From NCBI RefSeq assembly GCF_002197845.1, contig NZ_NIDE01000001.1, positions 868,001-932,000 of the forward strand: 64,000 nucleotides of DNA. The letters are read 5' to 3'. Shown here piece after piece: positions 1 through 64,000 of the stretch (positions are counted from its first letter, which is position 1; each line of letters opens with the position of its first letter). Below the pieces are notes generated by a model, which was given only the letters and a program-made list of their open reading frames with translations, had not been told where the DNA came from and made no database searches. A program made the translations under genes and the position numbers. Source of the DNA: Fimbriiglobus ruber. Its GTDB lineage: Bacteria > Planctomycetota > Planctomycetia > Gemmatales > Gemmataceae.

Positions 1-1370
1 TTCGCCATGTCCTCGGGGCTCGGCAGCGGAATGGACGAGATCGTTCCTTTGAACAGCGAGCCGATGTATTCGAGTGTACCGGCCGGCAAGTTCGGGTTCG
101 CCCCGCCCCGGTTCGACTTGGACGACAGCCCTTTGCCGTTCGTCACGTAAATCGTCTTGTCTAGCTTGTTGAAGCGGACGGAGGTCGGGTACCACCCGGT
201 CGGGATGAATCCGAGCGGCTTGGCGGCCTTGCGGTTGGTGATGTTGAAGACCGCGAGGTTGTTCGCGTCCGCGTTGGCGACGAGCAGCATTTCGCCGTCC
301 GGCGTCATCGTCAGGCTGTTCGGCGTGTTCCCGGACGGTGCCCGCGGGTAGAGCGCGGCGTTGATCGTCTGGATGATTTCGCCCGTCGTGGGGTCCAGTA
401 CGCTCACCTGCGTCGAATTCGAGCAGGACACGTACAGGGCCATGCCGCTCGGCGAAAGGACCATTTCCGTCGGGTGGGAGGCGGTGGGCCAGGTCGCGGC
501 GACCTTGTTCGTTTCCAGGTCGATCACCGCCACGGCCGACTTCGCCCACAGCGACACGAACGCCCGCTTGGCACCCGGCTCGACCAGGACCGTGTACGGG
601 AACGAGTTGTTCGGAACTGGCCGGGCGCCGCCGTACTCGTCCTCGACTTTCGGTGCGTCCTTCTTTCCCGGTTCCTTTCGGCCATCCGGCGGGCTGGGCG
701 GGTCGCCCTTTGGCCCTTCCGCCTTGGGGGCTTCTTTCGGCATGAGCGGAATGATGACCTTGTTTTCTGGGTTGTCGAGCGGCACCCGGATCACGGCGTC
801 GGCCCAGAGGGCGGTCGTGAACAGTTCCCGCCCGGCCGGGTCGAACGCGACGCCTGCTGGAACGATGCGCTTGACGCCCGGGGCCGAAACGTCGACGGTC
901 TTGTGGTTGTGTAGGTAGCCCTTGTCGAAGTCCCAGACGTGGACGACGTCGAACTCGCCGCCGCTGGCGTAGACCTGCTTGCCGTCAGGCGTGAAGGCGA
1001 GCCCGTAAAACGCCTGCGGCATCGTTACGCGGCTGATGATTTGCCGTTTGGCCGGGTTCAGGTCGAGGATCATAACCTCGTGTTCGCGCATCCCGCAGTG
1101 AAGGACAGCGGCGAACTGCCCGGTCGGGTGGATCTGGATATTACTGGGGAGGTCGCCGACCTCGATCTGCTTGCCGACGGGCTTGAGTTTCCACTGGTTC
1201 GGCAGTTGCACGAACCCGTCCGGCCGCAACCCGGGCAACACCCGCTTCGGGGTGGTCGCGGGCTGTTTTTCGCCGCCGTCTTTCGGCGCGTCGGCCGGGG
1301 CGGCGAGGGCGGCCGCCCAAATTCCGGTCGCACACGCGACCGCCATCATGGTCCGGATGACCCACCTCAT
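1..1370 (-). CDS. YncE-like beta-propeller protein, probably N-terminal half of a YncE/alkaline phosphatase fusion (partial)
   Basis: The reading frame starts at ATG 1370 and runs off the left edge of the window, so the C-terminus is missing. The N-terminus (MRWVIRTMMAVACATGIWAAALA) is a signal peptide, so the product is exported. The body carries repeated propeller-blade motifs such as 'PSNIQIHPTGQFAAVLH', 'YGLAFTPDGKQVYASGG', 'PTEMVLSPSGMALYVS' and 'NSLTMTPDGEMLLVANAD', typical of seven-bladed YncE/YVTN propellers. A charged Pro/Lys/Glu-rich insert lies in the middle. In planctomycetes and other bacteria such propellers are often fused to a C-terminal phosphoesterase/alkaline phosphatase domain; the frame is still open at the edge, which fits, but that domain is not visible here. 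Divergent from the small HD hydrolase gene. Confidence 0.8.
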   Translation of the reverse strand, partial: MRWVIRTMMAVACATGIWAAALAAPADAPKDGGEKQPATTPKRVLPGLRPDGFVQLPNQWKLKPVGKQIEVGDLPSNIQIHPTGQFAAVLHCGMREHEVMILDLNPAKRQIISRVTMPQAFYGLAFTPDGKQVYASGGEFDVVHVWDFDKGYLHNHKTVDVSAPGVKRIVPAGVAFDPAGRELFTTALWADAVIRVPLDNPENKVIIPLMPKEAPKAEGPKGDPPSPPDGRKEPGKKDAPKVEDEYGGARPVPNNSFPYTVLVEPGAKRAFVSLWAKSAVAVIDLETNKVAATWPTASHPTEMVLSPSGMALYVSCSNSTQVSVLDPTTGEIIQTINAALYPRAPSGNTPNSLTMTPDGEMLLVANADANNLAVFNITNRKAAKPLGFIPTGWYPTSVRFNKLDKTIYVTNGKGLSSKSNRGGANPNLPAGTLEYIGSLFKGTISSIPLPSPEDMA

Positions 1371-1478
1371 CGCACACCCCGTTCGCGCGAGTAATCTGGA
1401 AGCGACGACCCAATCAGTGGCGGGTATTATCCAACCCGGTTGCCCGCCCGCCCAATGAATAACGCGAGTAGCACTCAC

Positions 1479-2009
1479 ATGACCGCTGACGCGACCGACC
1501 TCATGTTCCGGGCCGCCTCGTTCGCCGCCCGCGCCCACAAGAATCAGCTTCGCAAGGACGGGCAAACGCCCTACGTCGCTCACCCCTTCCGCGCTTGTCT
1601 CGTCGTCCGCCACGTCTTTGGCGTCGACGACCCAAGAGTCCTCACGGCCGCGTTGCTGCACGACACGATCGAAGACACGACCACGGACTTCGACGACATC
1701 GCCGAAGCGTTCGGTGTCGACGTGGCCCGCTGGGTGGCGGCGCTGACCAAGGACATGCGGCTCGAAGACGGCCCGCGCGAGGCTGAATATCATCGCGTCC
1801 TGGCGGCGGCCGGGTGGCCGGTCGTCGTGTGCAAGTTGGCCGACATTTACGACAACCTGTCGGATTCCAAGACACTTTCCACCAAAGGAACCGAGCGGAA
1901 CATCCGTCGGGCGACCGAGTATCTCGACGCGATGCGGCCCACATTGCCGGCCGAAGCGAAGGCGGCGTTCGCCGTAGTCGAAGGCAAGCTGGCCGCGATG
2001 AAGACGTGA
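1479..2009 (+). CDS. Small HD-domain hydrolase, MESH1/RelA-SpoT HD-like
   Basis: About 176 residues from ATG 1479; upstream ATGs at 1440 and 1455 are also in frame, and no clear ribosome binding site decides between them. The HD signature is complete: 'AARAHKNQLRKDGQTPYVAHP', then 'AALLHDTIEDT' (the HD pair followed by the ED typical of RSH hydrolases), then 'VVVCKLADIYDNLSD' (KxADxxxN). The length matches stand-alone (p)ppGpp/nucleotide hydrolases of the MESH1 type, which hydrolyse alarmones or other phosphorylated nucleotides in the cytoplasm. No synthetase, TGS or ACT domain is present. The alarmone substrate is inferred from the family. Confidence 0.82.
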   Translation: MTADATDLMFRAASFAARAHKNQLRKDGQTPYVAHPFRACLVVRHVFGVDDPRVLTAALLHDTIEDTTTDFDDIAEAFGVDVARWVAALTKDMRLEDGPREAEYHRVLAAAGWPVVVCKLADIYDNLSDSKTLSTKGTERNIRRATEYLDAMRPTLPAEAKAAFAVVEGKLAAMKT

Positions 2010-2808
2010 GGACGGTCGATGATGTCGACACGCGGGCAGCGCGGAGTTTCAGGCAAATATCGCTGAATTTCGAGGCGTTTTCCCGACGCGACGGGCGAGC
2101 GTCTCCGCCCATCGTGTCGACCGTGATGTCTCTCAATATCGCTGAGTTTTCAGCCATATCTTGCGCATAAGTGGTCGCCGATGGGAATGACGTGGGCTTC
2201 CGCGAGCGGTGGTTTTGAGAAGGCACGTCGTTTAACGACCGTGCGGGCTCGGTCGCCACGAATCGGCAGAGAACGTGGATTTCGTCTGGAATTTCAAGGT
2301 GCAGCGGCCCGACAGTAGGCGAGAGTGAAAGGCGTCGAACCAAACGCGAGGTCGCTTCGGTGGCGCGGGCGAGGAAAAAAAATCCGAATCGTCAGCTCAT
2401 CGCGTCGTTAACGAGGTGAGACTGCCGTGCTGAGTTCGATTATGGAGATCGCCCCGATCGACCGGCTCGCCTGTTCCACTTGAATTGCCTAGCGGCGCAT
2501 GGTATTTCGCAGCTGTTGGAGACGTCGTGAGCGCGTCGAGTCGGCGCGCCGGGGTGTGCGAAACGGGTCGCGATCGACGACCGCGGCGCGCACCTGTGTG
2601 TGGAAAAGATCGACCGTGGCGTCGAAAAATCGCGACATTTTACGCCGCCGTGCTCTCGTCAACTTGTTTTTCTTTACCACGGCGTTAGGATTCGTCGTTG
2701 AAGCACACACGGTCGTCGCGCAATCGCTCGCGGCCGAGACCCGAACACGGTGCCCGCGATCGTCGCGGATACCTCGGGTCCAGTGGGTCCCAGGAGGTCA
2801 CCTCCTTT
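2010..2808. other. Non-coding gap of about 800 bp
   Basis: No reading frame here has a credible start, composition or recognisable motif; the short frames look like chance in GC-rich DNA. The words AATATCGCTGAATTT and AATATCGCTGAGTTT recur about 80 bp apart near 2055-2155. The right end carries the ribosome-binding-site hairpin of the aminomutase gene. No tRNA-like fold was recognised. Confidence 0.5.
2792..2806 (+). promoter_or_regulatory. Ribosome binding site inside a perfect hairpin ahead of the aminomutase gene
   Basis: AGGAGG (2792-2797) is followed by the loop TCA and the exact complement CCTCCT (2801-2806), two bases before ATG 2809. The Shine-Dalgarno sequence can therefore be fully sequestered in a 6-bp stem. 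This spacing also makes 2809 the most likely start, rather than the in-frame upstream ATG at 2698. Confidence 0.6.
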
Positions 2809-4314
2809 ATGTTCGAGTCTGACGCGCCCGACCCGCTGCCCACCCAGTCGGCCATCCCGGCCGCCAGCGGGTTCGAGGACGACGAGCCCCCGAGTCTTCC
2901 CCGCCGCCACTCGCTCTGGGCCAACGTACCCGACGCCCAGTGGAACGACTGGCGGTGGCAAACTCAGAACTCCGTCCGGTCCGTCCGCCAACTCCGCAAC
3001 CTCCTCCCCTTTGCCCCGGACGAGTTGGAAGCGATCGGTCGACTGGAAGCGGATTTCAAGCTCGCCATTCCGCCGTACTACTTCTCGCTCATCGACCCGA
3101 CCGACCCGGCCGACCCGATTCGCCTGCAATCGGTTCCCTCACCGCTCGAGGCCGTGTCCGGGTACGAGCTCGAAGATCCGCTCGAAGAAGACAAGGACTC
3201 GCCGGTCCCGGGGCTGACGCACCGGTATCCCGACCGCGTGTTGATGATCACCACGCCGAACTGCTCGATGTACTGCCGGTACTGCACGCGCAAGCGCGCC
3301 ACCCTGACCCGCGGCGGGTGGGAGGGCGTGAGTGCGGACGACGAGCGGATGATCGAGTACGTCCGCAAGACCCCGGCGATCCGCGACGTGATCGTTTCGG
3401 GCGGCGACCCGCTCACGCTGCCGATCGGGAAGCTCCGGTATTACCTGGAGAACCTGAAGGCGATCGACCACGTGGACGTGATCCGGATCGGCACCCGGGT
3501 GCCCGTCACGCTCCCGCAGCGCCTGTTCGACAACGAACTCGTTGACCTGTTGGCTTCGGCCGAGAAGGTCTACATCCAGACGCACTTCAACCACCCCCGG
3601 GAAATCACCCCGGAGGCGGCCCGGGTGTGCAAGACGCTGCTCCGCGCGGGCATGCCGATTAACAACCACTCGGTCCTGCTGAAGGGTGTCAACGACGACC
3701 TCGGCACGATGCGGCAACTGCTCCGCGGCCTGCTCCGCATCAAGGTCCGGCCGTACTACCTGTTCCACTGCGACCCGGTCACCGGCGCGGGCCACTTTCG
3801 CACCTCGGTGTGGAAGGGCTTGCAGATCATGGAAGGCCTGCGTGGCCACATGTCCGGCATCGGCATCCCGACCTACGTCGTGGACAGCCCGCACGGCGGG
3901 GGCAAGATCCCGCTCATGCCGAACTACATGGTCTCCATGTCGGACGACGCGGTCGTTCTGCGGAACTATGAGGGGATGCTCGTCCGCTACCAGGCGGAAG
4001 ACAAGCCGACGTCGGGCACCCCGACGGCGACCCGGGGTGTCAGCAACCTGCTCCAGGGTTCCCAGACGCAACTCATGCCCGAGGGCAGCGAGCGGATGGC
4101 CCGCCGGCGCGCGATCCAGATCGCCGAACACACCGAAGCGATGGAAACGCACGGCTGCGGCGGCGATTCCCACCACGAACACGCCGGCAACGATGGCGCG
4201 GCCCTCCGCCCCGGCGTTTCGCTCCCCGTCCTCGCCGCAGCCCACGCGAACGGGAATGGGCACGCCAACGGCAACGGGTACAAGAACGGCAACGGGTACG
4301 GGGCGCACGACTAA
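2809..4314 (+). CDS. kamA: Lysine 2,3-aminomutase family radical SAM/PLP enzyme
   Basis: 501 residues from ATG 2809. The radical SAM cluster motif CSMYCRYC gives Cys152, Cys156 and Cys159, the three ligands of the [4Fe-4S] cluster that cleaves S-adenosylmethionine. The motif 'SPHGGGKIP' contains Lys366, the residue expected to bind pyridoxal phosphate in this family. Other family blocks are 'DVIVSGGDPLTLP' and 'NHPREITPEAARVCKTLLRAGMPINNHSVLLKGVND'. The reaction is migration of the alpha-amino group to the beta carbon (lysine to beta-lysine); a glutamate-specific relative cannot be excluded from sequence alone. The protein is longer than the usual roughly 400-residue enzyme: it has an N-terminal extension and a His/Asn/Gly-rich tail with NGNG repeats. 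It stands alone and ends before a strong hairpin. Confidence 0.88.
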   Translation: MFESDAPDPLPTQSAIPAASGFEDDEPPSLPRRHSLWANVPDAQWNDWRWQTQNSVRSVRQLRNLLPFAPDELEAIGRLEADFKLAIPPYYFSLIDPTDPADPIRLQSVPSPLEAVSGYELEDPLEEDKDSPVPGLTHRYPDRVLMITTPNCSMYCRYCTRKRATLTRGGWEGVSADDERMIEYVRKTPAIRDVIVSGGDPLTLPIGKLRYYLENLKAIDHVDVIRIGTRVPVTLPQRLFDNELVDLLASAEKVYIQTHFNHPREITPEAARVCKTLLRAGMPINNHSVLLKGVNDDLGTMRQLLRGLLRIKVRPYYLFHCDPVTGAGHFRTSVWKGLQIMEGLRGHMSGIGIPTYVVDSPHGGGKIPLMPNYMVSMSDDAVVLRNYEGMLVRYQAEDKPTSGTPTATRGVSNLLQGSQTQLMPEGSERMARRRAIQIAEHTEAMETHGCGGDSHHEHAGNDGAALRPGVSLPVLAAAHANGNGHANGNGYKNGNGYGAHD

Positions 4315-4334
4315 GTGTGACCCGTGTGCATAGA

Positions 4335-4370
4335 CGGCAAAGGGCAGGCGGAAACGCCTGCCCTTTGCCG
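4335..4370 (+). terminator. 16-bp perfect hairpin after the aminomutase gene
   Basis: Arms 4335-4350 and 4355-4370 are exact complements around a GAAA tetraloop and are followed by TTCTTTC. It lies between convergent genes and may serve both strands. The T-run is short, so factor-independent termination is likely but not certain. Confidence 0.7.
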
Positions 4371-4427
4371 TTCTTTCGAGCCTGTCTTTTCAAGTGAGAC
4401 CCGGCGTTCGATCCTGTTACCGATAAC

Positions 4428-6602
4428 CTACTCGGCCGCTCGGGTCTTCGACACCGTGGCGGTAAAGTCGGTCGCGATCTGTTCTTGGCGGGTGAGGATG
4501 CTGACAAGCCCCTTGAAGAACAGCCTCCGCAACCCGTGAAGTGTCGTTTGGTAATCGATTATCAAATGCTGAATTGCCGCCGTTAGGCTCGCGTCGTCGC
4601 CACCGAATTGGGGCGGGGTCCAGTTGTCGGGACGGATCAGCCCGGCAACTCGCTGACCATACTCAATGTTTGACATCTCCGGACACAACATCATCTCGGT
4701 CTTCGCGAGACAATCGGCGTATTTGCTCCCGGCGGTCCGCAGCGACTCGAGCGCCTTCGAGAGTTCTTCTTCAGTCAACTCCCCGTCGGATGCCCATTCG
4801 AGGGTCGCCTGGATCGAATCTTGTTGACGATTCAAAATGTTAATCCAGCTTTGAAGGCTCATCTGGAACGCATACCGGTAGCCAAGATCGCCCCCTCTGG
4901 AGGGATCGAGTAGGTAACCGGCTTGGTAGTGGGCGACACCCATCGCCTGATCCCAGTCCGCGAACCGTGCCTGATCGGCTTCCATTTCGCGACTCACATC
5001 TTTGAGTAACTTCGGGATCTCTTTCTTGGCGGCTTGCCGGCCGCGAAACGGGAATGAATGACCCTTCAAAACAGCGTTCCCACTTCGGTAGCCTTCGAGG
5101 ACTTTCGCCTCTTCGCGGCGTTGATGGTGTGCCCTCATTTGGTCGACCAGATCGGCCGGCGGGTAGGTGGTAAAAAAAGCGGCCAACCGGTCAACTATGT
5201 CCCGTTCCAGATCAGGGGTCGGAACGGAATCCAGATTGGGCAATCGTAGCAGCCGGTCGTCGAACAGACCGTGGTATTTCGGGTCGAAACCGACGACCGC
5301 TCGTTCGGCGTCGATGAAGGCTTGGACGTACTCGGGGGCGCTCCACACTCCTGCCACGGGCTTACCGATCGAATTCAGGTAGAATGATTCCGACAATTTA
5401 ACGCGGAGGAAATCCATGTCGCGGAATAAAAGCCACGGCGTGCGGTCGTCGGGCGGAGTTGGCAGGTAGTAGCGCTTGGCGTTCGCCTCGCGGTCGTGGT
5501 TGGTCGGGTGGCTGTCCCAGATGACCGATCCGGTGGACGTGTCATTTGGATCGAAAACTTGGGTCGGTGGGGTCGGCGGAATGCCCATCTCGGGTTTTCT
5601 GTTGACCGCCCGAAGGTGCGCGGCCGCCCGATCTTGATGGTAAAGCACGTCGCGAGAGTAAAGGCCGTGGACGGCAGCCGTCCTCAGGTCGTGGGCGGTG
5701 AGTTCTTGACACTGGTCGGCAAACTCAATTCGACAAAGGAGAGTCGCAACGGCGTCACTACCAGCCACGCTTACGGCTACGTCGTCGGCGTTGAACTCCA
5801 TTTGTCGACGGAGCGACAAGTGGAGGAGGTTGATTCCCTTGAACACTAAACCCAATAGACCCCGGAGTACCCAGACCACGCCCCGCAACACCCACGCCGG
5901 AAACGAGACGCGGATGTCCATCCCACACCACCGATCTAGCCAATCGTCCCAGGTGTCTCTGGCGTATACGACGTCCCGGAGCACTCGGTTAGCGACGTAA
6001 ACGTACGTGTGGATAGACAAGGTCTTTTTCTGCGAGAAGTGTCCGAATTCGTGGGCAAGGGTGGCTTTGAATTCCCGCAAGTTTACTGCATTTACTAACC
6101 CGGCCCCGATCCGCAATTGTTTCTGTGGCGGCATAACCAGGTTGATCAGGCTGGTGTTAACTATCACGGTCGCGTTTACGTCCGTGCTGAGGTAAATACC
6201 CGCCGGCTTCGGGGCACTCGTTTCCTCGCACAGCCGGTCGATAAACCGAAACAGTTCGGGCTGCTCGTTCCGTTCCAGCCGGATGTCCCTGGAAAGATCG
6301 GTTCGCTGCCTTTTGAATAACCCCTTGACCAGGAACACGACGAGCATTCCAAGGGCCGCGAGGATTGCCACGTATCCGAAAATGATGTAGTACGCTCCGA
6401 TACCTTTCGGAATGTAGGGTGGATTTTGGACTAGTGCCCAGAAGCCCCACGCAAGTAGAACGATAAATGAAAGATACACGAACAAGAACACAAATAAACT
6501 GGCGAGTACAGTCACAGCCCGCATCCGGTATGCGGAAGAGGGGCGGGTCAAATTGGCGGGAACATCATCTGGGGCCGGTGGGTACAGATCCAGTTCGGGC
6601 AT
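4428..6602 (-). CDS. M48-family membrane zinc metalloprotease
   Basis: 724 residues. Two hydrophobic segments near residues 30-58 and 70-93 anchor the N-terminus. The zinc motif 'TLAHEFGHFSQKK' supplies His184, Glu185 and His188, and 'MEFNADDVAV' supplies the likely third ligand, Glu269; this is the pattern of M48/HtpX/Ste24-type proteases. Two more hydrophobic stretches (about 236-262) precede that third ligand. The roughly 400-residue C-terminal part has no recognised domain and is probably soluble. A role in membrane protein quality control is inferred from the family. The gene is visibly richer in A/T-ending codons than its neighbours, which may indicate a different history. Confidence 0.85.
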   Translation of the reverse strand: MPELDLYPPAPDDVPANLTRPSSAYRMRAVTVLASLFVFLFVYLSFIVLLAWGFWALVQNPPYIPKGIGAYYIIFGYVAILAALGMLVVFLVKGLFKRQRTDLSRDIRLERNEQPELFRFIDRLCEETSAPKPAGIYLSTDVNATVIVNTSLINLVMPPQKQLRIGAGLVNAVNLREFKATLAHEFGHFSQKKTLSIHTYVYVANRVLRDVVYARDTWDDWLDRWCGMDIRVSFPAWVLRGVVWVLRGLLGLVFKGINLLHLSLRRQMEFNADDVAVSVAGSDAVATLLCRIEFADQCQELTAHDLRTAAVHGLYSRDVLYHQDRAAAHLRAVNRKPEMGIPPTPPTQVFDPNDTSTGSVIWDSHPTNHDREANAKRYYLPTPPDDRTPWLLFRDMDFLRVKLSESFYLNSIGKPVAGVWSAPEYVQAFIDAERAVVGFDPKYHGLFDDRLLRLPNLDSVPTPDLERDIVDRLAAFFTTYPPADLVDQMRAHHQRREEAKVLEGYRSGNAVLKGHSFPFRGRQAAKKEIPKLLKDVSREMEADQARFADWDQAMGVAHYQAGYLLDPSRGGDLGYRYAFQMSLQSWINILNRQQDSIQATLEWASDGELTEEELSKALESLRTAGSKYADCLAKTEMMLCPEMSNIEYGQRVAGLIRPDNWTPPQFGGDDASLTAAIQHLIIDYQTTLHGLRRLFFKGLVSILTRQEQIATDFTATVSKTRAAE

Positions 6603-6821
6603 AACTGTTCTCTAATTTGGGATCATAATCCGGCTGAAACCGACTCGATCTTACACACGGCTGAAAGCGCCCGCCAGGGGGCTGCGACACTGAGTTTAGG
6701 GTGTACGGCGGACCGACGCTGGCGTGTCGCGGCGGGCGTTCGCGAGGGTGCGTTTTCCGTACCCTAGACAACTCGGCGACCGGCTCGATACGGACGCCTC
6801 CGGACACCAGACAGGTTCGCC

Positions 6822-7844
6822 ATGAAAATCGGGATCGCTTTTGATTTGAAGCCGGACGGTCCGCTGCCGCCCGGGGCGCCGGACGACTGGCACGAGGAAT
6901 TCGACGCCCCGGTCACGATCCGAGCGATCGGCGACGTCCTCCGCGGCCTGGGGCACGACGTCCGCGAACTCGGGAACGGTCGGCCGCTCCTCGAAGCCCT
7001 CCTCCGCGACCCGCCGGACTTCGTGTTTAACTTCGCCGAGGGCACTGGGACGAGCCGGTCCCGCGAGGCCCGCGTGCCCGCGGTGTGCGAGATGCTCGGC
7101 ATCCCGTACACGGGATCGGACCCGCTCGCCCTCGCGGTCGCCCTGGAGAAAGATCTCACCCGCCGGCTCGCGCTCGACGCGGGCGTGATGGTCCCCGCCG
7201 GGCTCACCCTCAGTCCGCCCCGGGCGGCTTACGACGGCGACTTCGCCGAGTTCCCGCCGTTACTCGCGGAAGCCGGACTGACGTTGCCGGTGATCGCCAA
7301 GCCGGTGTTCGAGGGGTCGAGCAAGGGCGTTCGCAACCGCTGCCTGATCGAGAAGCCCGAAGACTTCGGCCCGACGGTCGCTTTTCTCTGGAACAACTAC
7401 CACCAAACGGTCCTGGTCGAAGAGTTCATCGCCGGCGACGAGGTGACGGTCGGGATCGTCGGCAACGACCCGCCGCGAGTCCTGGGCGTGATGCGGATCG
7501 TTCCGAAGACAGCGACCGATCGGTTCGTCTACAGTCTGGAAGTGAAACGGGACTATCAAAATCACGTCGAATACGAATGCCCGGCCCGGCTCCCCGCGGA
7601 TATCTTGCGCGAGGTCGAGGCCGCGGCGCTGACCGTGTACGACGCGCTCGGCTGCCGGGACGTGGCCCGTCTGGATTTCCGAATCCGCGACGGGCTTCCG
7701 TATTTCATCGAGACCAATCCGCTCCCCGGACTTAATCCCGAGACCAGCGACCTCGTCATTTTGGCACGGCTGATGAACGTCTCGCACGCCGAGTTGGTCG
7801 GGATGATTTTCGCCGCCGCGGCCGAGCGGTATGGCATAAAATGA
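6822..7844 (+). CDS. D-alanine-D-alanine ligase-like ATP-grasp enzyme
   Basis: 340 residues with the full ATP-grasp layout. The N-terminal Rossmann-like part is followed by 'FAEGTGTSRSREARVPAVCEMLGIPYTGSD', as in Ddl enzymes. The ATP-binding part has 'IAKPVFEGSSKGVRN' and 'VLVEEFIAGDEVTVGI'. The metal-binding end is 'ARLDFRIRDGLPYFIETNPLPGLNP', with Asp, Glu and Asn ligands. The family joins an amino acid or peptide carboxylate to an amine using ATP. Whether it makes the D-Ala-D-Ala of peptidoglycan or another dipeptide is open, because no mur or fts genes are nearby. Start ATG 6822 follows an AGG-containing site. Confidence 0.78.
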   Translation: MKIGIAFDLKPDGPLPPGAPDDWHEEFDAPVTIRAIGDVLRGLGHDVRELGNGRPLLEALLRDPPDFVFNFAEGTGTSRSREARVPAVCEMLGIPYTGSDPLALAVALEKDLTRRLALDAGVMVPAGLTLSPPRAAYDGDFAEFPPLLAEAGLTLPVIAKPVFEGSSKGVRNRCLIEKPEDFGPTVAFLWNNYHQTVLVEEFIAGDEVTVGIVGNDPPRVLGVMRIVPKTATDRFVYSLEVKRDYQNHVEYECPARLPADILREVEAAALTVYDALGCRDVARLDFRIRDGLPYFIETNPLPGLNPETSDLVILARLMNVSHAELVGMIFAAAAERYGIK

Positions 7845-8146
7845 CGCAAAACCGGGGACCAGAGGCGGCTTGCTTCTCAAGGCGCGAGCCCGCGAGGATA
7901 GCCGGTCCGGGTTCCGTTTCCGCAAATGCTGTGTCGGCGGGAATAAATATTGAGGGACTGGTGTCATGAAGATAACCGCCCGCGGTTCGGTGTAAAAAGT
8001 CCACCGGAAGTGGGTTATCAAGTCGTTCGATGTGATCGAGTTTGGAGACGATCGGGCTATCCCGCACGCGGTCGCAACGTGGCAACCAACCAGGAACCTC
8101 TCCGGTCCGGTGTGTGTCGGGCGGCACGTTTCACCAGGAGGTCGAG
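7845..8146. other. Non-coding gap, about 300 bp
   Basis: No supported gene. A reading frame opens at 8042 upstream of and in frame with the next gene, but it has no ribosome binding site, whereas AGGAGG stands just before ATG 8147. The gap probably holds the promoter of the lipoprotein gene. Confidence 0.4.
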
Positions 8147-8932
8147 ATGAAGGCCAAACTTTCTCTGCTCATCGTGTGTGCGCTCGGGTTCACGTTCGTC
8201 GGGTGCAAAAAGCCCGAAGAAGTCGCGGCCGAGAAAGCAGCCGTCGAGGGCGAACTGAAGAAGCTGGAAGGCACCTGGAAGATCGCCTCCCGCGAAGGGA
8301 AGGCCGAAGACGAGGACGACGCGGACGCCGATTCGGCCAACAAGTACGTGATCTCGATCAAAGGCGACATTCTGGAAGAGAAGATCGGCGACGACGTCAT
8401 CGGCCGCCGCAAGCTGACCATCCTCCCGAACAAGACGCCCGCGCAAGTCGACCTCACGTGGGTGGACGAAGCCGGCAAGCCGATCACGTCCACCTCGACC
8501 AAGAAGAACCGCAAAGGCAAGAAGACGACCAAGACGGAAACCCTCAAGCAAGTCGCGATCTACAGCATCGAGGGCGACAAACTGAAGTTCTGCTTCAGCT
8601 GGGATGACAAGACCCGTCCGACCGACTTCACCGCCCCCCCGGGATCGAACCGGTACACCTGGACGCTGGCCCGGGTGAAGGGCACTGAAGAGAAGGTCAC
8701 CGACGAGAAGAAGGACGACAAGACGCCGGCGACAACGAAGTCCGAGGACAAGACGCCTGCGACGGCGAAGGCCATTACGCCAGCAACGGCGAAGTCGGAC
8801 GACAAGACGCCCGCCACGGCGAAGGCGATCACGCCCGCGACATCGAAGTCGGACGACAAGGCGACGGTGCCCTCCACGGCTCCGACGGTAAAGACGGTGC
8901 CTACGGCGGTGACGAAGCCGAACGACAAGTAA
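8147..8932 (+). CDS. TIGR03067-type lipoprotein with threonine/lysine repeat tail
   Basis: 261 residues from ATG 8147, preceded by 'accaggaggtcgag', a strong ribosome binding site. The N-terminus MKAKLSLLIVCALGFTFVGC is a lipoprotein signal with lipobox FVGC, so the protein is probably a membrane-anchored, exported lipoprotein. The 'LKKLEGTWKIAS' start and the following beta-rich domain ending 'RYTWTLARVKG' match the planctomycete TIGR03067 family, whose function is unknown. The last 70 or so residues are a low-complexity tail with repeats of the type TPATAKSDDK/TPATAKAI, likely a flexible spacer. Monocistronic by position. Confidence 0.75.
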   Translation: MKAKLSLLIVCALGFTFVGCKKPEEVAAEKAAVEGELKKLEGTWKIASREGKAEDEDDADADSANKYVISIKGDILEEKIGDDVIGRRKLTILPNKTPAQVDLTWVDEAGKPITSTSTKKNRKGKKTTKTETLKQVAIYSIEGDKLKFCFSWDDKTRPTDFTAPPGSNRYTWTLARVKGTEEKVTDEKKDDKTPATTKSEDKTPATAKAITPATAKSDDKTPATAKAITPATSKSDDKATVPSTAPTVKTVPTAVTKPNDK

Positions 8933-9200
8933 ATAAAGCTGTTACTCGGAAAACGCACGCGACAAGTTTGTTCATCGAGCAAATCGACAGGGTCATGTCG
9001 GCTGGGGACAAATATCCCGGTTGGCACGACCCTGTTGTCGTTCGCTTTCCAAAAGCCTCTCCAGTTCAGGGCGAAAGAAACGGCCGAAGAACGATGCCGG
9101 GGTTCGACCGATTGAGCGATAGAATGAGTAAAAGGCTTCGGTCCTTGGGACCGATCAACCAACCTATCTGTTCGCTCCCCTGCGACCGGTGTCTGTGTCC

Positions 9201-10400
9201 ATGTCACAAGGCCCGCCCGATCTGCAAAGCCAACTCGACGTTCTCGCGAAAGCCGGTCCCGAGGGAGTCGTCCCGGCGGTCGATTTGATTTTGAGTGAAG
9301 CCGATTGGTGCGGCGCCAGCGATATCCACTTCCAGCCGTCGGCTTGGGCGCTCGAAGTGCGGTTTCGGATCGACGGCGTACTCCGTCCGGCCGTCACCCT
9401 TCCCCATGATCTGGCGCCGAACGTCGTCGGCCGGTTGAAAGTAATGGCTGAACTGCTGACCTACCGGCGGGACGTTCCCCAGGAGGGGAGCATCCGCGCC
9501 ACCGGCGCAACGGCTGTCGACCGGCGGGTGAGTACGTTCCCGACCGTCCACGGCGAGAACGCCGTCGTTCGGGTGTTTAACCCCTCGGCCGGGCACCTGT
9601 CGCTGGGACAACTCGGGCTGCCCACTGCTGTTCTCTCAACCTTGGAGGGACTGCTGCAGGAGCGCTCCGGCGCCGTGTTTCTCACCGGGCCGAGCGGGAG
9701 CGGTAAAACCACGACGATTTACGCCTGTCTGAGACGACTGGCGACCGACGGTGACGGCCGACATATCGTGACGATCGAAGACCCGGTCGAGCGCGTCCTC
9801 GAAGGGGTGAGCCAGTCGCACGCCCGGCCCGGTACGGAGTTCGATTTCGCCCGCGGGCTCCGCAGCCTGTTGCGGCAGGACCCGGAAGTGATTATGGTGG
9901 GAGAAGTTCGCGATCGCGAGACGGCTGCGGTCGCGATCGAGGCGGCGCTGACCGGGCACTTGCTGTTTAGCACCTTACACGCCGGCTCGGCGTGCGGTGT
10001 GATCGGTCGCCTGTTGGAGATGGGCGTCGAGCCGTACCTGCTGACCGGTGGCGTTCGTGGTATTCTCAACCAGCGCCTTCTTCGCCGCCTGTGTGACGCC
10101 TGCAAGCAACCGGAAGGCGATGCGTGGCGGGCGGGCGGCTGCGGGAAATGCGGCGGGACGGGATACCAAGGCCGACTGTTGGTGGCCGAGTTGCTCACTC
10201 CCGACGCCGAATTTCGCCGGGCCGTGCTCAGAAAGGCGGACGCGGACGAACTGGAACTCGTGGCCCGGCAGTGCGGGTGGGTGACGATCCGCGACACGGC
10301 GGCGACCGCGGTCGCCGCCGGGCAGACGACCTCGACCGAAGTCGACCGCGTCCTCGGGCCGCCGACGGGTACGAGATCGACAACTCCCGCGAAACCGTGA
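9201..10400 (+). CDS. GspE/PilB-type secretion ATPase
   Basis: About 399 residues from ATG 9201; a GTG at 9189 is an alternative. It holds the ATPase core with 'DIHFQPSAWALEVRFRIDGVL', Walker A 'GPSGSGKTTT', the Asp box 'HIVTIEDPVE', the His box region 'LLRQDPEVIMVGEVRDRETAAVAIEAALTGHLLFSTLHA', and a four-cysteine zinc site 'CDAC...CGKC'. It lacks the long N-terminal domain of classical GspE (about 500 residues or more), so it is a short form. It powers pseudopilus or pilus assembly from the cytoplasmic side of the inner membrane. It is the first gene of the secretion operon that continues to 14264. Confidence 0.88.
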   Translation: MSQGPPDLQSQLDVLAKAGPEGVVPAVDLILSEADWCGASDIHFQPSAWALEVRFRIDGVLRPAVTLPHDLAPNVVGRLKVMAELLTYRRDVPQEGSIRATGATAVDRRVSTFPTVHGENAVVRVFNPSAGHLSLGQLGLPTAVLSTLEGLLQERSGAVFLTGPSGSGKTTTIYACLRRLATDGDGRHIVTIEDPVERVLEGVSQSHARPGTEFDFARGLRSLLRQDPEVIMVGEVRDRETAAVAIEAALTGHLLFSTLHAGSACGVIGRLLEMGVEPYLLTGGVRGILNQRLLRRLCDACKQPEGDAWRAGGCGKCGGTGYQGRLLVAELLTPDAEFRRAVLRKADADELELVARQCGWVTIRDTAATAVAAGQTTSTEVDRVLGPPTGTRSTTPAKP

Positions 10401-10589
10401 TAGTGACTGTTGTAAGCGTCCTCCGTGGTACGTCGGGCTACATGTCAGTACAGTGGATCTATGATTTGCGGGCGAAGGGTATTCTCTTGTCGCGATTCGG
10501 TTGTTTCTAATTTGACTTTCGCCGGCAATGAGTGTCGCGTTTCTTGCTGTAGAGATGACGGGCAAATCTTTACTTCTGGTGAGAACCCG

Positions 10590-11624
10590 ATGACCGCCGA
10601 CGACCTCACCGCGTTGAACGAACAGATCGCGGCGATGGCCCGCGCCGGCTTACCGTTGGACCAGGGGCTCAGGAGCCTGGCCCGGGAAATGGGCTCGAGC
10701 CGCCTGCGGTCCGTGACCACCGCACTGGCCCGCGACCTGAGTGACGGCCACCCGCTCCCCGAGGCGCTCGCCCGCCAGAAGGGGCGAATCCCGCCGTATT
10801 ACGCGAACCTCGTGACGGCTGGCATCCAGTCCGGTCGGCTCCCCGAGGTGTTGATGACCCTCACGACCTACGCCCGGTCTATCGCGGCGACCCGCGCGAG
10901 TGTTTTGGAGGCGCTGTTCTACCCGGCCGTGGTTCTGGCCCTCGGGCTCGCATTATTTCTGGTCCTGTCACTGCTGATCGTCCCTCAGTTCGACCAGATC
11001 TTTAAAGATTTCGGCCTCCAACTCCCGGGCCTCACACAAATGGTGATGGCGTTCGGCCGACACCCGGTTGAGGTTGCCATAGCCGCGGCGAGCGTCCTGG
11101 GCAGCCTCGTCGTGCTGTGGGTTGTTGGACGGACGACACACCTGGGACAGACGTGGATGCAGTTGATTTACTACGTCCCGTTGGTCGGGACCTTGATCCG
11201 GGCCGCCCGACTGGCGGCGTTCGCCGACCTGCTCGGGATGCTCGTCGAGTACGGCGTCCCGCTCCCGGCGGCGTTCCGGCTGGCCGGGGCGGCGTCGAGC
11301 GATCCGGGCATGGCGGCGCGGACGGCGCGCGTCGAGGAACTACTCAGCCAGGGGTCGTCGCTGGCGGACGCCTTCCGCGGCCGCGGGCTGGTCCCGGAGT
11401 GGGTGGCGTGGCTGGCCGCGGCCGGGGAGACTCGGGGCGGACTGGCGCCGGCACTCCGGGAAATCGCGACCATTTACCGCCGGCAGGTCGAGACCCGGGC
11501 CGTCGTCCTCCGGACCGTCCTCCCGCCGCTGGTGGTCGTCGCGACGGCCGGCGTGTTGACCGGTGTCTTCGCCGTCGCCCTCATGTTACCCATGATCAAA
11601 CTGCTCGAAGGCCTGAGCAAGTAA
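10590..11624 (+). CDS. GspF/PilC-type inner-membrane platform protein (first copy)
   Basis: 344 residues from ATG 10590; the frame extends upstream to 10425, but only the later start gives a typical GspF N-terminus ('LNEQIAAMARAGLPLDQGLRSLAREMG'). Two T2SSF domains are visible, each with 'AGLPLxxxLR...' and 'A.AGxxSGRLPEVL' or 'AAGETRGGLAPAL' motifs. Hydrophobic segments lie at about 110-135, 160-185 and near the C-terminus. GspF forms the membrane platform contacted by the GspE ATPase. Three bases separate it from a second GspF-like gene. Confidence 0.85.
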   Translation: MTADDLTALNEQIAAMARAGLPLDQGLRSLAREMGSSRLRSVTTALARDLSDGHPLPEALARQKGRIPPYYANLVTAGIQSGRLPEVLMTLTTYARSIAATRASVLEALFYPAVVLALGLALFLVLSLLIVPQFDQIFKDFGLQLPGLTQMVMAFGRHPVEVAIAAASVLGSLVVLWVVGRTTHLGQTWMQLIYYVPLVGTLIRAARLAAFADLLGMLVEYGVPLPAAFRLAGAASSDPGMAARTARVEELLSQGSSLADAFRGRGLVPEWVAWLAAAGETRGGLAPALREIATIYRRQVETRAVVLRTVLPPLVVVATAGVLTGVFAVALMLPMIKLLEGLSK

Positions 11625-11627
11625 TCC

Positions 11628-12887
11628 ATGCGCGCCGCCATTCAAACCCTGAAAATCTTCGCCCAGCTCACCGGCGGGGCGGTCTTGCTGGTGTTAGCCG
11701 CCGGGCTTTCCGGCCTCGCCGGCTTTCCGGGACCGATCGGGATGTGTGTTCTGGTACTCCTGAACTGGAGCGCGATCTACGCTTTCCTGCGATACCGGCA
11801 GGGGCGGCAAGACGAACTGGCCCAGGTTCTCACCGCGGCTGTCGGCAGTCACGTTCCGGTCGCCCGGGCCGTCCAGTCCTACCTGTTCGACCGGCCGCGG
11901 CGGGGAGAGATAGACACCCTGTTGACGGTCGTAGCCGGAATCGCGTTGCCGTTATACACATACGTCCGATTGTGCGTCGGGTGGTGGAGGTTCGATACCC
12001 TTGTCGACGAACTTGCCGACCGGTTGTTGAGCGGTCAATCGCTTTCCGAGGCGCTGGCAGCGGTTCCGGGGGTTGTGAGCCGGGAGTTCCGCTTGGCGGC
12101 AGCCGTCGGCGAGGCGACCGGATCGCTCGGACCCACCCTCCGGACCACCGACCGCGAGCGGTGGTCCGCCGACTGGCTCGATCTGGTTCCGCGGATCCTG
12201 TACCCGTTCCTCGTGTTCGTCTTCGTCTCCATGATTGCGGCGTTCTTGATGGTCTATATTGTGCCCCGGTTTCACAAGATCTTCGCCGAGTTCGGGGAGC
12301 CGTTCCCGTTCGAGACACAGGTACTCGTCGACACCTGGAATTTCACCGGGGAAAATTTTCTACTCGTCCCAGCTGTCTTAGGGCTGGGACTGATTGCAGT
12401 GGCGGCGGTGATCGCCATCTCGACCGTGCGGTGGTATACGCCGTTCGTCGGCCGTCTGTACCGCATGCGGGCCCGTGCGGAATTTCTGCGTGCGCTTGGG
12501 CGCCTGCTCGTGGCCGAGCGGACGATCCCTTTAGCCCTCGAATTTCTGGGCAATTCGGGCGACCTCCCGCCCGTCGTCAGGCGACGGGTCGCGACCGCCG
12601 CGGTCGGGATCGGACGCGGCGACCCCCTCGCCGACGCGCTCGAACGGGCGGGCCTGCTCCCGTCGCACATGGCGCCGCTGGTCCGGTCGGCCGAACGGGT
12701 TCACACCCTTCCGTTGGCGCTAGGCGAACTCGGGGACCGGCTCGCCGTCCGGGCTGCCCGGGCGGTGCGGCGGGCGATGATCGTCGCGTCCCCCTTGCTG
12801 GTCATCGCCGTCGGGGCGGTCGTCGGGTTCATCGCCGTCGCCATGTTTTTGCCGCTGATCCACCTGTTAACGAGGCTCAGCGAATGA
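11628..12887 (+). CDS. GspF-like inner-membrane platform protein (second copy)
   Basis: 419 residues. It starts with a two-helix hydrophobic N-terminus absent from the first copy, followed by two T2SSF-like repeats ('DELADRLLSGQSLSEALAAVPG' and 'ALGRLLVAERTIPLALEFLGNSG...'). Membrane segments such as 'PFLVFVFVSMIAAFLMVYIVPRF' (a common GspF landmark) and the C-terminal 'LLVIAVGAVVGFIAVAMFLPLI' support the assignment. It is more diverged than the first copy. Its stop overlaps the next start as ATGA, so translation is probably coupled. Why the operon needs two platform proteins is unknown; a heterodimeric platform is one possibility. Confidence 0.8.
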   Translation: MRAAIQTLKIFAQLTGGAVLLVLAAGLSGLAGFPGPIGMCVLVLLNWSAIYAFLRYRQGRQDELAQVLTAAVGSHVPVARAVQSYLFDRPRRGEIDTLLTVVAGIALPLYTYVRLCVGWWRFDTLVDELADRLLSGQSLSEALAAVPGVVSREFRLAAAVGEATGSLGPTLRTTDRERWSADWLDLVPRILYPFLVFVFVSMIAAFLMVYIVPRFHKIFAEFGEPFPFETQVLVDTWNFTGENFLLVPAVLGLGLIAVAAVIAISTVRWYTPFVGRLYRMRARAEFLRALGRLLVAERTIPLALEFLGNSGDLPPVVRRRVATAAVGIGRGDPLADALERAGLLPSHMAPLVRSAERVHTLPLALGELGDRLAVRAARAVRRAMIVASPLLVIAVGAVVGFIAVAMFLPLIHLLTRLSE

Positions 12888-13318
12888 TTTCGCCGCGCGT
12901 CACACGCCACCTCCCCCGGCGGGGGATCACGCTCACCGAATCTATGGTGGCGCTGGCGGTGTTCGCCGTTGCCGCGACGCTGGTCGCGCAGTTCGCGACG
13001 TGGTCGCTGGCCGAACGCGCGCGGTCGGACGCGCGACTCGAAGCGATTGAGGCCGCGGCGAACGTACTCGAACAGGCCCGCGCCCGCGGGTGGAACGAAC
13101 TGACCCCGGAATGGGGGGCTGGTATGCGGTTGCCCGAGAGCATTTCCGCCCGTTGGCCCGATTGCCACCTGACCGTTCGCGTCGAGCCCGAGCCCAACCG
13201 CCACCGAGTTAAACGGGTTACGGTCGAAATCCGGTGGACAGACGCCGGACGGGTCGCCTGGACGCCGGTCAGTCTGACCGGTCTGTTCGCGGACCGGGCG
13301 ACGGAGGGCAAGACGTGA
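12884..13318 (+). CDS. GspI-like prepilin/pseudopilin
   Basis: 144 residues from ATG 12884, overlapping the preceding stop by ATGA. The N-terminus 'HLPRRGITLTESMVALAVFAVAATLVAQF' is a type III prepilin signal: positive residues, Gly followed by Ile at the cleavage site, Glu at +5 and a hydrophobic helix. The product should be cleaved and methylated by a prepilin peptidase not present in the window. Operon order and short size suggest a GspI-type minor pseudopilin. A very long frame opening at 11117 contains this gene, but the part before 12884 is a shadow of the GspF genes. Confidence 0.75.
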   Translation: MISPRVTRHLPRRGITLTESMVALAVFAVAATLVAQFATWSLAERARSDARLEAIEAAANVLEQARARGWNELTPEWGAGMRLPESISARWPDCHLTVRVEPEPNRHRVKRVTVEIRWTDAGRVAWTPVSLTGLFADRATEGKT

Positions 13319-13833
13319 GGTCGCGCAAACTGAACGGGTCGCCCGGCCGCCGCGTCGGGTTCACGCTGCTGGAAATGATCGTCGTGATGTGGGCCTTGGG
13401 CGTCTGCCTGTTGATCGGCGCGGCGCTCATCGTGACGACGTTGAAAGTCGACCGGGCGGGGACCACCGTCGCGGATCGCGTGAGTCGCCGCCAGGAGTTG
13501 GCGCGCCAATTTCGCGAGGACGTAACCGGGGCCGACGCCGCCCCCGATAAACTCGGCGATGTTGCGGCCGGGCCGGCGCTGTTGATACTCCACAAACCCG
13601 GCGGGTCGATGATCATTTATCGCTGGGAATCGAACTCTCTGGAACGGATCGAACGGGTCGGCGAAAAGGAAACGCGCCGCGCCGTGGCGGTCGGCCCCGA
13701 GGGTACCGCTGTCGAGTTCGTTCGCCCGACGGCCGGGTCCGGGCTCGTTAGCCTTCGTGTGACGGAACCAAGTAAGGCGGGTCCGGCGCTCCGCGCCGAG
13801 TTGTCTGCGGCTCTCGGGGGAGATTTACGATGA
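13315..13833 (+). CDS. GspJ-like prepilin/pseudopilin
   Basis: 172 residues from GTG 13315, overlapping the previous stop as GTGA. The N-terminus 'SPGRRVGFTLLEMIVVMWALGVCLLIGAALIV' is a canonical prepilin leader with cleavage after Gly, Phe at +1 and Glu at +5. The rest is a small beta-rich domain. By order after the GspI-like gene and before the GspK-like gene it is most likely GspJ-like. Its stop overlaps the next start as ATGA. Confidence 0.75.
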   Translation: MRSRKLNGSPGRRVGFTLLEMIVVMWALGVCLLIGAALIVTTLKVDRAGTTVADRVSRRQELARQFREDVTGADAAPDKLGDVAAGPALLILHKPGGSMIIYRWESNSLERIERVGEKETRRAVAVGPEGTAVEFVRPTAGSGLVSLRVTEPSKAGPALRAELSAALGGDLR

Positions 13834-14264
13834 CCGCGAACGCGCATCGCCGCCCGCCCCGGCGAGGGGTGGCGACCATTTGGGCACTAGTCGTTCTGTC
13901 CGTCGTTTCGGTTTTTTCGGCCGTCGCCGTGACCCGGTTCGTGGCCGTCCGCCGTCAGTTAGACGCGCACCGGAACCGTCTTCAAGCCGATTGGCTGGCC
14001 CGCGCGGGGTACGAACTGGCGGTCGCCCGCGTGTTGTCTAACCCCGAGGGCTACGCGGGCGAGTCTGTCGCCCTGATCCCCGGGAGCGAGGTCAAGATTA
14101 CGGTGCGAAAAGAGCCGGGAACGGACGGCGGATACCGGGTCGATAGCGAAGCCCGGTATCCGGCCGGGGGGCGCGAGACGGTGGTCCGCACCATTCACCG
14201 TGCCGTAAAGCGCGTCGTCGAGCCGAAGGGGGTGCGGGTTGAGTCGGTTCCGGTCGACCCGTGA
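13830..14264 (+). CDS. GspK-like minor pseudopilin (short)
   Basis: 144 residues from ATG 13830. The N-terminus 'RRGVATIWALVVLSVVSVFSAVAV' is a prepilin-like leader without Glu at +5, the usual exception seen in GspK. The following 'NRLQADWLARAGYELAVARVLSNP' resembles the helix after the GspK membrane segment. It is much shorter than full GspK (about 300 residues) and lacks the large extracellular domain. Last gene of the compact operon; no secretin (GspD), major pseudopilin (GspG) or GspC/L/M gene is in the window. Confidence 0.65.
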   Translation: MTANAHRRPPRRGVATIWALVVLSVVSVFSAVAVTRFVAVRRQLDAHRNRLQADWLARAGYELAVARVLSNPEGYAGESVALIPGSEVKITVRKEPGTDGGYRVDSEARYPAGGRETVVRTIHRAVKRVVEPKGVRVESVPVDP

Positions 14265-14343
14265 GCGAAGCGAGGGTGCCTTTCAACACGCTCGTGCGAC
14301 GAACGTGGTTCCCGGTAGTCCGCTGTCTCAACTGTTTTTTTCG

Positions 14344-14667
14344 TCAGCCCCGCGAGAGCTTGACCGCGGTGCCGTAGGCCAACACCTCGGTTGCCCCTTG
14401 GGCGAACTCGGTCGCGTCGTACCGCATCCCGATGATCGCGTCGGCCCCGCGCTCGCGGGCGTGCTGTAACATCCGGCGGTAGGCCTCCTCCCGCGCCGCC
14501 TCGCAAACCGTGGCGTACGACTCGATGTTCCCGCCCACGATTTGCTTCAGACCGCCGAGTATCCCCTGGGAGATACTCGGCGACCGGACCACGATCCCGC
14601 GAATGACGCCGAGGTATTCCGCGATCGATTGCCCCGCCACGTCGTTACCAGTTGTGACGATCATCAT
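14344..14667 (-). CDS. YbjQ/UPF0145 family protein
   Basis: 107 residues from ATG 14667, chosen because GGGGAGG lies 8 bases upstream on the minus strand. The sequence 'MMIVTTGNDVAGQSIAEYLGVIRGIVVRSPSISQG...' with 'EAAREEAYRRMLQHARERGADAIIGMRYDATEF' and 'EVLAYGTAVKL' is the standard YbjQ fold, which forms cytoplasmic pentamers. The function is not established, although the family is often labelled heavy-metal binding. Convergent with the secretion operon. Confidence 0.85.
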   Translation of the reverse strand: MMIVTTGNDVAGQSIAEYLGVIRGIVVRSPSISQGILGGLKQIVGGNIESYATVCEAAREEAYRRMLQHARERGADAIIGMRYDATEFAQGATEVLAYGTAVKLSRG

Positions 14668-14975
14668 GCCGACGTCCTCCCCGACCGGGCCACCCACAAG
14701 GGGTGCCGCGCGTGGTAAAAAGGTTGAGACAACATTCTCGGAGCGGATTCCGGGCGGACTATGGTTAGCGATATTTGCGGATTCGATTCCCGCAGTTCCT
14801 GACCCGCTCTACTTATCATTCGATGATCGTGTTCCGCTATTCGACGGGCCAGAAGAAAATCCTTGGCTTGGTGCATGTCGCGATGTTGGTGAGTAAAGGG
14901 AGCCAGCTCCCGATTTTGCCGGCGGAATTAAGGATGTACGTGTGCGGCTTGCCTGACGCGCGTTGCGGCGGCACA

Positions 14976-15491
14976 ATGAAGCGGTCGCCGGCGCCTCGGC
15001 TCGGGAGGGTTGGTGGGGTGAGTATTATTACAACAGTGCTCGTCCTGAGCGCCGCGACAGCCTCCGTCCAGGCGGCTCCGCCGGGGGCGGACGAGACGGT
15101 CGTTCGCCGCCTCGTCGAGGCATTGAAAGACCCGGACCTGGAAGTTCGACAAAATATCGGGCTGGCGCTGGCAAAGATTGGGCCGGCGGCCGTCGAACTA
15201 CTGACGGAAGCGCTGAAAGACGCCATCCCCGAACGGCGGGCGGGCGCCGCTTACGCGCTGTCATTGCTGGGCCCGACCGCTCGACCGGCTCTGCCGGCTC
15301 TCCTCGACGCGCTGGGTGACAAGGAAGTGGACGTGCGCCGCCAAGTGTCCTACGCGATCAGTCGGGTCATTTCGTCCGGGCCACAGCCCCGGGTGCCTGC
15401 CGTCAAATCCGACCCGCCCGTGGTCCAACGGACTCCGCTCGTGCCGGCGATCCCTGCCGCCCCCGTACCGCCCGCCGGAGAAAAGAAATGA
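14976..15491 (+). CDS. Exported HEAT-repeat protein
   Basis: 171 residues from ATG 14976; the frame is open from 14775, but this start gives a clean signal peptide 'MKRSPAPRLGRVGGVSIITTVLVLSAATASVQA'. The mature part has HEAT repeats: 'RRLVEALKDPDLEVRQNIGLALAKIGPAAV', 'LLTEALKDAIPERRAGAAYALSLLGPTAR', 'PALLDALGDKEVDVRRQVSYAISRV', which bind proteins in the periplasm or at the surface. The tail is Pro-rich. It overlaps the next gene as ATGA and starts the chain of coupled genes leading to MoxR and DUF58. Confidence 0.75.
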   Translation: MKRSPAPRLGRVGGVSIITTVLVLSAATASVQAAPPGADETVVRRLVEALKDPDLEVRQNIGLALAKIGPAAVELLTEALKDAIPERRAGAAYALSLLGPTARPALPALLDALGDKEVDVRRQVSYAISRVISSGPQPRVPAVKSDPPVVQRTPLVPAIPAAPVPPAGEKK

Positions 15492-16957
15492 CGGCACGGT
15501 TGCTTCTCGGTAGCGTTTTCGCGTTCGTCCTGGCTGCCGGACCCGCCTCTGCTCAGCCCCCGAAGCGCGGAAACGGGATGTCGAATTATCCTCCGGCCGA
15601 AGACGTGGGGCCGAACGAAATTCGCCGGGTGAACGACTGGCTCCAAGGCCGGCAAGCCGCGAGCTTAGACCAGTCGTTGCTGAAGAAAATTGAAAGTCTG
15701 TTGAAATTAGACCCAGAACTGCCCAACAACCATCAAAAGTTCGCGGAAAAGTTACTGGCTGAGAACCCCGAACTCAAAAATCTACGACCCCAAGAGCAGC
15801 AGAGACTGACACTACAACTCGAAGATTTGCTTCACAAATTCGAGAGCAATCAGGGGCAAGGAGCCGGCGGTGGCCCTAGTCTGCCAGGGGTGCCAAATCC
15901 GCCCGCGGGGCCGACAGTCCCGAAAATGGCGGACGAAGTTTCCCCCGCACCGCAGGCTAAGGACCGCCCGGGAAGTCCGCCCGTGACCCCGCCGAACGAC
16001 CAACCGCAGCCTTTACCCGAACGTAATCCGATTTTCGATCGGAGACCAGGTCCGGAACCGTCACACCCTCAACCCGGTTCTCACAGGCTGCGGCCTTTTG
16101 ACACGCGGCCTTTTGATATGCGGCCGCCGCCACCCCCAGGAGAACGTCAGTCGTGGGGACCAGACCGGCATCATCCCATGTCTCTGGCCGACCTGGAAAA
16201 ACTGGCTGAGCAGCAGCGGCAATTTCAGGCGGCGGCCGGTTTGTGGGAAAAACACATCGGGCCGCTCAACGACACGCCCGAGGTCCGCAACGCCCTCGCG
16301 GACATGTTCACCGGTCAGACGACACCGGGCGAAGGAGCCGACGCGAGTTTCTTGACCGACTTACTGAAAAACGCGGACGGCGCGGATGCCAGTCCGGGTA
16401 ACTGGAGCGGGTTCGATTTGGGCGGCTTCGGGTCCGGTTGGAAGTGGGGCGGTGGCGGCGGTGACGTGCCGAGCGGCGGCGATTGGAGTGCTCCGAGTAC
16501 TCCTTCCGGTCCGTCGTTCGGCGGATTCGGCGGTGGCGGGACCGGCCCGCTCTCCTGGCTGCCGGTGATTTTGTTCGTGGGGATTGCAGCGGGCGGGCTG
16601 ATTCTCTGGTGGCTCTGGCCGCGACTGATGTCGAAAACGAGCGAGGGTCCGAACCCCTTGCCCGGACTCGGGCCGTGGCCGCTCGACCCGCGCACGATTG
16701 CCGACCGGGACGCCGTGGTGCGGGCGTTCGAGTACCTCTCGCTTTCGTTGTGCGGGGTCGGCGCGAGTACCTGGAACCACGTCACGATCGCGACCGCGAT
16801 TCGGGACGCGGTGCCCACGTCAGAACCGATCGCCGACGACTTGGCCCGCCTGTACGCCGCCGCCCGGTACACGCCGGCTAACGAACCGTTCCCTCCCGCT
16901 GCCGTCGAAGCGGCGCGCCGGTATTTGTGCCAGCTCGCGGGGGTGGCCGCCACATGA
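15488..16957 (+). CDS. Exported membrane protein with C-terminal DUF4129-like domain
   Basis: 489 residues. A signal peptide (residues 1-22, ending 'AGPASA') is followed by a helical, then Pro/Gly-rich linker region with no known domain ('GGFGSGWKWGGGGGDVPSGG'). One membrane helix follows ('LSWLPVILFVGIAAGGLILWWLWP'), then about 100 cytoplasmic residues ('DAVVRAFEYLSLSLCGVGASTWNHVTIATAIRDA...'). This architecture resembles DUF4129 proteins, which accompany MoxR/DUF58/DUF4350 genes. Its stop overlaps the next start as ATGA. Exact function unknown; a cell-envelope complex with the neighbouring genes is inferred. Confidence 0.6.
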   Translation: MTARLLLGSVFAFVLAAGPASAQPPKRGNGMSNYPPAEDVGPNEIRRVNDWLQGRQAASLDQSLLKKIESLLKLDPELPNNHQKFAEKLLAENPELKNLRPQEQQRLTLQLEDLLHKFESNQGQGAGGGPSLPGVPNPPAGPTVPKMADEVSPAPQAKDRPGSPPVTPPNDQPQPLPERNPIFDRRPGPEPSHPQPGSHRLRPFDTRPFDMRPPPPPGERQSWGPDRHHPMSLADLEKLAEQQRQFQAAAGLWEKHIGPLNDTPEVRNALADMFTGQTTPGEGADASFLTDLLKNADGADASPGNWSGFDLGGFGSGWKWGGGGGDVPSGGDWSAPSTPSGPSFGGFGGGGTGPLSWLPVILFVGIAAGGLILWWLWPRLMSKTSEGPNPLPGLGPWPLDPRTIADRDAVVRAFEYLSLSLCGVGASTWNHVTIATAIRDAVPTSEPIADDLARLYAAARYTPANEPFPPAAVEAARRYLCQLAGVAAT

Positions 16958-18518
16958 TCGCGCTCCGTCCCGTCCGCTTTCGGCGTGCCGATTTAGTTCT
17001 GGCGTTTCTGCTAAATGCAGTCTTCGCAGGTTACTCCGCGGCTGTTCCCGTTCCCCAACCACCGGGGGACAAGAAGGTCCCACGTATCCGGCTGACGGGT
17101 TCGAGTTGCTTCAAGGGCTGCTCGATTTTCACAAGCTTCAGCCGGTGCGCGCGGACGAACTCAACGAGCTGAATGCTCGGGAAACCGTACTCGTTGTCGT
17201 CGGCAAGCCCCCGCGCGATTTTGCCAAGAAATCCCAACAAATACTCGGGGCCGGCGGGGCGGTCCTCATCGTCACCCAAAATGCGGTCAGGTTGGACGGG
17301 TATTTCCCCGAACCGACGAGCCTCGAAGTCACCGGGGAGAGAGTTTTCTGTCCGTCGCCGGAGCGAGTTTACGGGAACAAGTGGTGCCCGTTCGCGAGTC
17401 CGGCTGACCGGGAGTTTTTGTCGCCGTTGTCGCTCCTGACCGGCGGCCAGACCGCGATCTCCGATCGGGCTTTGTTCGCCGGGCTCGGTCGGGTGGCGAC
17501 GAACGTTCCCAGCGCCGCGAGACTCCACTCCAGGTCTCAATACGCCAACCGCGAGCTGGCCAAATTTCCGATCCACAGCGCGACCGACGAGGGGCGCCTC
17601 GGGGAGGACCGTGTTCTCGCCATTTCGGGTTCGGGGCCGGACAACCACCCGTTCCGATTTTTACTCGTCGCCGACCCGGGCGTGTTTTCCAATCAAATGC
17701 TGGCCGCCCTCGGCGGGGACGAAAGGGGTGGTCGGGGCACGGACAATCTGGCGTTCGCCAACAACGTCGTCCTCTGGCTCCGCGGGACGGGCACCCCGGT
17801 TAACCGAACCCGGTGTGTATTCGTCGAAAATGGTCATCTGATCGAAGACTTTGGCAGCGTGCGGTTCTCACCCGCGCCGCCCATACCCCCGATCATCCCG
17901 CCGCTACCGCCCCCGAAACTCCCCGACCCGCTCGACCCCCGGTTTCAACAGAAACTCGCCAGCATGACCGACCGGTTTTTGGCCGACCGCGAGGACGCGA
18001 ACGCGTTCAACCACGCCGTCGTCGGCGGGCCGGGTAACGACCGCGCGTACCGGAGCGTGTTTCGCAACCTCGCGATTGCCGCGGTTGTGGTGGGTGCCGT
18101 CGTCCTCTTGAACCGCTACCGCCGGGCTCGCCATTCCCCGGACGTGGCGCCGGTGCCCCGGCAACCGGGCCGCACCTCGGACGCCCCCGGGTCGATGGCG
18201 CACCGTCGGGAAGAGCTATTGCAGCTGGGTAACTACGGTCCGTTCGTGCGCGAATATCTGCAGACCCTGTTTACTTCTCGCGGATTGATCGAAGCGGCGG
18301 GCGTCGTGCCGCGAAAACTGCCCCCGGTCGAAGTGACCGGCGGACACGCCGGGACCGTCCGGGGCTACCTTCGTATTCTGTGGGATGTGGCTTACGGCCC
18401 GAAGCCGGGGTCGATCCCTTACAGCCGGTGGAAGGAGTTGGAGCCGATGATCGAGGCGGTCCAGACCGCGGCCGACGCGGGCCAGTGGCGATTTGCGGAC
18501 AACGGGGGGACGGAATGA
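16954..18518 (+). CDS. DUF4350-like membrane protein, apparent one-base frameshift near 17080
   Basis: ATG 16954 overlaps the previous stop (ATGA) and opens a signal peptide 'MIALRPVRFRRADLVLAFLLNAVFAGYSAAVPVPQPPGDKK'. That frame fails soon after, while the frame one base back carries the rest without a stop to 18518, beginning 'TYPADGFELLQGLLDFHKLQPV'. Restoring one C in the run at 17078-17082 joins them as '...GDKKVPTYPADGFELL...'. The body has a DUF4350-like region ('LNARETVLVVVGKPPRDF', 'GGAVLIVTQN'), a Pro-rich linker, one membrane helix ('NLAIAAVVVGAVVLLNRYRR') and a cytoplasmic tail. Operon place between DUF4129-like and MoxR genes fits DUF4350. Sequencing error is the simplest explanation of the shift. 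Confidence 0.65.
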
Positions 18519-19537
18519 ATCGCGCACAGTCCGCCTCCGCGGCGGCACACGGCCCGTCGACGAACGGTCCGCCCGAGGACGTCGGCCCGGCCCAAGAACT
18601 CGCCCGCGAGGCCCACGAACTCTATCGCCGGGTGGCCGATCAGGTTTCGCGGGTGGTCGTCGGCGCGGACGACGTCACGCAACAGTTGCTGATCGCGCTC
18701 CTGGCCGGCGGCCACGTCCTGCTCGAAGGCGTCCCGGGCGTGGCCAAAACGACGCTCTCGAAGGTGTTCGCCGGCCTCCTCGGCTGCGTGTACCACCGGG
18801 TGCAGTTCACGCCGGACCTGCTGCCGTCGGACGTGACGGGGGCGTCGATCCTCGACCGCAACGCGAACGATTTCGTCCTCCGCAAGGGGCCGATTTTCTG
18901 CCAGGTGCTGCTGGCGGACGAAATCAACCGTGCCCCGGCGAAGACGCAGGCCGCGCTGCTCGAAGCCATGCAGGAATACCAGGTCACCGTGGACGGGCAG
19001 ACGATCCCGCTCCCCCGGCCGTTCCTCGTTTTGGCGACGCAGAACCCGGTCGAGCAGGAGGGCGTGTACCGGCTGCCGGAGGCCCAACTCGACCGCTTCC
19101 TGCTCCGCGTCGAGATGGGGTATCCCGGGTTCGAGCATGAAGTGAACATGCTCAAACTCCACGGCCGGCCGCCCGCCGACCCGCCGTCGATGTTCGACGC
19201 CGACATGATCATCGCGCTCCAGGCCAAGTTGCCGAACGTGTTCGCGCGGGAAACCCTCTACCGTTACATCGTCGAACTGGCCGAGGCGACCCGGCGGCAC
19301 CCGGACGTCGCGCTCGGGGCCAGCCCCCGCGCGGCACTCTGCTTGCTCCGCTGCGCCCGCGCCCGCGCCGTCCTGCTCGGCCGACACTTCTGTACGCACG
19401 AGGACGTGCAAGCCATCGCCTACGGCGTCCTCGGGCACCGCCTGATCCTCCGGCCCGAGGCCGAAATTGAGGGCCGCAGCGTCGCGGACGTGGTGAAGGA
19501 CGTCCTGGCGGAAGTGAACGTCCTGGGGACGGGCTGA
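18515..19537 (+). CDS. MoxR-family AAA+ ATPase
   Basis: 340 residues from ATG 18515, overlapping the previous stop as ATGA. The MoxR form of Walker A, 'LLEGVPGVAKTTLSKVFAG', is followed by 'RVQFTPDLLPSDVTGASI', Walker B 'LLADEINRAPAKTQAALLEAMQEYQVTVDG', sensor 1 'FLVLATQNPVEQEGVYRLPEAQLDRF' and the C-terminal lid 'LGASPRAALCLLRCARARAVL'. MoxR ATPases act as chaperones for assembly or maturation of protein complexes, usually with a DUF58 partner, as here. It is very likely functional with its neighbours at the membrane. Confidence 0.92.
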   Translation: MNRAQSASAAAHGPSTNGPPEDVGPAQELAREAHELYRRVADQVSRVVVGADDVTQQLLIALLAGGHVLLEGVPGVAKTTLSKVFAGLLGCVYHRVQFTPDLLPSDVTGASILDRNANDFVLRKGPIFCQVLLADEINRAPAKTQAALLEAMQEYQVTVDGQTIPLPRPFLVLATQNPVEQEGVYRLPEAQLDRFLLRVEMGYPGFEHEVNMLKLHGRPPADPPSMFDADMIIALQAKLPNVFARETLYRYIVELAEATRRHPDVALGASPRAALCLLRCARARAVLLGRHFCTHEDVQAIAYGVLGHRLILRPEAEIEGRSVADVVKDVLAEVNVLGTG

Positions 19538-19587
19538 CCGGCCGCGTCGATCAGTCGACTTTCCGGCTCGTTGCGGCTTCTCCTTCT

Positions 19588-19615
19588 GCCGTCGGGGGTT
19601 TAAATCCCCGACGGC
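19588..19615 (+). terminator. 10-bp hairpin between the MoxR and DUF58 genes
   Basis: GCCGTCGGGG (19588-19597) and CCCCGACGGC (19606-19615) pair perfectly around GTTTAAAT. It has no long T-run, so it may be an intercistronic stability or attenuation element rather than a full terminator. Confidence 0.45.
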
Positions 19616-19644
19616 CCGCCGTTCTTCCTCCGAGGACGTATCGC

Positions 19645-21615
19645 TTGCTCACCGCGCGCGGTTGGTGGTTCGTGGCCGTGGTCGGCTTCATCACCCTGAA
19701 CGGGGTGCTTTGGGCCGGCCGCTACTCGGCCACGGTGCCGCTGATCGGCCTGACCCTCCTCGTGTGGTTTGCCTTTGAATGGCTGCTATTCGCGTATCGA
19801 TTCCGGGCCTGCGCCGACCGGATTGCGGTGACGCGCGTCCTCTTGCACGGCGACCGCCCGGTGCCGGCCGTCTGGGCCGGGACGAAGTGTACCGTCCGCG
19901 TCACGGTCACCTCCTACGGCACCGCCCGCCTGCCATTCGTCCACCTCCAGGACCGGAGCCCGAACGACGTGTCGTTCGCCGGCGGCGTTTATTCTCTGGC
20001 TCCCGGCGAACCGATCTCGCTGGAATATACACTCCGGACCGCCACCCCGGGGGTTCTCCGTTTTGAAGGGGTCTCGGTCCGCATCGCGGACGTAGCCGGT
20101 CTGTTTTACAAGCGGCTCTTCATCCGGAACCCGGTCGACTGCCTCGTCCTCCCGCCGTTGACCGACGACGAGGGGCGGCGCCGCGCGAACAAGCGCTTCA
20201 ACAGCTTACCCCCGCCCGGCGTCCACCGGCTGCGGCGGCCCGGCAACGGGAGCGAACTGCTCGACCTCCGCGAATACCGCCCGGGCGACCCGCCGAAGAT
20301 GATCGCCTGGAAGCCGTCCGCCCGGCGGGACAAGCTCATCATCAAGGAGTTCGAGAGCGACGTGCCCGTCCGGTGCGTGTTGTTCGTGGACGCCTCGAAC
20401 GGCGCGCGGGTCGGGCCGCCGGGGGCGGCGCCCGTCGTCCGGCTCGCCGGGATCGCTTCGGGCGTCGCCCAGGCGGCGGCTGCGAACCGCGATCTGGTCG
20501 GCCTGACGGTTTTCGACGAGGAAACGACCGCGGCCACGCCGCCCGCCCGTACGCGGGTCCACACGATCAACCTCCTCCGCACCCTGGCCATCGCCGCCGG
20601 CCGCCGGCCCGACCCCCGGCACACCGACGCCGACCTCGTCGCCCGGTACGCCCACCCGGTCGCGCAAGAACTGTACCCGGACCTGCTCGCCAAGGACGTC
20701 AACTCCCGCCCGGTCGCGATGTTTTGGCTGCCGATCGTCGACAGCGGGTGGCTCTGGGTCGTCATGGGATTGTTGGTGCTGAGCGGGTATCTCACGAGCC
20801 GCGCCGCGTGGATGAACGCCGTGGTCGGGTCGATGCGGGACTACGTGCCGCGGTCCGGGTCGCCGTGGGTGAACGTCGCGGTATTTATGCTGCTCGTCCT
20901 GCCGATCCTGTGCGCGCCGAGCATCCTGGCCGGCTTCGTCTGGCTCCTGCACGGCGTGCGCGGGTTCTTCCCGCCGCGGGCTCCGATGATGTCCCGGCGG
21001 AAGCAGCTCGGGGCGCTGTTCGCCGGACGGGACGGCACCGGCCCGGCCGCGGTCGAGCGGCACCAGTACGACGACGAGTTCTTTGTGGCCCGGGCGACAC
21101 GGTTTCTGCAAACCCATCGGGTGGACCTGCCGATCGTCCTGCACGACAAAAACGGGAACTACCGGTTTCGGAGCGAGCGTAAAATCGACGTCCTCGCCGG
21201 GGCGCTCATCCGCGCCGTGGGGCGGGCGCGGGACAACGAGTTGTACGTGATCCTGGCGGACCTGGCCGAACTCGGCGACGATTTAGACCCCGTCATCCGC
21301 GCCATCGGCGTCGCGAAGGCCCGTCACCATTCGGTCCTGGTGATCGTCCCCTGGCCGCCCGACGTGCCCCCGCCGGCCGCAGTTTCGTCGGACGACGACG
21401 GGCGGAAGGGCGGCTGGCCGGATCAACACAAGACGGTTCGTCTCGGGACCGTGGTGCGGATGGTGCTTGCGCACCGCTATCAAAAAGGATTTGCCCGCGT
21501 TCGGGTCGCGCTCGCGCGGGCCGGGGCGACGGTCGTCCGGGCCGACGACGGCGACCCGGTCCGCCTGATTCTGGAGCGTATGGACCGGGTCCGCGGTGCG
21601 AGGACGCGGTCGTGA
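19645..21615 (+). CDS. DUF58 domain membrane protein with inserted membrane segments
   Basis: 656 residues from TTG 19645, preceded by a GAGG site. Two N-terminal membrane helices ('WWFVAVVGFITLNGVLWAG', 'LIGLTLLVWFAFEWLLFAY') precede the DUF58 signature 'GVHRLRRPGNGSELLDLREYRPGDPPKMIAWKPSARRDKLIIKEFESD', followed by a von Willebrand A-like start 'RCVLFVDASNG'. The A-like region is split by about 200 residues containing two further membrane helices (about 370-440) and resumes near 'VDLPIVLHDKNGNYRFRSERKIDVLAGALIRAVG'. Ordinary DUF58 proteins are 300-450 residues, so this is an enlarged form. It is the probable partner of the MoxR ATPase upstream. Confidence 0.8.
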   Translation: MLTARGWWFVAVVGFITLNGVLWAGRYSATVPLIGLTLLVWFAFEWLLFAYRFRACADRIAVTRVLLHGDRPVPAVWAGTKCTVRVTVTSYGTARLPFVHLQDRSPNDVSFAGGVYSLAPGEPISLEYTLRTATPGVLRFEGVSVRIADVAGLFYKRLFIRNPVDCLVLPPLTDDEGRRRANKRFNSLPPPGVHRLRRPGNGSELLDLREYRPGDPPKMIAWKPSARRDKLIIKEFESDVPVRCVLFVDASNGARVGPPGAAPVVRLAGIASGVAQAAAANRDLVGLTVFDEETTAATPPARTRVHTINLLRTLAIAAGRRPDPRHTDADLVARYAHPVAQELYPDLLAKDVNSRPVAMFWLPIVDSGWLWVVMGLLVLSGYLTSRAAWMNAVVGSMRDYVPRSGSPWVNVAVFMLLVLPILCAPSILAGFVWLLHGVRGFFPPRAPMMSRRKQLGALFAGRDGTGPAAVERHQYDDEFFVARATRFLQTHRVDLPIVLHDKNGNYRFRSERKIDVLAGALIRAVGRARDNELYVILADLAELGDDLDPVIRAIGVAKARHHSVLVIVPWPPDVPPPAAVSSDDDGRKGGWPDQHKTVRLGTVVRMVLAHRYQKGFARVRVALARAGATVVRADDGDPVRLILERMDRVRGARTRS

Positions 21616-22625
21616 GCCCGTCACCCCGCCCCAAGCGGCCCGCGGCCAAATCCGTGTGGGCCGAATCGTTGGCCCGGTTCAACGACCCGGCCGCCCGGAC
21701 GTACGTCTTCCTGGGCATGGGCGCGCTGCTCGTAGTCGGGACGACGGTCTTTTTGAACAACGGTCCGCTGGCCGCGATTTTGCCGTGTCTTCTCGCCGTG
21801 GCCGGCCTCCTGGTGCGGCAGCAGACCGCGATGCCGATTCTGTTCTTAGTTTCGCTCGCCGCCTTGATCATCGACCCGGTGAACCTCTGGCTCTACGGCA
21901 GCCGGTCCATCTCGGACATTCCGCGGAGCCACTTCCGGCTCACGGATCTGATACTCGCGGTCGCGGTTACCGTTTACTTCCTCAGTCAGTTTCGCCTGTT
22001 CTCCCTCACCTCCCAGGCGATGCCGTCGGACACCCCGGGCGGAGGTGTGCGGCCCGGCGGGCTGATCGTTCGTCCCGGGGGCAACGTGCCGGACGACGAG
22101 ATCGCGCGCCTGCTCATGCTGGCTGCCGGGTGCGCGATCGCGGCCCAGTTTGTATGGGCGTTCCTGGCACTCCGGGTGGATTTTCGTGCGGTGCCCCCTC
22201 TCACTATCGCGAAATACGGCAGCCCGACCGAACCGGGTAACCCGAGCCAGGATTGGAGCCGCTTCTTGATTTTCGCCGGCATCGTAGCGGCGGTAGTGGT
22301 CCCGGCCGGATTGGTGTTCTGGTACTGGCGGTTGAACCGGCTCACCGCGCCCGAAGCCCGCATGATTCTGCTCGACATTCTGTGGCGGGAAGGGCGGCGG
22401 GAATTCAACCGACAGGAAAAGTGGCGGGCGTGGGGGCGGACAAGCGCCCGGCCGGTGGAAGCGCCGCTGCCGAAACTCCGGCCGCGGGCGGTGCCACAAC
22501 CGACGACTGCGAAACGACGAGGCTGCGCGTCCGCAATCATCACGACAGGGTGCCTGCTACTCGTCGCGATGGGTATCGCCGGGGCGAGTATTGCCCTGAT
22601 CATTTTTATCACCAGTCGCAGATAA
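21612..22625 (+). CDS. Multi-pass membrane protein of unknown function in the MoxR/DUF58 operon
   Basis: 337 residues from GTG 21612, overlapping the DUF58 stop as GTGA. About seven hydrophobic segments are visible, including 'TYVFLGMGALLVVGTTVFL', 'AAILPCLLAVAGLLV', 'LFLVSLAALIIDPVNLWLYG', 'LILAVAVTVYFLSQFRLF', 'LIFAGIVAAVVVPAGLVFWYWRL' and the C-terminal 'IITTGCLLLVAMGIAGASIALIIFI'. No family is recognised. Tight coupling to DUF58 and MoxR suggests it belongs to the same membrane complex (inference). Confidence 0.7.
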   Translation: MSPSPRPKRPAAKSVWAESLARFNDPAARTYVFLGMGALLVVGTTVFLNNGPLAAILPCLLAVAGLLVRQQTAMPILFLVSLAALIIDPVNLWLYGSRSISDIPRSHFRLTDLILAVAVTVYFLSQFRLFSLTSQAMPSDTPGGGVRPGGLIVRPGGNVPDDEIARLLMLAAGCAIAAQFVWAFLALRVDFRAVPPLTIAKYGSPTEPGNPSQDWSRFLIFAGIVAAVVVPAGLVFWYWRLNRLTAPEARMILLDILWREGRREFNRQEKWRAWGRTSARPVEAPLPKLRPRAVPQPTTAKRRGCASAIITTGCLLLVAMGIAGASIALIIFITSRR

Positions 22626-22664
22626 GAGGCGAAGAGCCCGAGCGGTTCGTTTAAGGGGGATGCG

Positions 22665-22988
22665 ATGGGCGTTTGGTTGCGAGAGGCGGCGGGGTGGGTC
22701 TTGCTCGGGGTCGGGCTGGCCGCGTTCGCCGTCGACTACTTCGTGTTCCTCCTGAGCCGACTCATCATCGAGGGCGTGATCCTCGCGTTGATCGGGTGGG
22801 CGGTGCTTCGCGCCGGGATGCACCTCCTCAAAGTGGCCATGGCCGCACGAGCGGCGCGGGAGGCCGGGCGCATGCCGGACGGCCCGCGGGCCCACGGAGC
22901 GCGGCCGACCGCGATGTTGGCCGGTGGCACGCCCGCCCACCCGGGTCGGCCGCGCCCCCCCGTCGTGCCCGGGCCGACCGGATCATGA
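22665..22988 (+). CDS. Small two-helix membrane protein
   Basis: 107 residues. Two hydrophobic helices ('AAGWVLLGVGLAAFAVDYFVFLL' and 'LIIEGVILALIGWAVLRAGMHLL') are followed by a basic, Pro/Gly-rich cytoplasmic tail. Not recognised. Start ATG 22665 follows AAGGGG. Its stop overlaps the start of the HAD gene as ATGA. Confidence 0.6.
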   Translation: MGVWLREAAGWVLLGVGLAAFAVDYFVFLLSRLIIEGVILALIGWAVLRAGMHLLKVAMAARAAREAGRMPDGPRAHGARPTAMLAGGTPAHPGRPRPPVVPGPTGS

Positions 22989-23734
22989 TTCCGTCCACTC
23001 CCACGCCGTCGTTCGTTTTACCCGCCGCCGTCCGCGCCGTGTTTTTTGACGCGGTTGGTACGGTTCTCCACCCCGAGCCCGGAGCGCCGGCGGTGTACGC
23101 CGATGCGGCCGCCCGGTACGGCATCTCCGCCGACCCGGCTACCGTTCTGGAGCGGTTTCGGGCGGCCTACCTCCGCGAAGAAGCCGTCGACGCCCGCACC
23201 GGTTGGGCGACGAGTGAGGCGCGAGAACTCGCGCGGTGGCAGACGATCGTCCGCGAGACACTGCCCGGCGCGCCGGCCGAATGCTTCGACTTGCTTTACC
23301 AGCACTTCGCGAACCCCGCCGGGTGGCGCGTCCCGGACCGGGCGGCCGAGGTGTTCGCCGCCTTGACGAGCCGCGGACTGATCCTCGGGCTGGCCTCGAA
23401 CTACGACTCCCGATTAGACACGGTTCTCGCCGGGCGCCACGAACTGGCGGCCCTGCGCGATCGCGTGGTCGTGAGTTCCCGCCTCGGGGTGCGGAAGCCG
23501 GGCGCGGCTTTTTTTCAGCACCTTCTCCGCGTCGCGGCGTGCGAACCGGGCGAGATGCTGTACGTCGGAGACGACCGGGATAACGACTTCGACGGGGCGG
23601 CGGCCGCCGGACTCCGCGCGGTCTTGCTCGACCCCAAGAACCGCCACCCCGATGTCACCCCGCGGATCACGGCGTTAACCGACTTACTGACGACTGCGCT
23701 CGAAACTAAACGCCCCGGTGGATCTTTACAATAG
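22985..23734 (+). CDS. HAD-family hydrolase with its last codons supplied by the IS630 element
   Basis: 249 residues from ATG 22985. HAD motif I is 'VFFDAVGTVLHPEP', motif II is in 'LILGLASNYDSRL', and motifs III and IV are 'VVSSRLGVRKPGAAFFQHLLR' and 'MLYVGDDRDNDFDGAAAAGLRAVLL'. It is a phosphatase-like HAD protein; the substrate is unknown. The final 16 residues (from the Leu after 'ALTDL') are encoded by the left end of the inserted IS. Removing the element and one TA gives '...ALTDLLA' and a TGA stop, so only a short tail is foreign and activity is probably unaffected. Confidence 0.85.
   Translation: MIPSTPTPSFVLPAAVRAVFFDAVGTVLHPEPGAPAVYADAAARYGISADPATVLERFRAAYLREEAVDARTGWATSEARELARWQTIVRETLPGAPAECFDLLYQHFANPAGWRVPDRAAEVFAALTSRGLILGLASNYDSRLDTVLAGRHELAALRDRVVVSSRLGVRKPGAAFFQHLLRVAACEPGEMLYVGDDRDNDFDGAAAAGLRAVLLDPKNRHPDVTPRITALTDLLTTALETKRPGGSLQ
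23687..23711 (+). repeat. Left terminal inverted repeat of the IS630 element
   Basis: Matches the complement of 24750-24774 at 23 of 25 positions, the two mismatches being adjacent. It encodes residues near the C-terminus of the HAD protein. Confidence 0.88.
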
Positions 23735-23739
23735 GAGAC

Positions 23740-24741
23740 ATGAAACACCCCCATGATTGGCGCGAATGGCGCCGCCTTCGGGCGTGGTACTTGTTCCAGC
23801 ATGGCTGGACCGAACGCGAGATCGCCGAGGCGTTGGGAGCGTCCAAGGGTGCGGTGAGCCAGTGGTTGGCGAAAGCTCGGAACGGAGGACGCCAAGCCCT
23901 ACTTTCGGGCGTCCGTGGAACGCACGCCAAGTTGACCGCGGAGCAAAAAAGGCGGATCCCCGATTTCCTGTGGCATGGCCCGGAAGCGTACGGCTTTCGC
24001 GGTGAGGTGTGGACGTGCCCCCGCGTCGTAGACGTTCTGGCGCGTGAATTCGGCGTGACGTACCACCGCGATCACGTGTCGCGCATACTCAAGGATCTGG
24101 GATGGACCCCGCAAATACCGATCACGCGGGCCATTCAACGCGACGAAGTCGCCATTGCCCACTGGCGGACCGACGTGTGGCCGGAGTTGCGTCAGCGTGC
24201 CGTGGCCGAACACCGCACTCTGGTTTTTGTCGATGAATCGGGCTTCTACTTGTTGCCGAGCGTGGTCCGCACCTATGGACCCCAAGGGCACACGCCCGTC
24301 GTTGCGAAAACGTTGACCCGCGATCACCTGTCGGTGATGGCGGGACTAACGCCCGCCGGAGCGCTGTACACGTTGGTTCGTCGCGAGTCGCTGTCGAGTT
24401 CGGAAAGTGTGGTCTTTCTGAAGCATGTACTCATACAAGCGGGCAAGAAATTGCTGGTCATCTGGGATGGCTCGCCGATCCACCGCTGGGGAGCCGTTCG
24501 CGCGTTCTTGGCGGAGGAAGGGGCGAAGCGAATCCATTTGGAGGTCCTGCCCGGTTACGCTCCGGACCTGAGCCCTTTGGATCAAGGATGTTGGCACCAT
24601 TTGAAGGATGTCGAGATGGCCAACCTCTCGTGTCGAGACATGGAGGAATTGCATCTGGAATTTGACCTCGCGGTGGGTCGCCTGCGGCAAAAGCCGCGGT
24701 TGATTCGATCGTTCTTCGCCGCCGCAGGGTTGGCCCTGTGA
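23740..24741 (+). CDS. IS630-family transposase
   Basis: 333 residues in a single intact frame. The N-terminal helix-turn-helix 'WTEREIAEALGASKGAVSQWLAKAR' binds the repeats, and a second winged part follows ('RVVDVLAREFGVTYHRDHVSRILKDLGW'). The DDE-type catalytic domain has Asp165 in 'LVFVDESGFYLLP', Asp243 in 'LLVIWDGSPIHR', and an Asp (281) rather than Glu in the third position within 'PDLSPLDQGCWHHLK'. It is a cut-and-paste transposase. It looks functional; AGGAG (AATAGGAGACATG) precedes the start. Confidence 0.92.
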   Translation: MKHPHDWREWRRLRAWYLFQHGWTEREIAEALGASKGAVSQWLAKARNGGRQALLSGVRGTHAKLTAEQKRRIPDFLWHGPEAYGFRGEVWTCPRVVDVLAREFGVTYHRDHVSRILKDLGWTPQIPITRAIQRDEVAIAHWRTDVWPELRQRAVAEHRTLVFVDESGFYLLPSVVRTYGPQGHTPVVAKTLTRDHLSVMAGLTPAGALYTLVRRESLSSSESVVFLKHVLIQAGKKLLVIWDGSPIHRWGAVRAFLAEEGAKRIHLEVLPGYAPDLSPLDQGCWHHLKDVEMANLSCRDMEELHLEFDLAVGRLRQKPRLIRSFFAAAGLAL

Positions 24742-24749
24742 CGGTTCAA

Positions 24750-24774
24750 GTTTAGTTTCGAGCGCAGCTGTCAG
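24750..24774 (-). repeat. Right terminal inverted repeat of the IS630 element
   Basis: Complement of the left repeat with two adjacent mismatches. Its last bases supply the final Tyr codon (in part) and the TGA stop of the minus-strand gene beyond. Confidence 0.88.
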
Positions 24775-27023
24775 TACTTGCTTGACACCCGGTCGGCCGG
24801 AACCTCTTCCATCCGGAACTTCGCGACGAAGAACGTGAGGTGCCGGGACTCCTGGAGAACGTACGAGTCGGGCTGACGGCATTTGAAATGAACCGGGTGC
24901 CGGCCCGGTGGTATGACAAACGTATAGGTTTTCGGCTGGCTGGTCTGGTTGACCGGCAATCGATCGGTCCAGAAATCACTTTCGATCCGTAAGTCTGCGG
25001 AAGCCTCGTAAAAAGTGCGGAATACCATTTCGGCGCGGAATGCCCGGGGTCGATCGGTCGGGTTCACGAATATTGCGAGTCCGGTCGGGCCGCACCATCG
25101 GTGGTCGTCCTCGTGGCCCAACGGCTCGAAGCTGTAAAACCCTTTCAACCACAGCACGCTAACGAGTTCCGCCTCGCGCCTGGCTTCGATGTCGTAATCG
25201 CCACCGAGTTTCGCGCGCAGGCGATCGCGGTATGGGCGGAGGTCAAAGAAGATCTGCCTCTGATCCGGGTGCAAGATCCTGGGAACGTCCGGGCCGAGTT
25301 CCGTGAACAGTTCGGCGAGGAGTTGGTCCGCGGCGGCGACCGTATAGCCGCGAGTATCAACGAACACGCCGTCGAAGTCTCGCAGCACGATCCGCCGCAG
25401 CATGTCCGGGACCGGTGCGGACGCCACCGACCGCTGCCAGGCGTCGGCTTCCCGCCCCTTCATCGCCCCGTTGCTCCAACGAACCGTCCGCGTGAACAGG
25501 TAGCCCCGCACGTGGTCGTACAGGTGCGAAAAATCCTTTCCCCACGGCGTTTCCGGGTACGGGTAGAAAGGCAGGGTGAAGACCGATCCACCAGCCAGGG
25601 CGTCTTCGATCTGGGCGAAGTACGCGGAGTCAGCCCGGTAGCGAGCGGCCGCATCAGCAGTCACGTTCGGGGCAGTTGTGTTGAACCATCTGGCGTCCGT
25701 CTGGTCCCAGATCCCGAAAATGGCGACACCGATCGCCGTCGGCCACGCGACCCTTCGGGCCCACCCGGTGCGGCTGGCGAAGAAGCGGTCTAACAACCAG
25801 CACGAAGCAAACACGCCGAAGAAAGCGATGTAAATGCTGATCCGGTTGTAACAGCGGACCTGTGGACTGACGAGTTGGTTGAACAGCGCCCCGAGCCCGC
25901 CGATGGTGCCTAACAGGACCGCGAACAGCGTCAGAAACGCCATCGGACCGAGGGGCCAGCGGCGGCGGACCGGGGCGAGCGCCAGGGCAACCAGAACGAT
26001 GACGCCGAGTGCCGGGATCAGGCCGAGCGTACTCCATTCGTTTTCGTTTTGGAGCGGGCGAGTCTCGGAGTTGTACGCGGTTCGCAGGGCGCCCCAGGTT
26101 TTGCTGTGGTGGGCGGTCACCGGGAGGACGAGGTGGGCCAGTTTCATCCCGTACGTCTCGGCCTCCTCCGGCGTCCTGGCGGTCGGTTCGGAATTAACCC
26201 CGTTGCGAATCTGGTACGCGATCGCCGGCGCGTGGTTCACCACCCCAGCCGCGACGACGACCGCCGTGACCGCCGCGGCGCTCGCCATCGCCCGCCACGT
26301 TCCGAGGGCGACCCACGCATACAACCCGGCCGCAACCAACAGCGCGCAGGCGAAGAATGCGTAATAGGCTCCGGCCGAGGCGGTCGCGGCGCCGATCGCG
26401 ACCACGGCTGCCACGTCCCACGCGAAGATTTTTGGTCGATAACGTCCGTCGGCGTCCTGGCGGAAGAACGGCAACCGACCCTGGCAGACCCAGAGCGTCA
26501 CCATGAGGGTGAGCGGGACGACGAAATAGGCCGCCAGGAAGTAGTGGCTCAGGCCGCGCAGGTAGTGGTACGGCTGGAATGCGTACAGCAAGCCGCCAAG
26601 CCCGGCGAACGGGACGGACAACCCGAAATGACGGAGGACGTACATCGCCGTCAGGACGGTGAGCGGGTACGTGAGGATGTGGTACAGGTTGTACGCCGGG
26701 ACCGGGTCGTGAAAGATTTGGCCCAGCACCCAAATCAGATAGAAGTGGAGGTGGTCAACGACCGGGAAGTCGTGCAACTCCTGAATGCCGGGTGCCCCGA
26801 GCCGTTCCGTGCGCCAGTGGCTGCCCCGCTCGATCATGGACTTCACCATCGGCAGGATCAACAGCACGTCGCCGTCGTACTGCAGGGGTGCCCACAGGTC
26901 CGCGCGGTCGAGCCGCAAGCCGACCACCAGGATCACGACCGAAGCCAGCATGAAAAGCAGGTAGGCTCCCACCGCGCGGAGCGGGCGACTGGGCTCGGGG
27001 GTGGGGGCGGGAACGTCGGACAC
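24771..27023 (-). CDS. GT-C/YfhO-like multi-pass membrane protein (copy A)
   Basis: 750 residues from GTG 27023, chosen because GAGG lies 6 bases upstream; the frame extends to 27263, but that part overlaps the neighbouring gene. About twelve membrane segments alternate with loops. Near the N-terminus 'LRLDRADLWAPLQYDGDVLLILPMVKSMIE' has the acidic first loop typical of GT-C-type membrane glycosyltransferases. A soluble C-terminal part ('GGSVFTLPFYPYPETPWGKDFSHLYDHVRGYLFTRTVRW...') follows. It is a clear paralogue of the next gene and resembles uncharacterised bacterial YfhO-like proteins; sugar transfer is inferred. Its original TAA stop has been changed by the IS630 insertion to add a Tyr before TGA. 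Confidence 0.62.
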   Translation of the reverse strand: MSDVPAPTPEPSRPLRAVGAYLLFMLASVVILVVGLRLDRADLWAPLQYDGDVLLILPMVKSMIERGSHWRTERLGAPGIQELHDFPVVDHLHFYLIWVLGQIFHDPVPAYNLYHILTYPLTVLTAMYVLRHFGLSVPFAGLGGLLYAFQPYHYLRGLSHYFLAAYFVVPLTLMVTLWVCQGRLPFFRQDADGRYRPKIFAWDVAAVVAIGAATASAGAYYAFFACALLVAAGLYAWVALGTWRAMASAAAVTAVVVAAGVVNHAPAIAYQIRNGVNSEPTARTPEEAETYGMKLAHLVLPVTAHHSKTWGALRTAYNSETRPLQNENEWSTLGLIPALGVIVLVALALAPVRRRWPLGPMAFLTLFAVLLGTIGGLGALFNQLVSPQVRCYNRISIYIAFFGVFASCWLLDRFFASRTGWARRVAWPTAIGVAIFGIWDQTDARWFNTTAPNVTADAAARYRADSAYFAQIEDALAGGSVFTLPFYPYPETPWGKDFSHLYDHVRGYLFTRTVRWSNGAMKGREADAWQRSVASAPVPDMLRRIVLRDFDGVFVDTRGYTVAAADQLLAELFTELGPDVPRILHPDQRQIFFDLRPYRDRLRAKLGGDYDIEARREAELVSVLWLKGFYSFEPLGHEDDHRWCGPTGLAIFVNPTDRPRAFRAEMVFRTFYEASADLRIESDFWTDRLPVNQTSQPKTYTFVIPPGRHPVHFKCRQPDSYVLQESRHLTFFVAKFRMEEVPADRVSSKY

Positions 27024-27090
27024 GGTGGGCCTCAGCACGGTCGGCGTGGCGAATGTTTGAAGGCTCTGGCGGTTGGCCGTCGTAGCCGGG

Positions 27091-29352
27091 TCAGGGAAGT
27101 TCGGTCGCGCGGAACAGCGCGACGCGGAAACAGATCTGGCGGACGTCGGTGGCCGGGGCGTCGTCCGGCGCGCGGCAGCGGAACCGGACCACGTGTCGGC
27201 CCGGCGGCACGACGATGACCCAGGTCTTTGCGGCCGGGTGAACGGTGATCGGGAAACTGTCATTCCAGACGTTTCCCCCGAGGATTCTCAGGTCGGCGGG
27301 CTTTTCCCAATTCGTGTTGAGTACCGCTTCCAGTCGGAGTTTCCGTTCGCGGGCCGTCGGGTTCACGACCACCACCTCGCCGGCCGGCCCACCCCAGTGG
27401 CAGTACTCCTCGGTGCTATGTGGCTCCGATTCGGAAAAACCCTGCAGCCAGAGAATGCGAACGGTTTCGGCTTCCGTCCGGCACAGGTCCGCGAACCGCT
27501 CGGTCCCGAGTTCCTGTCGCAAACGATCGCGGAACGGTCTCAGATCGAAAAAGACTTTTTCCCCGTCCAAGTGATCGACGCGGGGGGTATGCGTCCCGAG
27601 AACGTCCGTGATCTCTACAAGTCGCACGGTGGCGCGTCCGCTGTTGTCGATGAACAACCCGTCGAATCCCCGGGCCACGAGGCGGCGGAGCATCTCGGGG
27701 TAGGGTGCCGCCGCGACCTCTCGTTGCCACTGGTCGACTTCGCGGTTTTTCATCGCCCCGTAACTCCACCGCACGGTTCGGGTGTGCAGGAACCCGCGGG
27801 CGTGTTCGTACCCGCCCTTCAGGGGCGTGGAATAATCTTCCGGGTATCGGAGGTGCGGGAGGGTGAAGACCGCGCCGCCCGGGATGGTCTGTTCGATTCG
27901 TGCAAAGAACTCCGCGTCCGCGTGGAAGCGGGCGGCGACCTCATCCCTTTTGTCCGCGACTTCCGGGCGAAACCACGGCCGCGCGGACTGGTCCCAGACG
28001 CCGAACGCGGTCAGCGCGGTCAGCACGGCCCAGCGGAGGGAAACGGGATGCCGCTCGAGAAATCGGTCCAGAACCCAAACGACCGCAAATAACGCCAGGA
28101 ATCCGATGTAAATCGAGATCCGGTTGTACCCGCGAATCTGCGGATAGACGAGGAGACTGAAGGCCGACCCGAACCCGCCCACGGTGCCGAGCAGGACGGC
28201 AAACACGACCAGCCCGGCGAGCGGGCCCAGCGGCCACCCGCGGCGGACGGGTAGCACCACGACTGAGATCAGGCCGAGTACTCCCGCGGCCCCGACGAGC
28301 CCGAACGTGGTGTCCCGGTTTTCGTTCTGGGCGATCCGCCAGGGCGTGTCGTAAATCGTCCGGATTCCGGAGAAAAACCGACTCTGGTGGTCGGGCACCG
28401 GTAGCAGCGCGAGGACGAGTTTCAGCCCGTGGAACTCGGCTTCTTCCGGGGCTCTTAGGCGAACTTCCGAATTCCGCCCGTTCTCGGCCTGGTACACGAA
28501 TGCGGGCGCGTTGTTCACCGCCCCGAAGAACACCACGGCGGCGATCGCCAGCAAGGTGGCCGACACCGCCCGCCAGTTACGGGTGACGATCCACCCGTAC
28601 ACTCCCGCACACGCATACAAGGCACAGGCGAAGAACGCGTAGTACGCGCCGGCCGACCCCGTGAGTGCGGCGGTCGCGATCGTCACCCAGGCGTCCCGCC
28701 CGCCCGGTGCGAAGTGGTATCGGCCGTCGGGCTCGCGGCGGAAGAACGGGAACCGCCCCTGGCAGAGCCAGAGTGCGACGATCAGCGTGACCGGCACGAT
28801 GTAGTAAGCGGCCAGGAACAGGTGATGTTCGCCGCGGAGGTAGTGGTACGGCAGAAACGCGAACAACACGGCCCCGCACCCGGCCGACGGGACCGACAGG
28901 CCGAAGTGCCGTAACACGGCCATCGCCGTCAACGTCGTCAGGGGGTAGGTGAGCAGGTAATAGAGGTTGAACGCGACGATGGCGCTTCCGGTCAGCCGGC
29001 CGAGAGCCCAGATGAAGGCGAAGTGGAAGTGGTCGGCGACCGGGTAGTCGTACAACTCCTGGACGCCCGGAGCCCCGAGCCGCTCAGTCTTCCAGTGGGT
29101 GCCGGTCTCGACGGTGCTTTTGACCATCGGCAAGATCATGAGCGCGTCGTAATCGTACTCGAACGGCACGCGGAGGTCCGCCCGGTCGAGACGTAAACCG
29201 ACAACCAGGACGATCAGCGTCGCCATCGCGAAGAAGGTGTAAAAACCGAGGCGGGCGAGAAGAGATGAGGCGACATCCGTCGCAACCGCAGCCTGTTTCA
29301 GCTGCGGGCTGTGAATGTATACCTGCCGGACACGGCGCAGCTGCAACATCAT
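27091..29352 (-). CDS. GT-C/YfhO-like multi-pass membrane protein (copy B)
   Basis: 753 residues, colinear with copy A across the whole length: 'VLVVGLRLDRADLRVPFEYDYDALMILPMVKSTVETGTHWKTERLGAPG', 'LTYPLTTLTAMAVLRHFGLSVP', 'SAGAYYAFFACALYA', 'YNRISIYIGFLALFAVVWVLDRF', and the soluble end 'HARGFLHTRTVRWSYGAMKNREVDQWQREVAAAPYPEMLRRL'. The first loop in copy A has YDGD and here YDYD. The pair most likely arose by tandem duplication and then diverged. A role in transfer of lipid-linked sugars is inferred, not shown. The exact start is uncertain within the first 30 residues. Confidence 0.62.
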   Translation of the reverse strand: MMLQLRRVRQVYIHSPQLKQAAVATDVASSLLARLGFYTFFAMATLIVLVVGLRLDRADLRVPFEYDYDALMILPMVKSTVETGTHWKTERLGAPGVQELYDYPVADHFHFAFIWALGRLTGSAIVAFNLYYLLTYPLTTLTAMAVLRHFGLSVPSAGCGAVLFAFLPYHYLRGEHHLFLAAYYIVPVTLIVALWLCQGRFPFFRREPDGRYHFAPGGRDAWVTIATAALTGSAGAYYAFFACALYACAGVYGWIVTRNWRAVSATLLAIAAVVFFGAVNNAPAFVYQAENGRNSEVRLRAPEEAEFHGLKLVLALLPVPDHQSRFFSGIRTIYDTPWRIAQNENRDTTFGLVGAAGVLGLISVVVLPVRRGWPLGPLAGLVVFAVLLGTVGGFGSAFSLLVYPQIRGYNRISIYIGFLALFAVVWVLDRFLERHPVSLRWAVLTALTAFGVWDQSARPWFRPEVADKRDEVAARFHADAEFFARIEQTIPGGAVFTLPHLRYPEDYSTPLKGGYEHARGFLHTRTVRWSYGAMKNREVDQWQREVAAAPYPEMLRRLVARGFDGLFIDNSGRATVRLVEITDVLGTHTPRVDHLDGEKVFFDLRPFRDRLRQELGTERFADLCRTEAETVRILWLQGFSESEPHSTEEYCHWGGPAGEVVVVNPTARERKLRLEAVLNTNWEKPADLRILGGNVWNDSFPITVHPAAKTWVIVVPPGRHVVRFRCRAPDDAPATDVRQICFRVALFRATELP

Positions 29353-29397
29353 AGCAGACTTGTACGCTGCGTGTCGGACCGGGTCAATCCGGACTGC

Positions 29398-29428
29398 GGC
29401 GGGGCAGGGCGGCTGCCCGTGCCCCGCC
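29398..29428 (-). terminator. GC-rich hairpin downstream of the dehydrogenase gene
   Basis: GGCGGGGCA pairs with TGCCCCGCC, and inside it GGGC pairs with GCCC around GGCT, with one unpaired G. It lies after the minus-strand stop at 29446. No T-run follows, so its strength as a terminator is uncertain. Confidence 0.4.
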
Positions 29429-29445
29429 AGCGGACCGTCGGCCGG

Positions 29446-30762
29446 CTACGGGAACAGGCCGCGCTTTTGTTTTTCCAACGCGACCTTCAACACCCCGAGG
29501 CTCAAGGCGGCGGTCCGGTTTGTCAGGTTGCGGTCGCGGGCGAGCTTACGGACCTTGTTGAAGGACGCGACCATCAGTTCGTGAAGCTTCTCGTTGACCT
29601 GTTGTTCGCTCCACATGAACTGTTGCAGATCCTGCACCCACTCGAAGTACGACACGGTCACGCCGCCCGCGTTGCAGAGTACGTCCGGGATGACGTAGAT
29701 GTCAGTCTTGGCCAGGATCGCGTCCGCGTCCGGGGTGGTCGGGCCGTTCGCCCCTTCCGCCAGAATACGGCACTTGAGCTTGCCCGCGTTTTCCGCGGTG
29801 ATGACCCGTTCGAGGGCGGCGGGGACCAGAATCGTACACGGCGTCGCCAGTAACTCGGCCGGGTCGATCGCCTCGGCGTCGGGGAAATTGACCACCGATT
29901 TCTGCGGGTGGGCGGCGGCGTACTTCACCAGGGCCGGGATGTCGAGCCCGTGAAGGTCGCGGACCGCGCCGTACCGGTCGCCCACGGCGACGATTTTCAC
30001 GCCGAGCTTGACCAACTCTTCAGACGTTACCGAGCCGACGTTCCCGAACCCCTGGATCACGGCGGTCGACTGCTCCGGGCGGAGGTCCAGTTCTTTGAGT
30101 GCTTCCAGGATGCAGTAGACGACGCCCCGGCCGGTGGCCTCCCGGCGACCGACGCAGCCGCCGAGGTCGACCGGCTTGCCGGTCACGATCTCGGGGCAGG
30201 CGTACCCGACCTTCATGCTGTATGTGTCGTAGATCCACGCCATCGTCTGCTCGTCGGTCCCCATGTCCGGAGCCATCACGTCGGTCCGCGGGCCGATGAT
30301 GGTCTGCACTTCCTCGGTGAACCGGCGGGTGAGGCGTTCCTTCTCGCCGACGCTGAGGAGGCTCGGGTCGCAGGCGATGCCGCCCTTCGCCCCGCCGAAC
30401 GGCAGGTTCATGATTCCGCACTTCCAGCTCATCCACATGGACAGCGCGGCGACCTCGCCCAGGTCGACGTGCGGGGCGTACCGGAGTCCGCCCTTGCTGG
30501 CCCCGCTGGTCAAGGAGTGCTGGACGCGGAACCCGACGAACGTGTGGACGTGCCCGTCGTCCATGCGGATCGGGACGGCGACGACCAGCGACCGTTTCGG
30601 GATCGTGAGGCGCTCGATGATGTCCGCCGGGATGTCCGGCATCGCCTCGGCCACGACCCGGAGTTGCTGGCAGGCCATCTGGTATGTGGGGCTGGAGCTG
30701 AACAGCGTGACCGGCGGGTACTTGCTTTCGAGCAATTTCGTTGCGACGGCGGGGGTCGCCAT
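29446..30762 (-). CDS. gdhA: Glu/Leu/Phe/Val dehydrogenase, probably glutamate dehydrogenase
   Basis: 438 residues. The N-terminal substrate domain has 'FRVQHSLTSGASKGGLRYAPHVDLGEVAALSMWMSWKCGIMNLPFGGAKGGI', with the catalytic lysine region, and 'GPRTDVMAPDMGTDEQTMAWIYDTYS'. The nucleotide-binding domain has 'TAVIQGFGNVGSVTSEELVKLG' and 'EGANGPTTPDAD', ending 'VLCNAGGVTVSYFEWVQDLQQFMWSEQQVNEKL'. The enzyme interconverts glutamate with 2-oxoglutarate and ammonia; length and motifs fit the roughly 420-residue hexameric class. No regulatory partner gene is adjacent. Confidence 0.92.
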   Translation of the reverse strand: MATPAVATKLLESKYPPVTLFSSSPTYQMACQQLRVVAEAMPDIPADIIERLTIPKRSLVVAVPIRMDDGHVHTFVGFRVQHSLTSGASKGGLRYAPHVDLGEVAALSMWMSWKCGIMNLPFGGAKGGIACDPSLLSVGEKERLTRRFTEEVQTIIGPRTDVMAPDMGTDEQTMAWIYDTYSMKVGYACPEIVTGKPVDLGGCVGRREATGRGVVYCILEALKELDLRPEQSTAVIQGFGNVGSVTSEELVKLGVKIVAVGDRYGAVRDLHGLDIPALVKYAAAHPQKSVVNFPDAEAIDPAELLATPCTILVPAALERVITAENAGKLKCRILAEGANGPTTPDADAILAKTDIYVIPDVLCNAGGVTVSYFEWVQDLQQFMWSEQQVNEKLHELMVASFNKVRKLARDRNLTNRTAALSLGVLKVALEKQKRGLFP

Positions 30763-30865
30763 GAGCGCAGGCTCCTGTCCGGGAGGGGGAACGGCCCGCG
30801 GCTATCGGGCGGTGGGAGCATTCTACGGGCGACGGGAATTGAGAAAACCGCCCTACCGCCGATGG

Positions 30866-31852
30866 TCAGCGACCCGACCCGGAAATGGTTTCGCACGCCC
30901 GATCCCGTCGAACCGGCCGGCGGCCCGTTTTCCGCCCCGCGATCGCACAGACGACCCCGGCCAAAAGAGCCTGAACCACCGGCAGGTCCGAGTGCGTCGC
31001 GAGAGTGTACGCCACCCGCCGGGGCCAGTAGGCCTGATATTCTTCCGGCATTCGCGACACCCATTCCGACAAATCCCGGGCGACGATCGCGACGAGGCAC
31101 GAGCCGCCGACGATCAGAAGGGCAACGCCAGTGAAGTAAAGCGCCCGGGGCCGCCACGTCGCGACCGACCAAACGAAACACGCCAACACGACACACCAGA
31201 AAACGTGCATGGCCAGCAGAGCCTGTAGCGGAGGAAAGCATCCCCACACCCCGCACACCGACTCTCCCACGTCGCCCGGCCATTCCGCGATCGTCAAAGC
31301 CCCGACCGCCGCGATCACCCAACTGCCCCCGACGGCAAGCAGTTTGAGACCCGCGGGCGCGGGCCGAGTCGCCCGGAGCGCGCGGCCGAGGGATTCGACC
31401 GCCCCGACTGCCGCGCCAATTGCGAGACCTGTTACCGCCCCGACGGACCCGAGAAAACTCGCGATCGAGCGATCGGACTGGGTGAGTCCCACAGCCGCCC
31501 CGGAAATCCCGAGCAGGACGGCACCGAACGGGACCAACCGCCAGCCGCGCACGGCCCCGACCGTTAGCCCGTATATCAAGCCCAGGCCGGCACCTCCGAG
31601 GCCGGCGAACCCGGCGAACAGGACCGGCCAAGCCCCCGTCGTATCCGCGCCCAACCGGTCGCCCGACAGGAGCCCAGCGAACCACGCCGCAAGGGGCCCT
31701 CCGCACGCCCCAAAAATGGCTCCGAACAGCGCGGCCCGGCCCGGTATGTGAATCGGACAAGAAGCCAGACAGGTCATGTCAGAGCATTGCAAACTCGGAC
31801 CCGGCTCATTGGCCGAGGATTGCGGTCTCGCCGCCGCGGCTTTTGTCGACAT
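30866..31852 (-). CDS. Multi-pass membrane protein of unknown function
   Basis: 328 residues from ATG 31852, chosen because AGGA lies 8 bases upstream; the frame is open back to 32008, overlapping the upstream gene's stop. After a Cys-containing N-terminal stretch ('CSDMTCLASCPIHIPG') come about seven hydrophobic, Ala/Gly-rich segments, for example 'GRAALFGAIFGACGGPLAAWFAGLL', 'VLFAGFAGLGGAGLGLIYGLTVGAV' and 'ALYFTGVALLIVGGSCLVAIVA'. No family is recognised. It probably shares a transcript with the propeller gene upstream. Confidence 0.55.
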   Translation of the reverse strand: MSTKAAAARPQSSANEPGPSLQCSDMTCLASCPIHIPGRAALFGAIFGACGGPLAAWFAGLLSGDRLGADTTGAWPVLFAGFAGLGGAGLGLIYGLTVGAVRGWRLVPFGAVLLGISGAAVGLTQSDRSIASFLGSVGAVTGLAIGAAVGAVESLGRALRATRPAPAGLKLLAVGGSWVIAAVGALTIAEWPGDVGESVCGVWGCFPPLQALLAMHVFWCVVLACFVWSVATWRPRALYFTGVALLIVGGSCLVAIVARDLSEWVSRMPEEYQAYWPRRVAYTLATHSDLPVVQALLAGVVCAIAGRKTGRRPVRRDRACETISGSGR

Positions 31853-32001
31853 GACGGCATTCCTGGCAAGTGTCGCATCCTGGCCGGGGGTAATTGGGCT
31901 CCTCCCGACAATCGGATTCATGCGGCAGTCTACCCGACGAATACTCTGGATCGGGTGGGTCGGAGATGGCCCGGCCATCTCCGACAACAATTCATCGTGG
32001 C

Positions 32002-33492
32002 TCACCACTCACGAAAATGGCTACCACTCTCGTCGCCGAAGTCGAAGGCACTGATGCCTGCTCCGACTCGATAACCGGAGTCATTCCCTTGATTGCCGTT
32101 CCCACGGTTGTTCTGAAAGGGCGAAGAAACTCCCGACTGACCCCGACCCGACCCGGTATTTCGGTCCCCACCCGGGCGGCCCGTCTTCGGTGGGACCGTG
32201 ACCGGCACCACTGCGATTCCTTGCGGGTGGGCGTTCGCCGGCACGTCCGACGGCGCGAAGATGATCGGGGCGTTCGGCTCGGTCAACGTTCCGTCGCGGG
32301 CGACCGCCAGGGTGTGAAGTTGGTTCCCTTGCTGGAAAGCGGTGTTGTCGGACTGACTGATGACGTACAGGGATTTTCCGGTGGGATCGAGCGAAATCTG
32401 AAACGCTTGCGACTGGGTGTTTCCGGTGCCGCCGACTGGCAGGTGCGGGCCGCCGAGTGAGAATTCCTGGATCTGCACTGGGTTCAACGGGTTGGCCAGC
32501 GAGTAAACCCCGATCGAATCGGTGGCGGTGTTGGCGACGTACAGCACACGCCCGTCGGCACTCACCGTACACCAACACGGCGCGTGCCCCTGGTCGGCCG
32601 ACGCGCCGACGAACGAGGTGCGCCCGGTTTCGTCGTATGTGAAGACGCCGACTCGACCGCCAGCCGTGATTCCGGAGTAGACAATGTTCAGGTTCGGATT
32701 CGCGGCCGCGCCCAAAATCAGTGACGCGTTGGTCCCGGCAGCCACGTCCCCGCCCGGGGCCAGTTGGAGATCGCCATTTTGCAGGATCTGGAACGGGGCC
32801 AGGGTGTTTCCCTGCGGGGCGCCCGCCAGGCTCGCGACCTCGGCGAACAGGAACCGGCCGTCCCGCGAGATCAGCGTTTGCGTGACGAACGTGCCGACCG
32901 GGAAGGTGACGGTCGAGTTCGGGACCGGAGTCAAGTCGCCGCCCGTTCCGATGTCGAACCCGACGATGCTCGGGGCCACGGTCCCCGGGTGGGTGGCCGA
33001 GGCGTCGCCGCGGTTGGCGACGTACAACCGGTCCCCGGCGATCCCGATGCTGTCGGGCTGGACGCCGCCGGTGTCAAACGTCCCGACGCGGGTTAGCGCC
33101 CCGTTTTGGCCGATTTTGAACCCCGTGACGGACCCACTTCCTTCGTTCACGGCGAAGACGAACCGACCGTCGGGCGTGGCGACCACCTCCTGATCGCCGT
33201 CGTCCGGGCCGACGACTTTCGGGACGTTGAGTTGGCCGGTACCGCCGGTCGCATACGTGCCGAACTGGGTCAGACTGCCGTCCGATTGGCGGTGGAAGCC
33301 GAGTACGGCATTCTGCCCGGTGGCCGGGTTGTTCGTCTCCACGTACACGTTCGCGACGGTCGCGCCGACACCCGCGGGGGGAGCCAACTGAACGCCATTC
33401 AAGAGGCTGCCGGGCGACAGGGACGCCGGCACCGCACGGTCTTCCAGGTTTTCGACGCCGAGGCGGGAGCGAGTCCGGAGAGTGCTGTTCAC
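32002..33492 (-). CDS. Lactonase-type beta-propeller with planctomycete 'LEDR' N-terminal motif
   Basis: 496 residues from GTG 33492, preceded by AAAGGA at good spacing. The N-terminus reads 'TLRTRSRLGVENLEDRAVPASL', the short motif found at the start of many exported planctomycete proteins. A seven-bladed propeller follows, with blades such as 'VVATPDGRFVFAVNEGSGSVTGFKIGQNGALTRVGTFDTGG', 'TLISRDGRFLFAEV' and 'CTVSADGRVLYVANTATDSIGVYSLANP', as in 6-phosphogluconolactonase-like proteins. The Gly/Asn-rich tail is flexible. A secreted or surface location is inferred; lactonase activity is not assured. Confidence 0.75.
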   Translation of the reverse strand: MNSTLRTRSRLGVENLEDRAVPASLSPGSLLNGVQLAPPAGVGATVANVYVETNNPATGQNAVLGFHRQSDGSLTQFGTYATGGTGQLNVPKVVGPDDGDQEVVATPDGRFVFAVNEGSGSVTGFKIGQNGALTRVGTFDTGGVQPDSIGIAGDRLYVANRGDASATHPGTVAPSIVGFDIGTGGDLTPVPNSTVTFPVGTFVTQTLISRDGRFLFAEVASLAGAPQGNTLAPFQILQNGDLQLAPGGDVAAGTNASLILGAAANPNLNIVYSGITAGGRVGVFTYDETGRTSFVGASADQGHAPCWCTVSADGRVLYVANTATDSIGVYSLANPLNPVQIQEFSLGGPHLPVGGTGNTQSQAFQISLDPTGKSLYVISQSDNTAFQQGNQLHTLAVARDGTLTEPNAPIIFAPSDVPANAHPQGIAVVPVTVPPKTGRPGGDRNTGSGRGQSGVSSPFQNNRGNGNQGNDSGYRVGAGISAFDFGDESGSHFREW

Positions 33493-33703
33493 GCGAAAAT
33501 CCTTTTCCGAAGGGGCATCAACTCGGAGGCGGACAGTTCCACCGTCCGTGGCGATCAGTCGACCGATCGGCGAGTTTCTTACAGGTGCCCGAGAAACTTT
33601 TGCGGCCCACTCCCCACCCGAAATTTTTCGCAATTCGGGCGTAAGGTTACGCCAACCCTTGCGACATACTGGGTGTCGTCGCTCAAACCGATGGGATGGC
33701 AGT

Positions 33704-34330
33704 ATGCCGATGACTGGCGATTACCCTGTCGACCTGCCCGCGGGGCACCCGGCCAGCGATCCGCGGGTCTGGGTCGAGCGGTACGGGGACTACCTGTACC
33801 GTTTCGCGCTGGCCAAGATCCGGCGGCCGGACGAGGCGGAAGACATCGTCCAGGACACCCTCCTTGCGGCGTGGCGAGGGCGGGCGGAATTCGCCGGGCG
33901 GGCGTCCGAGCGGAGTTGGCTGACCGCCATCCTCAAGCGGAAAGTCGTCGACCACCTGCGCCGGCGCGTCCGAGAGCGGACCGACCCGATTCCCGACGAC
34001 CGCGGGTCAACCGGCGATCCGTTCAACCGCTGGGGCAAATGGAAGACGCCGCCCGGCAATTGGGGTCAACACGGACCGGGCGAGGAACTGAACCGCGAGG
34101 AGTTCTGGGCCACGATGCACGACTGCATGGGCAAACTCCCGCGGCGGCTCCACGACGCCTTCGCGCTGCGCTACCTGGACGAGCGGGGTGCCGAGGACGT
34201 TTGCGAGGACATGGGGCTCACCACGACAAACCTGTGGGTGATGTTGCACCGGGCGCGGCTGAAGATGTGGCAATGCCTGTCCGAGAACTGGTTCGGGCAC
34301 GAGCCGGAAGGCGGGGAGCAGGCATGTTAA
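33704..34330 (+). CDS. ECF-type RNA polymerase sigma factor
   Basis: 208 residues from ATG 33704; the frame is open upstream to 33482, but that overlaps the divergent gene. Region 2 is 'YLYRFALAKIRRPDEAEDIVQDTLLAAWRGRAEFAGRASERSWLTAILKRKVVDHLRRR', and region 4 is 'MGKLPRRLHDAFALRYLDERGAEDVCEDMGLTTTNLWVMLHRARLKMWQCL'. The linker between the regions is longer than usual (about 60 residues, with 'NRWGKWKTPPGNW'). It directs transcription of a small regulon, controlled by the zinc-finger protein encoded next (overlap of 7 bases). Confidence 0.88.
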   Translation: MPMTGDYPVDLPAGHPASDPRVWVERYGDYLYRFALAKIRRPDEAEDIVQDTLLAAWRGRAEFAGRASERSWLTAILKRKVVDHLRRRVRERTDPIPDDRGSTGDPFNRWGKWKTPPGNWGQHGPGEELNREEFWATMHDCMGKLPRRLHDAFALRYLDERGAEDVCEDMGLTTTNLWVMLHRARLKMWQCLSENWFGHEPEGGEQAC

Positions 34331-34584
34331 CTTGCGAGCGTGCGGTCGAACGACTCTCCCTCTCGTTGGACGGGTCATTGCCTCTAGTTGAGAAGGCGCA
34401 ACTGCATTTGCATTTGCTCGCGTGCGGCCATTGCCGCCGGTTCCGGCGGCAGGTCTTGGTTCTCGATACCGCCTTTCGTACCGACGCGACCGGCCCGGTC
34501 GTGCCGGACGACGTGCGGTTGCCCGAAGACGCTCGGCAGCGAATCACTTCTGAATTGGGGCGACAGGTCGTCGACGATTCGTGA
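34324..34584 (+). CDS. Zinc-finger (zf-HC2-like) anti-sigma factor
   Basis: 86 residues from ATG 34324, overlapping the sigma gene end. The sequence 'LTCERAVERLSLSLDGSLPLVEKAQLHLHLLACGHCRRFRRQ' contains the His-x3-Cys-x2-Cys site of ZAS/zf-HC2 anti-sigma factors plus the conserved first Cys. No membrane segment is present, so it is a soluble anti-sigma factor. It should bind and restrain the ECF sigma factor encoded just upstream. Confidence 0.82.
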   Translation: MLTCERAVERLSLSLDGSLPLVEKAQLHLHLLACGHCRRFRRQVLVLDTAFRTDATGPVVPDDVRLPEDARQRITSELGRQVVDDS

Positions 34585-34717
34585 TCGCGTTCGCGTGAGT
34601 CTGTCAGCGCTGACCAATCAACCCGTGCGGGGAAGCACGCTTACGGGTTTTGTGTGTTCGTTGGACTGGCCCGAGTGTCGGGACCAGCCGTGAGTGAGTT
34701 ATTACTCGGAGCTAACA

Positions 34718-34933
34718 ATGAGCCGATTTTTACGCATGTTGATGGTCGGTTTTGTGATGTTCGGTGTCGCCGGCGGGCTCGCCACCCTCGCGGGGTGCGG
34801 TGGAAGCGCCAGCACTACCGAGAAAAAGATGGGCGACGGGAAGATGGACGGCGACAAGATGGGCGGCGACAAGATGGGTGACAAGATGGGCGGCGACAAG
34901 ATGGGTGGCGACAAAATGGGAACCCACAAGTAA
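34718..34933 (+). CDS. Small lipoprotein with DKMG repeats
   Basis: 71 residues from ATG 34718. The N-terminus 'MSRFLRMLMVGFVMFGVAGGLATLAGCGG' is a lipoprotein signal with lipobox LAGC. The rest is a run of GDKMG/GGDKMG repeats with a few Ser/Thr, resembling pentapeptide MxKDx repeat proteins, whose role is unknown. Encoded between the sigma/anti-sigma pair and the cytochrome gene, so it may be part of the sigma regulon (inference). Confidence 0.7.
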   Translation: MSRFLRMLMVGFVMFGVAGGLATLAGCGGSASTTEKKMGDGKMDGDKMGGDKMGDKMGGDKMGGDKMGTHK

Positions 34934-34942
34934 CAAGGTTCG

Positions 34943-34965
34943 CCGGGCGCCGTTTCGGCGCCCGG
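34943..34965 (+). terminator. 10-bp hairpin upstream of the cytochrome gene
   Basis: CCGGGCGCCG and CGGCGCCCGG pair perfectly around TTT, between the lipoprotein stop and ATG 34984. It could end the lipoprotein transcript or attenuate entry into the cytochrome gene. Confidence 0.5.
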
Positions 34966-34983
34966 GTCTCCAGGAATAACCCG

Positions 34984-35679
34984 ATGACGCGCCTGGAACA
35001 TAAACACGATCGCGCGGTTCGTTACTTCCACTGGATCAACGCGCCCGTGCTGGCGGTCATGATTTGGAGCGGATTGCTCATCTACTGGGCTTACGACCCG
35101 TACCAAATTCAAGTCGGCGGGGTCGTGCTGCTGAAGTTTTTCCCGGTCTGGTTTTATAAGACGCTCGATCTGGAATCGGGATTGGCCACCGGAATGGCTT
35201 ACCATTTCGCGTTCATGTGGGTCTTCGCGATCAACGGCTTGCTTTACGTGTCGTACACCTTCTGGTCGGGCCACTGGCGCGAACTCCGACCCTCGCGGCG
35301 GACCCCGATCGAGGCGTTTCACGTCGTTCTCCACGACTTGAAGCTGCGCCGAACTCCCCTGCCGCCGGGCAAGTTTAACGCCGCGCAGAGGCTGGCATAC
35401 ACGGGCGTCGTTATGATGGGGGCCGGGTCGCTCGTCACGGGCCTGGCCGTCTACAAGCCGACGCAGCTCGCTTTTTTGACGACCGTTCTCGGCGGCTATC
35501 AGGCCGCGCGGCTCGAACACTTTGCCCTGACGATCGGGTACGGTCTCTTTTTCGTCGTTCACATTGCCCAGGTGGTTCGGGCCGGATGGAACAACTTCCG
35601 CAGCATGGCGACCGGGTACGAACTCGTCCCCGTCGTCGGGGAGGGCCGGACCGATGTCGTCGCCGCAACCGCCTGCTAA
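34984..35679 (+). CDS. Cytochrome b561/thiosulfate-reductase-type membrane subunit
   Basis: 231 residues with four main membrane helices. 'DRAVRYFHWINAPVLAVMIWSGLLIYW' holds the first heme-ligand His, 'YHFAFMWVFAINGLLYVSYTFW' another, and 'LEHFALTIGYGLFFVVHIAQVV' two more. This is the pattern of diheme b-type cytochromes that pass electrons between quinone and a periplasmic enzyme. It overlaps the next gene, a molybdopterin oxidoreductase, by 26 bases, so the two very likely form one electron-transfer complex at the inner membrane. Confidence 0.82.
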   Translation: MTRLEHKHDRAVRYFHWINAPVLAVMIWSGLLIYWAYDPYQIQVGGVVLLKFFPVWFYKTLDLESGLATGMAYHFAFMWVFAINGLLYVSYTFWSGHWRELRPSRRTPIEAFHVVLHDLKLRRTPLPPGKFNAAQRLAYTGVVMMGAGSLVTGLAVYKPTQLAFLTTVLGGYQAARLEHFALTIGYGLFFVVHIAQVVRAGWNNFRSMATGYELVPVVGEGRTDVVAATAC

Positions 35680-36456
35680 TTCGCCACCCGCCAAGCCCGT
35701 CTCCGTCGCTTCGTCGCCAGATGACGCGGGCCGCCAGATGCGTCGGCTCACACGCCGGGCGTTTGTCCGCGGCGGCGTTGGGGCGGTTGCTGCCGCCCTC
35801 GGATGGACGTGGTTGCGGACGCGCGGGGCCGATGGCGGCATCCCCTGGCCGCTCCGCGCGGCCCACCGATTCAACGAGCGATTATGGGGGACGGTTTCGA
35901 CCAACCGGCTGGCTCCGGAGTTCCCGCCCTCCCGGGCCAGCGTCCCTCGCGCGAACGGCTGGCACGGCTCGCCGGCCGTGGCCGATCCTACTTCGTGGTC
36001 CTTGCAAGTCTCGCACCCGGATCGCGGGACGAAGTGGTGCCGATCGCCAGGTTAGCGAGGTTGCCGCGAGTAGAGATGACGACCGAGTTCAAGTGCATCG
36101 AGGGCTGGAGCCGGGTGGTCAACTGGGGCGGGGTGCGGCTGGCGGACTTCCTGACCGAAAACCACCTCGGACGCAAGCCGAGCGGCGAGTGGTATCCTTA
36201 CGTTTCCCTGTCGACGCCCGACGGCGAGTACTACGTCGGCCTGGACATCGCGAGTGTACTGCACCCACAGACGCTGCTCTGCGACTCCATGAATGGCGAA
36301 CCCCTGCCCGCGAACCACGGCGGCCCACTCAGACTCGTGATCGCCGTGAAGTACGGGATCAAGAACATCAAATGGCTGAGCCGGATACGCTTCCAAAATG
36401 ACCTTCCGGCCGATTACTGGGCCGAACGCGGATACGACTGGTATGCCGGCCTGTAA
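35654..36456 (+). CDS. Tat-exported molybdopterin oxidoreductase (sulfite-oxidase/MsrP type), apparent one-base frameshift near 36026
   Basis: ATG 35654 lies inside the end of the cytochrome gene. The N-terminus 'RRLTRRAFVRGGVGAVAAALGWTW' is a twin-arginine signal. The frame ends soon after 'VADPTSWSLQVSHPDRG', while the frame one base back continues 'DEVVPIARLARLPRVEMTTEFKCIEGWSRVVNWGGVRLADFL' to the stop at 36456. Restoring one G in the GGG at 36026-36028 joins them. Cys in 'FKCIEGW' is the expected molybdenum ligand. The protein is about 267 residues, short for the family but similar to MsrP-like catalytic subunits. It probably oxidises or reduces a sulfur compound outside the membrane, with the b-type cytochrome as partner (inference). 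Confidence 0.72.
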
Positions 36457-36709
36457 TGCGGGCGGGAGACTTCAGTCCATCGCCGTACTCGGATGACGGC
36501 GGGGCGACGCGACAATCGACTACCACCTCCGACACAGATCCCTCTTCGCATATCGGAACGCATACCGAACGTATCCGTTCGGAATCTCCGACCTGTGACC
36601 GTGAACCCATCCTGTTCCCCGGTCGTAACACCTGAGACGGCGTGCGGAATTGGCCGTGCCGTGCGGGGGTGCTAGAATCGACGGGAAGTAACGTCCCAAT
36701 TGGTGCTTC

Positions 36710-37015
36710 ATGTCGATGACCCTTGAGCAGCTGCAGCAGCGGATTCGCGACCTGTACGGCGCAAAAGATTCGAGCCGCGGCGTCGAAGGTACCTTTATGT
36801 GGTTTATGGAGGAGGTCGGCGAATTGTCGGCGGCCCTCCGCGGCGGCACGCACGACGAACGGGTTCTAGAGTTCGCCGACGTACTGGCATGGCTGGCCAC
36901 GCTGGCGAATTGTGTGGGCGTGGATCTCACCGAAGCCGTCCGGCTCAAGTACGGGACCGGGTGCCCCGGGTGCGGGCGAACGCCGTGTACCTGTAACGTC
37001 ACGGAAAAACCGTGA
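36710..37015 (+). CDS. MazG-like nucleotide pyrophosphohydrolase with cysteine tail
   Basis: 101 residues. The all-alpha MazG motif is 'GTFMWFMEEVGELSAALRGG' (EExxE) followed by 'EFADVLAWLATLANCVGVDL' (ExxD). Enzymes of this class hydrolyse nucleoside triphosphates or related compounds in the cytoplasm. The C-terminal end 'CPGCGRTPCTCNVTEKP' contains four cysteines spaced as a likely metal site. Monocistronic by position. Confidence 0.82.
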   Translation: MSMTLEQLQQRIRDLYGAKDSSRGVEGTFMWFMEEVGELSAALRGGTHDERVLEFADVLAWLATLANCVGVDLTEAVRLKYGTGCPGCGRTPCTCNVTEKP

Positions 37016-37121
37016 GTTCGTGAGAGCAAAACCGAACGCGGTCGTACAGAATGTATTCGGCTCGAAAACGGGTTTTGGACACTACGCCGACCAGCGGCTT
37101 GGTTTTTAGATCGGCTTTTCA

Positions 37122-39652
37122 ATGATCGGGACATCCATGTTGCTCCGAACCCCGCGCACGGCCCGCTCATTCGCCCGCGTCGCTGTCGCGGCGGCCCTCG
37201 TTGTCGTTGCCTTCATGACGACAACCGCTTCCGCATACGCACAACGCAAACACGAAGTCCGAATCGCCGATGCCCGGGTCGGCCTTCCAGCAGGGCGGTT
37301 CTCCAGCGAGACCGATGCGGACACACAAAAGGCCGTCAACGTCATCAAGCGTGACACCTGGGCGCCGGTTTACGTGCGCCTCGAAATGCTCCGGGAATAC
37401 CCGGGCGGTGTCGCCCTCAAGGTAGAAACTACTGATGCGGACGGGTTGAACACGAGCGCGACCTTCCCGCTCGCCTCGACCCTCAGCGGCCAACTTCCCG
37501 GTGCCCGTCTCGAACCCTCCGAACTCGGGGCGGTGCCCTATGTTCGGTCCGGCGACCGGGGCGGGGAAATGAAGCTGACAGTCGTCTCGACGGACGGCGA
37601 AAAAAACATTTCGGAACCGTTCCACATCCGCTACATCCCGTTCCGGGACATGTCGACTTACGTTGTCACGTCCCTCGGATCCCGACTGCCGGGGTTCGAT
37701 CTCCCCCGTATTAATCAGACTGGCGGGGCGACGAGCGGGACGACCAGAGCGGCGCTCCGCGGCGGACGGGTTGAAACGTCCGCGATCACGAACGTGCGCG
37801 AAATGCCCGACCAGTGGTTCGGGTATCAGGTGTCCGACCTCGTGGTCCTCACGACCGGCTCCGCGCCGGGCGATTTCCTCGACGACCTTTTCGACAAGGA
37901 GAAGTCGGCTCCCTTCAAAGAGCGCCGGGCCGCCTTGCTCGAATGGGTCCGCCGGGGGGCAAACTCGTTATTAGTGTCGGGTCGAACGCCTCCAAACTTT
38001 CGCAACACGAGTTCTTCCGGGACTTGCTGCCCGCGCCCCTTCAAGCCGATCAGCCGAGCAAGCCGGTCCGCGAATTGGTCCTTCCCAAGCCGGTTCACCG
38101 GGCACTTCGCCCGCGCTCCGATACGTTCCCCGTCGCGCGACTGGTCGTTCCGGCGGACCGCGCCGTGCGTGTCCTGTTCCCAACACCGTCGGCCGACGCG
38201 GCCGCGACGCCGCTGGTCGTGCAAGGAAACTACGGGCTCGGGCGGATCACCGTGGTGGCGTTCGACCTTGACCAGTCGCCATTCTTGGATCACGACGAGC
38301 GAGGCGAATTCTGGGACTGGCTGATTCACAACGCCGGGTCGCAGCGGTCGTCGGACGTTCAGGAAAACAAAGTCACCAACCCGAACGTATACGGCGGGTA
38401 CTCCAACACGTCCGACAACGAGGACGAGTTCACGGCCGCCATCCGGCAGCACGTTGACTCGTTCGAAGGCGTCCCGGTCATCTCGTTCGGCTGGGTCGCC
38501 CTGTTCATCGTGCTGTACACCTTGCTGATCGGGCCGGTCGAATACCTGTTCCTGAAAAAAGTGCTGGGGCGGCTCGAATTGACGTGGGTGACGTTCCCGT
38601 TGATCGTCCTGACGGTCAGTGCGACCGCCTATTTCACGGCTTACGCCATCAAGGGCAACGACCTCCGCATTAACAAGATCGACGTTGTCGATATCGACGT
38701 GGGCGGCGGGCGGATTTACGGGCGGACATGGTTCACGATCTTCAGCCCTCGGATCGACAGTTATACACTCGCGGTCGAGCCCCGGGAGGGCTGGGCGGTC
38801 GGCCGGCCCGACGTGCCGTCTCCGGTCCCCCTCGTGGACTGGATGGGCGGTGGTCGGGGCGGGAGCCGGAGTTTCGTGAGCCGCGGGTACACGTACCACG
38901 TAGACCAGATCGGGCGGGCGGTGGCCGACGGGCTGGAGCGGGTGCCCATTCAAGTCTGGTCCACCAAGGCGTTCACGGCGAACTGGTCGGCCTACTCGGA
39001 TCGCGGGACGCCATTGATCTCTTCGGAACTGGAACACCCGCCGTCGGACCCCGGGGCGGTCGCGGGCACCATCACCAATAACCTGCCAGTCGGCGTTCTG
39101 AACGATGTCGCGCTGATCTACGCCGGCAAGTTCTACAAGCTGGGCACGGTCCCGCAGGGGCGGGTGACGGTTTCTGGAGTTGGCCTTGGTGGCGGTGCGG
39201 TCGGGCTCCAGACCGATTCCGAATGGTTAGCCAAAAACGCCCCCATGCCGGTCGCGAACCAGCAAGAGTATTCCGGGTTCGGCCGGTCGGGCCGAAATAC
39301 GACGATACCGGGCTCCTCGAATCTTTCAATGTGGGGCGCGTTGTTCCACGAAAAGGCAACGCCTCCGGCTTCGGGGGCGCTCAAGAACGCCTCCATTCGT
39401 GAACTCGATCAATCCTGGCGGGTGAGTGAAGACAACAGGGACGAGGTGATCCTCCTCGCCCGCATCGGGCCAGTCAGCGGGCTGAGTGAAGAGATGATGA
39501 CCCGAGAAGCGGAGAGCCCGTCGCCGACCAAGTTGTGGGTCAAGAGTCTACCCGGCGGGACAGCCGCCAGGGACCAAGTGCCCGGGTCGATGCGTCAGGA
39601 GACGTACATCCGGGCGTACATCCCGATCCGCAAGGCGGGGGTGGCCAAGTGA
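37122..39652 (+). CDS. Large exported/membrane protein with GATase-like domain, apparent one-base frameshift near 37957
   Basis: About 843 residues if restored. The first frame begins 'MIGTSMLLRTPRTARSFARVAVAAALVVVAFMTTTASAYAQ', a signal peptide, and reaches 'ALLEWVRRG'. The continuation 'GKLVISVGSNASKLSQHEFFRDLLPAPLQ' is in the frame one base back and runs to 39652. Adding one G to the six at 37954-37959 joins them as 'RRGGKLVISVGSN'. The part around the junction looks like the GATase1-like fold found in planctomycete envelope proteins. Two membrane helices follow ('GWVALFIVLYTLLIGPVEYLFL', 'WVTFPLIVLTVSATAYFTAYAI'), then a beta-rich C-terminal part. It is followed by an ABC ATPase cluster, as in GldG-like systems; the role is unknown. 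Confidence 0.68.
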
Positions 39653-40410
39653 CCACGACCGAAAAGCCGATCCCGATGCGGCAGATGACGCCCGAAGAGG
39701 TGCGTCTGTCGATTCGGGATTTTCTCGTGTTTAAACTTCACGAGTCATTTGAATTCGCTGACCGGGCGGTACAGCCGGACAAGTCGTGTTTTGAGCTGCT
39801 TGACCTGGATGATTTTTTCCCCTTGGAAATATTGAAATGGCTAGAAATTGATAAGCCCAAGGGTCCGAGAGGAATTCTGACAGAACATTCAACTGTTTCG
39901 GATTTTTGCTTGTTTCTCGCGGAGCAGACACTCGTGCCCGCGATCGAACCGGCTGTGATCCTGGGAAACCCGTGCCTGTCGGCCGGGGCGTTCCTGACCA
40001 TCCGTCGGCTGCTGGCGGAACGCGGCGTAGATGTGTCCAAAATTGGACCGTCCACGCCCCTGTTTGCCTTTGTTTACCGGCACCCTTGGATGTTTGAAAA
40101 TCTATTCCCGCGAATGGCACCGGGGCGCGTCCCGGCCGTTCGATGGAAGAATCGCCCCCTGATGTTCAATGTCCTGGCCGGAATACTGGTGTCGGCCGTA
40201 ACTTTCGCGTTCTGGAAATGGGGCGGGCTGACAGACGCTCAAGCATTATTGGTCGGCTTTATCTTGGCGATGTTCCGACTGTGGCAGATCGCCGTGATCC
40301 GGTCGACGTCCCGTCAGGAAAACTGGGTTTTGGATTTCGGCGGGCTTTACGACTTCCGTGACTTAGTTGACGCCATGCTCGGTCGCCCGCTTCGGACCCG
40401 TGCGGCTTAA
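39649..40410 (+). CDS. Membrane-associated protein of unknown function in the ABC cluster
   Basis: 253 residues from GTG 39649, overlapping the previous stop as GTGA. The first 150 residues are mixed helical with no recognised family ('RDFLVFKLHESFEFADRAVQPDKSCFELLDLDDFFPLEILKWLEI'). Two membrane helices follow near residues 165-210 ('FNVLAGILVSAVTFAFWKWGG', 'ALLVGFILAMFRLWQIAVI'). Codon choice between about 39720 and 40110 is clearly more A/T-rich than in neighbours. Position between the exported protein and the ABC ATPase suggests the same complex. Confidence 0.6.
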   Translation: MTTTEKPIPMRQMTPEEVRLSIRDFLVFKLHESFEFADRAVQPDKSCFELLDLDDFFPLEILKWLEIDKPKGPRGILTEHSTVSDFCLFLAEQTLVPAIEPAVILGNPCLSAGAFLTIRRLLAERGVDVSKIGPSTPLFAFVYRHPWMFENLFPRMAPGRVPAVRWKNRPLMFNVLAGILVSAVTFAFWKWGGLTDAQALLVGFILAMFRLWQIAVIRSTSRQENWVLDFGGLYDFRDLVDAMLGRPLRTRAA

Positions 40411-40422
40411 AGTGAGACACCC

Positions 40423-41358
40423 ATGATCGAGACACGCGACCTCACGAAGAAGTACGGGGATTTGTACGCCCTGGACCGGCTGACGTTGAAGCTGGACAAG
40501 GGGGACGTGTTCGGGTTCATCGGCCCGAACGGGGCCGGGAAGACGACCACGATGCGCATCCTGGCGACGCTCCTCAACCCGAGTTGGGGTGAGGCGAGCG
40601 TGTGCGGGTACTCGATCTACACGGGGTCGAAGGACATCCGGCGGTCGATCGGGTACATGCCGGACTTCTTCGGCGTGTACGACGACATGAAGGTGATCGA
40701 GTACCTGGAGTTCTTCGCGGCGGCGTACCGGATCAAGGGCCCGGAGCGCCGGAAGAAGTGCGAGCAGGTGCTGGAACTAGTCGACCTGGGGTACAAGCGG
40801 GACGCCCTGGTGACGAGCCTGTCGCGGGGGATGACGCAGCGGCTCGGGCTGGCTCGGGTGCTACTGCACGAACCGCAGGTGTTGCTCTTGGACGAACCGG
40901 CCAGCGGTCTCGACCCGCGGGCCCGGATCGAAATGCGGGAGTTGATCAAGGAACTGCGGGGGATGAACAAGACGATCATGGTGTCGAGCCACATCCTCCC
41001 GGAACTGGCCGACATCTGTAACAAGATCGGGATCATCGAGCGCGGCAAATTGATCTTCAACAACGACGTGGCGACGGCCATCAAGCAAGTCCGCCAGAAG
41101 CACGTCTTTTTCGTCTCGGTCGGCAAGGACCAGAACGAACTGGCGGCCAAGAAGCTTGAGACTTACCCCGAGATCGGGTCCGTCGAGCTGGAAAACGACA
41201 ACGAATCGATCAAGGTGAGCCTGCGCGACGACCGCGAGGACGGGAGCTTTGTGCCCGAGCGGTTGATTCAGGAAGGGTTCCGGCTCAAGAGCTTCAAGGA
41301 AGAAGAAATCAACCTCGAAAACGTCTTCATGTCGATTACCAAGGGCATCACCAACTGA
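40423..41358 (+). CDS. ABC transporter ATP-binding protein
   Basis: 311 residues. Walker A '[17 protein letters not shown]', Q-loop region 'SIGYMPDFFGVYDDMKVIEYLEFFAA', signature 'TSLSRGMTQRLGLARVLL', Walker B 'EPQVLLLDEPASGLDPRARIEM' and switch His 'TIMVSSHILPELADI' are all present. About 90 C-terminal residues form the extra domain seen in exporters of the NatA/GldA type. It drives an ABC-2-type exporter, but no obvious permease is adjacent; the upstream membrane proteins may take that place. Confidence 0.9.
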   Translation: MIETRDLTKKYGDLYALDRLTLKLDKGDVFGFIGPNGAGKTTTMRILATLLNPSWGEASVCGYSIYTGSKDIRRSIGYMPDFFGVYDDMKVIEYLEFFAAAYRIKGPERRKKCEQVLELVDLGYKRDALVTSLSRGMTQRLGLARVLLHEPQVLLLDEPASGLDPRARIEMRELIKELRGMNKTIMVSSHILPELADICNKIGIIERGKLIFNNDVATAIKQVRQKHVFFVSVGKDQNELAAKKLETYPEIGSVELENDNESIKVSLRDDREDGSFVPERLIQEGFRLKSFKEEEINLENVFMSITKGITN

Positions 41359-41365
41359 GTCGCCG

Positions 41366-42508
41366 ATGTCCAACCGGGTCGACTGTCAGCACTGCGGCGC
41401 GCGGGTGAACTTACCCGCGGGGTTCTCCCGCGCGAAAATCCGCTGCCCGGGCTGCGGGTATTACGCCGACGTACCGCCCGAGTCCCGATCCGCCGCTCCG
41501 GTCGATGAGGCGGAGTCGTCGCCCGAACCACCGCCGACCAGAAAGCCCAAGCCCGCCGCGGTCCAGCCGACGCCGTTTTCCGGCAAAACGACGAAATCCG
41601 AGGCTTACGACCCCGAGGCCGACGAGGCGTTTGGTTTAGCCGAAGCACCTACACGTCCTCCGACAACTGCCCCGAAACCGACTCGCCCCGAGCGGACGTC
41701 CAAGCCGGTCAAGGTCAAACCCCAGCTCGACGCCCGCGACCCCCGGCCGCGGTTCGAGGCCGAAGACGAACCGACCGGAAAGCCGCTGCTCGAAGGAACA
41801 CAAGACGAAGACGACGACCGCCCGTACGGGGTACCCGGCGCGGCTCTCATCACCTGTCCGCACTGCCGCTCGCAACTGCCCATCGGCTCCGAGTTCTGCG
41901 TCCATTGCGGCCGCGAGATCGCAAGTAGTGAGAAAGCTCCCCGCGTCTTCCAGCCCATTGAGGGCGAGTGGGAGGAAGGCTGGAACTTCCTCACCCGGCT
42001 AAAAATCTACGCCGGCTTGCAAGTCCTCAACTTCTTCGGGACAATGGCGAGCATCCTGAAAGACGGTTGGACGGGCCTGACCACGCTTTTGCTCTTTCAA
42101 GCCTTTCACGTCACGCTGATGACGTTTCTGGTCGGGTCGTACGACACCCTCACGCTCCGTCGGAACTCGAAGGGCAACGCGACACTCACCCGCACGCGGC
42201 GGATGCTGTTCTACAATCTGCCGCCGCAGAAAGTCCGCTGGAAAGACTGTTCCGGAATCGGCGTGGTCGGCGGGCAGACCGCGGGAATCGTCGAATGGTT
42301 CATCTGCTTTTATCTTTTGCTATTCGGGATCGTGCCCGGGGTCGTCTTCTATTGGATGGTGATCCGCCCGTCCCGCTTCGTGGTCCATCTCTGCGACGAG
42401 TACGGCAGCACGACCGAAGTGATCTTCCACACCAAAGACCGCGATCAGGCGGTCGAGGTGGCGACGCTCGTCAGTGAAGCGACGAAGCTTTTCTACCGCC
42501 CGATCTAG
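41366..42508 (+). CDS. Zinc-ribbon membrane protein of unknown function
   Basis: 380 residues. An N-terminal zinc ribbon ('VDCQHCGARVNLPAGFSRAKIRCPGCGYYADVP') is followed by a Pro/Lys-rich linker and a second zinc ribbon ('LITCPHCRSQLPIGSEFCVHCGREI'). Hydrophobic segments follow ('VLNFFGTMASILKDGWTGLTTLLLF', 'IVEWFICFYLLLFGIVPGVVFYWMVI'). Such two-ribbon proteins are common in Gemmataceae and mostly uncharacterised. Seven bases after the ABC ATPase, so likely co-transcribed. Confidence 0.65.
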   Translation: MSNRVDCQHCGARVNLPAGFSRAKIRCPGCGYYADVPPESRSAAPVDEAESSPEPPPTRKPKPAAVQPTPFSGKTTKSEAYDPEADEAFGLAEAPTRPPTTAPKPTRPERTSKPVKVKPQLDARDPRPRFEAEDEPTGKPLLEGTQDEDDDRPYGVPGAALITCPHCRSQLPIGSEFCVHCGREIASSEKAPRVFQPIEGEWEEGWNFLTRLKIYAGLQVLNFFGTMASILKDGWTGLTTLLLFQAFHVTLMTFLVGSYDTLTLRRNSKGNATLTRTRRMLFYNLPPQKVRWKDCSGIGVVGGQTAGIVEWFICFYLLLFGIVPGVVFYWMVIRPSRFVVHLCDEYGSTTEVIFHTKDRDQAVEVATLVSEATKLFYRPI

Positions 42509-42528
42509 CGGGGCCGCGGCGACAGCCG

Positions 42529-42545
42529 GGCGGGTACATCCCGCC
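42529..42545 (+). terminator. Short hairpin after the zinc-ribbon gene
   Basis: GGCGGG and CCCGCC pair around TACAT in the 117-bp gap before galE. Weak, without a T-run. Confidence 0.3.
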
Positions 42546-42625
42546 GCCCGTCCGGTTGGCATTTCCGCCCGGTTTTCTAACTTGACTGCATTGATCCTAG
42601 AAGACCGCAGGAATTGCAGACACTC

Positions 42626-43609
42626 ATGCGCATTCTCGTGACCGGCGGCGCCGGGTACATCGGCAGCCACACCGTGAAATTGCTCCTGGCCCGCGGGCAC
42701 GACGTAACCGTGTTCGACAACCTGTCGATGGGGCACAAGCAAGCTGTGCCGGCCGACCGGCTCGTCGTCGGCGACCTCCGCGACGCGGACCAGGTCGACC
42801 ACCTGCTGATGGTCAATCGGATCGAAGCAGTGATCCACTTCGCCGCCAGCGCGTTCGTCGGCGAGTCGGTCACGAACCCCGCCAAGTATTACCAAAACAA
42901 TCTACTGAACAGTCTCAACCTTCTGGACCGCGTCCGCCGCCAGGGGGTTACGCGGTTCGTCTTTTCGAGTACCTGTGCCACCTACGGCGTGCCCGAAACG
43001 GTCCCGATTACCGAGACGACGCCACAAGCCCCGATTAATCCGTACGGCAACACGAAGCTGGCGTTCGAGAAGATGCTCGCCGATTACGCCCCGGCCTACA
43101 ACATCGGCTTCACCGCGCTTCGCTATTTCAACGCCTCCGGCGCGGCCGCGGACGGGACGATCGGCGAGGACCACGACCCGGAGACGCATCTGATTCCCAT
43201 CGTGTTGCAGGCGGCCCTCGGTCGTCGGCCGCACGTCGAAATCTTCGGCACTGACTACCCGACACCCGACGGCACCTGCGTCCGCGACTACATCCACGTC
43301 GAGGACTTGGCCGCCGCTCACCTGCTCGCGCTGGAACACATCCGCCCGGGAGCGGGCGCCTTTTACAACGTGGGGATAGGGACGGGCTACAGTGTCCGCG
43401 AGGTGATCCGGACGGCCGAGGAAGTGACCGGCAAGCGGATCAGCGTGAAGGAAGGCACCCGGCGCGCCGGCGACCCGCCCGCGCTCGTCGCCGGCGCGGA
43501 CAAGATTCGCCAGGAACTCGGGTGGCAGCCGGCGTTCACGACGCTGCGGCCGATCGTCGAGAGTGCCTGGAACTGGCACAAGGCACATCCGAATGGGTAT
43601 GGGAAATAA
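42626..43609 (+). CDS. galE: UDP-glucose 4-epimerase
   Basis: 327 residues from ATG 42626; a TTG at 42614 is in frame but less likely. The Rossmann motif 'ILVTGGAGYIGSH' binds NAD. The catalytic set is complete: Ser/Thr in 'RFVFSSTCATYG' and the Tyr-x3-Lys in 'NPYGNTKLAFEKML'. Other landmarks are 'HFAASAFVGESV', 'LRYFNASGAAADG' and 'TPDGTCVRDYIHVEDLAAAHLLALE'. It interconverts UDP-glucose and UDP-galactose, feeding surface polysaccharide synthesis. Apparently monocistronic. Confidence 0.93.
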   Translation: MRILVTGGAGYIGSHTVKLLLARGHDVTVFDNLSMGHKQAVPADRLVVGDLRDADQVDHLLMVNRIEAVIHFAASAFVGESVTNPAKYYQNNLLNSLNLLDRVRRQGVTRFVFSSTCATYGVPETVPITETTPQAPINPYGNTKLAFEKMLADYAPAYNIGFTALRYFNASGAAADGTIGEDHDPETHLIPIVLQAALGRRPHVEIFGTDYPTPDGTCVRDYIHVEDLAAAHLLALEHIRPGAGAFYNVGIGTGYSVREVIRTAEEVTGKRISVKEGTRRAGDPPALVAGADKIRQELGWQPAFTTLRPIVESAWNWHKAHPNGYGK

Positions 43610-44002
43610 AGCCAAGAATATCGCTTTTGTGTCTGTCGTGGTCTTAGCTTTTGCGCTGAAAGCGTTCGGCAACACAGCCCAGAGTCGCGCTTCGCGCACT
43701 CTGGGTGGATCTGGACGACTGGGCTGAGTCGTTGAACGCTTTCAGCGTAACGAACGTGAATCACACCGTCGGGTTTGGCGAGAATCTTCCAAATACTACA
43801 CCCCATTTCCCCAGATTTGCCCGGCTTGAATCGGTATTCCCGATTCCAGTCGTTTCTTACCTCTCGCGACCGAAAAATCCTCGTCTCCGGAAAAAATCCT
43901 TCAAGTTCCTACCCGCGATGGCCGATGAATGTCGACGGGGGAGAGTGCGGCCGGGCGGCGGGGGCTTGCCCGGTCGCGTGGGCGCGGGGAAGGGGAGCGG
44001 GA
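43610..44002. other. Non-coding gap with a large imperfect palindrome
   Basis: No supported gene. It contains the structured element at 43654-43747 and, at its right end, AAGGGGAG, the ribosome binding site for the HD-GYP gene. The HD-GYP frame is open back to 43775 but has no better start. Confidence 0.5.
43654..43747. repeat. 94-bp imperfect palindrome/structured element
   Basis: A 14-bp outer stem (43654-43667 with 43734-43747), a symmetrical 7/7 internal loop, and an 8-bp stem (CAGCCCAG 43675-43682 with CTGGGCTG 43719-43726). Inside, CCCAGAGT, a bulged C and GCGC pair with GCGC and ACTCTGGG around TTC; that inner stem shares bases with the 8-bp stem, so two folds exclude each other. Could be a palindromic repeat or a structured RNA. 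Confidence 0.6.
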
Positions 44003-45475
44003 ATGAGCGACGCACGCACGCTGTTGTCTCGCATCACGTCGTTTCGTCAGCGGCTGGAACAGATGCCGCACCTCATCCCGGTGGGGGTGCCGGTCGAGGA
44101 ACCCGACGAAGCCCGAACCAAGACGGCGGTGGCGCTCGCCGAGAATCCGGACTGGCTGTCGCAATCGATCCGCTCGCTCGCCGGCGCGACCGTGACCGAA
44201 GGCCCACTCCCGCCGCAACTCACCGTCCGCGCCCGCCGACTACTCGAAGACGCCCGCGGGCTCATCGCCGTCCAGCGGCAAATCAACGAAGACCCGCTCG
44301 TCGCCGGGCTCGGGACCGTTGGCACCGCGGACCAGGGCGACCCGATCGTTCAGTTCCACCGCGACACCGTCGCGTTTACGGACGCGGCCCTGCGGATGGT
44401 GCAGGCATTCCCGGGGGCGGCGGAAGTCCAACTCAAGATGTGCGGCGGCGTGGAAGTGATGCTCCGCACCGTCCGCGACCGGCTGACCGTCGCGCAGGGA
44501 GCGGTTGCCGCCCGGCGGAAGTTGGTCGACCGAATCGATGGCCTCGCACGTCGCCTGACGCACCTGGCGTCCGGCCGCGCGGTCGACCTGTCCTGGTTCA
44601 AGGAACTCGCCGAATCGGTACTCGACGACGCCCGACAAGCCGGCCCGGTGCGGTTCCTGTCGGTCGACCCGCGCTCCACGGTGAGTTACCCGGGCGGCCC
44701 CGCGGTACCGACCCCGGCCCGCTATGTGGCAGCTCACGCCCTCACGGTGGCCCAGATCGTCGCCCGCATCGTCCCGCAAGATTACGAGTGGGCGAGCCGG
44801 CCTGTCGTTCCCGTTTTGGCCGCGCTCCTGATGGACGTCGGCATGCTCCGCGTCCCGGTCGACATCCTAGCCAAACCCGAGACTCTGACCGCCGACGAGC
44901 GTGGCGTGGTCGAAGCCCACGCGGCGGCCGGTGGAGATCTGATCCGCAACCTGTTCCCGGACGCCGGCCCGATCGCCGACGCGATCGCCGCCCACCACGA
45001 ACGGCCGGACGGGACCGGATACCCGAATGCGTTGACGGCCGAAGAAATCCCGACCCTCGCCCGGCTCCTGTCCGTGTGCGACGCATACGCGGCGATGGCG
45101 TCCGACCGCCCGCACCGACCGACCCGCGACCCGCGGACCGCCCTCACCGACGCCCTCATGGCTGCGGAGCAGGGCCGGCTCGATCGCGATTTCAGCGAAT
45201 ACCTCCTCCAGCTTTCTTTCCACCCTATCGGCACGGTGGTCGAACTGACTGACGGCCGGGTCGGCGTCGTGGTAGCGAACCACACCAGCCGGGTAAACCT
45301 CCGTGCGACCGCGCGGCCGGTCGTCGCCGTGCTAACGGACTCCGCGCAGAACGTCCTCCCGCGACCGGAATTCGTCGATCTCGCGGCGGCCGAAGTGGGT
45401 GGTGTATCCCGAGTTCTGAACGGAGCCGAGCGGTCCGCTTTGCTCGCGCGGCACTATCCAGAACTTTGTGCGTAA
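44003..45475 (+). CDS. HD-GYP-like protein with degenerate HD motif
   Basis: 490 residues from ATG 44003 (AAGGGGAG upstream). About 230 N-terminal helical residues have no recognised sensor domain. The C-terminal half is HD-GYP-like: 'AHALTVAQIVARIV', 'LAALLMDVGMLRVPVDILAKPETLTADERGVVEAHAAAGGDLI', 'IAAHHERPDGTGYPNALTAEEIPTLARLLSVCDAYAAM'. The GYP loop is intact, but the HD pair is Met277-Asp278 and the usual Gly-Lys is Gly-Met. The family hydrolyses cyclic di-GMP; loss of the metal-binding His suggests reduced or absent activity and perhaps a binding role. Confidence 0.78.
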   Translation: MSDARTLLSRITSFRQRLEQMPHLIPVGVPVEEPDEARTKTAVALAENPDWLSQSIRSLAGATVTEGPLPPQLTVRARRLLEDARGLIAVQRQINEDPLVAGLGTVGTADQGDPIVQFHRDTVAFTDAALRMVQAFPGAAEVQLKMCGGVEVMLRTVRDRLTVAQGAVAARRKLVDRIDGLARRLTHLASGRAVDLSWFKELAESVLDDARQAGPVRFLSVDPRSTVSYPGGPAVPTPARYVAAHALTVAQIVARIVPQDYEWASRPVVPVLAALLMDVGMLRVPVDILAKPETLTADERGVVEAHAAAGGDLIRNLFPDAGPIADAIAAHHERPDGTGYPNALTAEEIPTLARLLSVCDAYAAMASDRPHRPTRDPRTALTDALMAAEQGRLDRDFSEYLLQLSFHPIGTVVELTDGRVGVVVANHTSRVNLRATARPVVAVLTDSAQNVLPRPEFVDLAAAEVGGVSRVLNGAERSALLARHYPELCA

Positions 45476-45526
45476 ATATTGGGGCGCGGGCAGCGAATAA
45501 AGGAAGAGGGGAAAGAGGGCGCACGG

Positions 45527-45970
45527 ATGGGGGTGCAGACCGATGTTGTGATCGCGCCCCTCAGTGATGCGCAAGCCATCGCAGATTCGACCACGCCGAC
45601 CACAGAGTGGGAGGGGTTTACATTCAACAGGTTCGACCACGTCCACCTTTGCACGCTGTTATCACTGCTCAAGACTGGTCGTTCTGATGTGGAATTCCAG
45701 CACTACTTGTCGGCCACTGAGCCCGTCGCCGTTCACGGTGAGGAAGGGTCGGTAGTCGTGGGGATAAAGCCGGAGTTGGTGATTGAATTGGCAGTGGTGG
45801 CCGGTTTGGAGAAGTCCGAGTTCGAAGCACTGGCTCAAAAGTGGCAGGCGACTGAGGAACTCGGCGGGTGGTCGATCCCGGATATTCGAGACTTGCTCCG
45901 ACGGCTAGGCGCCCTGGCACAGGCGGCGTCACTCCAAGGCATGTGGCTTATGCTGTGGCAATCTCTTTAA
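45527..45970 (+). CDS. Small protein of unknown function
   Basis: 147 residues from ATG 45527, with GAAAGAGGG upstream. The sequence has no membrane segment and no recognised motif; the first half is Thr/Glu-rich ('AQAIADSTTPTTEWEGFTFNRFDHVHLC'), the second is helical ('DIRDLLRRLGALAQAASLQGMWLMLWQSL'). Codon choice is slightly more A/T-rich than in neighbours. Not recognised. Confidence 0.5.
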   Translation: MGVQTDVVIAPLSDAQAIADSTTPTTEWEGFTFNRFDHVHLCTLLSLLKTGRSDVEFQHYLSATEPVAVHGEEGSVVVGIKPELVIELAVVAGLEKSEFEALAQKWQATEELGGWSIPDIRDLLRRLGALAQAASLQGMWLMLWQSL

Positions 45971-46041
45971 AGTCTTACGTAACACGGATTCACGCGCACC
46001 GACTTCGCCGACCAAACCTCACCGCCGCCCGGTTTCAGGCT

Positions 46042-46755
46042 ATGAGCTACCTTTCCGCGACTCGACACCCGTGGGCTTGCCTGGTTTTCTTGTTGCCCCT
46101 TATCATCGTTTATGAGGGCGGGGTTCTCTATTTCGGTGGCGCCGATCCCGACTCCCTGCGCAACGGCGCAGACGCCTGGCTCCGTTGGACACTCAAGCAG
46201 TACGGCATGGGCCAGATGTGGGTAGCACCACTGATCGTCGTTGGGCTATTGCTGATACGGAGTTTCTTTCGCTGGTCGGACCGGCCGGAAGAGATCCTGC
46301 CCACGATTTTTGGTATGACGATCGAAAGCCTCGTATACGCTGTCGGCCTCTGGGCGATCGCGCGCAACTTCGAGGCGCTGGTTCAACAAGCCGGGATTCC
46401 GGTCAACAGCATTTCGTTCCAGTCGCCCGCGGCCGCGCAACTCGTCACGTATGTCGGGGCGGGGATTTACGAGGAAGTCCTCTTCCGCCTCGCACTGTTC
46501 GGCGGCGTCTGCTTCTTCCTGCGGCTCATGCTCCCGACCGTCGTCGCGGTCCCGCTCGCGACCGTTGCGGCAGCCCTCGCGTTTGCGGCCGCCCACCACG
46601 TCGGGCCGAACGGAGAAGAGGTGGTGACGATCAAGTTCCTCTTCCGCGCGACCGCCGGGTTGTACTTCACGATCCTTTACGTGGCTCGCGGGTTCGGCAT
46701 CGCGGTCGGAGCCCACGCGGCTTACGACATCCTGGTTGGCGTGGCGGTCGGGTAG
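46042..46755 (+). CDS. CPBP-family intramembrane protease-like protein
   Basis: 237 residues from ATG 46042; the frame is open from 45868 but overlaps the previous gene. Six or more hydrophobic segments. Conserved CPBP motifs are 'GAGIYEEVLFRLALFGG' (EExxxR), 'LAFAAAHHVGPNGE' (His) and 'GIAVGAHAAYDILVGV' (His). The family includes type II CAAX prenyl proteases and bacteriocin-related membrane proteases. The target is unknown. Confidence 0.82.
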   Translation: MSYLSATRHPWACLVFLLPLIIVYEGGVLYFGGADPDSLRNGADAWLRWTLKQYGMGQMWVAPLIVVGLLLIRSFFRWSDRPEEILPTIFGMTIESLVYAVGLWAIARNFEALVQQAGIPVNSISFQSPAAAQLVTYVGAGIYEEVLFRLALFGGVCFFLRLMLPTVVAVPLATVAAALAFAAAHHVGPNGEEVVTIKFLFRATAGLYFTILYVARGFGIAVGAHAAYDILVGVAVG

Positions 46756-46769
46756 CGAAGTCTATCGGG

Positions 46770-48152
46770 TCAGAAGTCCCCGCCTTCCTCCGGCTCGGGC
46801 GGTGGTGCGGGCTTGTATTCGCCGACCAACTCGCGGCACAAATATTGAGCAATCATGTCGGGTGTCGTAGACCCCATCATCAGAAGGGGGAAAATCATTT
46901 CGCGGTTTTGCCAGGTTTCTGAGGCGACGGGCTCTTTCGTCAGATCCGGACGGATTGTGACTGTTAATTGGACACGATAAATCGAGCCGATCGGATCTTT
47001 ACGGAACTCGTATTCAACGGTCAGGTGGGCCGGTTGCCCGTCCGGCGGAGCAACGAACGCGATCATCTCGGGGCCGATGCTTCTGCCCAACCCGTCGGCC
47101 AGGTTAGATCGGACCAGGTCTGCAGCGCCCGCTTCCGTGCCGGGAATTGGGTTCTTGTCAACGACTTTCAGCGAGAGGACGGGCGTATTCGCCGTCCGAA
47201 CCGACTCCAGGAGGGCAACCATTCCTTCCCGCAGCTTGGGGAAAGCCGCGGGCTGGCCGCTTCTGAGCCGGGCGATCGGGGCGGCGTAGAGATCGTACAG
47301 GGCTTGCCTGGCCTCGTCGCGGTGTTTGGTGTTGCTCTCTTCGATCAAGTAACCGCGCAATCCCGGGGCGCCTCCATCCTTGGCCCGCGCGAACGCCCGG
47401 TCGTCGACCGTGACCTGATTGCAGCCCCAGAAAAGAAGAAATAGCATGACCCCGGAGATAACGATCGTCCCCAACCCGAGGAATCCGAAGCTGGGTTTAC
47501 GTTCCGGCTCCACGACCTCCGGGATCTCGTCGAAATCGAGTTTGAGTTCCCCCATGTCGCGGGGGCGTTCGTCCTCTTCGACCAGGAACTTCGCGGCCGC
47601 CCCGAGTTCGGCTGGGTTCGTCCAGGGGCCGTTTTGGTCTTTCTCCAGCTTCGCGACGGCCCAGTAATAGTCGGCGACGTACTCGGCCCGCGGGCGCGAT
47701 ACGGCCTGAATCCCGAAGGCACGCTGGGGGAAGCGGAATACGACGAGTGCCGGCGGGCGGGCCGTAATCTCGGTGACCGTTTCGAGGTCGGTCACGGTGA
47801 CCATTTCGCCGTCGACTTCGTAAACGAAGCGCGGGTCGAAGTAGGTGAAAAACCCGGCGAACGTCTGCCCCCGGACGAACCACCGGCGGACCGCGTAGAT
47901 CACCGTCCACCCGCCCAGCAGCACGGCCGCCGCCTGTAACATCGCGACCGCCCACGGGCTCTTGGTCGACGCGCAGCTCATCACAAGCATGACGAACGCG
48001 ACGAACGGCCCGACGATAAATGCCCACGTGGTCTTGGAGTCGCCGCGGGCCACGAACACGCCGGGGATTCCCCGGTCCTTTCGCGTGCGCACGTCGTGCA
48101 GGTACTTTTGCACATCGGTTGAGAGTTCTTCAAACTTGCAGGTCAGGCGCAT
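46770..48152 (-). CDS. Membrane protein of unknown function
   Basis: 460 residues. Two adjacent helices near the N-terminus ('WAFIVGPFVAFVMLVMSCA', 'WAVAMLQAAAVLLGGWTVIYAV') are followed by a soluble domain ('FYEVDGEMVTVTDLETVTEITARPPAL'-like stretch). A third helix ('LGTIVISGVMLFLLFWGCNQV') comes next, then a C-terminal soluble half with no recognised domain, ending in a Pro/Glu tail. Convergent with the CPBP gene, with 14 bases between stops. Confidence 0.6.
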   Translation of the reverse strand: MRLTCKFEELSTDVQKYLHDVRTRKDRGIPGVFVARGDSKTTWAFIVGPFVAFVMLVMSCASTKSPWAVAMLQAAAVLLGGWTVIYAVRRWFVRGQTFAGFFTYFDPRFVYEVDGEMVTVTDLETVTEITARPPALVVFRFPQRAFGIQAVSRPRAEYVADYYWAVAKLEKDQNGPWTNPAELGAAAKFLVEEDERPRDMGELKLDFDEIPEVVEPERKPSFGFLGLGTIVISGVMLFLLFWGCNQVTVDDRAFARAKDGGAPGLRGYLIEESNTKHRDEARQALYDLYAAPIARLRSGQPAAFPKLREGMVALLESVRTANTPVLSLKVVDKNPIPGTEAGAADLVRSNLADGLGRSIGPEMIAFVAPPDGQPAHLTVEYEFRKDPIGSIYRVQLTVTIRPDLTKEPVASETWQNREMIFPLLMMGSTTPDMIAQYLCRELVGEYKPAPPPEPEEGGDF

Positions 48153-48204
48153 GGTCCGACGCCCTTGGCGATGTGGAATCAGTGTGAAGTCGAGTTCGGC
48201 CGAT

Positions 48205-49338
48205 TCAATCCGCCATTCGGTGGGGAACGAACCGGCTCGTATTCTGGGTGACGAGCGAGTCGTCTTCGCGGATGCCGATGCCGCACGCCCACCCGTTCAC
48301 GACCCAGCTCCCGATTATTGGGTACCGGCCGTCGAACGCTTTTAGCGGAGCGAGTTGCTGGTAGACCACGGCTTTGCCGTCGTCGTATGGCCCCTCGGTT
48401 TCGAGTACGACCTCGCCGCCACGGACGACCTGGATGTTCGCTCCCTCCCGCGCGTGGACCGGCTTCCGCACGTAGTCGCCGCCCGCCGGTCGGTCGAACC
48501 ACGCGGGCAGGAGGAACGGCGAGTTCGGGAACATCTGGTGCAACAGCGGGAGGATCGACTTGCTGCTGAGGATCATCTTCCAGGGCGGCTCCATCCACCG
48601 CGTCGGCGCGGCCAGTACGTTTTGGCCGAACTCGTCGCGGACGACCCATTCCCAGGGATAAAGCTTGAACAGCCGTTGGATTAGCGTCCCCGCGCGGTCG
48701 AGGAACCGCTTCCGGTTGCGGTCCCAGCCGATGTCTTCCACGTCCAGGTAAGTCGTCTGGATTCCGGCCTGGATGGCCGTGTCGCGGAGGTATTCAACGG
48801 TGATGTAGTCTTCGACGATCCCCTTCAGTGCGGCGAAGTGAATGGGGCAGTTGTCGTGGGCCTTGACCGCCTGCCACGCTTCAATTAATCGCTCGTGGAT
48901 GCTGTTGAACTGGTCGCCGTTGGCGTCCACGTCCTTCAGCCAGTGCCACTGGGCGACGCTGGCTTCGACCAGGGCCGTCGGCGTGTCCGCGTTGTATTCG
49001 AGTAGTTTGGGCGGGTCCAACCCGTTGAACGCGAGGTCGAATCGCCCGTAAACGGACGGCTCGTCCCCGTCCCAACTGCGGACGATCAGGTCTTCAAACT
49101 CGGGCGGGATGAGGAACAATCCGAACAGGCGCTCGTCGATGACGTGCTGCACGAGTTGCATGCACATCTCATGCAGAGCGTACGTCGCCCGTTCCAGGGT
49201 GTCGATCTCGAACCGCGAGAAGACGTAGCAGGCGGATTCGTCCCAATACGGCTCGTCGCGAAGAGTGTGGAAGTGGAGCCCGTATTTTTCGACCCGGGCC
49301 TGCCAGTCCGGTCGCGGAGCGATCGGTTCGCGATGCAT
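48205..49338 (-). CDS. Glutathionylspermidine synthase family (YgiC/YjfC-like) ATP-grasp protein
   Basis: 377 residues. The family pattern is clear: 'FHTLRDEPYWDESACYVFS', 'PPKLLEYNADTPTALVEASVAQWHW', 'TTYLDVEDIGWD', 'LFKLYPWEWVVRDEFGQNVL', 'PTRWMEPPWKMILSSKSILPLLHQMFPNSPFLLPA', 'YVRKPVHAREGANIQVV' and the C-terminal 'PIIGSWVVNGWACGIGIREDDSLVTQNTSRFVPH'. Enzymes of this group form amide bonds using ATP; the amidase half of true Gsp synthetase is absent, as in YgiC. The natural substrate is unknown. Translated five bases after the small gene upstream. Confidence 0.88.
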   Translation of the reverse strand: MHREPIAPRPDWQARVEKYGLHFHTLRDEPYWDESACYVFSRFEIDTLERATYALHEMCMQLVQHVIDERLFGLFLIPPEFEDLIVRSWDGDEPSVYGRFDLAFNGLDPPKLLEYNADTPTALVEASVAQWHWLKDVDANGDQFNSIHERLIEAWQAVKAHDNCPIHFAALKGIVEDYITVEYLRDTAIQAGIQTTYLDVEDIGWDRNRKRFLDRAGTLIQRLFKLYPWEWVVRDEFGQNVLAAPTRWMEPPWKMILSSKSILPLLHQMFPNSPFLLPAWFDRPAGGDYVRKPVHAREGANIQVVRGGEVVLETEGPYDDGKAVVYQQLAPLKAFDGRYPIIGSWVVNGWACGIGIREDDSLVTQNTSRFVPHRMAD

Positions 49339-49343
49339 GCCGG

Positions 49344-49646
49344 TCAGCCCCCGCCGGTCATCGTGTGGCCGGCCCCGCCGAAGCCGCCACGGGACACGGA
49401 CGGCGACGCCGGCGACCGCCCCGGAGAGGAACCGTAGCGACCGACGTAGCCGGGGCTGTGGACGAAGATCAGGCCGTGGCCATAGTGGTGGTTGGGGTTA
49501 CCGCTGTTGTCCCCCACACGAGCCGCGGCTTGTTCGTCGGCTTTCTTTTCGAGTTCGTCTTCGGGCGACGGGGCCGCAAAGTACCCGGCGGTCAGTATCC
49601 CGGTGCCGAGAAGGACGAGGCTAAACTCACGACTCATCCGGGTCAT
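49344..49646 (-). CDS. Small exported protein, likely partner of the Gsp-synthase-like enzyme
   Basis: 100 residues. The N-terminus 'MTRMSREFSLVLLGTGILTAGYFAA' is a signal or anchor, followed by an acidic helix, a His/Gly stretch ('NPNHHYGHGLIFVHSP') and a Gly/Ser-rich end 'SVSRGGFGGAGHTMTGGG'. In enterobacteria ygiC is coupled with ygiB (DUF1190), which also ends in a Gly/Ser-rich segment; this gene occupies the same place, so a DUF1190-like role is possible but not shown. Stop and next start are five bases apart. Confidence 0.55.
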   Translation of the reverse strand: MTRMSREFSLVLLGTGILTAGYFAAPSPEDELEKKADEQAAARVGDNSGNPNHHYGHGLIFVHSPGYVGRYGSSPGRSPASPSVSRGGFGGAGHTMTGGG

Positions 49647-49693
49647 GGAGAGGCTCCGGCACGTAACACGAAAGTGCGTCTCAAGTGAGGAAA

Positions 49694-49699
49694 ATTATA
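49694..49699 (-). promoter_or_regulatory. Candidate -10 box for the small-protein/YgiC-like operon
   Basis: Perfect TATAAT on the minus strand, 47 bases before ATG 49646, in an AT-rich patch within GC-rich DNA. No good -35 hexamer is visible at 17 bases. Confidence 0.35.
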
Positions 49700-49951
49700 C
49701 GCTGTTTTCGGGAGAAGAGGAGAAAAAAACGGTCTTGCCAGAATTCGGGCATGCGGCACGCTTTTCCTCCGGCAATTGATCGGCTTCGGGCAGCACGCAG
49801 ATGCAGGAAATCTCTGTCCGCGATGGAGATATGGTCGATCGATGGGTGGAACAACGGGAGTTTCCCCGCCCCGCGAACGGAGATCGGCGTGTTGTGGTTT
49901 CTCCCCGCCTTCGGTTTAGGGAGTGTAGGGTCCGACCCGTGCGACGAACCG

Positions 49952-49957
49952 TATAAT
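49952..49957 (+). promoter_or_regulatory. Candidate -10 box for mqnA
   Basis: Perfect TATAAT 39 bases before ATG 49997. The -35 region is not consensus. Confidence 0.35.
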
Positions 49958-50774
49958 CCCCGAGCGTCGCGGCTCGCGTGAAAGCAGGATTGAACTATGG
50001 ACGGCCGCATCCGCGTGGGCGCGGTGAATTACCTGAATACCAAGCCCCTCATTGAGGGCTTAACGACCCTCGCGCCCGAAATCGAACTTTCCCTCGACCT
50101 CCCGAGCCGACTCGCCGACCGGCTGGCGGACGGGGATCTGGACGTCGGCTTGATTCCCGTCGTCGAGTATTTTCGGGCGGGTCGGTATACGCTGATCCCC
50201 GACGTGTCGATCGCGTCCCGCGGGCCGGTGTTGAGCGTGACGTTGTTCAGCCGGGTGCCGTGGGCCGAGATTCAGAGTGTCGCGCTGGACGTCGGCTCGC
50301 GGACCAGCGCGGCTCTGGCACAGATCCTGTTGCGCACGAAGTACGGTACTCGGCCACAAGTGCAGTCGCTGCCCATCGACATCCCGGCCGACGACATCGC
50401 CACAGATGCGGTGTTGCTCATCGGCGACCGGGCCATGCGGGCCTGTCTGCCCGGGTTCGCATTTGCCTACGATCTCGGGCAGGAGTGGACCGACTGGACC
50501 GGGCTGCCGTTCGTGTACGCCGTGTGGGCGGTCCGCGACGGCGTCGACCTGGGCCGCGCGGAAGGGGCGTTCGCCCGGGCGAAGGAGTACGGGTTAGCCC
50601 GGGCCGGTGCGATCGCCGCACGGGAGGCCCCACACCTCGGACTCGACCCCGGGTATTGCCGGCGGTACATGACCAACATCATTCACTACGACCTCGGCCC
50701 GCGCGAACTCGCCGGGCTGGAGCAATACTACGCCTTCGCCCGCGACCTCGGGCTGGCGCCGGAGGGGGTGTCCG

Positions 50775-51941
<1,167 letters not shown>

Positions 51942-51956
51942 CCCGGCAGAATGACA

Positions 51957-52000
51957 CGGCGGGGAAGGGGCCGGCGGTATTCGCCGGACTCGCCCCGCCG
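51957..52000 (+). terminator. Two-part hairpin after mqnC
   Basis: CGGCGGGG pairs with CCCCGCCG, and within it CCGGCG pairs with CGCCGG around GTATT. ACTCGTTTTC follows, giving a short T-run. Likely terminator of mqnAC. Confidence 0.55.
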
Positions 52001-52022
52001 ACTCGTTTTCCCGAGGGGCGCG

Positions 52023-52847
52023 ATGGACGAACGGCTCGACCCGGACGAAGCACGCCACATCCTGCGGAACGTCGCCGCGTACCGGCACCTCTGCGAACAC
52101 GTTCGCAAGAAGGCGACGTGGGGTCTACTTTTCGGCGCCGTCATGTTCGGGCTCTGGTACACCGCGTTCGGCCAGCGGAACAATTACGGACTGTTCAGCC
52201 TCATTTATCTCGGGTTGGCGAGTCTCGAGTTTTCGGCCGGGTTACTCAACAAGATCCGCCCCTCGGCCGAAGGGGTACTCGTCGACGGATTCGTCCTGTT
52301 CGGGTTCGGTGCGGCCAACCTGGGCCGTGCCTACCTCGGCTGGCAGATGGGACTGCCACCCAATTCCTATTTCTTTTACGTGTTACTCGGAGGCTATTGG
52401 ATCTTCGCCGGGACGAGTTCCGTCCGCTCTTACGCCTCGCTCCGTCGGGCGTTCTCGTTCCGCCCGTCCGCCGAGCACATGCGGTGGTTCGGCGACCTCG
52501 TTCGCGAAATTCGGGTCGCCGACCCCGAGAACGACCCGACCGCACTCGACCTACCGACCAAGCCCCCGCTTCGTGGGAAACTGCTCGGCGACATGGCGAT
52601 TTTTCTCCCAGCCGGGTCGGCCGACGTCGTCGTCGCGTCCCGCCGGGACGTGGAGATCGAGCGCGAGGAATCCCGCAACCCGGACCGCCCACCGGTCGGC
52701 TTTCTTCTGATCGAAGGCGCGGATTTCGGTGGCTTCCCGATCGACCCGGTCAACTGGCAGAACTACGCGCGATGGAAGACCGAGGGGGCCAGCCGCCATC
52801 ACCGGTCCGCCTGCGACCGGCCGCCGCCGACATCGAATAACCCCTAA
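52023..52847 (+). CDS. Four-helix membrane protein of unknown function
   Basis: 274 residues from ATG 52023, with GAGGGG upstream; the frame is open from 51951. After an N-terminal helix rich in charges ('RLDPDEARHILRNVAAYRHLCEHVRKKAT') come four hydrophobic segments ('WGLLFGAVMFGLWYTAF', 'LFSLIYLGLASLEFSAGLL', 'GVLVDGFVLFGFGAANLGRAYLG', 'YFFYVLLGGYWIFAGTSSV') and a soluble C-terminal half. No family recognised. Confidence 0.6.
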   Translation: MDERLDPDEARHILRNVAAYRHLCEHVRKKATWGLLFGAVMFGLWYTAFGQRNNYGLFSLIYLGLASLEFSAGLLNKIRPSAEGVLVDGFVLFGFGAANLGRAYLGWQMGLPPNSYFFYVLLGGYWIFAGTSSVRSYASLRRAFSFRPSAEHMRWFGDLVREIRVADPENDPTALDLPTKPPLRGKLLGDMAIFLPAGSADVVVASRRDVEIEREESRNPDRPPVGFLLIEGADFGGFPIDPVNWQNYARWKTEGASRHHRSACDRPPPTSNNP

Positions 52848-52850
52848 TAC

Positions 52851-52960
52851 TTTCGCCGCAGATGCACGCAGATGAACGCGGATCAGAAAAGAGATAAGAA
52901 CTGAATTTCGTCTTAATCTCTTCGCTGATCCGCGTTCATCTGCGTGCATCTGCGGCGAAA
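52851..52960. repeat. Palindromic repeat with perfect 36-bp arms (copy 1)
   Basis: 52851-52886 is the exact complement of 52925-52960; the arms carry GCAGATG and GCGGATC words. The 38-base centre is imperfectly self-complementary too. A second member of the family lies at 62469-62566. Confidence 0.9.
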
Positions 52961-52978
52961 AAATGGATTGATTAGCCC

Positions 52979-53707
52979 ATGATCGAAGTCGAAGGCCTCA
53001 CGAAGTTTTTCACCGGGCCGGACGGGGCGGAAGTCGCGGCGGTGAACGACGTGTCGTTCGTCGTCAACCCGGGCGAGGTGTTCGGCCTGCTCGGGGCGAA
53101 CGGGGCGGGGAAGACGACTACCCTGCGGATGCTCTGCACGGTCCTCCGGCCGTCGCAGGGGTTCGCCACCGTTGCCGGGCACGACATCGCCAAGGAACCC
53201 GCACTGGTTCGCCGGTCGATCGGGTTCTTGTCCGCGAACACGGGCGTCTACGATCGCATGACGGCCTGGGAAATGGTGCGGTATTACGGCCAGTTGTACG
53301 GGCTCAGCGGTTCGGCTCTGACCGACCGGCTGGAAGAGCTGTTCGGCACCTTGCAAATGAACGACTTCCGGAACGTGCCGGGGGGCCGGCTGAGTACGGG
53401 GATGAAGCAGAAAGTCTCGATCGCCCGCGCCCTCGTCCACGACCCGCCCGTCTTGATCTTCGACGAGCCGACCGCGGGGCTGGACGTTCTCGTCCAGCGC
53501 GCGGTCTTGCGCAGCATCGCGGACCTTCGCGGACGGGGGAAAACGATCCTTTTTTCCACACACGTCATGACCGAAGTGGAAAAATTGTGTGACCGCGTGG
53601 CGATCATGTCGAAGGGGACGATCGTCGCGGCCGGCTCGTTGCCCGAACTGCGGGCCGAATTCGACCAGCCGGATTTGGAAGAGCTGTTCTTCAGCCTCGT
53701 TTCGTAA
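52979..53707 (+). CDS. ABC transporter ATP-binding protein (NatA-like)
   Basis: 242 residues. Walker A '[17 protein letters not shown]', signature '[18 protein letters not shown]', Walker B '[21 protein letters not shown]' and switch region '[17 protein letters not shown]' are all present. It resembles ATPases of sodium or drug ABC-2 exporters. Normally a permease gene follows directly, but here the next gene is convergent, so the partner must be elsewhere or lost. Preceded by the palindromic repeat. Confidence 0.9.
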
Positions 53708-53711
53708 GACG

Positions 53712-53739
53712 GACCGCCGTGGGGAAACTCACGGCGGTC
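53712..53739. terminator. 10-bp hairpin between convergent genes
   Basis: GACCGCCGTG and CACGGCGGTC pair around GGGAAACT in the 36-bp gap between the ABC and hydrolase stops. A likely bidirectional terminator, though without T-runs. Confidence 0.5.
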
Positions 53740-53743
53740 ACGG

Positions 53744-55243
53744 CTACTTCCGCACGAAGATCACGTCGATCGCCTTCAACGCCACGGGCACGCCGTCGTT
53801 CACCTGGAACGCGATGAGTTGGTCATCGAAGTGGCCGCCGGTGACGCGAAATACGTCTTGCTGGTAATGCTCGAGCCTGCAACGAAAGCTACTCCATTCC
53901 CAAACGAGGTGTCCTTCGGCTACCGTCACTTTCGCGGTTCCGTAAGCGGCGTCTTCGTATTCGCCCGCGTATGCGGCCAGCGGGGCCGACGCTTTCGTCC
54001 CGAGTACGTGTGCTTTCTCCCGTGCCGCACGGGCGGCGCGCCTGGCTTCCTGCTCTTCCCACTCGACTTTCAGAAAGTAAGCGTTCCAGTCTTTCGGCGG
54101 CAGCCCGAGCAGCTGATCGATGAGGGTGTTGCCGATCGCGATGTTCATTTTGGTCTGGTGCAGGTTGTTCACGAGCGCGATGCCGATCTTCTCGTCCGGC
54201 AAGAGCGTGATTTGGGTGCGGAATCCGTCGATGACGCCGCCGTGGGCGACGACGTGCTTCCCGCGGTGGTCGTAGACCACCCACCCCATGGCGTAGCTGA
54301 CCTGCACGGAGTCCGGGTAAACGGGCCCGATCGTTTCGTCTTTGCGCATGACCGTTTGTGGGGTCTTCGTCTCGTTCAGGTTGGCGGCGGAGACGATTCG
54401 CTTTCCGCCCGCCAATCCGTCCGCGAGCTGGAATTTGAGCCAGGCCGCCAGGTCGTTTGGGGTGGCAAACACGGACCCCGCGGGGTTCGGCTCGGCGATT
54501 TCGTAAAGCGGCATGACCTCGATTGCCCCGGCCGGGGTGTGACGGTGACCGGTCGCGCGATCGGCTTTCACGGCGGCCTCGGCGGACGTGAGTGCCACTC
54601 CCTTCATTCCGATCGGGTCGCACACTTTCTCGCGTAGCAGTTCGTTCCAGGGGGTGTCTGCGCGGTTGGCGACGGCCCGCCCGGCCGCCATGAATGGGAT
54701 GCTGGAGTACTGGTACGATCCGCGGAAAGGAGCCGACAGCGGAAGTCGCGCCGCGCGGCGAAGAACCTCGTCGAGCTTCCACGGCGCGCGATACCAGAGG
54801 TAGTCGTGGCCGCCGAGCCCGGTGCGGTGCGTGACCAGATCGCGGAGCGTCACCTGCGCGTCGGCGACGGGGTCGGACAAATGAAAGTTCGGCAGGTGTG
54901 TTCGGACCGGGTCGTCCCACGCGATCACGCCTTCGTCGACCATCCTCGCCATCAAGGTTGTCGTAAACGCCTTGGAACAGGACGCCAGCGGAAACAACGT
55001 GTCCGGCGTCACCGGGATCTTACTTTCGACCGACTTGACTCCAAACCCCTTGAGATAGACCGTTTCCCCACCGCGGACGATGACCACCGCGAGCCCGGGA
55101 GCCTCCCACTTCAGCAACGCCCCGAGTGCGACTCGATCAACGGCCGTCTCGTCGAGCGGTTTGCGGTCGTCGGCCGCGTGCGCGAGGGGGTGGGATAGAA
55201 ATAGCAGTGTGCACGTCGACAAAATGATCGCGGTGCGAGTCAT
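53744..55243 (-). CDS. Exported serine beta-lactamase-like hydrolase (class C/S12 fold)
   Basis: 499 residues from ATG 55243, giving signal peptide 'MTRTAIILSTCTLLFLSHPLAHA'. The catalytic Ser-x-x-Lys is in 'FPLASCSKAFTTTLMA', the Tyr motif is 'YQYSSIPFMAAG' (YSS in place of YxN), and the third motif is 'HVVAHGGVIDGFRT' (HGG). A C-terminal domain of about 100 residues ('APLAAYAGEYEDAAYGTAKVTV') is the DUF3471-like part seen in esterase members. It is probably a periplasmic esterase or peptidase; antibiotic hydrolysis is not implied. Confidence 0.85.
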   Translation of the reverse strand: MTRTAIILSTCTLLFLSHPLAHAADDRKPLDETAVDRVALGALLKWEAPGLAVVIVRGGETVYLKGFGVKSVESKIPVTPDTLFPLASCSKAFTTTLMARMVDEGVIAWDDPVRTHLPNFHLSDPVADAQVTLRDLVTHRTGLGGHDYLWYRAPWKLDEVLRRAARLPLSAPFRGSYQYSSIPFMAAGRAVANRADTPWNELLREKVCDPIGMKGVALTSAEAAVKADRATGHRHTPAGAIEVMPLYEIAEPNPAGSVFATPNDLAAWLKFQLADGLAGGKRIVSAANLNETKTPQTVMRKDETIGPVYPDSVQVSYAMGWVVYDHRGKHVVAHGGVIDGFRTQITLLPDEKIGIALVNNLHQTKMNIAIGNTLIDQLLGLPPKDWNAYFLKVEWEEQEARRAARAAREKAHVLGTKASAPLAAYAGEYEDAAYGTAKVTVAEGHLVWEWSSFRCRLEHYQQDVFRVTGGHFDDQLIAFQVNDGVPVALKAIDVIFVRK

Positions 55244-55263
55244 GTGGCACCTGTCAAAATAAA

Positions 55264-55300
55264 AAACGCGGCCCGTACCTGAATGGTACGGGCCGCGTTT
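55264..55300 (-). terminator. Intrinsic terminator of glycine-rich gene 1
   Basis: 16-bp perfect stem (55264-55279 with 55285-55300) around TGAAT, followed on the minus strand by a T-run (AAAATAAAAAA on the plus strand). It lies 27 bases after the stop of the gene ending at 55327. Confidence 0.85.
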
Positions 55301-55326
55301 GCGACAGACTGCTGATTGTTCTGTAA

Positions 55327-56214
55327 TCACAGTCCGGACGAACCACCGAAGCCAATCTTACCACCGGCGATGCCACCCTGAATCCCGCCGATGCCGCCTT
55401 GAATCCCGCCGAAGCCGCCCTGTAACCCGCCGATGCCGCCCTGAATCCCACCGATGCCGCCCTGAAGCCCGCCGATGCCGCCCTGAATCCCACCGATGCC
55501 GCCCTGAAGCCCGCCGATGCCACCCTGAATCCCGCCGATGCCACCAATCCCGCCCTGAATCCCCCCTTGCAAGCCACCTTGAATCCCGCCGAACACTTGC
55601 TGTTGCTGGCCACCACCCACCAGTCCGCCGGCCCCGCCGCCGATCCCGCCGGCGTACTGGAGCGGGGATGTTAAAACGGGGACATTTGAAATACCGATCG
55701 CATTGTACCCGAAGCCGCTGATCCCCCCACTGATACTGCCGCTGATGCTGCCACTAATGCTTCCGCTGATGCTCCCACTGATACTCCCGCTGATGCCCTG
55801 CTGTCCTCCGCCGATGCCCTGGAGGCCACCCCCAATACCCTGGAGGCCGCCCCCGATACCACCAATCCCGCCGCCGATGCCCTGGAGACCGCCACTAATT
55901 CCCCCCGAAATGCCGCCGCTGATGCCGCCACTGATGCTTCCGCTGATGCTGCCACTGATACTTCCGCTGATGCTGCCACTGATACTTCCGCTAACTCCGA
56001 GGGACGAGTTTCCCGAACTTAATTGCTGTTGTTGCTGGAGGACTTGAGTAGGTCGCAAGGTACCCGGCCGCGGAGCGGGCATTAGCCCCGGTCCCCGGAA
56101 CTGGCCGCCGAACCGTTGGGCGTGGGCTTTGTGTGGTGAGATCATCGCCGCAATCGAGCCGATGCCAAGGATAGCAGCGGTGATTGCGAGAAACCGAATT
56201 GTGATATTGGGCAT
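55327..56214 (-). CDS. Secreted glycine-rich GSIS/GGI repeat protein 1
   Basis: 295 residues from ATG 56214; the frame is open to 56295. A signal peptide ('MPNITIRFLAITAAILGIGSIAAMISPHKAHA') is followed by 'QRFGGQFRGPGLMPAPRPGTLRPTQVLQQQQQLSSGNSS'. Then come a first GSIS block, a GGI/GGLQGI block, a second GSIS block and a conserved island 'GYNAIGISNVPVLTSPLQYAGG'. A Gly-rich linker ('GGGQQQQVFGG') precedes a long GGIGG(I/L)QGG array ending 'GGKIGFGGSSGL'. No Cys. Not a recognised family; periods of 3 and 4 residues suggest a regular fibrous fold. Paralogous to the next two genes. Confidence 0.8.
   Translation of the reverse strand: MPNITIRFLAITAAILGIGSIAAMISPHKAHAQRFGGQFRGPGLMPAPRPGTLRPTQVLQQQQQLSSGNSSLGVSGSISGSISGSISGSISGSISGGISGGISGGISGGLQGIGGGIGGIGGGLQGIGGGLQGIGGGQQGISGSISGSISGSISGSISGSISGGISGFGYNAIGISNVPVLTSPLQYAGGIGGGAGGLVGGGQQQQVFGGIQGGLQGGIQGGIGGIGGIQGGIGGLQGGIGGIQGGIGGLQGGIGGIQGGIGGLQGGFGGIQGGIGGIQGGIAGGKIGFGGSSGL
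55370..55575 (-). repeat. GGI/GGIQ coding repeat array in glycine-rich gene 1
   Basis: Tandem units such as GCCGATGCCGCCCTGAATCC (plus strand), encoding GGIQGGIGG and GGLQGG in alternation. Confidence 0.75.
55727..56002 (-). repeat. GSIS coding repeats (12-bp period) in glycine-rich gene 1
   Basis: Two blocks, about 55727-55800 and 55911-56002, of alternating CTGATGCTGCCA and CTGATACTTCCG type units encode repeated GSIS. They are separated by GGLQGI-coding repeats. Slippage or recombination could change copy number. Confidence 0.75.
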
Positions 56215-56220
56215 TTGCGT

Positions 56221-56540
56221 CTCAGTTTGAGAGACCAATCGCCAGAGTGCGGAAGTGAAAATACTCCACCACACTACCCGACTGGTTGAAAGCACGGGCT
56301 ATCAAGACAGGAAGGGAGAAGTAACGCTGATCGACATTTTGCTTACCACGTTTAACCATCTTGGTCGGAGCGCCTCCTTCAGTCAATTCTTAAAATACCC
56401 GGTTTTTCATTAATGTCCGCTATTACCCACCTCAAGCGGGAAAACCGGCAGCACTGCACTTTTGAATTCCCAGTCAACTGAGCAAAAAAAAATTCGGCCC
56501 GCGCTTCATTGCGCGGGCCGACGAAATTTCGCACATTGGC
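56221..56540 (-). repeat. Duplicated intergenic unit, copy 1
   Basis: Nearly identical to 57409-57730, apart from scattered substitutions and a few short indels. It includes the 5' leader of one glycine-rich gene, the words TCAATTCTTAAAATAC and CCACCTCAAGCGGGAAAACC, and the terminator of the next. The repeat period is about 1.19 kb, showing tandem duplication of gene plus leader. Confidence 0.9.
56484..56521 (-). terminator. Intrinsic terminator of glycine-rich gene 2
   Basis: 11-bp perfect stem TCGGCCCGCGC/GCGCGGGCCGA around TTCATT, followed on the minus strand by a nine-base T-run. Strong and well placed 34 bases after the stop at 56556. Confidence 0.9.
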
Positions 56541-56555
56541 AGAAATCCATTCCGC

Positions 56556-57401
56556 CTACAGTCCGGGAGAGCCACCGAAACCAATTTTACCTCCCGCGAT
56601 GCCACCAATCCCGCCGCCGATGCCACCAATTCCCCCGATGCCCCCGACACCCCCGATGCCACCAATTCCCCCGACCCCGCCGATACCGGCGACGCCACCA
56701 ATCCCACCAACCCCCCCGATACCACCAACTCCCCCGATGCCACCAATCCCGCCGATGCCGCCCTGAATCCCACCGATGCCGCCCTGAATCCCACCGATGC
56801 CGCCTTGAGCTTGTGCGCCACCGAACACTTGCTGTTGCTGGCCACCACCCACCAGTCCGCCGGCCCCGCCGCCGATCCCGCCGGCATACTGGAGTGGGGA
56901 TGTTAAAACGGGGACATTTGAAATACCGATCGCATTGTACCCGAAGCCGCTGATCCCCCCACTGATACTGCCGCTGATGCTGCCACTAATACTTCCGCTG
57001 ATGCTCCCACTGATGCCCTGCTGTCCTCCGCCGATGCCCTGGAGGCCGCCCCCGATACCACCAATCCCGCCACCGATGCCCTGGAGACCGCCACTAATTC
57101 CCCCCGAAATGCCGCCGCTGATACTTCCGCTGATGCTGCCACTGACACTTCCGCTGATGCTGCCACTGACACTTCCACTAACTCCGAGGGAAGAGTTTCC
57201 CGAACTTAATTGTTGTTGTTGCTGGAGGACTTGTGTAGGTCGCAAGATGCCCGGGCGCGGGGCGGGCATTAGCCCCGGTCCCCGGAACTGGCCACCGAAC
57301 CGTTGGGCGTGGGCTTGGTGTGGTGAGATCATCGCCGCAATCGAGCCGATGCCAAGGATAGCAGCGGCGATTGCGAGAAACCGAATTGTGACATTGGGCA
57401 T
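56556..57401 (-). CDS. Secreted glycine-rich GSIS/GGI repeat protein 2
   Basis: 281 residues from ATG 57401. The signal peptide ('MPNVTIRFLAIAAAILGIGSIAAMISPHQAHA'), Gln-run segment and island 'GYNAIGISNVPVLTSPLQYAGG' are almost identical to protein 1. The repeats differ: fewer GSIS units (with GSVS variants), and the C-terminal array is mostly GGIGGIGGVGGIGG rather than GGIQGG. The end is 'GGKIGFGGSPGL'. Unique parts are conserved while the arrays vary in length and type, as expected for repeat-driven structural proteins. Not a recognised family. Confidence 0.8.
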   Translation of the reverse strand: MPNVTIRFLAIAAAILGIGSIAAMISPHQAHAQRFGGQFRGPGLMPAPRPGILRPTQVLQQQQQLSSGNSSLGVSGSVSGSISGSVSGSISGSISGGISGGISGGLQGIGGGIGGIGGGLQGIGGGQQGISGSISGSISGSISGSISGGISGFGYNAIGISNVPVLTSPLQYAGGIGGGAGGLVGGGQQQQVFGGAQAQGGIGGIQGGIGGIQGGIGGIGGIGGVGGIGGVGGIGGVAGIGGVGGIGGIGGVGGIGGIGGIGGGIGGIAGGKIGFGGSPGL

Positions 57402-57408
57402 TTGCGTC

Positions 57409-57730
57409 TCAGTTTGAGAGATCAATCGCCAGAGTGCGGAAGTGAAAATACTCCACCACACTACCCGACTGGTTGAAAGCACGGGTAATCAAGACAGGTA
57501 AGGAAGGGAGAAGTAACACTGATTGTTATTTTGGTTACTACGTTTAACCATCTTGGTCAGAGAGCCTCCTTCAGTCAATTCTTAAAATACTCGGTTTTTC
57601 ATTAATGTCCGCTATTACCCACCTCAAGCGGGAAAACCGGCAGCACTGCACTTTTGAATTCCCAGTCAACTGAGCAAAAAAAAATCGGCCCGCGCTTCTT
57701 TGCGCGGGCCGACGAAATTTCGCACGGTGA
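57409..57730 (-). repeat. Duplicated intergenic unit, copy 2
   Basis: Partner of 56221-56540: same leader words, same A-run and hairpin, similar 3' codons of the next gene. Confidence 0.9.
57676..57712 (-). terminator. Intrinsic terminator of glycine-rich gene 3
   Basis: Same 11-bp stem as at 56494-56521 with loop TTCTTT, followed on the minus strand by a nine-base T-run. Confidence 0.9.
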
Positions 57731-57746
57731 AAGAAATTCATTCCAC

Positions 57747-58676
57747 CTACAGTCCGGGAGAGCCGCCGAAACCGATTTTACCCCCCGCGATGCCGCCAAT
57801 CCCGCCCGCGATGCCACCAATCCCACCCCCGATGCCACCAATTCCCCCGATGCCACCAATTCCCCCGATGCCACCAATTCCCCCGACCCCGCCGATACCG
57901 GCGACGCCGCCAATCCCGCCAACACCAGCAATGCCCCCGACACCCCCGATACCACCAATCCCCCCGATGCCGCCAATCCCCCCGATGCCGCCCTGAATCC
58001 CCCCGCCACCTTGAATCCCGCCGAACACTTGCTGTTGCTGGCCACCACCCACCAGTCCGCCGGCCCCGCCACCGATCCCGCCGGCATACTGGAGTGGGGA
58101 CGTTAAGACGGGGATATTTGAAATACCGATCGCGTTGTACCCGAAACCGCTGAGCCCGACCCCACTGATACTTCCGCTGATGCTCCCACTAATACTTCCG
58201 CTGATGCTGCCACTGATACTTCCGCTGATGCCCCCACTGATTCCCTGGAGACCGCCGCCAATTCCCTGGAGACCGCCGCCAATTCCCTGGAGGCCGCCGC
58301 CAATTCCCTGAAGACCACCTCCCAACCCGCCCCCGATACCCTGGAGGCCCCCACTGATGCCCCCACTGATCCCGCTAATGCCCCCACTGATCCCGCTAAT
58401 ACTCCCACTGATGCTTCCGCTGATGCTGCCACTGATACTTCCGCTGACTCCGAGGGAGGAGTTTCCCGAACTTAATTGTTGTTGCTGCTGTTGCTGCTGG
58501 AGAACTTGCGTCGGCCGTAACGTACCCGGGCGCGGGGCCGGCATGAGCCCCGGCCCCCGGAACTGGCCCTGGAACCTCTGGGCCATTGCCCGATGAGGAT
58601 AAACCATGGCCACCACCGAAACTGTACCAAGTACCGCGGCGCATCCTGCCAAAAGGCGAATGAACTTGTGAATCAT
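57747..58676 (-). CDS. Secreted glycine-rich GSIS/GGI repeat protein 3
   Basis: 309 residues from ATG 58676, preceded by GAGG. The signal peptide ('MIHKFIRLLAGCAAVLGTVSVVAMVYPHRAMA') differs from those of proteins 1 and 2, so this is the more distant paralogue. The common layout is kept: 'QRFQGQFRGPGLMPAPRPGTLRPTQVL' with an eight-Gln run, GSIS block, GGLQGIGG block, GSIS block, island 'GYNAIGISNIPVLTSPLQYAGG', and a GGIGGIGGVGG array ending 'GGKIGFGGSPGL'. It is first in the direction of transcription, but each gene appears to have its own terminator. Confidence 0.8.
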   Translation of the reverse strand: MIHKFIRLLAGCAAVLGTVSVVAMVYPHRAMAQRFQGQFRGPGLMPAPRPGTLRPTQVLQQQQQQQQLSSGNSSLGVSGSISGSISGSISGSISGISGGISGISGGISGGLQGIGGGLGGGLQGIGGGLQGIGGGLQGIGGGLQGISGGISGSISGSISGSISGSISGSISGVGLSGFGYNAIGISNIPVLTSPLQYAGGIGGGAGGLVGGGQQQQVFGGIQGGGGIQGGIGGIGGIGGIGGIGGVGGIAGVGGIGGVAGIGGVGGIGGIGGIGGIGGIGGIGGGIGGIAGGIGGIAGGKIGFGGSPGL

Positions 58677-59192
58677 GGTGCGGAACCTCAATACCTCGTA
58701 GCGCCGAGGTCCGGCAAGCACGAGCCGGAGTCCCCGGTAGAAATGGGGGGAACTAATGGCGAAAAATTGTAACGAGGTCGCGGTGCGGCCAGCGTAGGGC
58801 GAGACAACTTCTCAATATACTACCCAAAATTCCGCACCTTACAGAGTCGGTGCATATTCCGGGCAGCATCTCTTTTCATTTTTCCATCCGGTACCACCCT
58901 CAAAAGTGGAAAACCGGGTACACCACGCCTCTCTCAATTACCTCAACGCTGGCAACTTGACTCCGTTGACACGGTTGGAAAGAAATTGAGCCGCCGCGAG
59001 CCGTTTTTTCCGGCAAAGTCACTTGACCAGCCCGGCGCCCACGGTATACCCGGCCGCCACTAGGCCCAGACGACGCACGGGCAGTCCCGTTCGGGGAACG
59101 GAGTTCGTGCCCGCCAGGGCGGACATATCCCGCAGTGAGGTTGGGGAGCCTCACTCGCGGGCCGGTCGTCCTCGGCAACCAGGGGGATGCGG
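58677..59192. other. Divergent non-coding region, about 515 bp
   Basis: Lies between glycine-rich gene 3 (minus) and the outer-membrane barrel gene (plus). No gene supported. Around 58896-58920 it carries CCACCCTCAAAAGTGGAAAACCGG, resembling the leader word CCACCTCAAGCGGGAAAACCGG upstream of the other two glycine-rich genes, so it may hold the shared control site. Confidence 0.5.
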
Positions 59193-60407
59193 ATGATGCG
59201 CAACAGACTGTATGGGGGTTTGCTTTTGGTCGGGGTGGCCGTCTTCGTCGGGGCTTCCCCCGCCGGAGCCCAGGACACCTACCAATACGCGGGGAATCCG
59301 GAGATCAACCTCCCGTACCCGACCGGGAACCCGTCCGAGCACGGGTTCTTCACCACGCTCGAATTCATGTACCTGACCCAAACCCGGGCGATCGGCGACC
59401 AGACGGTCGCGTACCGCGGGTTGATCGACTCGACCGGGAATATCACCGGGATACCGGGGACCTACATCGGAAGTAGGCTCGGGGCGGTGACCACCGGTGA
59501 CTTCCCGCGGGGCGGGTTCCAACCCGGGTTCAAGCTCGACTTCGGGTACAAACTAGACGACGGGACATCCATCTACGTGAACTATATGCGGCAGTTCGAG
59601 GTGAACTCGCACGCCGGGGCGAGCCTCGTTCCGCCGTTCTTCCGGAGCGACACGTCGCTCGCGGACACATTCCTGGTGTCCGGCGTGTACAACTTCCCGG
59701 CCCAGTTCGCCGGCCCGCTGAACAAGACCCAGTACGACGCGGCGCAAATCGCCGCCAGCCCGACCGGGGCCGGGGGCGGGAATACGTACGGGATCTGGAA
59801 CGGTGCATCCCAGATGGACATCCAGTTCAACCAGTGGTTCACCCAGGCCGAGTTCGGGATGCGGGTGCCGATGTTCCAGAATGAATACTCCCGCGTCTAC
59901 GGGATGGGCGGTGCCCGGTTCGACTGGTTCTACGACCGGTTCAAGTGGCTGACGGTGGATTACGACATCAACGGCAACCAGAGCCCGAGTTACGCGGCCA
60001 CGTACACGAACACGCTGTCCCAGCGGATGTACGGGCCGTTCGTCGGGTGCGGGAACGAGGTCTTCCTCGGCAACCGGGCGTCGTTGAGTCTGGACCTGAC
60101 CGGGGCTCTGCTGATGGACATCATCAAAGAGCGGGCCAAATACGAGTTGAACGACGAAACGATCCAGAACAAGTTGTCACGCGACGAGTTCAACATCGTC
60201 CCGTCGGTCACGGCGAACGTCAACCTGTGGTGGTACCCGATCGAGGGCGTACAGATCAGAGCGGGGTACAGCTGCTACACGTTCTTCAACACCAAGTACA
60301 TGAGCAGCCCGGTCGGGTTCGACTACGCGACCATCGACCCGGTGTACTCGACCCAGTTCATCCGCATCGTTCACGGGGCGAACTTCGGCCTGATGTTGTT
60401 CTTCTAA
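59193..60407 (+). CDS. Outer-membrane beta-barrel protein, BBP7-like
   Basis: 404 residues from ATG 59193, chosen because AGGGGG lies six bases upstream (an ATG at 59187 touches it). Signal peptide 'MMRNRLYGGLLLVGVAVFVGASPAGA'. The mature part has alternating amphipathic strands rich in Tyr/Phe/Gly, such as 'GGFQPGFKLDFGYKLDDGTSIYVNYMRQFEV', 'QWFTQAEFGMRVPMF' and 'VNLWWYPIEGVQIRAGYSCYTFFN', and ends with Phe, as outer-membrane barrels do. Similar to the planctomycete BBP7 family, but this assignment is by general features. Confidence 0.65.
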   Translation: MMRNRLYGGLLLVGVAVFVGASPAGAQDTYQYAGNPEINLPYPTGNPSEHGFFTTLEFMYLTQTRAIGDQTVAYRGLIDSTGNITGIPGTYIGSRLGAVTTGDFPRGGFQPGFKLDFGYKLDDGTSIYVNYMRQFEVNSHAGASLVPPFFRSDTSLADTFLVSGVYNFPAQFAGPLNKTQYDAAQIAASPTGAGGGNTYGIWNGASQMDIQFNQWFTQAEFGMRVPMFQNEYSRVYGMGGARFDWFYDRFKWLTVDYDINGNQSPSYAATYTNTLSQRMYGPFVGCGNEVFLGNRASLSLDLTGALLMDIIKERAKYELNDETIQNKLSRDEFNIVPSVTANVNLWWYPIEGVQIRAGYSCYTFFNTKYMSSPVGFDYATIDPVYSTQFIRIVHGANFGLMLFF

Positions 60408-60450
60408 CGCCGCTCCTTTTTGCCGCGGGCCCCGGGTCCGCAATTTCCCC

Positions 60451-60502
60451 CCGGGTGTCCCCCGGCGGGCGGGTTAATGCCCGCCCGCCGGGGGACACCC
60501 GG
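60451..60502 (+). terminator. 23-bp perfect hairpin after the barrel gene
   Basis: 60451-60473 pairs with 60480-60502 around TTAATG, followed by TTTGTCGTTT. Very stable; a likely terminator. Confidence 0.8.
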
Positions 60503-60643
60503 TTTGTCGTTTCGGGGCGGCCGCGCCCGTTCGCGGGCGGAGATTGCCGGCGCCCCCGGGCGGGCTACAATTCCCCCCTACTCCCGGCGGCCGCCCGGCC
60601 GCCAGCGTGGGGAGGATCTGAAGTACCCGACCGAGGAGCGAGC

Positions 60644-62458
60644 ATGACCGATGGACCGAACGACGCGCCCGCGTTCCCGTTCCGCAAGGCCTTCTTGTGG
60701 ACCGAAATCTTCCGGAGCTTTCAGGTCGCCCTGGACCCCCGGAAGCTCCTCGTGGCCGCCGCCGGCATTCTCGTGATGTCCCTCGGGTGGTACCTCCTCT
60801 CGTGCGCGTTTTATTACAAAAAGCCGCTCGAGAGCGACGAGAACTACAGCAACAAGTACCTCGAACGGACCCTCGATAAGAAGGCGGACGGGTCCGGGTA
60901 CACGGACGAGGAAAAGGCGGCCGCCCGCAAGCAGATGTACGAGCGCGACGTCGCCGAGTGGAAGGTGATGTACGACCTCGCCGGCCCGGACGGGCGGCTC
61001 CGCACCCTCCCGTGGTACGAGTACCGCGGCCGGAACCCGTTCCTGCTCTTTACCACCCTCGTCGGCGGGACGTCCGTCGACATCCACGACGCGGCGTCCG
61101 AGTTCCTGTCCGGCACCGTCCCGGTCCTGGTCGAACCGCTCCGCAAATTCCTGCTGCCGGTGGTGAAACTCCTCGACCCGCACGCCAACACGACGACCCG
61201 GATCTACCTGCTGCTCGCGCTGGCCTGGAGCGTCGCCGTGTGGGCGTTCTTCGGCGGGATCATCACGCGGATCGCGGCCGTCCAGTTCGCCGGCAAGGAG
61301 CGGACCACGCTGCCCCAGGCGGCCAGGTTCGTCGCCTCCCGGTACTCGTCGTACGCCCTGTCCCCGCTGATCCCGCTCGGGGTGGTCGCGGTGATCGTGG
61401 CCGTCATGGCCGTCTACGGGTTCCTGGGCCTGATCCCCGTTGTCGGCGACTTCGTCCTGTACGGGATCGGGATGCCGCTGGTCGTACTCGGCGGGATCGC
61501 GATCGCCGTCCTGTTGGTCGGCCTGGTCGGGTACCCGCTCATGTACACGACCCTCAGCGCCGAGGGGAGCGACAAGTTCGACGCCCTGAGCCGGTCGTAC
61601 AATTACGTGTTCCAGGCGCCGTGGAGTTTCTGTTGGTATTCGATCGTCGCCATCCTTTACGGCGCCGTGGTCACACTCTTCGTCGTGTTCATGGGGTCGC
61701 TCGCGGTTTACACGGGCAAGTGGGCGATCAGTCAGGCTCCGCTGAGCGAAAGCGTGGGGCGGAAGCCGGACTACCTGTTCATCTACGCGCCCGAGTCGTT
61801 CGGGTGGAAAGAAGTGTTACTCTCCGGCAGCCCTCTCGAGCAAAAGGCTGACCCCATTACCGACCAGGAAAACGGCCGCAAGCGGATCGTCTATACCGAC
61901 GCCAACCCGGCCGCGGCCGCGCCCTACCGGGAAAGTATCTGGAAGATCGAAAAGATCGGCGCCGGGATGGTGTCGTTCTGGCTCGTCGCCGTGTTCCTCC
62001 TCGTGATCGGCTTCAGCTACAGCTACTTCTGGTCCGCGGCGACAATGGTCTACCTGCTGATGCGGAAGAAGGTGGACGAGACGGAGATCGACGAGATTTA
62101 CATCGAGGAAGATTTCCCCGAGGTGCCGATCGCGCCGCCCCCGGCCGGCACCCCGACTCACACCACGCCGCCCGCGACCGGGCCGTTCCCGATTCCCCTC
62201 CCGACGGTCAGCGCGCCGGCGACACCGGCCGTCGTCCCGCCGGTCGTTGTCCCGCCGGTCGTGCCCCCGCCGCCGGCTATCAGTCCGCCCCCGGCGCCTT
62301 CGGCCGTGACGCCGCCGGCGAACGGAACGCACCTGCCGCCGACCCTGCCCGCCCCCCCTCCGGCGGTGCATTCGGCGGACGACCACGCGGATCACAGTGC
62401 CGGGGGCATCAGTATTGAAGACGAACCGAAGAAAGACGGCGGCTCGTCGCTCCGATAA
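60644..62458 (+). CDS. Large multi-pass membrane protein with proline-rich tail
   Basis: 604 residues from ATG 60644, with GAGGAG upstream; the frame extends far back into the barrel gene, but only as a shadow. Hydrophobic segments lie at about residues 37-58, 185-210, 240-310 (several), 330-360 and 445-475. A soluble region between the first two has 'SGYTDEEKAAARKQMYERDVAEWKVMYDLAGPDGRLRTLPWYEYRGRNPF'. The last 120 residues are Pro/Ala/Thr-rich and end with an acidic stretch. No family recognised. Usually such proteins are planctomycete-specific (inference). Confidence 0.68.
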   Translation: MTDGPNDAPAFPFRKAFLWTEIFRSFQVALDPRKLLVAAAGILVMSLGWYLLSCAFYYKKPLESDENYSNKYLERTLDKKADGSGYTDEEKAAARKQMYERDVAEWKVMYDLAGPDGRLRTLPWYEYRGRNPFLLFTTLVGGTSVDIHDAASEFLSGTVPVLVEPLRKFLLPVVKLLDPHANTTTRIYLLLALAWSVAVWAFFGGIITRIAAVQFAGKERTTLPQAARFVASRYSSYALSPLIPLGVVAVIVAVMAVYGFLGLIPVVGDFVLYGIGMPLVVLGGIAIAVLLVGLVGYPLMYTTLSAEGSDKFDALSRSYNYVFQAPWSFCWYSIVAILYGAVVTLFVVFMGSLAVYTGKWAISQAPLSESVGRKPDYLFIYAPESFGWKEVLLSGSPLEQKADPITDQENGRKRIVYTDANPAAAAPYRESIWKIEKIGAGMVSFWLVAVFLLVIGFSYSYFWSAATMVYLLMRKKVDETEIDEIYIEEDFPEVPIAPPPAGTPTHTTPPATGPFPIPLPTVSAPATPAVVPPVVVPPVVPPPPAISPPPAPSAVTPPANGTHLPPTLPAPPPAVHSADDHADHSAGGISIEDEPKKDGGSSLR

Positions 62459-62468
62459 CGGGTCGAAA

Positions 62469-62566
62469 TTTCGCCGCGGATGAGCGCGGATCGCCGCGGA
62501 TCAGAACAGAAAGCAATCTCTAATCTTGTTCTGATCCGCGGCGATCCGCGCTCATCCGCGGCGAAA
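62469..62566. repeat. Palindromic repeat with perfect 40-bp arms (copy 2)
   Basis: 62469-62508 is the exact complement of 62527-62566, loop of 18 bases. Both members start TTTCGCCGC and use GATGA/CGCGGATC words, so they belong to one family with the element at 52851-52960. Confidence 0.9.
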
Positions 62567-62604
62567 CGGCTTTGGTCACTTCTTCGGACCACCGGACGGA
62601 CCCG

Positions 62605-63600
62605 ATGCCCAGACCCATTCTGCTTTTCTCGGGCCCGTGGGCCGACGTTCCGCTCGAAGCCCTCGCGGCCAAGGCCGGCGGCGATTGGGGGTATCAAGGG
62701 TTTGAACTCTGCTGCTGGGGCGACCATCTCGAAGTGCAACGGGGGCTGAGTGAGGACGGGTATTGCCCCGAACGGCTCGAGTTGCTCGCCCGCCACGACC
62801 TCCAGGTGCCGGTCGTGGCTGCCCACAAAGTCGGGCACGCGGTTTCGGACGTGATCGACGCCCGGCACCAGGCACTGGTGCCGGATTACGTCTGGGGAGA
62901 CGGCGACCCGGACCGCGTCCGCCACCGCGCGGCCGAAGAAATGATGGCGACGTTCCGCCTGGCGGAGAAACTCGGGGCGGCGGTTGTCAGTGGGTTCACC
63001 GGTTCGCCCGTCTGGTCGTATGTCGGCGGGTATCCGGCTCCCAAACCCGGGATCATTCAGGACGCCCTCCGGCAGTTCGCGGCCCAATGGAACCCGATTC
63101 TGGACGCCGCGGGTGAGTCCGGTGTTCGGTTCGCCTGTGAAGTCCACCCGGGCCAGTTGGCTTACGACCTGTACTCGGCCGAAGTGGTTCTCGACGCCTT
63201 GAACGGTCGCGAGGAATTTGGCTTCACCTTCGACCCGAGCCACCTGTTCTGGCAGGGCGTCGACCCGGTCGCTTTCTTGCGGCGGTATCCCGACCGGATT
63301 TATCACGTCCACATCAAGGACGCGATATTGTCTCTCGACGGGCGGGCGGGCGTCTTGGGCGGGTACTGGCCGAGCGGCGACTCGCGGCGGGGGTGGCAGT
63401 TCCGCTCGCCGGGGCGCGGCGGAATTGACTGGGATGCGATCATCCGCGCGCTCAACGAGATCGGGTACGACGGCCCGCTCTCCGTCGACTGGCACGACCC
63501 GGGGATGGATCGTGAATTCGGTGCGGCGGAAGCCCGGCAATTCGTCAAACAACTGGACTTCGACCCGCCGCCGCACGGCCCGCGGGCGTTTCGCGGATAG
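62605..63600 (+). CDS. Sugar phosphate isomerase/epimerase-like TIM-barrel protein
   Basis: 331 residues from ATG 62605; the frame opens at 62572 within the repeat flank. AP-endonuclease-2/xylose-isomerase-like landmarks are 'GYQGFELCCWGDHLEVQ', 'VVAAHKVGHAVSD', 'VRFACEVHPGQLAYDLYSAEVVLDAL', 'FGFTFDPSHLFWQGVDPVAFLRRYPDRIYHVHIKDA' and 'GPLSVDWHDPGMDRE'. The Glu, Asp-His, His and Asp/His residues form the usual metal site. The family isomerises or epimerises sugars or inositols; the substrate is not known. Confidence 0.85.
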   Translation: MPRPILLFSGPWADVPLEALAAKAGGDWGYQGFELCCWGDHLEVQRGLSEDGYCPERLELLARHDLQVPVVAAHKVGHAVSDVIDARHQALVPDYVWGDGDPDRVRHRAAEEMMATFRLAEKLGAAVVSGFTGSPVWSYVGGYPAPKPGIIQDALRQFAAQWNPILDAAGESGVRFACEVHPGQLAYDLYSAEVVLDALNGREEFGFTFDPSHLFWQGVDPVAFLRRYPDRIYHVHIKDAILSLDGRAGVLGGYWPSGDSRRGWQFRSPGRGGIDWDAIIRALNEIGYDGPLSVDWHDPGMDREFGAAEARQFVKQLDFDPPPHGPRAFRG

Positions 63601-63669
63601 AATGGGATGCGGAGCGCTGGCTGTTTTGAGGCTATTAACTGCCTGCCGGATGTCCGGCCAGTGGAGGCG

Positions 63670-63984
63670 ATGGACGCGACGATGCCATTCCCCAATAAAC
63701 AAACCGTAGATGGGCTCAAGAGTGTCTGGTCGGGCCGCCTCGTAAGAGTGAAGGCCGGGGCCGCTGCCGAATTAACCCGGTTCGAGGGCAGGGTGGGTCG
63801 GGTCGTGACGGTGAACTACGACGGGCGGGCGATCGTCGACTTCGCGGACGGGAAGGGCGAATGCGGGTGGTACGACGTCGCCAACTTTGAAGCCGTATTG
63901 GAAGAAGTCACGGACGACGCCGAGAAAAAGAAATACGACCCGACGGCGTCCGCTGCACAGCGAGTGCCGGCCCGCCAGAGCTGA
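63670..63984 (+). CDS. Small protein of unknown function with SH3-like beta pattern
   Basis: 104 residues from ATG 63670; an in-frame upstream start at 63607 is possible. The central part 'GRLVRVKAGAAAELTRFEGRVGRVVTVNYDGRAIVDFADGKGECGWYDVANFEAVLEEV' looks like a small all-beta fold resembling KOW/SH3 domains. No signal peptide or membrane segment. Not recognised; the start is uncertain. Confidence 0.5.
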   Translation: MDATMPFPNKQTVDGLKSVWSGRLVRVKAGAAAELTRFEGRVGRVVTVNYDGRAIVDFADGKGECGWYDVANFEAVLEEVTDDAEKKKYDPTASAAQRVPARQS

Positions 63985-64000
63985 TCCGAGACCTTTCAAC

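What the first reader, a model, noticed from the sequence alone, without database searches (positions are those of the whole stretch)
55327..58676. Tandem trio of secreted glycine-rich repeat proteins as a candidate structural surface system
Three adjacent genes encode exported proteins of 280-310 residues with the same order: Gln run, GSIS block, GGL/GGI block, GSIS block, conserved island, GGI array, fixed C-terminal end. They lack Cys and enzymatic motifs. Runs with a period of three (GGI) could form polyglycine-II-like bundles and runs of four (GSIS) a beta-solenoid or silk-like sheet (inference). I know of no named family with this architecture. It could be a fibre, holdfast, ice-binding or sheath material.
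Basis: partly seen in the sequence, partly recalled or inferred. Interest (0 to 1): 0.88.

Follow-up and report, generated by a model that had tools for sequence, protein, structure and literature searches.

The report
Capped glycine-rich secreted protein family
The three neighbouring genes belong to a previously unnamed family of exported, glycine-rich, silk-like proteins found across one family of planctomycete bacteria: the two ends and a short middle patch stay recognisable while the repetitive middle changes freely, and the genes often sit beside the gene for an outer-membrane porin.

Summary
In detail: three adjacent minus-strand genes (309, 281 and 295 aa) encode exported Gly/Ser/Ile repeat proteins with the same architecture, under strong purifying selection, each followed by its own terminator hairpin. 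By profile and synteny I found relatives in 38 of 95 Gemmataceae genomes (25 of 39 genera) and none convincing in about 300 other genomes of the class. The members share a signal peptide ending A-Q, an LRP-type N-terminal cap, in many members a short island, and a C-terminal cap GGGK(x)GF(x)G..GL. The core is nearly charge-free, and its repeats are replaced wholesale between genera (GGI/GSIS, GGM, GGGF, QGGF, NNG). In most members with the consensus C-cap that cap holds the only lysine of the core and C-terminus, 9-10 residues before the end. In about 28 of 66 testable genomes the gene lies divergently beside a conserved Legionella-MOMP-like outer-membrane barrel, as it does here. Tandem amplification has recurred. 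Most likely it is a secreted structural surface or matrix protein that self-associates through its Gly core and is positioned through its caps. Function is inferred.

The parts
57747..58676 (-). Copy A, 309 aa secreted glycine-rich protein, nearest to the barrel gene
   Evidence: ORF and composition; family profile match E 7e-34, with the three copies among the 18 profile rows; leave-out N-terminal profile E 1e-6
56556..57401 (-). Copy B, 281 aa paralogue
   Evidence: family profile E 9e-39, copies included in the profile; leave-out N-terminal profile E 3e-4
55327..56214 (-). Copy C, 295 aa paralogue
   Evidence: family profile E 9e-38, copies included in the profile; leave-out N-terminal profile E 1e-4
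58581..58676 (-). Signal peptide of copy A, predicted cleavage AMA|Q; B and C have AHA|Q
   Evidence: sequence; the Q after the cleavage site is an invariant column of the family alignment A6; no signal-peptide program was available
58020..58151 (-). Island of copy A (SGFGYNAIGISNIPVLTSPLQYAGG...QQQQVFGG); equivalents at about 56817-56951 (B) and 55585-55719 (C)
   Evidence: A vs B in the island: dN 0.020, dS 0.220; similar islands in other genera, e.g. IGIQIVPTIS (L128), FPQIGPGYLGMGGG (L214)
57750..57797 (-). C-terminal cap of copy A, GGIAGGKIGFGGSPGL, with the only lysine after the signal peptide (K300); caps of B 56559-56606 and C 55330-55377
   Evidence: C-cap profile built without this genome scores 31-40 bits at the exact C-ends of all three copies, against at most 21 bits for their internal repeats and 9.7 bits elsewhere in the window (bias correction off); lone Lys
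57684..57713 (-). Intrinsic-terminator hairpin after copy A
   Evidence: 12-bp stem and T-run
56494..56521 (-). Intrinsic-terminator hairpin after copy B
   Evidence: 11-bp stem and T-run
55264..55300 (-). Intrinsic-terminator hairpin after copy C
   Evidence: 16-bp stem and T-run
58677..59186 (.). Divergent intergenic region between the glycine-rich genes and the barrel gene (510 bp)
   Evidence: spacing of 435-620 bp recurs in most genomes with this arrangement
59187..60407 (+). Outer-membrane beta-barrel of the Legionella MOMP type, conserved genomic neighbour; found in 89 of 95 Gemmataceae genomes
53744..55243 (-). Serine hydrolase (PF00144 + DUF3471) next to copy C; in several genomes without a glycine-rich gene at this site it lies directly beside the barrel gene

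Best explanation
The trio are tandem copies of a Gemmataceae-specific family of Sec-exported structural proteins. SHOWN by sequence: a signal peptide, a short N-terminal cap, in many members an island, a long almost charge-free glycine-rich core, and a conserved C-terminal cap GGGK(x)GF(x)G..GL. The caps are conserved across genera while the core is replaced; the genes duplicate in tandem; and the gene often lies divergently beside a MOMP-like outer-membrane barrel gene. INFERRED: after export and cleavage before Gln the chain crosses or associates with the outer membrane and self-associates through its uncharged Gly/hydrophobic/Gln core into an insoluble, elastic surface or matrix layer (silk-, abductin- or plant-GRP-like). 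The core needs only a composition, so it can turn over; the caps position, nucleate or cross-link the subunits, with the lone C-terminal lysine as the most exposed candidate residue. Adjacency to the barrel most likely reflects shared regulation or a shared place in the cell envelope, not a dedicated exporter.
For: Same architecture and cap motifs in 38 genomes of 25 genera (tally). Profiles built without this genome rank the trio first among 908 window ORFs (N-terminal, E 1e-6 to 3e-4) and hit their exact C-ends. Caps conserved while cores differ: two tandem genes in G043 share 61% of the N-terminal 75 aa and 75% of the last 16 aa, yet one core is Gly/Met and the other Gly/Phe/Gln. No acidic residue in the trio and almost no charge in most family cores; the lone Lys sits 9 or 10 residues before the end in most members. 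Synteny: 24 of 81 barrel loci pass a strict filter upstream, all divergent, and none downstream; about 28 of 66 by curation. Purifying selection. Own terminator per gene. Tandem copies: 3 in the window, 2 in G043, 3 in G071, 3+3 in G094, about 8-10 matches in G038/G039. Published precedents that GGX repeats adopt polyproline-II-type helices (GroEL tails, PMC12571646; GGX motifs and plant GRPs, PMC13243192).
Against: No expression, localisation or biochemical data. Codon usage shows no bias suggesting high expression. AlphaFold2 gives no structure. No sorting or anchoring domain is recognised, so extracellular as opposed to periplasmic location is not shown. The N-cap without its signal peptide is too weak to detect the trio. 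Three distant members (L171-L173) end ...GL or ...GI without the GKxGF motif, and L200 lacks the lysine.
Confidence: 0.5

Rival explanations
1. The barrel is a dedicated outer-membrane exporter for the glycine-rich subunits, as FapF is for FapC in the Fap amyloid system.
For: Conserved divergent adjacency; the partner is an outer-membrane barrel; the substrate is low-complexity and exported. FapF/FapC precedent: PMC5557850 (abstract).
Against: The barrel is found in 89 of 95 genomes, many with no glycine-rich gene beside it, while g6 and g15 keep their glycine-rich genes elsewhere. Its fold is closest to Legionella MOMP, omptins and OpcA (Z about 19-22), with FapF at Z 9.7 among many unrelated barrels. 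FapF's other partners were not searched for.
Confidence: 0.12
2. Covalently cross-linked matrix: the Gln-rich segments and the single conserved C-terminal lysine are joined by a transglutaminase-like enzyme into a network.
For: One lysine 9-10 residues before the end in most members and abundant Gln in many cores; eight Transglut_core loci in the same genome.
Against: Transglut_core domains are common (10 of 14 control genomes) and usually not cross-linking enzymes (general knowledge); none was found near the locus; some cores have little Gln (GGM types); the g15 cap has two or three lysines.
Confidence: 0.12
3. A periplasmic protein associated with the outer membrane or with the barrel itself, acting as packing material or a porin partner, not extracellular.
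For: Signal peptide without any recognised second sorting domain; conserved adjacency to a porin-like gene.
Against: The gene lies away from the barrel in g6, g15 and g37, and tandem amplification is more typical of bulk material.
Confidence: 0.2
4. Ice-binding or antifreeze protein with a polyglycine-II bundle, as in the snow flea protein.
For: GGI arrays with period 3 resemble GGX polyproline-II bundles (PMC13243192).
Against: Gly period and X residue are not conserved in the family; no structure predicted.
Confidence: 0.03

Closest known systems
[quoted passage not shown]
   Same: Exported, low-complexity GGX-type cores; tandem gene clusters and core turnover. PMC13243192 lists plant GRPs as GGX proteins; PMC12571646 compares GGM tails with abductin; the silk comparison is general knowledge
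   Different: No sequence homology found; bacterial; short proteins with a specific C-terminal cap, where spider silks have folded terminal domains
Fap functional amyloid (FapC/FapF) and curli (CsgA/CsgG)
   Same: Secreted low-complexity subunit, with an outer-membrane barrel gene nearby in the Fap case
   Different: Repeats unlike CsgA or FapC; the barrel is MOMP-like, with FapF far lower in the ranking; chaperone and nucleator partners were not looked for; amyloid formation not testable here
GroEL GGM C-terminal tails
   Same: GGM repeats like those of the g15 and G043 cores; shown to have polyproline-II content (PMC12571646)
   Different: A short tail on a cytosolic chaperonin; a GroEL-like frame appeared in these searches as low-complexity background
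Legionella major outer membrane protein (PF05150) and BBP7 (PF07585), for the neighbouring barrel
   Same: 38 of 52 barrel homologues match Legionella_OMP and 4 match BBP7; predicted fold nearest 9nh1, Z 22.5, 3.4 A over 246 residues
   Different: The window protein itself has no Pfam match; 15% sequence identity over the structural match

Membership tests
Gemmataceae capped glycine-rich family (defined here) | Signal peptide with cleavage before Gln | tested here: met
   Q33 invariant in the 18-member alignment; cleavage itself is inferred from the motif
Gemmataceae capped glycine-rich family (defined here) | C-terminal cap GGGK(x)GF(x)G..GL | tested here: met
   leave-out C-cap profile hits the exact ends of all three copies at 31-40 bits with bias correction off; with it on, only copy B passes, E 1e-4
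Gemmataceae capped glycine-rich family (defined here) | Divergent neighbour of the MOMP-like barrel, or a relocated copy | tested here: met
   window: 510 bp from copy A to the barrel gene; other genomes
Any Pfam or NCBIfam family | Profile match above cut-off | tested here: not met
   no match for the trio or for 18 members
Fap amyloid system | FapF-type barrel partner | tested here: inconclusive
   FapF appears at Z 9.7, well below MOMP, omptins and OpcA
Fap amyloid system / curli | Subunit forms cross-beta amyloid | not testable with these tools
   needs purified protein
Polyglycine-II / glycine-rich PPII bundle proteins | GGX repeats at period 3 | tested here: inconclusive
   period 3 leads in copies A and B, but copy C peaks at period 4 and the family at 3, 4, 5 or 7
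Polyglycine-II / glycine-rich PPII bundle proteins | PPII-bundle structure | tested here: inconclusive
   AlphaFold2 pLDDT 38
Legionella MOMP-like barrels (neighbour gene) | Profile match and barrel fold | tested here: met
   38 of 52 homologues match PF05150, though not the window protein itself; AF2 pLDDT 86, Z 22.5 to 9nh1

The most novel reading that the evidence does not exclude
A new class of bacterial biomaterial: a silk-like protein family in which the caps are the selected part (assembly and a lone-lysine anchoring or cross-linking site) and the glycine core is an exchangeable filler that is rewritten between genera, placed together with a partner outer-membrane barrel to make the surface coat of Gemmataceae.
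Probability: 0.25. Interest if true: 0.85.

Novelty: new variant of a known kind. Interest (0 to 1): 0.62.

Why it matters
Planctomycetes have unusual envelopes and surface fibres or matrix whose protein components are poorly known. A family that is widespread in Gemmataceae, unnamed in Pfam and NCBIfam, and marked by a diagnostic C-terminal cap and a conserved locus is a concrete candidate for that material. Because the caps are conserved while the core is replaced by GGI, GGM, GGGF, QGGF or NNG repeats, natural variants form a ready series for testing how composition sets the properties of glycine-rich materials, and which residues a short cap needs in order to assemble them.

Tried and rejected
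AlphaFold2 on the trio alignment: pLDDT 38, no usable fold. Both genome-contig scans: nothing for the window protein, and one MAG record for the g15 set. Profile of the mature N-cap without signal peptide: does not find the trio, so N-terminal homology leans on the signal-peptide region. Search for shared k-mers in 27 divergent intergenic regions: at or barely above shuffles, so no promoter motif is claimed. Rfam on the region: nothing. Sigma-70 scan: no more sites than shuffles. Codon usage: no sign of high expression. Dedicated exporter idea: kept only as a rival, because the barrel is nearly universal and its fold is MOMP-like. Alignment A5 used wrong coordinates for L128 and was discarded. 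GroEL-like GGM tails and simple-repeat ORFs among the hits were set aside. L183 and L164 were left out of the family as atypical. Literature: no paper describing this family was found in the open-access library.
Full report
OBSERVATION. They are about 88% identical over the aligned columns and share the described order of segments. They contain no Asp or Glu at all, and no Cys outside the signal peptide. Gly codons are mixed and the copies differ mainly at synonymous sites (A vs B dS 0.90, dN 0.09; A vs C dS 1.21, dN 0.10; B vs C dS 0.33, dN 0.06), so selection at the protein level maintains the repeats. Each gene is followed by a strong terminator-like hairpin with a T-run, and B and C have nearly identical upstream regions, so the genes are probably transcribed singly; this is inference.

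NO NAMED FAMILY. Pfam and NCBIfam give no match for the trio or for an 18-member family alignment, and the PDB has no sequence relative of copy A. BLAST finds only these three copies in their own 12.36-Mb genome. From memory, that size fits Fimbriiglobus ruber SP5; this was not verified.

A FAMILY EXISTS. A search of 95 Gemmataceae genomes first showed short secreted Gly-Met proteins in genus g15 with similar ends. A divergent pair in G050 (a secreted glycine-rich gene beside a homologue of window gene 59187-60407) pointed to a conserved locus. That gene is found in 89 of 95 genomes. I then read the DNA upstream of it in 81 loci. A strict filter for secreted, low-entropy, Gly-rich ORFs is met upstream in 24 of 81 loci, always divergent, and downstream in none. 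By curation 28 of the 66 barrels placed on a tree have such a gene; carriers lie on both sides of the (midpoint) root and 7-10 changes are needed, which fits an old association with repeated loss or relocation. The spacing is 435-620 bp in most cases.

WHAT IS CONSERVED. All 18 members of alignment A6 keep Gln after the predicted cleavage site. Many keep an FxGxFR/LRP segment and an island resembling the window's NAIGISNVPVLTSPLQYAGG (for example GIGIQIVPTIS, FPQIGPGYLGMGGG), and most end GGGK(x)GF(x)G..GL. Profiles built without this genome find the trio: the N-terminal 75-residue profile ranks the three copies first of 908 window ORFs (E 1e-6, 1e-4, 3e-4), and the C-cap profile hits the exact C-ends at 31-40 bits with bias correction off, against 9.7 bits elsewhere; with correction on only copy B passes (E 1e-4). 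The mature N-cap alone is not enough to detect the trio. The core is nearly charge-free in most members. In the window copies, and in most members with the consensus C-cap, the core and C-terminus contain one lysine, 9 or 10 residues before the end. Exceptions: g15 caps carry two or three lysines, L200 has none, and L171-L173 deviate.

WHAT CHANGES. The residue between the glycines and the repeat period are replaced between genera, and even between tandem copies in one genome (G043: Gly-Met and Gly-Phe-Gln cores with 61% identical N-terminal 75 residues and 75% identical C-caps). The dominant Gly period is 3, 4, 5 or 7 (in several members the signal is not above shuffles). A fold tied to one period therefore cannot be the family's defining feature. 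AlphaFold2 gave no structure for the trio. GGX repeats are known to adopt polyproline-II-type helices in other proteins (PMC12571646, PMC13243192), so local PPII structure remains possible.

DISTRIBUTION AND COPY NUMBER. Pooling the searches gives 38 genomes in 25 genera with at least one member by curation (tally; sources); some members are cut by contig ends and are counted on locus and N-terminus alone. In 397 genomes of the class no convincing member appears outside Gemmataceae: of the two hits outside with the family profile, one (L215) lacks the architecture and the other lies in an open frame of 74 residues. In g6 and g37 members sit elsewhere, in three genomes (L237, L241, L242) in a shared second neighbourhood; in g15 they are amplified away from the barrel. 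Tandem copies occur in the window (3), G043 (2), G071 (3) and G094 (two groups of 3).

THE NEIGHBOURS. The barrel gene product is predicted with good confidence (pLDDT 86) and its best solved match is a Legionella porin of the MOMP type (Z 22.5, 3.4 A over 246 residues); 38 of 52 homologues match Legionella_OMP in Pfam. FapF, the Fap amyloid exporter, ranks far lower (Z 9.7). Since the barrel is nearly universal and many genomes have it without a glycine-rich neighbour, a dedicated exporter is unlikely. In several of these genomes, including G007 of the same genus, a serine hydrolase like the one that follows copy C lies directly beside the barrel gene, which gives the arrangement hydrolase - (glycine-rich gene) | barrel.

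MECHANISM. Shown: family, caps, exchangeable core, synteny, tandem duplication, purifying selection. Inferred: Sec export, cleavage before Gln, self-association of the uncharged core into a surface or matrix material, with the caps (and possibly the lone lysine) as the assembly or anchoring parts. Codon usage does not indicate high expression, and nothing here shows whether the protein is extracellular or periplasmic. A transglutaminase-type Gln-Lys cross-link is a testable variant; the genome has eight Transglut_core loci, but such domains are common.

VERDICT. The new findings are the family, its diagnostic C-terminal cap, the exchangeable core and the link to a MOMP-like barrel. I rate it a new variant of a known kind (secreted structural glycine-rich proteins).

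Noticed in passing
window 59187-60407: Outer-membrane barrel conserved in 89 of 95 Gemmataceae genomes; distant from Pfam's Legionella_OMP and BBP7 and itself without a Pfam match; may be a major porin of the family.
   Followed up: partly
L237, L241, L242: In some g6 and g37 genomes the glycine-rich gene sits in a second conserved neighbourhood, beside what looks from its sequence like guaB with a hemN-like gene nearby (names recalled from sequence, not tested).
   Followed up: partly
L055:4995-6017 and L056:4857-5891: Exported proteins with GISGMPGGISG-type repeats followed by a zinc-ribbon-like CxxC pair and a membrane segment (G009, G094); similar repeat type in a different architecture.
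   Followed up: no
L076:1405-2112: Protein in G036 with a repeated GCWGCYGC (Cys-Trp-Gly) tract; unrelated to the trio.
   Followed up: no
window 56215-56480 and 57402-57680: Upstream regions of copies B and C are nearly identical, and copy A's upstream shares a short CCTCAA..GGGAAAACCGG-like block; possible promoter element.
   Followed up: no
L053:5255-7459, L064:5039-7525, L065:1534-4131: A large conserved ORF (about 735-866 aa, with a glycosyltransferase-like start) lies directly next to the g15 glycine-rich genes in three genomes.
   Followed up: no
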